DNA from: a virus
Virus record (IMG/VR): IMGVR_UViG_3300020419_000059
Span: 1 to 30,566 of that record
Strand: one strand, 5' to 3'
DNA length: 30,566 bases
Shown here: one piece after another, positions 1 to 30,566 of the stretch
Layout of the letters: each line of letters opens with the position of its first letter
How positions within the stretch are numbered: position 1 is the first letter of the stretch
Notes under the pieces: generated by a model
Told to the model about the DNA's origin: nothing
The model's input: only the letters and a program-made list of their open reading frames with translations
Database searches by the model: none
Position numbers and translations under genes: made by a program

Positions 1-1
1 T

Positions 2-43
2 CGTTATCCTGAATCTAATTATTGGACACAGGATACCACATGA
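2..43 (+). CDS. 3' end of an upstream gene (partial, unknown)
   Basis: An open frame enters from the left edge and ends at the TGA at 41-43, giving only 13 residues (RYPESNYWTQDTT). Its stop overlaps the ATG of the next gene as ATGA, the usual layout of translationally coupled phage genes; this is the main reason to believe the frame. A second frame is also open to 62, so the assignment is tentative. The product cannot be identified from so short a tail. Confidence 0.4.
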   Translation, partial: RYPESNYWTQDTT

Positions 44-501
44 GATTAAAAAGAAGATCTAAAAAGAAAGGCCCAGTACAAGCAAAAAAAATATCTTATG
101 ATGGAATTAAATTTGCATCCGGTCTTGAAAGATATACTTATATGGCTTTAAAAAAAGCAAAGCTATTTGAAGGTTATGAAAACGAAGTGTTTCAGCTTAT
201 AAAAGGATTTAACTTTAATAATATATCATATGAAAAACAAGCTAATGGTAAAGGTGAATATGTTGATAGAGGACAAAAAAAAATATTAGGTATAAAATAT
301 ACACCTGATTTTGTTGGCAAAGACTATATAATAGAATGTAAAGGGAGAGCTAACGAGTCTTTTCCTATAAGATGGAAATTATTTAAATTATGGCTCACGA
401 AAAACAATATTGGAAAGACGCTTTACAAACCGCAAAATCAGAAAGAAGTGGACAGGACAGTGGATTTGATAAAGCAGCAGAGAAAAAGAAATCAAGGTTA
501 A
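40..501 (+). CDS. PD-(D/E)XK nuclease (DUF1064 / T7 endonuclease I-like)
   Basis: A 153-residue basic protein. The core reads YTPDFVG...IIECKG, giving Asp90, Glu99 and Lys101 in the D-x8-E-x-K spacing of the PD-(D/E)XK nuclease fold; Glu30 in SGLERY is a plausible first acidic residue. Phage proteins of this kind (DUF1064 and T7 endonuclease I relatives) cut branched or recombination-intermediate DNA, so a Holliday-junction resolvase or debranching role is inferred. The N-terminus is rich in Lys and Arg, fitting DNA binding. The ATG at 40 is preferred over the in-frame TTG at 22 because it overlaps the upstream stop as ATGA and has an AGGA six bases upstream. Its stop overlaps the next ATG as TAATG. 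Fold call likely; exact substrate unknown. Confidence 0.72.
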   Translation: MRLKRRSKKKGPVQAKKISYDGIKFASGLERYTYMALKKAKLFEGYENEVFQLIKGFNFNNISYEKQANGKGEYVDRGQKKILGIKYTPDFVGKDYIIECKGRANESFPIRWKLFKLWLTKNNIGKTLYKPQNQKEVDRTVDLIKQQRKRNQG

Positions 502-623
502 TGTACAATAGGCGGCTCTTGCAAAGAGAAGTTAAAGAACTGCTTAATAAAAAAATTATAAAGTATGGAGAAATCGTTAGACTTCATAGAAAATATGGAA
601 TTCAGTCTACAGGATCATTATAA
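501..623 (+). CDS. Small basic hypothetical protein (40 aa)
   Basis: Starts at the ATG in a TAATG junction with the nuclease gene, which favours this start over the in-frame ATG at 390 that would overlap the nuclease by 112 bases. The product is 40 residues, basic and probably helical (LLQREVKELLNKKIIKYGEI). No family is recognised. Its place in a run of overlapping + strand genes and the coupled start argue for translation; the short length keeps the call uncertain. Confidence 0.5.
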   Translation: MYNRRLLQREVKELLNKKIIKYGEIVRLHRKYGIQSTGSL

Positions 624-693
624 AGAGCGAATAAATTGGCACATGAAAATGTTAAAATATTATTTAGATGAAAAGTACAGGTTGGGAACTTAG
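595..693 (+). CDS. Tiny hypothetical ORF (32 aa)
   Basis: A 32-residue frame (begins MEFSLQDHYKERINWH, ends DEKYRLGT) bridges 501-623 and 668-811, overlapping the first by 29 bases and the second by 26. The charged, aromatic-rich helical sequence looks protein-like, and without it the stretch 624-667 would be empty in an otherwise gapless operon. No function can be given. It could instead be the out-of-frame tail of the preceding gene if a frameshift occurs; nothing in the sequence (no clear slippery heptamer) proves that. Confidence 0.4.
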   Translation: MEFSLQDHYKERINWHMKMLKYYLDEKYRLGT

Positions 694-811
694 CGCAGGA
701 TTATATCCTGGTGTTCTTATAGGAATAAGAAGCTACACAGAAAAAAAATTTACAGAACACGTTTTTTATTTACCATTTATAGAATTATGTTTAACAATAC
801 ATTATGAATGA
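668..811 (+). CDS. Small conserved-looking phage protein (47 aa)
   Basis: Reads MKSTGWELSAGLYPGVLIGI, then RSYTEKKFTEHVFYLPFIEL and a short CLTIHYE tail. The GWELS-GxYPGxLxGxR pattern resembles small hypothetical proteins I recall from aquatic phages, with a beta-rich, partly hydrophobic sequence but no clear membrane helix. It overlaps its downstream neighbour by 8 bases. Function unknown; no catalytic motif or signal peptide is visible. Confidence rests on residue composition, the tight fit in the operon and the remembered family resemblance. Confidence 0.6.
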   Translation: MKSTGWELSAGLYPGVLIGIRSYTEKKFTEHVFYLPFIELCLTIHYE

Positions 812-965
812 AGAAGCATTAGAAGAATATATTAGAAAACATTATCCTAGAATGTTTAAAAATAAACCTGTTATTATAGAAGAACAAGAAAAATTTATTA
901 CAGTTAAATACAACAAGGACGCAAGTCCTATAATATTAAGTAAAGATGTACTCAAAATTATATGA
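804..965 (+). CDS. Small acidic hypothetical protein (53 aa)
   Basis: Begins MNEEALEEYIRKHYPRMF and continues with a charged, Ile-rich stretch (VIIEEQEKFITVKY) ending SKDVLKII. It overlaps both neighbours (8 bases upstream, 20 downstream), as is usual in this operon. It has no cysteines, signal peptide or membrane segment and matches no family I recognise. Gene reality is supported by the unbroken frame, plausible composition and exact tiling with its neighbours. Confidence 0.55.
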   Translation: MNEEALEEYIRKHYPRMFKNKPVIIEEQEKFITVKYNKDASPIILSKDVLKII

Positions 966-1161
966 TATGTTATTAAAATCTGCAAAAGCAGATAAATCAA
1001 AAGCAATGCTCAGCTTAGATTTGTTAAGTGAAAAAGCTGCTGGTATAGGAGATCATTCAACAGATGATTTTTATAAAAATGCAGAACAAGCTTTGCAAAT
1101 GTTAGTTGATGCTGACGATAGAATTGAAGCACTAAAAATTTATTTTGATGAAGGAAAGTAA
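946..1161 (+). CDS. Small helical hypothetical protein (71 aa)
   Basis: An acidic, all-helical protein (MYSKLYDMLLKSAKADKSKA at the start; GIGDHSTDDFYKNAEQAL in the middle; DADDRIEALKIYFDEGK at the end). Similar short proteins sit beside nucleotide-metabolism genes in other marine phages as far as I recall, but no function is known to me. It overlaps the genes on both sides. An alternative in-frame ATG at 967 would shorten it by seven residues; the upstream ATG is kept because the N-terminal residues continue the helix pattern. Confidence 0.68.
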   Translation: MYSKLYDMLLKSAKADKSKAMLSLDLLSEKAAGIGDHSTDDFYKNAEQALQMLVDADDRIEALKIYFDEGK

Positions 1162-1366
1162 ACTATTAGAAATGCAAAATAAAGTTGAAGCGTTAGGAAG
1201 TGCTTTAACAAGGGTAATTAATGAAATGACTAATCTTAAAGATTTAAGTATTGGTACAATGGAATTAGTAAAAAAATTACCTGATTACGATAAGGCTTTA
1301 GAAGAATTAAAAGAACAATATAAAAAGAAAAAAGATGAGTCTATTCAAACAAAGGATACCGTATAA
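1148..1366 (+). CDS. Small coiled-coil hypothetical protein (72 aa)
   Basis: A Lys/Glu-rich protein with heptad-like spacing of Leu, Met and Val (LLEMQNKVEALGSALTRVI; YDKALEELKEQYKKKKDE), suggesting one or two coiled-coil helices. The ATG at 1148 is chosen over the TTG at 1145. It overlaps the gene upstream by 14 bases and nrdB by 32 bases, so its translation may be coupled to the reductase. No enzyme motif is present. Function unknown; a small regulatory or scaffold partner is possible but unsupported. Confidence 0.6.
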   Translation: MKESKLLEMQNKVEALGSALTRVINEMTNLKDLSIGTMELVKKLPDYDKALEELKEQYKKKKDESIQTKDTV

Positions 1367-2303
1367 GCCATTTGAATATCCTGAATATTACACAGATGGT
1401 TGGCTGAAACAAGCACAAGCATTTTGGTTGCATACAGAAATACCTATGCAAGGTGATATTAAAGATTGGAATGAAAAATTAACTTCAGAAGAAAAAAACT
1501 TAGTTGGTAACATCCTTTTAGGATTTGCACAAACTGAATGTGCTGTATCAGATTATTGGACACAGAAAGTAGTTAGGTGGTTTCCAAAACACGAAATACA
1601 ACAAATGGCCATGATGTTTGGTTCACAAGAAACAATACACGCAGTTGCTTATTCTTATTTAAATGAAACATTAGGATTAGAAAACTTTGAAGCATTTTTA
1701 CATGAACCTGCTACAGCCGCTAGATTTGATAATCTTGTTAGTTATAGTGGTACTGACCCTGTAGGTATTGGTAAATCTTTAGCTGTATTCAGTGCATTTG
1801 CTGAAGGTGTGTCTTTGTATTCAGCATTTGCTGTGCTTTATAGTTTTCAATTACGTAATTTACTTAAAGGTATAGGACAACAAATGAAATGGTCTGTAAG
1901 AGATGAATCGTTACATTCTAAAATGGGTTGTCAATTATTTAGGCATATGTGCCAAGAAACTAAAGGATTACAAAATGATGCTCATGAACACATTATTAAA
2001 GCGGCCTCAACAATGCTTGAAGCAGAAGAAAGATATATTGATAAAATGTTTGAACAAGGAGATATTGAAAACCTCAAAGCTTACGACCTCAAACAATTTA
2101 TTAGAAAAAGGCTTAACGAAAAAATTGTTGAGCTCGGTTACAGCAACCAACGGGGGCACTTTGAATTTGACGAAATCGCAGCAAGCAATCTTGACTGGTT
2201 CTACCATCTTACCGGGGGGCACACTCATACTGATTTTTTTGCTGTTAGGCCTACTGATTACTCGAAGGCTAACGAAGGAGAAGATTTTGAAGATATTTGG
2301 TAG
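1335..2303 (+). CDS. nrdB: Ribonucleotide reductase class I, small (radical) subunit
   Basis: A 322-residue ferritin-like di-metal protein that generates the tyrosyl radical used by NrdA to reduce ribonucleotides to deoxyribonucleotides for phage DNA synthesis. Metal ligands are visible as Glu68 (QTECAVSDYW), Glu99 and His102 (QETIHAVAYSYL), Glu157 (FAEGVS), Glu191 and His194 (RDESLH); the radical Tyr is Tyr106. The 31-residue gap from Glu68 to Glu99 and the 34-residue gap from Glu157 to Glu191 equal the E. coli spacings (84-115, 204-238). The first ligand is Glu where E. coli has Asp84. The C-terminal tail ends GEDFEDIW, the flexible tail that docks onto the large subunit. Base use changes sharply near 2077-2230. 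nrdA follows three small genes later, so the two are probably co-transcribed. Confidence 0.96.
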   Translation: MSLFKQRIPYKPFEYPEYYTDGWLKQAQAFWLHTEIPMQGDIKDWNEKLTSEEKNLVGNILLGFAQTECAVSDYWTQKVVRWFPKHEIQQMAMMFGSQETIHAVAYSYLNETLGLENFEAFLHEPATAARFDNLVSYSGTDPVGIGKSLAVFSAFAEGVSLYSAFAVLYSFQLRNLLKGIGQQMKWSVRDESLHSKMGCQLFRHMCQETKGLQNDAHEHIIKAASTMLEAEERYIDKMFEQGDIENLKAYDLKQFIRKRLNEKIVELGYSNQRGHFEFDEIAASNLDWFYHLTGGHTHTDFFAVRPTDYSKANEGEDFEDIW

Positions 2304-2305
2304 TT

Positions 2306-2458
2306 ATGAAAAAAATAAGTAAAAATAAATTTAGACAGTGGAAATTAAAGCAACCTTTATGGCTGCAACTTTTAATTGAAATACTTATTTTTATATTTAT
2401 ATTTTGGGTATTAAATTTAATATTTAATCCCTTTGGATACAGAATAACACCGTGGTAA
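2306..2458 (+). CDS. Small single-pass membrane protein (50 aa)
   Basis: A short gene two bases after the nrdB stop. A basic N-terminus (MKKISKNKFRQWKLKQ) is followed by a hydrophobic helix of about 20 residues (roughly 21-42, rich in Ile, Leu and Phe) and a short C-terminal tail ending GYRITPW. By the positive-inside rule the N-terminus should lie in the cytoplasm. No family is recognised. Its length and single helix would suit a membrane-targeted accessory or holin-like protein, but no lysis gene is seen nearby and I do not claim that role. Confidence 0.6.
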   Translation: MKKISKNKFRQWKLKQPLWLQLLIEILIFIFIFWVLNLIFNPFGYRITPW

Positions 2459-2468
2459 AAAAAATAAA

Positions 2469-2795
2469 ATGAAAAAATTATTATTATTATTATTATTTAG
2501 TGCAGCATCATATGCTCAAAGCAATGAAATATATGGACTATGGTATAATGCTGAAGGAGAGTTTGTTAAGATATTTGAAAATGATACTTTTAATAGATTT
2601 ACTGTAGAGGTTGGTACAAGAAAAAAAATAACCGTATCAACGGGAACAATAGAATATGTTAATAAAGAATTACGTATTGTAAGAAAAGATACAGTAGATA
2701 GCTACAACCTTTGTTATTATATAGGTAATGAAACTATGGTTGTATGCAGACCAAGATCGCAACAAGCATGGTTATGGCAGAAGATAAGCAACTAA
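2469..2795 (+). CDS. Secreted small protein with Sec signal peptide
   Basis: A 108-residue protein beginning with a textbook signal peptide: Lys2-Lys3, six consecutive Leu, and a cleavage site at SYA|Q (Ala16-Gln17), the pattern common in Flavobacteriia exported proteins. There is no lipobox Cys, so the mature protein should be soluble in the periplasm. The mature part begins NEIYGLWYNAEGEFVKIF and alternates in a beta-strand pattern, like small lipocalin-like or META-like barrels that open with a G-x-W motif; this comparison is weak. It lies between nrdB and nrdA, and its last 22 bases overlap the next gene. An exported product in a nucleotide-metabolism operon is odd; a moron or superinfection-exclusion role is speculation. 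Confidence 0.75.
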   Translation: MKKLLLLLLFSAASYAQSNEIYGLWYNAEGEFVKIFENDTFNRFTVEVGTRKKITVSTGTIEYVNKELRIVRKDTVDSYNLCYYIGNETMVVCRPRSQQAWLWQKISN

Positions 2796-3145
2796 AAAGA
2801 ATTTGCAATGTTTGCAAAAAAAATAAAGAAAACAAACACTTTAAACATGAAGGTAAAAAAACATGTGCTAGGTGTGAGTTCCGTTGGAAAACATCTTTTA
2901 TAAGGTTATTAGTACACGATAGAAGATTAACAGCCAAAGAAAGATTATCAAATAGACTAGGATATATGGGTTCTGCTTTTATAATGTTATCACCTTACAT
3001 ATTAAACTATGGCAATATAGGTGCTATAACATATATACTTGGAGGTTTGTTATTAACTCCTCAAGTATGGATTGCAAAACAATGGAACTTAGTTATAATA
3101 AATATTAACTTAGTAGTAGGTTATATAATGTATATATTATTATAG
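2774..3145 (+). CDS. Zinc-ribbon membrane protein, unknown function
   Basis: The N-terminal part carries two CxxC knuckles (CNVC and CARC, Cys11/14 and Cys31/34), a likely zinc ribbon of the kind seen in small nucleic-acid-binding phage proteins. The second half is hydrophobic, with about three membrane helices (from GYMGSAFIMLSPYIL through GAITYILGGLLL to the C-terminal NLVVGYIMYILL). The start at 2774 (MAEDKQLK) is preferred because longer starts at 2744 and 2768 increase overlap with the upstream gene. The last helices faintly recall PnuC-like small transport proteins (KQWNLVIININLVVGY), which would fit a nucleotide-metabolism operon, but the protein is too short to be a full transporter. 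Function unknown. Confidence 0.65.
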   Translation: MAEDKQLKRICNVCKKNKENKHFKHEGKKTCARCEFRWKTSFIRLLVHDRRLTAKERLSNRLGYMGSAFIMLSPYILNYGNIGAITYILGGLLLTPQVWIAKQWNLVIININLVVGYIMYILL

Positions 3146-3146
3146 T

Positions 3147-4889
3147 ATGTGGAATAATGAATGGGTAAAAGGTCAAGACTATCCTGCATGGGGGGATACT
3201 GATGTTTATAAAAAAACTATATCAGGAGGTTATCTTGTTAATGGAGAATCTCCTCGCGATGCTTATACTAGAGTTGCTAAGACTGTAGCTAAAAGACTTT
3301 ATAAACCTGAAATGGCTGATAAGTTTTTTGACTATATATGGAAAGGATGGCTTTGCTTAGCTTCGCCTGTGCTGTCTAATACAGGAACCGATAGAGGTTT
3401 ACCAATAAGTTGTTTTGGTATTGATGTAGGAGATAGTATAATGGAAATAGGTAATAAGAATTTAGAAATGATGTTGCTCGCAAAACACGGTGGGGGAGTT
3501 GGCATTGGAGTTAATATGATTAGACCTGCCGGATCTAAAATTACAGGTAATGGAACATCAGACGGCGTTGTCCCTTTTTGCAAAATCTACGACTCAACTA
3601 TACTCGCAACCAATCAAGGTTCAGTTAGAAGAGGAGCTGCTAGCGTTAATATCAATATTGAACACAATGACTTCCTCGAATGGTTGGAAATTAGAGAACC
3701 CAAAGGTGATGTCAACAGGCAATCTCTTAACTTACATCAGTGTGCTGTCGTTGGCGATAAGTTTATGCGAAAACTTGAACAAGGAAATCCAGATGCAAGG
3801 AATAAGTGGTCCAAACTCATCCAAAAACGTAAAGCAACTGGAGAACCATATATCTTGTTTAAAGGAAATACAAACAAAAACAATCCAGAAGCATATAAGA
3901 AAAATAGTTTAAAGGTACATATGACTAACATATGTAGTGAAATTGTATTACATACAGATGAGTCACACAGTTTTGTTTGCTGTTTGTCATCTGTAAATCT
4001 AGATAAATATAATGAATGGAAGAATACGAATTTAATATACGACGCGACCTGGTTCCTGGACGGTGTGCTCGAAGAATTTATTCAGAGGGCAAAGAATATG
4101 AAGGGATTCGAATGCTCTGTTCGCAGTGCGGAGAAGGGCAGGGCTCTTGGACTTGGTGTCCTTGGGTGGCACAGCCTGTTGCAAAAGAGCGGAATATCTT
4201 TCGAAGGTTTATTAGCACAATTCAAAACGCGAGAAATATTTTCAAAAATAAAAATTGAAACTGAACGTGCTTCAAGAGCTCTTGCAGAAACATATGGTGA
4301 GCCCTTGTGGTGTGTGGGTACTGGTATGCGTAATACTCATTTAAGAGCAGTAGCACCTACCGTATCTAATAGTAAGTTAGCGGGTAATACGTCAGCTGGT
4401 ATTGAACCATGGGCTGCAAATGTATTTACAGAACAATCAGCTAAGGGGACATTTATAAGAAAAAATAATGAACTTAAAAAAGCACTTAGAAAAATTGGTA
4501 TTGACTATAAAGAAACTTGGGACAAAATTTTGGAAGATGGTGGATCCGTTCAAGGACTTAAAGAACTCGATGGATGGTTTTACGATGAAAGAGGACGATT
4601 AAACCAAGAAGAAGGAGAACCGATAAAAAATGTATTTAAAACTTTTAAAGAAATAAATCAACTTGAACTTGTAAGGCAAGCCGGTATACGGCAGGATTAC
4701 ATAGATCAATCTGTTTCACTTAACCTGGCATTTCCATCCGAGGCAACCCCCAGATGGATTAATCAGGTGCATGTTGAAGCATGGAAGCGCGGAATCAAAA
4801 CTCTTTATTATATGAGAACTGAATCCGTGCTGAGGGGAGATATAGCCGCAGCAGCTATGGATCCCAACTGTTTAAGCTGCGATGGTTAA
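3147..4889 (+). CDS. nrdA: Ribonucleotide reductase class I, large (catalytic) subunit
   Basis: A 580-residue catalytic subunit that reduces ribonucleoside diphosphates (triphosphates cannot be excluded) with the radical supplied by NrdB. Key residues are present: Cys89 (PISCFG, E. coli Cys225); Asn261, Cys263 and Glu265 (NICSEI, the Asn437/Cys439/Glu441 set); Cys278 or Cys279 (VCCLSSVNL, Cys462); Tyr554-Tyr555 (TLYYMRT, the radical-transfer pair); and a C-terminal CLSC (Cys575, Cys578) for re-reduction by thioredoxin or glutaredoxin. The protein starts almost at the catalytic barrel, so the N-terminal ATP-cone is missing, as in many phage enzymes; feedback inhibition by dATP is probably lost. 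Three higher-GC patches lie inside it (about 3560-3800, 4026-4205, 4675-4886). It starts two bases after the preceding stop. Confidence 0.97.
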   Translation: MWNNEWVKGQDYPAWGDTDVYKKTISGGYLVNGESPRDAYTRVAKTVAKRLYKPEMADKFFDYIWKGWLCLASPVLSNTGTDRGLPISCFGIDVGDSIMEIGNKNLEMMLLAKHGGGVGIGVNMIRPAGSKITGNGTSDGVVPFCKIYDSTILATNQGSVRRGAASVNINIEHNDFLEWLEIREPKGDVNRQSLNLHQCAVVGDKFMRKLEQGNPDARNKWSKLIQKRKATGEPYILFKGNTNKNNPEAYKKNSLKVHMTNICSEIVLHTDESHSFVCCLSSVNLDKYNEWKNTNLIYDATWFLDGVLEEFIQRAKNMKGFECSVRSAEKGRALGLGVLGWHSLLQKSGISFEGLLAQFKTREIFSKIKIETERASRALAETYGEPLWCVGTGMRNTHLRAVAPTVSNSKLAGNTSAGIEPWAANVFTEQSAKGTFIRKNNELKKALRKIGIDYKETWDKILEDGGSVQGLKELDGWFYDERGRLNQEEGEPIKNVFKTFKEINQLELVRQAGIRQDYIDQSVSLNLAFPSEATPRWINQVHVEAWKRGIKTLYYMRTESVLRGDIAAAAMDPNCLSCDG

Positions 4890-4904
4890 TTTAAATTCAA
4901 TATT

Positions 4905-5105
4905 ATGGCAAAAAGATTTACTTTTTCAGATGCTAAAGCAAAGATTAAAGAGTTAGAAGAACAAATAAAAAAGAAAGCAGGTGATGCTATTCTTGATACT
5001 TCTGATAATGTTTTCTCTGCTAAAGAACTTAAAAGAATTAAGTTTTTAGAAGCATGGGCAATATTAGGACCTATAGTAGGTATACTAATAGGATTAATAT
5101 TTTAA
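4905..5105 (+). CDS. Small membrane-anchored coiled-coil protein (66 aa)
   Basis: Last gene of the + strand operon, 15 bases after nrdA. Residues 8-25 (SDAKAKIKELEEQIKKK) form a charged, probably coiled helix; residues 48-66 (from FLEAWAILGPIVG to the C-terminus) form one hydrophobic helix with Gly-rich packing faces. It has no signal peptide, so the N-terminus is likely cytoplasmic. The size and layout would suit a spanin-like or holin-like protein, but there is no supporting neighbour and no motif. Five bases after the stop lies the shared terminator. Confidence 0.7.
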   Translation: MAKRFTFSDAKAKIKELEEQIKKKAGDAILDTSDNVFSAKELKRIKFLEAWAILGPIVGILIGLIF

Positions 5106-5109
5106 ATAT

Positions 5110-5138
5110 AAGGGGGGCTTAGCGGCCCCCTTTTTTTT
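5110..5138 (+). terminator. Rho-independent terminator between convergent arms
   Basis: The left arm AAGGGGG (5110-5116) pairs with CCCCCTT (5126-5132) around a small GC-containing loop, and eight T residues (5131-5138) follow on the + strand. It ends the nrd operon. On the - strand the stem is followed only by TTATATTTAAAAT, so termination of the late operon there would be weaker. It separates the two converging transcription units, and the late operon's last stop codon (5137-5139) lies inside the T run. Confidence 0.9.
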
Positions 5139-6057
5139 ATCTTTTTCTTCTTCTATTACTATTAGTTCTTGTTCCCGCATCAGGCGTTAATACATTTAAA
5201 AGTCTTGAAATAATAGTTCCGGTGCCACCTGGCCTTCTATATCTTTTGGCGTCAGCTTGATTATCTGTTGGGCCTAATAAAATTTTATTATTTAACATTT
5301 TATTTCTAGCCCTTATAGATTCATTAGCAGAAGGATCTAAAGTTTCTGGTCCTTTAGGAGGATCAACAGTCTTTTTAATTTCTTCTGTAGTTTTATCCTC
5401 AATTATTTTTTTCTGTTTTTTCCTAGGGTCATCTGGGTATTCTTGTTTAGGTATATTCGTCTCAACAGTTAGATCATCCATAGGTATTGGTTTAATAGTA
5501 TTAGTATATACATCAAACTTATCTTTATATTCGTTTTCTGGAGTCATTCTTGTTCCTGAAAATTGAAATGGGTCTGTAGCATTATATGTTTCACCAGTAG
5601 GTTTACCTTTATCATCAAGTTTAGCAACATTTTGAATAGTACCACTGCCTTCTTTTCTGTAATATCTATCTTTTATTACACCTTTTTTATCTTCATTACC
5701 CGTAAGATCTAAAAGCACATTTCCAAAAGCAGTATTGAATCTATCTTTCCTGTTTCGCATAAAATCTTGTGCTTGTTCATCACTCATTAATTTTCTAGCA
5801 CCAATTCTTTTAGCTCTTCTTTCTCTTCTAGCGTCTTTTCTGTTTTGTCTTGCTACTGCTTTTTGTCTTCTTTTATCATTAGGGTCACGTTTGCTTCCTA
5901 AAGTAAACTCCCCTCCGTCAAAAGATTCAACTTCCCCCTCTAATTTATTTGCTCGTTTTGCATCTGATTGTGTTCTATAAGCCCCAACAACCCTATCTTT
6001 TCGATCACCTAAAATTTTTTCTCTTAATTCTTTTTCGTGTTCTTTAGTATGTGCCAT
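5137..6057 (-). CDS. Very basic, probably disordered late protein
   Basis: A 306-residue protein, last in the late operon. Residues 56-89 are dominated by Arg and Lys (DKRRQKAVARQNRKDARRER is the densest part), and the C-terminus ends NRRRKR. The middle is rich in Pro, Asp, Lys and Thr with few hydrophobic residues, so most of the chain is likely disordered. It starts at ATG 6057, 12 bases after the 2051-residue gene, behind an A/T leader (AATAATT). The composition suits a nucleic-acid-binding virion protein, perhaps packaged with the DNA or ejection proteins; this is inferred from composition and place only. No family recognised. Confidence 0.75.
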   Translation of the reverse strand: MAHTKEHEKELREKILGDRKDRVVGAYRTQSDAKRANKLEGEVESFDGGEFTLGSKRDPNDKRRQKAVARQNRKDARRERRAKRIGARKLMSDEQAQDFMRNRKDRFNTAFGNVLLDLTGNEDKKGVIKDRYYRKEGSGTIQNVAKLDDKGKPTGETYNATDPFQFSGTRMTPENEYKDKFDVYTNTIKPIPMDDLTVETNIPKQEYPDDPRKKQKKIIEDKTTEEIKKTVDPPKGPETLDPSANESIRARNKMLNNKILLGPTDNQADAKRYRRPGGTGTIISRLLNVLTPDAGTRTNSNRRRKR

Positions 6058-6069
6058 AATTATTATTTG

Positions 6070-9000
6070 TTAATTAACTTGTCTTTCTGCTTTATTTGCC
6101 GCTTCTTCCCACGGTAATTTAGAATGTCCTTCTATATATTTTTTATTATTATATTGTATTTTTCCCCCAACTCTAGGATATTTACTGCCTTTCCAATAAA
6201 CATAATTATCATCATAATTAAGCTTACCAGATTTCATATCTCTCATATGTTGTTTTTCATGAGCAATAGTTCTTTTCTTTTCTACCGGTGATAAGTCTTT
6301 ATCAACCTCTATAGTGCCATCGTTGTTAGCTCTACCCATAACACCTTTGCCTAATTGTTTTGTTTCAATTTTTTTAGCAGGACTAAATTTTTTAGGTTTA
6401 AATTTTTTAAAATTTACTTTAGATTCTTTAATATTTTTTTCAACATCTAATTGATAAGGACTCCAACCTAATGCTAAAAATATATTTTGCCAAGCATCAT
6501 TATGTTCTGCACTTATAGCTTTTAAGTTTTCTACTTTTTTAAATGCTCTATCTAAAGGAATATTAGTCAAGCCGGATACATAATTTGCTTTTGCAAAATA
6601 TTGATAAAACGGGTCTTCTTTATATTGTCTCCAATTTTCAAATCTTTGAGCTTCAATTATATCACCTATTTTTTTGCTTACAGGTGGAGATATACTTAAC
6701 CCTTTTTGTATTAATCTAAGTGCAGGATCTGCAACTCTTTCCCCAGCTTCTCTTCTTTTTTGTTGGCTATAATACTCTTGGCCTAAGTTTTTAAGTGCAG
6801 CAACTACAGCACCACTATAGCCCATACCTCTTAAAAATCCATCAGCTATTGTATTTGCAAAAAATCCAATTTTCTTTTCATCTTTTTCGTCGTCTTCGTT
6901 ATCTGACAAAAGTAATGAAAACAATGCAGATTGTAAACCTGAAAATATTATGTTTTGAGCTGCACCATAGTATAATATTTTAGATGCATTTGTTCTCCAA
7001 TCGCCTCTTCTATTTATCAAATCAAGTGTAGCTTTTTTAGTTAGTCTAGCATATTGTAATGGTGTATTAGCAAATGCTAATATTAATCTACCAATGTCTG
7101 ACGACTGTTGCCTAGATATTCTGTCTGGCCTAGAAGATTGTTGTGTTTCTTCAGCAACCTCTTGAAATTCAAGCATTGTTTGTTCTTCAGCCTGTGCAGG
7201 ATCAACACCTTGATTTACTAATTGATCTATTCTATTTCTATACCAGGAAGCACCACCAAAAGATATTGCAAAGCTATCTCCCCATTGTGTTGGTTTAAAA
7301 CCTAATTCAAGTAATTTTTTATTAGCTCGTAAAAACCAATTGCCTGGTTGTGAATCAGCTATATCAGCTGTGTTTAATTCAATTTTTTGTCCACCTCTAC
7401 GATCTGTAAGAAAACTAGAATTCCATAATTTAAAAAAGTCTTCGGTAAATTGTTTTCTATTACCCATTGCTCTTGCCATTGCTAATGGATTATTATGTGT
7501 AAAGTTCATAAAGTTAACTATAGATAACTGCTGTAGTACTGCAGATCTTACATTAACTGCCATAACATTAGCAACAGACTGGTTTATCCAATTCATAGCT
7601 GAATTAAATTCTTTATCTTTGCCTTGCTTTCTGTTTACACCTGTTTCCATTCTAGTTAATACATTAGATAACGCATCAGTAAAATCTTCACCATGTAATT
7701 GTTTTATAACTTTCATATTTTCTTTTGAAAATATTTGTTCTTTATTATTTAAGAACTCAGCTAAAAACTCTTTTCTTTGTTGAGTTTGATTTGCAATATT
7801 TAAATCTAAATCAATATTACCACCTTCCCAATCATTATATATTTCAGTATAACCTTTTTCTGTTTTAGTTATTTTAGAAAGATCTTCTGCAAAAGCAAGT
7901 AAATCATTATTATTAACAACAGTTGCTATTAAGGCTTCTTGATCAGATTCTGATATACCAAGGTCTTGATCCCCTCGTGAAAATAAATATGTACGAACAG
8001 CATCTTCATTAGTATATTGACCGTCAAGTATACTTTGTTTTAATAAAGCTTTATTTTTATATCGTTTTTTTAATTCTTTATAATCTTTACCTAAAGCAAC
8101 TTTAGCGGCTTCATATGCATTTATACCTTTAGCAAAAGGTGTCATTATGTTTTCTTCAAAAAACTTCATTTGTTTTTCGCCAGCTTTGCCTGACTTATAA
8201 AATGTGTATAGCAAACCTGCAAAATCATCAGCCCCTGGAGGCACATATATATTTAGTTTTCCAATTAAAGAACTTTTAGTTGGTCCTTTACTTTTAAATA
8301 TATTAAGTGCATCTGTACCAATTGTAGAAGTTTTTTCTTTTTGTTCTTTTACTTTATTGTCTTTTTTTGTTTTAAGATCAGATATTATTTTATCTGTAGA
8401 TTGATCTTTTGTTTTTTCTCCGAGCTTAGCAAGATTGTTTTCATTTTCTTTTCTAACTTTTTCTTGTGCTTCTCTAACTCCCTTTTCAGATAATATAGCT
8501 AATTGCTTTTCAGCAGGCACTTTTCGATCTGCTACCTCATAAGTTGATTGTTCAACAAAATCTGACCATTCTTGCTCAGAAACAAAGCTTTTTACATATT
8601 TATAACCTTCGCTTACAGCTTCAGCTAATGCTTTACCTCCTTTATAAGCTAATTTAACAGTTCTAAGACCACCAATTAATAAACTAGTAGGAATAGCCGC
8701 AATATTAGTTTGGAGCGTTCCTGGACTTCCTGTGAGGTTTTGTAATTTTGCTATAACTCTATCTATAAATAGTTCAACATTATCACCTGTTTTTTCTTTT
8801 AAACCTTTTTGCTGTGTACTTTTTATATCAGGAGTTTGTTTACCTTCTACAAATAAATTATAATCTTTTAATAAACTTTGATTTGTTTTTATATTTATAA
8901 AATTATTTAAATCTAAATTTTTATATCGATCTAAATAAGTATCATTTAGAGCCCAGCCTTCTCTCATACTTCTTTGAAGTCCCTCTTGTATTAATTGGTT

Positions 9001-12000
9001 TGAAGATTTTTTAGACATTGCAACCATTTTATAATTGTTCATTATAAGAGGGTACATAGTGTTAAAATCTACATTAGAAGCAGCACCTGCAAATAAAGCA
9101 CGATAAGCAGCAGAAGCAACCATAGCATGCTCAAACTCTATATTGTTGCCCATACCTTTTTCATATGCTACAAGTTGTGCTCCTAATTTCCACCAATTAT
9201 TACTTTCATTACCTACAGGTTTCATAAAAGCTAAAACTTCACCTAATCTATTTTTATCTGCTTTTACATATTCATATAATCTTTTAGAAATTTGTCTATG
9301 TATCTTAGAATTTGCTTCATTAATTTTATTTAATTCACCCGTTTTAATTAAATTTTCTATTTGTTTTTCGTTTTTAAATAATTGTTTAGGTTGTTTTAAA
9401 TATTCATAATTTAATACTTCATCAAAATTATTTCCAAAATCTTGCAAAGAATTAATTATTTTTTTACCTTCATTAGTAGCCACAGCTGTAGCTCTATTAT
9501 TGCCAATAAAGTCTTTACTTAAACTATTTCTTTCAACAATATTAGGCCCAGAATCTGCTATTGCTTCAATTGCTTCTTTAGGAAACAATTTAACTATATT
9601 AGTTAGTTGACTTATAAGTTCAGATTCATTTCCCTTTCCTGGTATTTTAGGTAAACCAAATTTTTTTAATAATGCTACAGCACTTTTTTCAGATACTTCT
9701 GAAAAAGATTTATTTTGTGATTGTATATCATTAGCTTCCTCTATTATAGATTTAGGACTAATAGGGTCTAAAGCTTTTTGAGCTTCAACAAATGATTGTC
9801 TTAAAGTAGCATCGGTTTTTAATAAATTTATTGCTTCATTAGCACCTAATGATACAGCTAAAGTTTCAGCTAAACGTATTTTACGATTTGCCTTTGCTGA
9901 TCTATTTTCTGTACCATCTGGTTTTTTAGGAATATTAACTCCTTTAAAATAGTTAACAAACGCTTCTTTACCTACTGATTTAAACTGAACTTTTTCTTTG
10001 TTTTTTAAAAATCCAGCCTCTTCAAAAGGGTTTTTATTTGTATTAACATCTCTAGCCATGACCATGGCTTCAGGCCTTAATAAATCGTATAAGGCTTCTG
10101 CGTTGTTTTCTAAAGTATTTGTAAAAGTGGCGTCGTCTTTTGTGTCTCTACCAAAAAATTTTGTTACTTGTTTATATAATTTATCTTTTAAAGTTTTAGA
10201 AATATCAGTAGCAAATTTTAGCGCATCGCCTCTTTCTTTTGTAGTCATTAATGCAAGCCTAGCAGCATTACTTATTTCAGAAGTTAAAGCTTCAGGCAAT
10301 TTTATTTGATTTCCTATATCAATAGCACTTTGATCTATTGTGTCTTGATTATCAATAACTTCTTCAATTGCTGTTTGTTCTTGTTCAATTGCAGCAGTTT
10401 CTGTAATATCAACTTGATCCTGTTGAGATACACCTAAATCTTTAGCTATTCTATTAGCTCTTAAATTTAATCTATTAGTTAAAAAGGTACCTAAATCTTG
10501 TTTACTTGCATCAAATTCTTGTGTAACCAACACCGATGCATCTGTAACTAAATCACTTTTAAATGAATCTCTCGTTATGGTTTTCTTTTTATCTTCAGGT
10601 ATACGATCATATATTCTTTTAGTAATTGATTCAGTTAATCCACCTATAGCTTGACCAAATTCAGTTTGTACAAAATCAAAAGTTTCTTTACCTTGTGGAG
10701 TTTTACTTAAACCTTCAATTATCATTTTATCGGTGTCACCATCGTATTTTTCTAATAATGCATTAACATCATTCTTAGGAACTTTACCTTGGTTAGGATT
10801 CATCATAAGAGTAAAAATCATTACTCTTTGATTTTCTAATTCGTCCTTTTGTTTTTGTAATTCTTGCTTAGCTAGATCTGGTGTTTCTTTTCTTTTTATA
10901 GAAGAATCTAATTGATCTATTTCACTTGTTGTTTGAGCAAGATCTTGTAAATCTTTATCTGATAATTCATCAAATTGATTTGAAACAGTTTCTCTTGATT
11001 TTCTTAAAGATTCCTGCTTTTGTTTAATTTGTTTATTTAGAGCTGCTTTAGTTTCAATATTATCTACTAATTCTATATCAGATTGTAATTCAATTATTTC
11101 TTTATATAAAGCTCTTTGTTTATCAGATATTTGTTGTGGTTGTAATATGTTTTCAGCAAGATCTCTAAAGTTTTGGCTTTTAGCCTCTTCATCTGTAGGA
11201 TTTTCTATTTTATTTTTACCTCTTCTAAAACTAGTTAAAGAACTTCCAACACCGCCCATTACTCCACCTATAACAGCTGTTTTAAAAAGCCTTCGTGGTA
11301 AATTATTAAGAGCCTCTTCATCATCTAAAATAGCATAATCAGCTATAAGAGATTCTATAGCTTCAGCAGTAGCTTCAGAAGCTGCTTCACCTGCAATATC
11401 TTTTGCAACATTAAATGTTATATTAAAAGGAGATTGATTTTTAGGTGCTTTACTTAATCCTTTTCCAGCAGCTGCATAAGCTCTACCTAATCTATAAGTA
11501 AAAAGTTCTGTAGCAAACTCTCCCCCGCCTGTAATTGTTGAAGCAGCCCATTTTTGTGCAAGAGTAGCATCAGGTTTAGTTTCCATTATTTCAGCATACT
11601 TATTGCCTAAAGCAGATACACCTTGAGCCGCTAAACCTGGAAGTCCGAAGACAATACTAGAAACAAAGCTAGGTACAGCCCCAGATAATTCTTCACCAAA
11701 TTGTTCTGCTCCTTCTGCATATCTACCTTCTCTAAATAAATCAACATAGTCTTTTTCTAAACCCGTTTTTTCATCAATACCAAAATCAGGACTAGTAAAT
11801 TCAGAAAATTCTTGAATAGTATCAACAGCATCATCTATTGTTTTTCCTGTTACTTTTTGTGCAATACCTAAACCAGGAATAGCAAAACCAATTAATTTAT
11901 TAGCTAAAGCCTCTTTTTCTTCTAAACTTTTTTCTTGTCCTGTTATACTATAAAAAGTATCTATAATACTTTTAGCAAGATTTGTAGTAACACCTTGAAA

Positions 12001-12225
12001 TAATCCTGCACCAGTACTTGCGGCTTTACTTAAAAAATTAGCAGCTGGAGCAGCAAAAAGACCAAGGCCATTAGGTAAACTGTTTAGTGTATTTCTAAAG
12101 GCTATTTTTTTAGCTTGTTCTTCTTGTCTTTCTCTTTCAGCTTTTTCTTCTTCTGTTTCAAGAGGAACTAATGGTTCTTGTATTAAACTTTCGTAAGTAT
12201 ATAAATTTTTGTTATGTCCTGGCAT
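6070..12225 (-). CDS. Giant internal virion / ejection protein with C-terminal HExxH motif
   Basis: A 2051-residue protein, the largest in the window. Residues 50-340 are rich in Gly, Ala and hydrophobic residues (e.g. NGLGLFAAPAANFLSK, VFGLPGLAAQGVSAL, VIGGVMGGVGSS), fitting membrane-active helices. Residues 365-468 are a Gln/Glu/Lys coiled coil. Around 1696-1773, the motifs SSRPDR, LILAFANTPLQY and a hydrophobic helix (NIIFSGLQSALFSLLLS) recall the large polyvalent protein domains of phages. The C-terminus holds HEKQH (1989-1993) followed by LPWEEAANKAE, a zinc metallopeptidase-like H-E-x-x-H...E arrangement. It follows the 387- and 494-residue proteins, the order of T7 gp14-gp15-gp16, so it probably is ejected to form the DNA conduit across the envelope. 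T7 gp16 carries a lytic transglycosylase; none is evident here. Confidence 0.82.
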   Translation of the reverse strand: MPGHNKNLYTYESLIQEPLVPLETEEEKAERERQEEQAKKIAFRNTLNSLPNGLGLFAAPAANFLSKAASTGAGLFQGVTTNLAKSIIDTFYSITGQEKSLEEKEALANKLIGFAIPGLGIAQKVTGKTIDDAVDTIQEFSEFTSPDFGIDEKTGLEKDYVDLFREGRYAEGAEQFGEELSGAVPSFVSSIVFGLPGLAAQGVSALGNKYAEIMETKPDATLAQKWAASTITGGGEFATELFTYRLGRAYAAAGKGLSKAPKNQSPFNITFNVAKDIAGEAASEATAEAIESLIADYAILDDEEALNNLPRRLFKTAVIGGVMGGVGSSLTSFRRGKNKIENPTDEEAKSQNFRDLAENILQPQQISDKQRALYKEIIELQSDIELVDNIETKAALNKQIKQKQESLRKSRETVSNQFDELSDKDLQDLAQTTSEIDQLDSSIKRKETPDLAKQELQKQKDELENQRVMIFTLMMNPNQGKVPKNDVNALLEKYDGDTDKMIIEGLSKTPQGKETFDFVQTEFGQAIGGLTESITKRIYDRIPEDKKKTITRDSFKSDLVTDASVLVTQEFDASKQDLGTFLTNRLNLRANRIAKDLGVSQQDQVDITETAAIEQEQTAIEEVIDNQDTIDQSAIDIGNQIKLPEALTSEISNAARLALMTTKERGDALKFATDISKTLKDKLYKQVTKFFGRDTKDDATFTNTLENNAEALYDLLRPEAMVMARDVNTNKNPFEEAGFLKNKEKVQFKSVGKEAFVNYFKGVNIPKKPDGTENRSAKANRKIRLAETLAVSLGANEAINLLKTDATLRQSFVEAQKALDPISPKSIIEEANDIQSQNKSFSEVSEKSAVALLKKFGLPKIPGKGNESELISQLTNIVKLFPKEAIEAIADSGPNIVERNSLSKDFIGNNRATAVATNEGKKIINSLQDFGNNFDEVLNYEYLKQPKQLFKNEKQIENLIKTGELNKINEANSKIHRQISKRLYEYVKADKNRLGEVLAFMKPVGNESNNWWKLGAQLVAYEKGMGNNIEFEHAMVASAAYRALFAGAASNVDFNTMYPLIMNNYKMVAMSKKSSNQLIQEGLQRSMREGWALNDTYLDRYKNLDLNNFINIKTNQSLLKDYNLFVEGKQTPDIKSTQQKGLKEKTGDNVELFIDRVIAKLQNLTGSPGTLQTNIAAIPTSLLIGGLRTVKLAYKGGKALAEAVSEGYKYVKSFVSEQEWSDFVEQSTYEVADRKVPAEKQLAILSEKGVREAQEKVRKENENNLAKLGEKTKDQSTDKIISDLKTKKDNKVKEQKEKTSTIGTDALNIFKSKGPTKSSLIGKLNIYVPPGADDFAGLLYTFYKSGKAGEKQMKFFEENIMTPFAKGINAYEAAKVALGKDYKELKKRYKNKALLKQSILDGQYTNEDAVRTYLFSRGDQDLGISESDQEALIATVVNNNDLLAFAEDLSKITKTEKGYTEIYNDWEGGNIDLDLNIANQTQQRKEFLAEFLNNKEQIFSKENMKVIKQLHGEDFTDALSNVLTRMETGVNRKQGKDKEFNSAMNWINQSVANVMAVNVRSAVLQQLSIVNFMNFTHNNPLAMARAMGNRKQFTEDFFKLWNSSFLTDRRGGQKIELNTADIADSQPGNWFLRANKKLLELGFKPTQWGDSFAISFGGASWYRNRIDQLVNQGVDPAQAEEQTMLEFQEVAEETQQSSRPDRISRQQSSDIGRLILAFANTPLQYARLTKKATLDLINRRGDWRTNASKILYYGAAQNIIFSGLQSALFSLLLSDNEDDEKDEKKIGFFANTIADGFLRGMGYSGAVVAALKNLGQEYYSQQKRREAGERVADPALRLIQKGLSISPPVSKKIGDIIEAQRFENWRQYKEDPFYQYFAKANYVSGLTNIPLDRAFKKVENLKAISAEHNDAWQNIFLALGWSPYQLDVEKNIKESKVNFKKFKPKKFSPAKKIETKQLGKGVMGRANNDGTIEVDKDLSPVEKKRTIAHEKQHMRDMKSGKLNYDDNYVYWKGSKYPRVGGKIQYNNKKYIEGHSKLPWEEAANKAERQVN

Positions 12226-12227
12226 AA

Positions 12228-13712
12228 TTATATATTAAAAAATTCTCTTACCTTTTTTATTGGTCCAGCTTTTTTAATGGGTGCATAGTTAAAACTAGTC
12301 ATACCAGCAGGAACGCCATACATTCGTACAGCCATAACGTTTGCTAGCTCATTAGGATTATTCATAACACTTTCTGGAATTAATGCTAACTCCTCTCCAC
12401 TTTTATTTACTAAATAAAATTTACCTTCAACTTCCATAATAGAATTTCCCAAAGGAGCATTTAAATTCCATGAAGATAAATTTGTTTTAGTAGGAGCCGG
12501 TAATTGATTTATAAATTGTAAATTAATATTTCTATCTCTTTCAGTAAGAGATCTAGCTTGATTCATCCTTGCTGCATTTGCTCTGTCCGCTGCGGCTATT
12601 TTAGCAATTTGTAAATTGTATTCTTTTTGTTTCCAATGGGCAATTTGTTTATCAACCGTTTGATCCATTGTTCTTGCAATCCATAGCTTTTCCATTTCAA
12701 ATTCTAATTTGTTTGCAAAATTTTCACCATTCATTTCTTCTAATATACCCGGAATATTTTCAATTTCTGCAGCAGTAAAATCTTCTTTGCTTGGTATAAA
12801 CTGCCCACTATTAGACATCTCCTCCATTTCGTCGTAAGTAAAACCGCCATAATCAACAGCTAATGATTTTAAACCGTCCATTTTATTTTCATTAACAAAA
12901 TTGTCAAAACTACTTCTTACGGTTTTAGAAAATTCTGTATTGTTTAAATCAGCGGGAATACTAGACATATTAAATTGTCCTGTAGGTTGCCCTGTTATTG
13001 GATCAACAATTTCTTGTTCTGTAGGCGTGCCTAAAGCATCAGCAATAGGCTTTGTAAGAGATTCAAAGCTATCAACCTTTTTAATAGGCCTTGGCATTTT
13101 ACTTAATTGATTTGCAGGTATGCTGAATGGTTTATTTTCTTTTGTTGTGCCTGTAAACACAACAACACCGTTTTCATCAACTTCTAATTTTCCTCTGCCT
13201 TCAATACCTGCTTGAAAAAAATCTTCGTTTTCTTGATCATTAGCACCGGAAAGAACACCTTGCGCGTTGTCAGTAGCATAAGTGGTAAAGTTTGTTTGTA
13301 GAGCTTCAAGCATGGGTTTTATTTGCCCAACTTGATTTTGTAATGTACCGTATAATCTACCAAATTCAGCACTAGAAATTCTATTGTTTTCAAGATCAGT
13401 AACTAATTGAGAACCTCTATCAGCTAAACCTCTGCTCACTGTTGCAGCATAATCATCTATAGCAGAAAAACCACTGTCTGAAGGAATCATTAATCCTTTA
13501 GAATACTCTGCTTGCATAAAGCCAAAAGATGCTCTTCTTCTTTTGTCTAATTCATTTTGTCTTCTTCTTTCTCTACCAACTTTAATACTTTCGTCAATAT
13601 CATCAGCAACAGCAGAGTAATCAAATGGGCGACTAGGTGCAAGGTTATTAAAACCCAAGCTTTGGGCAATTATACCTTGTCTTTTTAAAGGGCTATTTTT
13701 AGTATTTTTCAT
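12228..13712 (-). CDS. Probable internal virion (ejection) protein
   Basis: A 494-residue soluble protein, mostly helical and charged, with an Arg-rich segment near the N-terminus (VGRERRRQNELDKRRRASFG) and helical runs such as AHWKQKEYNLQIAKIAAADR. No catalytic motif or signal peptide is visible. It sits two bases upstream of the giant ejection-type protein and four bases downstream of the hendecad-repeat protein, which is the position of T7 gp15 in the three-protein ejectosome; that role is inferred from order. Its leader contains AAAGGAT, one of the few SD-like sites in the late operon. Sequence family not recognised. Confidence 0.72.
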   Translation of the reverse strand: MKNTKNSPLKRQGIIAQSLGFNNLAPSRPFDYSAVADDIDESIKVGRERRRQNELDKRRRASFGFMQAEYSKGLMIPSDSGFSAIDDYAATVSRGLADRGSQLVTDLENNRISSAEFGRLYGTLQNQVGQIKPMLEALQTNFTTYATDNAQGVLSGANDQENEDFFQAGIEGRGKLEVDENGVVVFTGTTKENKPFSIPANQLSKMPRPIKKVDSFESLTKPIADALGTPTEQEIVDPITGQPTGQFNMSSIPADLNNTEFSKTVRSSFDNFVNENKMDGLKSLAVDYGGFTYDEMEEMSNSGQFIPSKEDFTAAEIENIPGILEEMNGENFANKLEFEMEKLWIARTMDQTVDKQIAHWKQKEYNLQIAKIAAADRANAARMNQARSLTERDRNINLQFINQLPAPTKTNLSSWNLNAPLGNSIMEVEGKFYLVNKSGEELALIPESVMNNPNELANVMAVRMYGVPAGMTSFNYAPIKKAGPIKKVREFFNI

Positions 13713-13716
13713 AAAT

Positions 13717-14880
13717 TTATCCTTTTCCCATTAAACCTCCAATTTCACTTCCTAAAGGATTCATTAAAGCACCTATTCCTCCTAATAAAGCACCTGTTGC
13801 TTGTTGTCTAGCTTGATCTGCAGCCCCTTTTCTTTGTGTTGAAAGCGCTAATATATCTGCTTTTTGTCCATACTGTTGTTGTTGTCCGGCTTGAGCAAGT
13901 TGTGCTCTATTTATATTAAACGAATTTGCTTGTTGCTGATTTTGTCTAGCAAATTGGTTTTGAGCAGCAGCCCCAAATTGAGCAGCTGCATTTTGTGCAT
14001 CCATATTAGCTAATCCAAATTTATTAGCAGCATCAAATTGGCTCATTGCAAATTGATTACCTTGACCTACATTAAATTGGGCCATTTGATTTGCTTGACC
14101 AAATGCATCTCTAGCAAATTGGTTTTGAGCTTGTGCACCAAATCTGGCAGCTTGATTAGCTGCGTCAGCACCAAACTCAGCGGCTCTATTTTGTGCTTGT
14201 GCACTAAATTGCCTTGCTTGATTATCTTGGCCAACATTAAACTGTTGTTGTCCTAAATCAAACTGTGAGGCAGTATTTTCTTGAGCAAGCTGTGATCTTT
14301 GTAATTCAGATTCGCCTTGTGCTCTAAGTGCTTCATTTGCTTTAACTTGTCTGTCTATATCAGCAGATATTCCTGCTTTTGATTTTGCAGCGGCTGCAGC
14401 TAAAGCTGTAGCACCACCAGCACCTGTACCAGCCTGAGCAGCAAGATCTTGCGATGCGGCTAATGCTTGATCAGCTTCTTGCGCGGCTAAATCAGAACCT
14501 GCAGTTGATACTTGAAGATTACGCATAGTATTTGTAAGACCTGTATCTGCTCCTCTCATAAGGCCATCAACGCTTGTTTGAGCAGCACTATATCCTTGTG
14601 CATCATAACCTTGTGAATCATAACCTTGTGCTTGACCTAATTCAGCCATACCTGCTTGCCCAGCTTCCCCAAGTGTTCCTGCTTGGCCTAAAGCAGCATC
14701 ATAACCTTGTGCTGTAGAAGGATCTAATCCTGTAAATTGTGCTTCTTCACCAAAATTTCTAGTATTAAAATCAAAAATTCCTTGTCTGCTTTTTTGATAT
14801 TCTGCATTTGCAGCTCTTTGTTCGCGTCTTCTTTTCCTACCGCCGAATAACGATCCAACTGCACCTATAATTTTTCCCAT
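13717..14880 (-). CDS. Ala/Gln-rich virion protein with 11-residue repeats (probable ejection protein)
   Basis: A 387-residue protein. The N-terminus (MGKIIGAVGSLFGGRKRRRE) is a hydrophobic Gly-rich helix followed by a basic patch, and the C-terminus (ATGALLGGIGALMNPLG) is a second Gly-rich hydrophobic segment, so both ends could meet membrane. Between them are a QGYDxQGYD motif (85-97), an Ala-rich stretch (150-166) and ten consecutive 11-residue repeats (220-329) with Asn at every eleventh place. Such a long, uninterrupted Ala/Gln helix would suit a conduit or a coat around it. Its place before the 494- and 2051-residue proteins parallels T7 gp14. It starts within a TAATG junction with the GNAT-like gene. 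Virion role likely; exact role inferred. Confidence 0.78.
   Translation of the reverse strand: MGKIIGAVGSLFGGRKRRREQRAANAEYQKSRQGIFDFNTRNFGEEAQFTGLDPSTAQGYDAALGQAGTLGEAGQAGMAELGQAQGYDSQGYDAQGYSAAQTSVDGLMRGADTGLTNTMRNLQVSTAGSDLAAQEADQALAASQDLAAQAGTGAGGATALAAAAAKSKAGISADIDRQVKANEALRAQGESELQRSQLAQENTASQFDLGQQQFNVGQDNQARQFSAQAQNRAAEFGADAANQAARFGAQAQNQFARDAFGQANQMAQFNVGQGNQFAMSQFDAANKFGLANMDAQNAAAQFGAAAQNQFARQNQQQANSFNINRAQLAQAGQQQQYGQKADILALSTQRKGAADQARQQATGALLGGIGALMNPLGSEIGGLMGKG
13894..14223 (-). repeat. Ten tandem 33-bp units encoding an 11-residue (hendecad) repeat
   Basis: Within the 387-residue protein, Asn falls at residues 220, 231, 242, 253, 264, 275, 286, 297, 308 and 319, exactly 11 apart. 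Example units are NQARQFSAQAQ, NRAAEFGADAA, NQAARFGAQAQ and NAAAQFGAAAQ; a consensus is N-Q-x-A-x-F-x-A-x-A-x. An additional 11-residue unit (202-212) and a 7-residue unit (213-219) precede them. Both 7 and 11 fit alpha-helix periodicity. At DNA level the copies are diverged, so the pattern is held by protein-level selection rather than recent duplication. Confidence 0.9.
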
Positions 14881-15317
14881 TAGTATTTTAGTATTAATTC
14901 ATATGACGGTGTTTTATCAACCGTATATTCTGCATTTTTATATTTATCTAATAATATTCCAGGTTTTGCCCATGCAAAAGAATATTTATATCCTAATTCT
15001 TCAGCAAAATCTGTTGTAAAATCTAATAAAAGTTGCAATGCATCACTTCTGTCAGTATCTTTATACGATTTATCGCTAACTACTACAGCTGGAATTGCAG
15101 TTTTACTATTTGTCATCCATAGCCACATAGCAGCAATAGGATCTTTTCCTTTGCAAACCATAAAGCCACCTAAACCTTCTCTTTTTTTTTCTTCATTGCC
15201 TATTTGAAAAGCGCCTGGAAGAAAATCACGCGGTATAGCTTCTTGTTTATAAGCTTCCCACCATGATGGTAAAAAATCCCAATCGGATTCTTGTAATTTT
15301 CGTACTTGTAATTGCAT
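14880..15317 (-). CDS. GNAT acetyltransferase-like protein
   Basis: A 145-residue protein with the alpha/beta layout of GNAT N-acetyltransferases: an N-terminal strand-helix (VRKLQESDWDFLPSWWEAYK), a central strand (GGFMVCKGKDPIAAMWLWMT), a motif-A-like strand and helix (AVVVSDKSYKDTDRSDALQL then LLLDFTTDFAEELG), and a final strand pair. The acetyl-CoA pyrophosphate loop (Q/R-x-x-G-x-G/A) is not clearly kept (TDRSDALQ instead), so catalysis is uncertain. Similar GNAT-fold proteins occur in tail gene clusters of marine phages as I recall, where the substrate is unknown. It lies between a small virion protein and the ejection proteins and shares TAATG with the next gene. Confidence 0.72.
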   Translation of the reverse strand: MQLQVRKLQESDWDFLPSWWEAYKQEAIPRDFLPGAFQIGNEEKKREGLGGFMVCKGKDPIAAMWLWMTNSKTAIPAVVVSDKSYKDTDRSDALQLLLDFTTDFAEELGYKYSFAWAKPGILLDKYKNAEYTVDKTPSYELILKY

Positions 15318-15322
15318 ATAAT

Positions 15323-15562
15323 TTAATTTGATGAATAAACTGATTCAGAATTAATTGCATATAATTCTTTTTGTGTTTGAGCATTAACACCTGTAACTTT
15401 TAATCTTACCTTCATAAAAACACCTTTTACGCCTGATATTAACTTTGTAGCATTAGCTGAAATTGCACCAGCATTTGCTGTATAAGTTGTTTGTTGTGAA
15501 ACTATAGGTGTAAAATATTTACCTTCTTTTTTTTGAAACGGAAATGTTATTATTGTACTCAT
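15323..15562 (-). CDS. Small virion-module protein (79 aa)
   Basis: A short beta-rich protein (begins MSTIITFPFQKKEGKYFTPI; middle GVKGVFMKVRLKVTGV). Threonine, valine and glycine content resembles its structural neighbours, and it has no signal peptide or membrane helix. It starts at the TAATG overlap with the stop of the 1485-residue tail gene, so its translation is likely coupled and it is probably made with virion proteins. A tail-tip or minor decoration protein is plausible; family not recognised. Confidence 0.65.
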   Translation of the reverse strand: MSTIITFPFQKKEGKYFTPIVSQQTTYTANAGAISANATKLISGVKGVFMKVRLKVTGVNAQTQKELYAINSESVYSSN

Positions 15563-18500
15563 TATGCACTTTGTGTTATATTTATTGTATGTGAACTTAC
15601 ACCTGTAACTCTTGAATTTTGTTTTGATATAACAACCGTACCTGTTCTAGAGCTTCCAGTTGTATTATCAGCTACATTAATTGTAAAAGGATAATTACCA
15701 CCATATATGGTAATATCATCTGGATCAATTAATAAAACAGCACTAGATGTAGGATCAACTGCTGTTCCTTGTGTTGTAGCTGCTGCTAAATATATCCAAT
15801 CTGCACCATCTCCAGTATCTGTTGGCTCTACTCTTACAGCAATATTAGCTTTTTCACCGGCTACATCTCCTATAACTAAATTATTATTACCAGTTGCTGC
15901 AAATGTATGTGTTCCCGTAATAGTACCCATAGCCGCTGTTACTTCACCTGAACCTGTTATAGTAGCAGTAGCAGTCGTATTTTCATATATTTTAGGTAAT
16001 ACAATTGATGCTTGATAATAATCTTGTGTGTATGCGCTTGTAAAAGTTGTTATTTCTGTTATAGTAGTGTCTTCTGTATTATAAGCAACAGCATAAGAAC
16101 TAGGTAACATTACTTTTGTTGTGCCTGTAACATCTTTTCTAAGTGTTGCAGTACGTTGATTTTCAGAAACATATGGACTTATTGTATAAGCATTACCAAC
16201 TGAGTTTCCTGAGGGTACTGTTAATGTACCTACAGAAGGAGTTGCCCAAGTTAAAGTATATAATGTAGTACCACTTCCTGAAAATGTCATGTTTTCATTA
16301 GTAGCAGCAGGAGGCATTGTAACCGGTACATTATAAGTTATTTGGTTTGTTTGCCTTGTATAAGGTAAAGGTGTTGTAATAATATTACCGCCCATACCAC
16401 TATGGCTACTACAATAATAATATAATGGGCTAGAAGTTGTGCTAGTAACAACTATTTGTGTTTGTGCACCCGCAGTACCGGGAGTGCCTGTAACGGTAAC
16501 ACCAGCTGTAAATGGGTCTGCAGGGGAATTATTAGGATTTTTTGAAAACCTTAAAGGATGAGGTGCACCACCTGTTCCTGTTCCCCCGTTTGTTACGTCC
16601 GATTGATCAAATATATAAGTTTTACCTATAGTAAGGGCAATATTATCTTGCCTTATACCATCTAATGTATATCTATTAACATTACCAGTATAATTTATAA
16701 CTTTAACAGGTATTGTTTCTGTACCTGTTATTGCACTAGTATTTAAAGAATTTAATGATCCAACTCCTATGGTAATATTATAAGGATTTATAAAATGTGT
16801 ATTTGTAGGGGCAACTATTATATCTTGTGACGTTGCACCCGCCGCTAATTCAACAAGAGTTGGACTTACAGCCGCATCTGAAACAGAATCACCTACACTT
16901 ATACTAAGAAGTGCTACAGTAAATGCTAATGAAGCACCTGTACCACCAACAGCTAATTCAATAGTTTGATTTGATGTGCCAACAGTATAGCTTATATTAA
17001 ATACCAGCTTACCATCAACAATAGCAGTTGGGTTTGTTATGTTAACAGTTTGAGAACCTGAATATGTTAAAGTAACATCTGACGCTGCATTAAATTTAAA
17101 ATCAGCATTTTTTGGTTCTACAAATACGGCCCATGTAATTGTTTCTCCTTGTTTAGCTCTGGCTACTCTTTCTCCTGTTATTAAAGTATTTGCGCCTACA
17201 GTTGTATTAGCTCTTAAAATTTGTAATGAAATATCAAAACAATTTGCATTAGTAGGTACTACACCAATATCTGATAAATCAGTTCTTAAAAAATCTAATT
17301 CCCAACCAGATGTTCCTTCATAACTTATATTATTAAATGTTTTAACAAGTGAAGGCCCATCATTTAATATAGGCTCTATATAAGAATCAGCAGAAGCAGC
17401 ACCATAAAAACTATTTCTATTTACATCTTCTGAGTTATGCTTATATAATTTACCTGAATTAAATGTATAATATTTATTATTTAATGTTAAGCCACTTTCT
17501 TGTTTAAAAGATTTAAAGCTTGGCCAACCTTTGGCATTTTCATCAAATGAAATAGTAAAGTACCCATCTGATGCAGTCGCTATATTAGTATCTGTTTCGC
17601 TATCATAGCAATCCCCTATAATAGTTAAATTATATAATCCATGATATTCATCATAAGAGCCTATAACTTCTTTAGAATGAGCTAATGCATCTCTAAAAAA
17701 GTCACTCATACCTGAATTTGAAATCTGTACAATACCATTTTGAGATAATCTTAATACACAACCCCTATTTTTATCTGTAAAATATCTTGAAAAACCAAAA
17801 GCCGCAAAAGATTGTGGGTCTTTAGAAATTCCAAAATCACCCGCATAAGGTGCTATAGTTCCTAAAAATTGAGTATTACTAGTTACAGGCACTGCACCGC
17901 CTTCAGCAGAATATATAAAGTCTTTATTTATAGGTGATCTAGATAATTTATCTTCTTGAAAAACAACTATCTGAGTGTCATCAGCATAAAGTTTTTGAAC
18001 AGAGCCATCTTGAGGATCTAATGATATAGTTAATCCACCTTCTGCTTCATTAAATTGATTTATATAATTAACATTAGTTCTTGAATTAAATAAACCACTT
18101 GAATGTATGAGTGTATTAAACCTTCTTTCTTCGGCAAAATTTTCTTTCACAACATAAGCTCTAACACCTACATCAAAAGCTTTTTCATTAAAACCAGCTC
18201 TTAACCTATTAATTTCTATATGTGTGCCAGCTGTAAAGTTTAATAAATAACAATTAAAAAATCTAATATCAATAGTTGCCCCTGCGTTATTTAAAACTGA
18301 TATTAAACCACCTGTAGATGTTTCAAAGAAAATATCTAAATCTGATTCTACTGGCTCTGTTTCATATACTGAAACGCCAGATGTTATAGCAGATCCTGAG
18401 TCTGTAACAGTAGGTACATTAGCTGTACCTGCAGGGTTGTTAATTGATTGTATTTTTGTTAAACTAGAAGTTGTTTGATTAGCCCCATTTAATACTTTAG

Positions 18501-20019
18501 GATAAACAGAAACATTACAAGGAGATATTGAAGCGCTTGTACTAGGAGGTATTACAGCTGTTTGATCTCTTGGTATTTTGTTTATGCTATCTCCAAGCCT
18601 TGCAATTACATTACCTCCAGTAAGAGCAGAAATCCAATTATAATATTCTTGTTCCCTTTGCTTTACAACTATTTTGTATGAATAAGCCCAATCAAGTGCT
18701 TTTAAAGAAGCTACAGCCGCGGCAGAAAAAGATATTCTTAAAGCATTAAATACACTAGTACTATTAGATTCGCCAGTTGCGGCATCTACAAATACTGTAT
18801 CATTACCTGTTGATGATAATATTACAGGTGATTGTCTTCCAAATTTATCAGCTAATACAATACCAACTTGATATGTTCTTCTAGACTTAACAGACATAGA
18901 TGTATCTAATGTAGCATATCTAGCAGAAGTTTCTCCTGTTCTTGTAACACTAAATGATATATCTGGTATATCAAAGTTTTGTAAAAAATTACCATATACA
19001 AGTCTCCCTCCGGCTAACTCTTGTGATTTAGCTTTTTTGGGTACTGCATCAGAAACCCTTGTTAATTGGTCACCAGGTAATGTTTTAAAAGGATCTTGTG
19101 ATTTATAAAAAAAGTTTACAGATGCCTCCGTAGTAATTGTTTTTTCTTCAACAACATATAAAGTTGATGAACCTGTTTCCTTATATATTAATTCTACACC
19201 AGTAATACCATAACCTGTTGGCGTTGATACTGCTAACTGCACAGATTTAACTGCATTTACAAATGTTTCAATTTCTCCAAAATCTGATATTGAACTTGTA
19301 TTAATTGTATCAGTATTCCCTAATCTTGAAAAGCATATAGGTGTAAAAGGCGCTAATACACTATATTCTCCATCTTCAAATTGATAACGATATGAAAATC
19401 TTACAAGTTTATTTTCTAAAAAATTAGATGTAATTACCGCACCAGTTTCATCTGTATTTGATAATGCTAATATTTCAGCAGCTTCATATGGAGAAAATTT
19501 AGCTACAGACATAAGATTATCAACACCTGCACTAATACTATAATGGCCTTCTTCATTTCTTGCAGTATCTACATTTATTTTTCTTGGAGGATTTCTATCG
19601 TCTGTAAAAAATAATAATGTATCAACAAGATTAACACCTGTAATAGGAAATTCTGTATGAAAATTTAATGTATTTTCATTTACTAAAACTATAGATTTAT
19701 TAGCTTTTTGATCATATTCTATAATTTGATGATTTTTATTAGAGCTGTTTGAATGATCATAACTATCATTATTAGTAATAAAATAATATATTTTTTCGTT
19801 ACCGTTATCTCTTAAACTACCAATAACTTTAGCCCCACTTATAGATGTAGATACTATTTCTTTATTACCTAAAAGATTTTCAACAGCGCCCATATCAGAA
19901 CCTTCTGATTTACTTACGTTTATATTTAAAGCTTCACGATATTCACCGGGCTGGACGAGTCTATCGTCTTTATCTCGATTCATTCGGCTTGCATTGAATA
20001 GCCTTTTTATTTCTGGCAT
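15562..20019 (-). CDS. Large tail protein (stabilisation/beta-propeller type) with cupredoxin-like and BACON-like domains
   Basis: A 1485-residue beta-rich protein. The N-terminal part begins RLFNASRMNRDKDDRLVQPG and contains short WD-like strand groups (e.g. TGVNLVDTLLFFTDDRNPPR), resembling the propeller-like tail stabilisation proteins of podoviruses, including crAss-like phages; this is remembered similarity. The C-terminal third is Thr/Ser/Gly-rich Ig-like sequence. Residues about 1122-1213 form a cupredoxin-like domain: TYIFDQSD, then HPLRFS (His1154) and YYYCSSHSGMGG (Cys1203, His1206, Met1209). The last 85 or so residues (…SSRTGTVVIS…HTINITQSA) look like a BACON domain. The likely role is a tail hub or adsorption protein displaying sugar-binding modules. 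It lies directly after the two neck proteins, as expected. Confidence 0.82.
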   Translation of the reverse strand: MPEIKRLFNASRMNRDKDDRLVQPGEYREALNINVSKSEGSDMGAVENLLGNKEIVSTSISGAKVIGSLRDNGNEKIYYFITNNDSYDHSNSSNKNHQIIEYDQKANKSIVLVNENTLNFHTEFPITGVNLVDTLLFFTDDRNPPRKINVDTARNEEGHYSISAGVDNLMSVAKFSPYEAAEILALSNTDETGAVITSNFLENKLVRFSYRYQFEDGEYSVLAPFTPICFSRLGNTDTINTSSISDFGEIETFVNAVKSVQLAVSTPTGYGITGVELIYKETGSSTLYVVEEKTITTEASVNFFYKSQDPFKTLPGDQLTRVSDAVPKKAKSQELAGGRLVYGNFLQNFDIPDISFSVTRTGETSARYATLDTSMSVKSRRTYQVGIVLADKFGRQSPVILSSTGNDTVFVDAATGESNSTSVFNALRISFSAAAVASLKALDWAYSYKIVVKQREQEYYNWISALTGGNVIARLGDSINKIPRDQTAVIPPSTSASISPCNVSVYPKVLNGANQTTSSLTKIQSINNPAGTANVPTVTDSGSAITSGVSVYETEPVESDLDIFFETSTGGLISVLNNAGATIDIRFFNCYLLNFTAGTHIEINRLRAGFNEKAFDVGVRAYVVKENFAEERRFNTLIHSSGLFNSRTNVNYINQFNEAEGGLTISLDPQDGSVQKLYADDTQIVVFQEDKLSRSPINKDFIYSAEGGAVPVTSNTQFLGTIAPYAGDFGISKDPQSFAAFGFSRYFTDKNRGCVLRLSQNGIVQISNSGMSDFFRDALAHSKEVIGSYDEYHGLYNLTIIGDCYDSETDTNIATASDGYFTISFDENAKGWPSFKSFKQESGLTLNNKYYTFNSGKLYKHNSEDVNRNSFYGAASADSYIEPILNDGPSLVKTFNNISYEGTSGWELDFLRTDLSDIGVVPTNANCFDISLQILRANTTVGANTLITGERVARAKQGETITWAVFVEPKNADFKFNAASDVTLTYSGSQTVNITNPTAIVDGKLVFNISYTVGTSNQTIELAVGGTGASLAFTVALLSISVGDSVSDAAVSPTLVELAAGATSQDIIVAPTNTHFINPYNITIGVGSLNSLNTSAITGTETIPVKVINYTGNVNRYTLDGIRQDNIALTIGKTYIFDQSDVTNGGTGTGGAPHPLRFSKNPNNSPADPFTAGVTVTGTPGTAGAQTQIVVTSTTSSPLYYYCSSHSGMGGNIITTPLPYTRQTNQITYNVPVTMPPAATNENMTFSGSGTTLYTLTWATPSVGTLTVPSGNSVGNAYTISPYVSENQRTATLRKDVTGTTKVMLPSSYAVAYNTEDTTITEITTFTSAYTQDYYQASIVLPKIYENTTATATITGSGEVTAAMGTITGTHTFAATGNNNLVIGDVAGEKANIAVRVEPTDTGDGADWIYLAAATTQGTAVDPTSSAVLLIDPDDITIYGGNYPFTINVADNTTGSSRTGTVVISKQNSRVTGVSSHTINITQSA

Positions 20020-20022
20020 ATT

Positions 20023-20946
20023 TTAATGTTTAATCCACTTAGATTTACCTCTTAATACTTGTGCCATTTCTTCAGTTTTCATATTAGAAAGACGTATTTT
20101 TGCATTACGCATTTTAGCACTTGCTTCTTTTTTATACAATGGAGCTGCTCCTGCGCTGGTGGGTCTTAATTTAGCTAAATTGTATAATATATTTGCGTAA
20201 ACAGCATCTTCAGCCATTTTTGGGACAAGCACGTTATCAAAATTTCCATTATTACCTAATCCATCAGAAATATATCTTAAAGTAATCATAGTCCCTTCTT
20301 TAAAAGCTGAATCAAAAAATATTTTTCCAGCTTCTAAATCTAAAATATAACTGCCATTAAAATTTTGTCTTTCGGGTTCTAAGCCATATCTTCTACCAAA
20401 ATAGCTATAGTCATCATCATCATAATAACCATCATAATAATTTTGCGCGTCTTCAGCCCTAATTATTCTATCAGTGTTTTGAAAGCGAGTTAATGTCTGT
20501 GAAGTTTCTTCAAAAACAACATTTCCATCGTTATCATATAAGTACTTATAGTCTTGATCCTGCGCTACAGCTTTTGTTGCTTTTGTTGTTCTGCTTGGTT
20601 GTATAGTTTTTAAATTGCCAAAAGAATCTGTAAAAGAAACACTTACGTAATTCACATAATCTGATGGCAATGACATCTGTAAAGTGCTGCTTAGCTCAAC
20701 TTCTATGTTTTTTTCAGCGTGTAATATATCATAACTAAATTCTTGAACAGATCTTTGAGCCCAAAACGCAACTTCATATCGCGGAACTTTTGTTAATACT
20801 TTTCCATCTCCTATATATGCAATAATAAAATTATTTATTATATCGTTAAGATGCACTCTGCTATAATATCCAGGTATAGCTAATCCTGTTCCGCCGTCTA
20901 AAGCAGAATAATTATCTACATCTAAAGGTTTTCTTGATATTGCCAT
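20023..20946 (-). CDS. Neck / head-tail adaptor ring protein
   Basis: A 307-residue protein. The helical start (HLNDIINNFIIAYIGDGKVL; VAFWAQRSVQEFSYDIL), the conserved-looking strand LPSDYVNYVSVSF...GNLKTIQP, and a C-terminal helical bundle (AEDAVYANILYNLAKLRP) resemble adaptor or tail-tube-type proteins of crAss-like and other Bacteroidetes podoviruses, by memory. A Tyr/Asp-rich loop (YYDGYYDDDDYSYFG) occurs mid-protein and may bind metal or be disordered. Its start overlaps the upstream stop as TAATG. Its place between the capsid/portal genes and the big tail protein supports a ring joining portal and tail. Exact ring position cannot be told. Confidence 0.75.
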   Translation of the reverse strand: MAISRKPLDVDNYSALDGGTGLAIPGYYSRVHLNDIINNFIIAYIGDGKVLTKVPRYEVAFWAQRSVQEFSYDILHAEKNIEVELSSTLQMSLPSDYVNYVSVSFTDSFGNLKTIQPSRTTKATKAVAQDQDYKYLYDNDGNVVFEETSQTLTRFQNTDRIIRAEDAQNYYDGYYDDDDYSYFGRRYGLEPERQNFNGSYILDLEAGKIFFDSAFKEGTMITLRYISDGLGNNGNFDNVLVPKMAEDAVYANILYNLAKLRPTSAGAAPLYKKEASAKMRNAKIRLSNMKTEEMAQVLRGKSKWIKH

Positions 20947-21719
20947 TATTGTTCAGTTGCTTGAAGTTGTTGATCTTTACCTTGCCCAAAGCCAGATACA
21001 TCAGGTTGTTTTATAGTTACTCCAGCATAAGATAATATTTTTGCAACTAAAGAATGTTTTTCTGAAGGATGCAATCTAAAATCATATGATTTAGCTGTAG
21101 CATTATAATCATCAGTAGCCGGATCAAATACAGTAGAATCATAAATAGGCTCATTTGGTACACCTGCTGCTATTTGTGATGCAGTTGGCATTAAATAACC
21201 CCATTTAGGTTTTTGTGGTATTTTTATATAATCTATATCTACCCCTGAAGTTATAGTATCTGGGTATATTCTAACACCTGTTTCGCCTACAAAAGTAAAA
21301 ACAGGTTGACTTGCTACTGGGGCTGTCAATGGTGATAAATTAACGTATTTAATTTGTTCATGAGCAACAAAATCCGCTGTGCTAATTTTAGTTACATTAT
21401 CTACTGTATTACTTACATTTACAACACCTAATCTATAAAAATCTGTAGGGAATTGAAATATATTACCAGCTTTAGTCAATGTAGAATTTGCATAAAAAAC
21501 ATTTATTCTTTCTGAAGTATTTAATACAGGATCAGCAAAATCAGATTGTAAATTTGCATTAAGCTCATATCCAGACTCTCTTGCAAAATAACTTTCAAAT
21601 ATTTCATTCTGGGCCTGATCAGATAATCTATTAAATTCTTCTGGAGTTATATAACCACGGTTGTCTTTATTAGTTATTACTAATACAGTTTGATAAACAT
21701 CGTTTATATTTATTGCCAT
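20946..21719 (-). CDS. Head-tail connector / ring protein
   Basis: A 257-residue protein beginning with NDVYQTVLVITNKDNRGYIT followed by PEEFNRLSDQAQNEIFESYF. The pattern 'NK-x-x-x-G-Y-I-T-P-x-E-F-N' followed by an A-Q-N-E-x-F-E helix is common to connector proteins of Flavobacteriia and crAss-like phages, by memory. The rest alternates beta strands (FQFPTDFYRLGVVNVS; VFTFVGETGVRIYP) and ends with a helix and a Gln-rich tail. With the 307-residue neighbour it likely forms the neck below the portal. It starts at ATG behind an A-rich leader (AAAAATAAAATA), after a hairpin. Confidence 0.75.
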   Translation of the reverse strand: MAININDVYQTVLVITNKDNRGYITPEEFNRLSDQAQNEIFESYFARESGYELNANLQSDFADPVLNTSERINVFYANSTLTKAGNIFQFPTDFYRLGVVNVSNTVDNVTKISTADFVAHEQIKYVNLSPLTAPVASQPVFTFVGETGVRIYPDTITSGVDIDYIKIPQKPKWGYLMPTASQIAAGVPNEPIYDSTVFDPATDDYNATAKSYDFRLHPSEKHSLVAKILSYAGVTIKQPDVSGFGQGKDQQLQATEQ

Positions 21720-21738
21720 TATTTTATTTTTAATTAGT

Positions 21739-21769
21739 TGATATAGGGTTAATTTCTTACCCTATATCA
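21739..21769 (-). terminator. Intergenic hairpin, possible weak terminator or processing site
   Basis: TGATATAGGG (21739-21748) pairs perfectly over 10 bp with CCCTATATCA (21760-21769), with an 11-base loop. It sits in the 56-base gap between the stop of the 257-residue gene at 21776 and the start of the connector gene at 21719. No T run follows on the - strand (ACTAATTAAAAATAAAAT), so it may protect or process mRNA rather than end it. Confidence 0.55.
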
Positions 21770-21775
21770 TTTGTA

Positions 21776-22549
21776 TTATGATAATTTTTTCATAATAGAC
21801 TTCATTAAATCAACTCCTTCATCTGTTTTAAAATATGCTGCTAAAGCACCATAAGGGTGTTGATCAAAAGGAACAGTCATTACCTTTTTACCGTTTGATA
21901 GTTTGAATACAGTTCCGTCTTCAGTTAAATTTAATATACCAACTTCAACAGCCCTGTTAGCTAAATTCCTAAGTTTTATATCTTCATCTTCTGATAATTC
22001 TATAAATAATACAGGATCATTTTTAGCAAAATTATAAGCATCTCTTTTAATTTCTTTAGAGCTCATAGTTGAAACAGTAGAACCTAATTCAGTTCTCATT
22101 ATTGCTTCTAAATGTTCTATTTCTAAAGTATTAACAAGATTTAAAGCTTCTAACTCTAATTCTATCATTTTAACATCATCAATTGCTTCTTTAGCAGAAT
22201 CAACTTCTTGCCATAATTCATTAGCTTTAGGATGATATAATGATAAAAGTTTTTGTAAAGATTGTTGTTGTTTAGGGACTTCTAATACGCCATCTAAAAA
22301 TATAATGTGGCCTAAAGTAGCGTACCCATTTTGTTCATCAACAAATAAAGACTTTTGATTTGTAGCATATCTTAATTCTTTACTTTCACCGGTTGTTTCA
22401 TCAAACCATAATAAAGGTTTTCTTCTTGTATGTTTTGATTGTATTGTCCAACTAAGAGGTGATTTACCTCCTGTTAAAATATATGTTCTATCTTTTATTT
22501 CCCAATTTTTTTCTTTAGAGGGAGATTGTTTTTTTACTTGTGTTGTCAT
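21776..22549 (-). CDS. Virion-module protein of unknown function (257 aa)
   Basis: Follows the major capsid gene after a 70-base gap with a hairpin. The N-terminal half is beta-like and contains KHTRRKPLLWFDETTGESKE, RYATNQKSLFVDEQNG and an EVPK motif; the second half is helical and acidic (KEAIDDVKMIELELEALNL; LSEDEDIKLRNLANRAVEVG). I recall similar proteins next to capsid genes of Bacteroidetes phages, but no established function. Candidates are a head-completion, decoration or DNA-binding protein. No membrane segment or catalytic signature. The start lies behind an A/T-only leader. Confidence 0.68.
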   Translation of the reverse strand: MTTQVKKQSPSKEKNWEIKDRTYILTGGKSPLSWTIQSKHTRRKPLLWFDETTGESKELRYATNQKSLFVDEQNGYATLGHIIFLDGVLEVPKQQQSLQKLLSLYHPKANELWQEVDSAKEAIDDVKMIELELEALNLVNTLEIEHLEAIMRTELGSTVSTMSSKEIKRDAYNFAKNDPVLFIELSEDEDIKLRNLANRAVEVGILNLTEDGTVFKLSNGKKVMTVPFDQHPYGALAAYFKTDEGVDLMKSIMKKLS

Positions 22550-22579
22550 AATATAATATAATATAATTGTTAATAAGAA

Positions 22580-22605
22580 TTACCCCCGATATAACACGGG
22601 GGTAA
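22580..22605 (-). terminator. Hairpin after the major capsid gene (attenuator-like)
   Basis: TTACCCCCG (22580-22588) and CGGGGGTAA (22597-22605) form a perfect 9-bp stem with an 8-base loop, 15 bases after the capsid stop codon on the - strand. The downstream strand reads TTCTTATTAA, a short U-rich stretch. Partial termination here would make capsid mRNA more abundant than the genes that follow, as is common for phage capsid genes. The stem is GC-rich in an AT-rich setting, which argues against chance. Confidence 0.75.
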
Positions 22606-22619
22606 AACTTATATAAATA

Positions 22620-24152
22620 TTAAGCGTCTTTAAATAATACAAAGTTATTTGCACCTTGTACAATTAAACATCTTTCACTTAAATAGTGCATTCTCATTTC
22701 ATCAATTGGAGAACTTGATGGTCCACCTACAGATCCAGTAACCCAAGACTTCATTTTTCTGTTTTCAGTCTCAGATGCTCTGTATCGTATGTGTAAGAAA
22801 GGTCTTTTAATGTTTGAACCAAGCACTTGGTCATAAACAGTAGAAGTACCAGCAGGTACTAATACACCTTCAATGTCACCAAAACCTCCTCTTGTAGAGA
22901 AGTCGTTTAAGTATTTCCAGTCAGTTTTGTAAAAGTCATAAGACCCTCTTCTGTAACCTGTAAATCCTAAATTTAATGCCATATCCTCGCTGTTGTTAAA
23001 TACTCCAAAAGATGTACCTCCAGAATATCCTCCGTTTTGTTGTGCAAGAATGTCATCAATTTCTAAAGAAAGATTTCTATCTAAGAAAAGCATGTTTTCT
23101 TCAATAGCACCTTGCTTATCAAGTTGAGTTAAAACAGCGTCAAAGTCTGTTAAAGCTCCACCACCAGCTGCTTGTGCACCAAATCCTGAATATACGTTAC
23201 CTCTTGCTTCAATAGCTTCGAAGAAACCTTCAGTACCTTTAGCAGTAGCTGTTAATGCTGAATCATAGAAATTTAAAGTAGCACCAGTATTTAATTGCTT
23301 CACACCTTCAACCATTGACATTTCAAGATAATCTTCAAAACGTAATCTGTTTTCGTGTTCAGATTTTAAATACCATAAATATCCGCTAGCTCCATTTTCA
23401 GAAGTAACTTCAATCCATCCTATTTGTGCAGTGTCAGAACCACTTATAGAATAGTGCTCTTTTAAAATTACAGGACTATTCTTAAATGTAGCATAACTAG
23501 GATCTAATTTTTCAGTAAAGTTAGAAGATCCTTTTGCAAACTCAGATCCATATGCTAAAGCAGTAAATCTTTGAGCTGTTGTAATTGCTGGTACACCAGT
23601 AAGTGATTTTACTTGGAAGTACTGTCCGCTAACATTAGTAACAATAGCTTTGATCATTGCTCCAGTACCACCAATTGCTGATGTTGCACTAGTTTGAGCT
23701 TGAATCATTACTGTTTGTCCTTTTCTAAAGTTAACAGCTGTAGTTCCTTGAGTAGTTACACCAAGGCTAGAAGGTTGTGCTGTTGGTACAAAAAAGTTTC
23801 CAACTTCTCCTCCTGTTGCGGCAGCAGTTGCTGTACCTGGAGTTGTTCCAGATGTTGGCATTGTGCCAGAATCACTTAAATAAACGATATTTGCATATCT
23901 TGTGTGCAATCTACCTTGCTCAGTCCAAATAATTTGGTCTGAAGTAGATGGCATCTCCGCAGATACCATACGTAAGAAAGAACCGATAGATCTGTTTCCA
24001 TATCTTTCAACTTCTTGCTCGTATACATCTGGTAAAAATTGTTGAGCCCACTGATTAAAACTTGAATCTGTGAAGTCAATATAGTTTCCTGAATATAGTG
24101 CCTTAGTTTGTGTTGGTTGTAAGGCAGCAGGAATTCCACTTGTAAAAGCCAT
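22620..24152 (-). CDS. Major capsid protein
   Basis: A 510-residue protein placed after portal and scaffold-like genes, the canonical capsid position, with the length typical of Bacteroidetes podovirus capsids (about 500). It starts MAFTSGIPAALQPTQTKALY and soon has FNQWAQQFLPDVYEQEVERY, then WTEQGRLHTRYANIVYL. A Gly/Thr/Ala-rich stretch (about 95-130) and an RRGSYDFYKTDWKYLNDFST region look like HK97-fold loops. Codon use is less A/T-biased than its neighbours, as expected for a very highly expressed gene. It is followed by the hairpin at 22580-22605. The HK97 fold is assumed from position and size; no motif proves it. Proteolytic maturation cannot be judged. Confidence 0.87.
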   Translation of the reverse strand: MAFTSGIPAALQPTQTKALYSGNYIDFTDSSFNQWAQQFLPDVYEQEVERYGNRSIGSFLRMVSAEMPSTSDQIIWTEQGRLHTRYANIVYLSDSGTMPTSGTTPGTATAAATGGEVGNFFVPTAQPSSLGVTTQGTTAVNFRKGQTVMIQAQTSATSAIGGTGAMIKAIVTNVSGQYFQVKSLTGVPAITTAQRFTALAYGSEFAKGSSNFTEKLDPSYATFKNSPVILKEHYSISGSDTAQIGWIEVTSENGASGYLWYLKSEHENRLRFEDYLEMSMVEGVKQLNTGATLNFYDSALTATAKGTEGFFEAIEARGNVYSGFGAQAAGGGALTDFDAVLTQLDKQGAIEENMLFLDRNLSLEIDDILAQQNGGYSGGTSFGVFNNSEDMALNLGFTGYRRGSYDFYKTDWKYLNDFSTRGGFGDIEGVLVPAGTSTVYDQVLGSNIKRPFLHIRYRASETENRKMKSWVTGSVGGPSSSPIDEMRMHYLSERCLIVQGANNFVLFKDA

Positions 24153-24174
24153 AGTTTAAAATTTTTAAAATTAG

Positions 24175-25464
24175 TTATTTATTCCATTTTATGCGCAATT
24201 TATCTGAAGAGTTACCAGAAACTACTTTTATTTTTTGTCCTGAAGGTGTTACTATTTGAGAATTATCAGCTCTAGGTGTCATATCTATATTTTTTGCAGC
24301 TTTAGCAGATTCTTTAATAGCATCGGCACGGCCTTGCTCGTAAAAATGATTAGCTATTTTATCGGCATTACGCCCTGCAAATATTGCTTTATGATAACCT
24401 TTTGCATCAGTTATATTTCCATCTTTATCCAAATAATTTTGAACAAAATTTGATATATCATTTTGAAATTCTTTTACCTTCAATGGATTTTCTACTTTAA
24501 ACCTATATTTGTTTTCACCAACCTGAAAATCAAAACCTTTGAATTCTGTATTAAAAACATTTTCGGTTTTTTGTTTAAAATCTTTTGATAGTTTTTGTTG
24601 CTTTTCTAATAATTGCGTCTGTTCTTCATAATATTCAACTGCTTCTTTATATTCTTCAGGAACACCATTTTGCTTTCTTAACTTAAGATCAGCGTAGTAT
24701 TTTTCTTTAGACTTATTAAAATGCTGTTGAGCATTATATAATTCTTCTTTAAATGCTAGTTTTTTAGCCTTTATATCAGAAGGTTCGTCGTTTTCCTCAT
24801 TATAAGCAAAGTTTTTATTCATTAAAAAGTTTATATCTTCGCTGTCTAAATGTGGTTTTGTTGACTTATAGTATTCATTAAGAAGAGATAAGTTGTCCAT
24901 TTTGGAAAAATCTTTATTAAGATTAACATAATCTTCAAGTGTTCCTCCGGTTTCTTCCATGAACTCTATTAATTTATTTACATTCTCGGGTAGCTTTGGT
25001 GTTTCTGCTTCCGGCAATATTTCTTTTTGTTCTTGTACGGGCTCGGGACTTTTAGTGCTTGAATCCACTCTTGCCTCGTTAACTGTATCATTTTCATTTG
25101 TAACAAGTTCTAAAGGTGAATCTATTTCTTCCCTCGATTTTTCTTCGTTACTTTTATTTTCTTTTTCTTGTTTATTTTTTCCGGCAGGTTCTTCAACTTT
25201 TTCTTTGTTTTCTTTTTGAACTTCTTTGCTAGATTCGGATCCGTCGCGTACAGATACCTCATTTGTGCTTTGCTCTTGAACGGCATTTTCTTTTTTAGTT
25301 GGGGGTTTGTCTAAATTCACTTTATAAACTCCATCGTCTTGAAGACCGTAATCAGGGTTTACTTCTCCTTCTTTAACCGCAGTTTCTAAAACAGCGGCTT
25401 CTTTTTCTTGAGTTGAAACTTCTTGTTTTTCTTCAACTGCTTTTACTTGTACTTCTTGTTCCAT
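24175..25464 (-). CDS. Scaffold-like acidic protein between portal and capsid
   Basis: A 429-residue protein. Residues 1-150 are low-complexity and extremely rich in Glu, Lys, Val and Ser (EVQVKAVEEKQEVSTQEKEA at the start), so probably disordered. Residues about 200-290 are helical and coiled-coil-like (KLAFKEELYNAQQHFNKSKE; YYEEQTQLLEKQQKLSKDFK), and the end is basic (GQKIKVVSGNSSDKLRIKWN). A helical acidic protein with a basic C-terminal tail, coded between portal and major capsid, is the classic picture of a capsid scaffolding protein; the basic tail would be the capsid-binding part. The sequence family is not recognised, so the role is inferred. No protease triad is visible. Confidence 0.7.
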   Translation of the reverse strand: MEQEVQVKAVEEKQEVSTQEKEAAVLETAVKEGEVNPDYGLQDDGVYKVNLDKPPTKKENAVQEQSTNEVSVRDGSESSKEVQKENKEKVEEPAGKNKQEKENKSNEEKSREEIDSPLELVTNENDTVNEARVDSSTKSPEPVQEQKEILPEAETPKLPENVNKLIEFMEETGGTLEDYVNLNKDFSKMDNLSLLNEYYKSTKPHLDSEDINFLMNKNFAYNEENDEPSDIKAKKLAFKEELYNAQQHFNKSKEKYYADLKLRKQNGVPEEYKEAVEYYEEQTQLLEKQQKLSKDFKQKTENVFNTEFKGFDFQVGENKYRFKVENPLKVKEFQNDISNFVQNYLDKDGNITDAKGYHKAIFAGRNADKIANHFYEQGRADAIKESAKAAKNIDMTPRADNSQIVTPSGQKIKVVSGNSSDKLRIKWNK

Positions 25465-25494
25465 AATAATATATAATAAAAATGTTTGTAAAAA

Positions 25495-27912
25495 TTATCT
25501 TGGTTCAAACCTAGATAAATCTATGCCACCTAATACATCATTGCCTTTAGACTCAAACGATTTTTTAGGTTTATTTGTTTTTGGTGGCCCGGCTATACCA
25601 CTTACTGATATTTTTTTATCAGCAATATCTTTTTGCGTTTTATTTTGTTTTTCAGCTAATTCTTTTTGTGCTTCTAATTCTAAAGCTTTGAGTTTAACGT
25701 TAAGGTCATATTCAAACTGCATTAATTCTCTTTTAGTTCTTGCTTCAACTTCTAGCTTTTTAATACTTAATTCGTTTTCAGCAGTAGAAACTTGTATTTT
25801 TGAAGAAGACTTAACTTGTTCTGCTTGTGCTTTAGCCTGCTCTATTTGTATTTGAGCTTGACCTTGAGCTTCTGCTTGTGCTACTGACGCAGCTTGTGCT
25901 TGTGCTTGATCAGCTGCCTGTTTTCTTAATCTTCTTATTTTAAGTAATTGATTAGCTAATTTTGTATTTTTAATTTCTCTTATATCAATAGCATCTTCTA
26001 AAAATATACCACCTTGAGAAAGCGCTGTTTGTATATTGTTTTCTAAAAGTCCTTTTTCTTCCGCGTCAGGTTCAATTTCTAAAAATATTCCAAAATCATG
26101 TAAATGCAATTCTTTCATATCTTCTAAAGCTCCTACTGAAAATTGGCCTATACCACTTATAAAAGCTTCTCTTGTAGGATGAAATTCTAAAACATCTTTT
26201 ACTCTTAGCGCAATTGCTTCAGCTAATGAACTGGTAATAAACATACTAGAATCGAGTATGTGTCTTGTAGCTACGTTACTATTTGCGGCTGCTAATTTTT
26301 GTACACCAACTAATGCTTTTGGGTCAGGATCACTGCCGTCGCGAGCTTCATTTAAACCGCTGACATCCCGTATCATTTGTAAGTATTGATTGTATGCACC
26401 AATTAAAATTTGTATTTGATTGCCACCACCTCCAGGTAATTCTTGTATTGGCACTTTACCTGGATTCATTTCACCATCTACTGTTAATGATCTACCAATT
26501 ATAGAACCTGTTTGGAAATACATATTTAATGCTTCCTGCGGATTATAACTTGTGCCATTACCTAGATCTATTTCAGCTAATCCATCAGCATCTAAATATA
26601 CTCCAGATGGAGTCATTCTTTGAATAGCTTGCTGCATTTTTAAATGTGTTAGCTGTATTAAATCAGCATACGGTGTCATTTTAGATACTAAAGAATTTAT
26701 ATTTCCTTTGTAAATTCTTGGAGCAGATACTATGTAATTCATCATTACCTTATTAGTGTTTGAATAAGGTCTGATCATGTTTTTAGCTTTTTCCCATTTT
26801 AATAATTTACTTGCACCTAGTATATATACACCTTCATAAATTACTTCTATAGTTTGAGCAACTCTTTCAAATCTAGTTCTTTTATCTTTAGGAGGATTAA
26901 AATCATCTTTTTTTATAATAGCTTTATTACCACCGGTTGTAGTTTCTTTTATTTTATATACAGAGTTTTCAAAACTTTTCCAGTTAAAATATAAAAGAGT
27001 AACAGTATTGTTATCTTGTTCATCATTATTATAGCTAGAGCTATTATCATAATTATTATAATAACTTCCTTTTTTTTGTAAGTCTTCAATATCTTCAACT
27101 GTAAATTCAGGAAATTCTTTTTTTAATTCATTTATTTTTACTCTTTTAACTTCTCCAAAATAATAACAATCTTCAAAGTTAGGGTCTTCTGTATATGACC
27201 ACACTAAATTAGCAGGATCTACATAATTTAATTTTATTCCGTCAGTATTATTAAATGAATGTTTTGCTGCGCCAATGCCTAATACAGCTAAATCATAATC
27301 TATTCTTTTTTTAAGTTCTTTATATTTATTTCTTAAAAATATATTTTCAATTGCTTGTTCTTCAGCTATTTCTATACCTTGTTTGTATTCTAACTGCATA
27401 TATAATTCAAGCTCTTCGGTATTTTCTGGGCCATCTTCAATAGGAACATTTCTAGCATCAATCCCTAATTGATTTTCTATGTCTTGTAAAAGACCTTTAG
27501 CATTTATATCTCTTTGAATATCATTAACAAAGTTTGTTCTTCTACCAGTTGATATAGGGTCTTGAGCAAAAGCTTTAATTGAGAATAATCTATCTTGCAT
27601 ACCATTTACTACTATATCCACAAACTTAGGTATAATAGGAACTGGTTTCCAATCAAGATTTAAATATGATAAATCTCCATTTATAGCAAATTCATCTTTA
27701 TATTTGTTTATAGATTGTTCACCTCTAGCATATAGCCTAAGCCTATGATATTCATCATTGGTTTGATAATATCTTCCCGATCTACTATCTTTATTAAACC
27801 AATCTCTTTCAATAGCTTTAGCTACATCACTACCATATTCAAAAGATTGTTTTTTCTCATCTGATACAGCTTGGCTCGGAAATTGTACTTTTGATTTTGT
27901 TGTGTACGCCAT
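25495..27912 (-). CDS. Portal protein
   Basis: An 805-residue portal, the dodecameric ring at the packaging vertex. The segment YHRLRLYARGEQSINKYKDE, then NGDLSYLNLDWKPVPIIPKF and VDIVVNGMQDRLFSIKA, matches what I recall of portals of crAss-like and other Bacteroidetes podoviruses. It directly follows the terminase (two-base gap). Residues about 665-765 are a long Gln/Ala-rich then Glu/Lys-rich coiled coil (AQAQAASVAQAEAQGQAQ; KRELMQFEYDLNVKLKALE), probably the barrel or crown that projects into the head. A Tyr/Asn/Asp-rich loop (YYNNYDNSSSYNNDEQDN) lies mid-protein. Length is at the upper end for portals, largely because of the C-terminal extension. Confidence 0.9.
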   Translation of the reverse strand: MAYTTKSKVQFPSQAVSDEKKQSFEYGSDVAKAIERDWFNKDSRSGRYYQTNDEYHRLRLYARGEQSINKYKDEFAINGDLSYLNLDWKPVPIIPKFVDIVVNGMQDRLFSIKAFAQDPISTGRRTNFVNDIQRDINAKGLLQDIENQLGIDARNVPIEDGPENTEELELYMQLEYKQGIEIAEEQAIENIFLRNKYKELKKRIDYDLAVLGIGAAKHSFNNTDGIKLNYVDPANLVWSYTEDPNFEDCYYFGEVKRVKINELKKEFPEFTVEDIEDLQKKGSYYNNYDNSSSYNNDEQDNNTVTLLYFNWKSFENSVYKIKETTTGGNKAIIKKDDFNPPKDKRTRFERVAQTIEVIYEGVYILGASKLLKWEKAKNMIRPYSNTNKVMMNYIVSAPRIYKGNINSLVSKMTPYADLIQLTHLKMQQAIQRMTPSGVYLDADGLAEIDLGNGTSYNPQEALNMYFQTGSIIGRSLTVDGEMNPGKVPIQELPGGGGNQIQILIGAYNQYLQMIRDVSGLNEARDGSDPDPKALVGVQKLAAANSNVATRHILDSSMFITSSLAEAIALRVKDVLEFHPTREAFISGIGQFSVGALEDMKELHLHDFGIFLEIEPDAEEKGLLENNIQTALSQGGIFLEDAIDIREIKNTKLANQLLKIRRLRKQAADQAQAQAASVAQAEAQGQAQIQIEQAKAQAEQVKSSSKIQVSTAENELSIKKLEVEARTKRELMQFEYDLNVKLKALELEAQKELAEKQNKTQKDIADKKISVSGIAGPPKTNKPKKSFESKGNDVLGGIDLSRFEPR

Positions 27913-27914
27913 AT

Positions 27915-30149
27915 TTATTTTATTAACTGACTTCTAATACCTTCGTTTTTATATTTTGAAAAACTAAAGTCTAATGCTTTTAATTTTCGTTTTTGTGTTG
28001 GGCTGTAAAAATGTTTTCTACAAGCCATTATTGCAAGGCCACTACTTATAGAGGCATCAAATGCGGTTCTTTTTGATATATCAAACTTTGCCCAATCTTC
28101 TAAAGTTCTTTGAAAATACATATTCCCATATCCGTTTGATTTTTTACCAACGTACTCTTCTATATATGATTCAATTGCGGCCGCATGTGCTTGCCTTATA
28201 TCTTCTGAGCTATTAGGAATACCACCTAATTCTTTTTCTGTTTTAGATAAATTACTCTTTAGTTTATCTGGGCGGTTCATAGAAAATCCTCTATAACCTC
28301 TTCTTTTAAAATGATACAATAATCTTGGTTTATTATTTTCTGCAAGCAAGGGCATACCGTAAAAAATGCAAGCCATTAAAACATCTTCAAAAAATATTTC
28401 AGCTGTTTGAGGCCTTGCTACATATTCTAAAAAAAATTTTGTATTAGGCACATCACTAACCATTGAAAAAGTAGTTAATCCGTGTAATGCACCATTTGAT
28501 CCATTACCACCTACTGTTCCTGATATATCATATGAGTCACATCCAAAAGCACCTAATCCATCATTACCAGCATATTTTATACCGTTTTTTTCTAATACAT
28601 TATTTTGTAAACTTTTAGGTGGCACCCAGCTTATATAAAATCTACCCTTTTTTTGTGGTATCCAACTTACTTTAGAATCTTTAATTCCTTTTTCCCAACT
28701 AAAATTTCCTCTAGCAACATATCCTTCAGATACCATTTCTTCATTAAAATCTATTTGCTCATATATCTTAGTAAGATTAAATAAAGAGTTTAATGTTTCA
28801 TCTCTAAAAGCGTGTTTTTCTGAACGAGGAAATTGTCTATAATATTCATTTAAACTATCTGAATCATTTTTTAAGCCTTCAACCTCGTTTTCCCAATGCT
28901 CAATAACTCCTGTGTGTATTTTTTCACCATCAATTCCTTCAACCGCTTTCTGTGGGCTGTCGAAGACAGGATAGCCATACTTGTCAATAAATCCTTCGTA
29001 GCCCCATTCCATAGGTAAGAACAAAGCATATAATCCGCTTGAAGTCTGACCATTGCGATTTCTTTTTGTAACGTCTGAGTCATAGTAAAGTTTTTTAAAA
29101 TTATCTCCACCTTTATTCAAAGCGTTAGACGTTGATCCCATCATACACTTACCTACAATTTTTGAACCTAATCGTAAGCATGTTTTAGTTACTCTCCAGT
29201 TATTTAAAATATTATCCGGACGCTCCCACTTCCCTGATTCATCATGTACCAAGAGTTTAAGTTTTTCTCCATCATAGGAGTTGTCCCCGGTGTTTTTCCA
29301 GTCAATAGTAGTGTCAAGCCCTTTCCCAATTTCAACCTCTTCTGTGTCTGTACTTTTAAGTGAATTCCTTGTAAGCTTTCTTGATGGTACTTTATAAGAG
29401 ATTTCTGTTTTTGGTCTTTCCATCCCATCTTGTATTGGCTTAAAAAAGAACGGGTAATTTGTGGATATTGGTACAATCTTATCAGTAAACATTTTTTTAG
29501 CATCTGCCCCTGTTTTTGACAACACACCAAATCTTGAATCTTTAGTAGTCGTTGCAATGTTAACTGCTTCTGAACTTGCCATGAAGGAAAAACCAGACCG
29601 TCTGTTTTTGAGATAGCACATTCCATAACATCTGGGATCTGCTTTGCATGCTTCCCAAAAATAAAAGAATATTTTGTTTGCTTGTCTAAAGTCGGGTGCA
29701 CCCACATCAATTTTTGTCCAATTAAGATACATATAGTGCGATCCTGTAAGGTAGGTTTTTGTGCCGTTACACATAAACCAGTAACCATCATTACGGCGAT
29801 CAAACTCTTCGTTAATATACTTATAATATTTTTCTTTAACATTTTCTTTATTGAGTTTGAAATCATATATACTTTTTATTCTATTTAAAGATTCAGGCCT
29901 TTCCCTTTGTGTAAATACTTGATCTTCTTTTTTAATTTCAGATCCATATACTTTATTAGGAGTTTTAGGTATTGCTATCTTTAGGCCTTGAATTTCATAT
30001 ATATCACCTATAGTGCCGTCTTTACTTATTACTACACAATCTAAATCCTCATTATATCCGTAATCGTATTTTTTATGTTTGTTTTTATTTTTTACTTTTT
30101 TATCGTCTAAATGGTCTGTATGAATTGAATATAAATTTTGTTTATACAT
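27915..30149 (-). CDS. terL: Terminase large subunit (packaging ATPase/nuclease)
   Basis: A 744-residue packaging motor. The ATPase has a deviant Walker A motif (KNRRSGFSFM, 181-190), Walker B LLVHDE (299-304, Asp303-Glu304) and a coupling motif GKCMMGSTSN (333-342). The RNase H-like nuclease that cuts concatemers shows plausible acidic residues Asp538 (GCDSYD), Glu604 (LLAENNK) and Asp698 (AFDAS). The KNRRSGFSFM form and the YWFMCNGTKTYLTGSHYMYL region are, from memory, typical of crAss-like terminases. The first 70 residues are charged and variable-looking. Base use changes clearly across about 28870-29340, covering the Walker B and coupling motifs. The start overlaps the upstream stop as TAATG. 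Confidence 0.95.
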   Translation of the reverse strand: MYKQNLYSIHTDHLDDKKVKNKNKHKKYDYGYNEDLDCVVISKDGTIGDIYEIQGLKIAIPKTPNKVYGSEIKKEDQVFTQRERPESLNRIKSIYDFKLNKENVKEKYYKYINEEFDRRNDGYWFMCNGTKTYLTGSHYMYLNWTKIDVGAPDFRQANKIFFYFWEACKADPRCYGMCYLKNRRSGFSFMASSEAVNIATTTKDSRFGVLSKTGADAKKMFTDKIVPISTNYPFFFKPIQDGMERPKTEISYKVPSRKLTRNSLKSTDTEEVEIGKGLDTTIDWKNTGDNSYDGEKLKLLVHDESGKWERPDNILNNWRVTKTCLRLGSKIVGKCMMGSTSNALNKGGDNFKKLYYDSDVTKRNRNGQTSSGLYALFLPMEWGYEGFIDKYGYPVFDSPQKAVEGIDGEKIHTGVIEHWENEVEGLKNDSDSLNEYYRQFPRSEKHAFRDETLNSLFNLTKIYEQIDFNEEMVSEGYVARGNFSWEKGIKDSKVSWIPQKKGRFYISWVPPKSLQNNVLEKNGIKYAGNDGLGAFGCDSYDISGTVGGNGSNGALHGLTTFSMVSDVPNTKFFLEYVARPQTAEIFFEDVLMACIFYGMPLLAENNKPRLLYHFKRRGYRGFSMNRPDKLKSNLSKTEKELGGIPNSSEDIRQAHAAAIESYIEEYVGKKSNGYGNMYFQRTLEDWAKFDISKRTAFDASISSGLAIMACRKHFYSPTQKRKLKALDFSFSKYKNEGIRSQLIK

Positions 30150-30391
30150 TATTTAATTCTATCTTCTACACCTAAAAACTTTTCAGATTTTTTTTCTTGT
30201 TTATCTTCAGATAATTGTTCAATCTTATCTATAATTTTTAATGAGTCATCAATTGCTACCCATTTTGCTTGTGCCGCTATTTTAGCTTTTTCAGGATCTA
30301 ATTCTTGTAAATTTATTTCTTGTCTAATAACTTTTTCAAGTTCTACTAAAGCTTTTTCAGCAGCATCAATAATTCTTTGTTTTCTCGCCAT
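30149..30391 (-). CDS. Small helical protein upstream of terL (possible small terminase)
   Basis: An 80-residue, almost wholly helical, charged protein (RIIDAAEKALVELEKVIRQE, then a KIAAQAKWVAIDDSLKIIDK helix). It overlaps the GroES-like gene by 26 bases upstream and terL by one base (TAATG) downstream. A small helical protein immediately before terL is the usual site of the small terminase subunit, but no helix-turn-helix DNA-binding motif is evident and it is short for one. The call is positional; a packaging accessory is the alternative. Confidence 0.6.
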   Translation of the reverse strand: MARKQRIIDAAEKALVELEKVIRQEINLQELDPEKAKIAAQAKWVAIDDSLKIIDKIEQLSEDKQEKKSEKFLGVEDRIK

Positions 30392-30566
30392 AGTTTATGC
30401 TTATATAATTTGATAAAATTCTGTACAGTTTTTGGCCATCTATATTAAACTCGTATTCAGAATTAGGTTTAAACCCTACCAGGTCGCCTTCGGATAGCCC
30501 TAAACCTTTTAAATACTTATTGCTATACACAAGTACTCCTTGCAATTCTTTTTCTTTTAAACCGTC
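30366..30566 (-). CDS. GroES-like co-chaperonin (5' end beyond the window)
   Basis: An open frame enters from the right edge and stops at 30366-30368, giving 66 C-terminal residues. The pattern GLSEGDLVGFKPNSEYEFNI followed by DGQKLYRI matches the C-terminal half of GroES-fold proteins (x-G-D-x-V-x-F-x-P...E-x-E-x-x-I/V-D-G-x-x-L/Y), where GroES itself has VGDIVIF and later EVLIMSE. The upstream piece GVLVYSNKYLKGLGL would be the strand before it. Phage co-chaperonins (T4 gp31 type) replace GroES so that host GroEL folds the capsid protein; that role fits a gene just ahead of the packaging and head genes. The mobile loop that would bind GroEL is outside the window. Overlaps the next gene by 26 bases. 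Confidence 0.68.
   Translation of the reverse strand, partial: DGLKEKELQGVLVYSNKYLKGLGLSEGDLVGFKPNSEYEFNIDGQKLYRILSNYISINYGEKTKNY

Follow-up and report, generated by a model that had tools for sequence, protein, structure and literature searches.

The window analysed here (the whole stretch of 30,566 nucleotides, IMG/VR virus record IMGVR_UViG_3300020419_000059) is that of a marine, Bacteroidota-type podovirus, with a capsid protein nearest to those of Flavobacterium, Cellulophaga and Maribacter phages; of five distant matches among genome contigs, three fall in Bacteroidota MAGs. Plus-strand open reading frames (ORFs) at 1335-4889 encode what we take, from their translations, to be the small and large subunits of ribonucleotide reductase. 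The minus strand carries a block of five genes (tail nozzle, 145-aa, array-bearing, 494-aa and 2051-aa proteins) arranged as T7 genes 12-16 are, with the following features:

15562..20019, minus strand: tail nozzle (muzzle) protein, matching Pfam crAss_MUZ_C above cut-off.
14880..15317, minus strand: small T7 gene 13-slot protein of 145 aa; the relatives that occupy this slot are annotated as acetyltransferase-like.
13717..14880, minus strand: array-bearing protein of 387 aa in the gp14 slot, a probable ejection protein (ORF; about 60 distinct homologues, with the slot kept in relatives).
14590..14631, minus strand: short pentapeptide repeats of QGYDA type that precede the core and differ in copy number among relatives (TRF, alignment).
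14281..14559, minus strand: conserved core, residues 108-200, consisting of helix, Gly-Gly turn and helix (HHalign, alignments, AlphaFold2).
14413..14418, minus strand: Gly155-Gly156, the predicted hairpin turn and first anchor for length measurement (alignment, AlphaFold2).
13894..14223, minus strand: ten exact 11-residue units, residues 220-329, with Asn at position 1 of each (repeat and periodicity analysis).
13720..13797, minus strand: Gly-rich hydrophobic C-terminal end, residues 362-387, followed in some relatives by a Peptidase_S74-like module.
12228..13712, minus strand: T7 gene 15-slot protein of 494 aa (ORF, slot order).
6070..12225, minus strand: T7 gene 16-slot giant protein of 2051 aa (ORF, slot order).

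The array-bearing gene occupies the position of T7 gp14, after the nozzle and gp13-slot genes and before the gp15- and gp16-slot genes. Most relatives whose flanks are long enough to show it share this arrangement, in which the family protein stands between a protein mostly of 130-165 aa and one mostly of 370-580 aa, the latter followed by a giant protein. The C-terminus of the nozzle protein weakly matches BACON. In the giant gp16-slot protein no Pfam domain was found; near its C-terminus lies an AHEKQH (HExxH-like) motif, with a match to phrog_16532 at the same place.

The core is homologous (HHalign probability 91, E 1e-6) to virion proteins of ∼200 aa from Flavobacterium and Cellulophaga phages, a group in which the phi40:1 homologue (gp099) is annotated as a structural/virion protein from MS/MS. 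The Pfam profile PF24072 (T7_gp14) is matched by 11 of 36 family members (best E 2.1e-5); one relative scores 17.4 bits, under the cut-off of 27. The window protein itself yielded no match to this profile at the curated cut-off, no direct match in Pfam, PHROGs or NCBIfam, no tblastn match among 50,697 phage records, and no PDB chain by sequence at E <= 10; HHalign comparison of the core directly with T7 gp14 and its relatives was not significant. Complete relatives within the window clade measure 345-517 aa (window protein, 387 aa) vs. 181-240 aa for T7 gp14-type proteins, described as the smallest and most size-constant of the ejection proteins (PMC8954989). The window protein is best described as gp14-like through its slot and this chain of homology, and not as a member of PF24072. 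The original prediction of an ejection protein is upheld by the slot in the window and its relatives, by the core homology to virion proteins, and by the T7_gp14 matches within the family; the protein probably helps to bring viral DNA into the cell.

Within its C-terminal half, Asn recurs at residues 220, 231, 242, 253, 264, 275, 286, 297, 308 and 319 (ORF 14880..13717, minus strand), at just the coordinates first proposed (14223..13894). In residues 196-345, identity at a lag of 11 stands far above composition shuffles (z = 5.7, with 0 of 5000 shuffles as high), as does identity at a lag of 22 (z = 4.5), and the chain of ten equally spaced Asn residues exceeds anything in 20,000 shuffles, which reached seven at most when all spacings of 3 to 39 were considered. 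The 11-residue repeat is thereby confirmed as genuine and exact. Residues 204-340 are 49% Gln and Ala, 12% Asn and 10% Phe. The array flanks are Gly-rich and hydrophobic, as had been claimed; the further claim that Phe usually follows Asn by five residues was overstated, since this holds in five of the ten units and the other five have Phe at +2. At the DNA level the units have diverged (identity of 0.48 at a lag of 33 nt), and TRF detected no 33-nt tandem array in the window.

Helix lengths across the family were measured without alignment, between the Gly-Gly turn and the motif R-x4-[LIM]-[DN]-[RY] downstream of it in the array-less groups, and as the equivalent quantity derived from the terminal Gly in the window clade. 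The anchors were picked after the sequences had been seen and were applied uniformly; they could not be placed in several divergent members. Among array-less marine relatives the helix spans 45, 56, 67 or 78 residues (1, 1, 11 and 67 sequences, respectively), placing 80 of 81 on a ladder of 11, with a single exception at 74. Fifteen of 19 Bacteroidota phage proteins gave 45 residues by automatic motif search; for the other four, at 39 (three) and 47 (one), a neighbouring Arg had been taken, and the motif was found at 45 when the sequences were read. In the window clade the helix measures 158, 169, 180 or 191 residues in 35 sequences, the window protein having 180, and one clade within it lies at 165/176, less by four residues, or roughly one helical turn; a value of 187 for L023 reflects a mis-anchored C-terminus. 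The array-less and window-clade ladders are mutually offset by 3 modulo 11, again near one turn. With another pair of anchors, used earlier, the values were 127/138/149, 134/145 and 131/142/153, plus 159 in two sequences that have a different downstream motif.

Helix length thus steps almost only by 11. A tree of the constant parts of the window clade needs ∼11 separate length changes, one of them the shift by four. Periodicity at lag 11 is also found in the array-less group (z = 4.7); in T7 gp14 itself it is not convincing. Because the array-less relatives share both the 11-residue steps and the lag-11 periodicity, we conclude, on the strength of these sequence comparisons, that the whole family has a second helix of hendecad type and that the Asn array is its amplified form. 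Slippage by 33 nt within a repetitive array would, on its own, also yield steps of 11 residues.

For the window protein, AlphaFold2 predicts helices at residues 108-148, 153-265 and 276-372, with pLDDT of ∼37-66 in the array and a gap at 266-275; for an array-less relative it predicts a single helix at 115-242, with pLDDT of ∼71-85 over most of its length. The two-helix hairpin is modelled with moderate confidence in the relative and low confidence in the window protein. A Foldseek search with the array-less model returned no significant match; several of the weak viral matches are ‘internal virion’ or ‘DNA transfer’ proteins. The notion of one continuous, in-register helix is supported by the length steps and by the relative's model; in the window model the array is helical, with low scores and an interruption. 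On an 11-residue wheel, Asn, Gln and Arg (positions 0, 1 and 4) and Gly/Gln (position 8) form a polar side, and Ala and Phe fall on two faces (positions 2, 5, 9 and 3, 7), a pattern compatible with packing of the helix on two sides, though no proof of it. A crude scan of how many helices a barrel might hold had a flat, uninformative optimum at ∼7-12.

In T7, the nozzle is prolonged at the outer membrane by a hexamer of ejected gp14, each copy a two-helix hairpin (PMC11784390). The reading we favor, to which we give an even chance of being correct, is that the window protein is a gp14-type internal (ejection) protein whose hendecad-lengthened second helix packs in register and forms a multi-helix channel after ejection. 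Lengthening of the second core helix by about ten Asn/Gln/Ala/Phe hendecads would produce one very long, straight helix, each length step of 11 residues (three turns) adding ∼16.5 Å. If this helix packs along its full length against its own copies or a partner, its faces must stay in register. Once ejected, several copies might together make up a long multi-helix channel, carrying the tail nozzle onward across the outer envelope and turning Asn, Gln and Arg side chains to DNA or water, by analogy with the phiX174 H tube. Given the analogy to T7 gp14 and the register constraint, we propose, as the most likely arrangement, that the lengthened helices build a longer, multi-helix stretch of a T7-like conduit; counted against this are the missing direct T7_gp14 and Foldseek matches, the low array pLDDT, and a hydrophobic moment not above shuffles. 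A bolder version, possible but doubtful in our judgment, would have the gp14-type pore protein of a marine podovirus group carry a hendecad tube segment of several to 13 units (∼16.5 Å per unit, ∼165 Å for ten), long enough on its own to span much of the periplasm. Such a segment would be a dsDNA-phage counterpart, arrived at by convergence, of the phiX174 H tube, its length evolving in three-turn steps.

The array might instead be a low-complexity repeat of scant structural meaning, generated by replication slippage, as its richness in Ala, Gln and Asn and the feasibility of expanding 33-nt units by slippage would allow. Yet units with identical amino acids differ by synonymous changes, dN/dS is 0.03-0.25 in the informative pairs tested, and orthologous units are 56% identical vs. 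37% for paralogous ones; the units are therefore old and maintained, and the array is under purifying selection. With recent slippage as sole cause disfavoured on these counts, and with array-less relatives also stepping by 11 residues, we regard this explanation as the least probable of all. A membrane-surface amphipathic helix, like those of apolipoproteins or alpha-synuclein, would share the period of 11 residues and could accommodate the Phe/Ala positions, but the hydrophobic moment of the array lies within the shuffle range, no strong single hydrophobic face is present, Ala and Phe occupy two faces, and charges are few. A clearly amphipathic membrane-surface helix, a class mentioned in the original prediction, is thus not supported, and wheel and moment together speak against such a helix, which we hold to be very unlikely. 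No better placed is a ruler, in which unit number would set the length of the trans-envelope conduit: the number does change in whole units, as in tape-measure proteins (PMC3271669), but array-less Bacteroidota phages do without the array, and the gp15-slot (tunnel-slot) protein offers no compensation, remaining at ∼500 aa with 0, 3 or ∼12 extra helix units. Since its size does not follow helix length, the length-setting role suggested at the outset is unsupported, and we consider it highly improbable.

The register constraint would fit any bundle, including one at work inside the capsid, where the long helix could form an in-register rod or bundle tying together the portal barrel, core proteins and packaged DNA, with no channel after ejection. 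Mature T7 gp14 does lie between the portal and gp15, with its C-terminal part adjoining DNA (PMC11784390), and the array surface is rich in amides; T7 gp14 is nevertheless ejected and makes the nozzle extension (PMC11784390, PMC8954989), and a purely internal rod seems to us unlikely, though well worth keeping in view. A further alternative takes its cue from the C-termini. Short Peptidase_S74-like modules (SDRRLKxxI...) are patchily distributed at the ends of ejection-slot proteins, occurring in L006, L007, L008, L013, L053, L070, L077, L089, L106, L111, L114, L205, L219 and L248. S74 domains have been described chiefly in trimeric fibres, so that these modules, together with a weak Peptidase_S74 match, could point to trimeric assembly, and the protein could be, in place of a gp14-like pore, a stalk or fibre that forms as a trimeric coiled coil with the aid of a cleavable chaperone of S74 type. 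Against this, the module is lacking in the window protein and in L012, which is otherwise near-identical to L006, and occurs with and without the array (L205 being an array-less core protein); gene slot and core homology indicate ejection proteins, and the PHROG ‘DNA ejection protein’ matches S74-bearing members. A stalk is accordingly rated improbable, and the gp14-type conduit remains the preferred reading.

Asn hendecad arrays also occur in a second lineage, represented by L024 (7095-8570), which has 11 exact Asn units, and by L025-L034. In L027, the array protein lies in a P22 gp7/gp14-like slot, its neighbours being a protein of 487 aa and another that bears a transglycosylase-type domain. 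These P22 gp7-like slot proteins (L024, L025-L034) resemble the window protein in having an array of the same kind, but have another N-terminal core and show no demonstrated homology to it beyond the array.

The length-setting helix had been put forward as an idea not seen described; its elements have precedents in phiX174 H, whose tube is built with hendecads and has a lumen lined by Asn, Gln and Arg (amide/guanidinium) side chains (PMC7354561), and in tape-measure proteins with a variable number of 11-aa repeats (PMC3271669). The likeness to phiX174 H, itself a phage DNA-delivery protein, extends to long helices and Gln/Asn-rich 11-residue units (PMC7354561), and the window array falls within the Asn/Gln hendecad pattern; H, however, is a decamer with hendecads followed by heptads, from an ssDNA phage, and the window protein has no detectable homology to it (PDB search, E <= 10). 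Siphovirus tape-measure proteins share variation in 11-aa unit number, aromatic markers, and greater similarity between orthologous than between paralogous units (PMC3271669), but the window protein belongs to a podovirus, to another slot and to another family, and its invariant marker is Asn rather than Trp/Phe. The crAss001 cargo protein C1 (gp45), for which a T7 gp14-like channel and ejection as the first protein have been proposed (PMC10172136), is comparable in its proposed channel role, and the window nozzle matches crAss_MUZ_C. T7 gp14 resembles the window protein in slot, short hydrophobic N-terminus and predicted hairpin with a Gly-rich turn, and array-less relatives weakly match its Pfam profile; the window protein differs in its size (387 aa vs. 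181-240), in a second helix enlarged by ∼12 hendecads, and in having no direct profile match. Hendecads in phage DNA delivery and variation in 11-aa units are thus known, and what is new is a gp14-type ejection protein whose helix lengthens in 11-residue steps, having grown to about twice the usual size by the addition of whole units to one helix. The step rule provides sequence evidence for a straight helix in register with its partners over its length, and the relatives, from array-less proteins to the window clade, offer a natural helix-length series for asking how the envelope DNA conduit is built.
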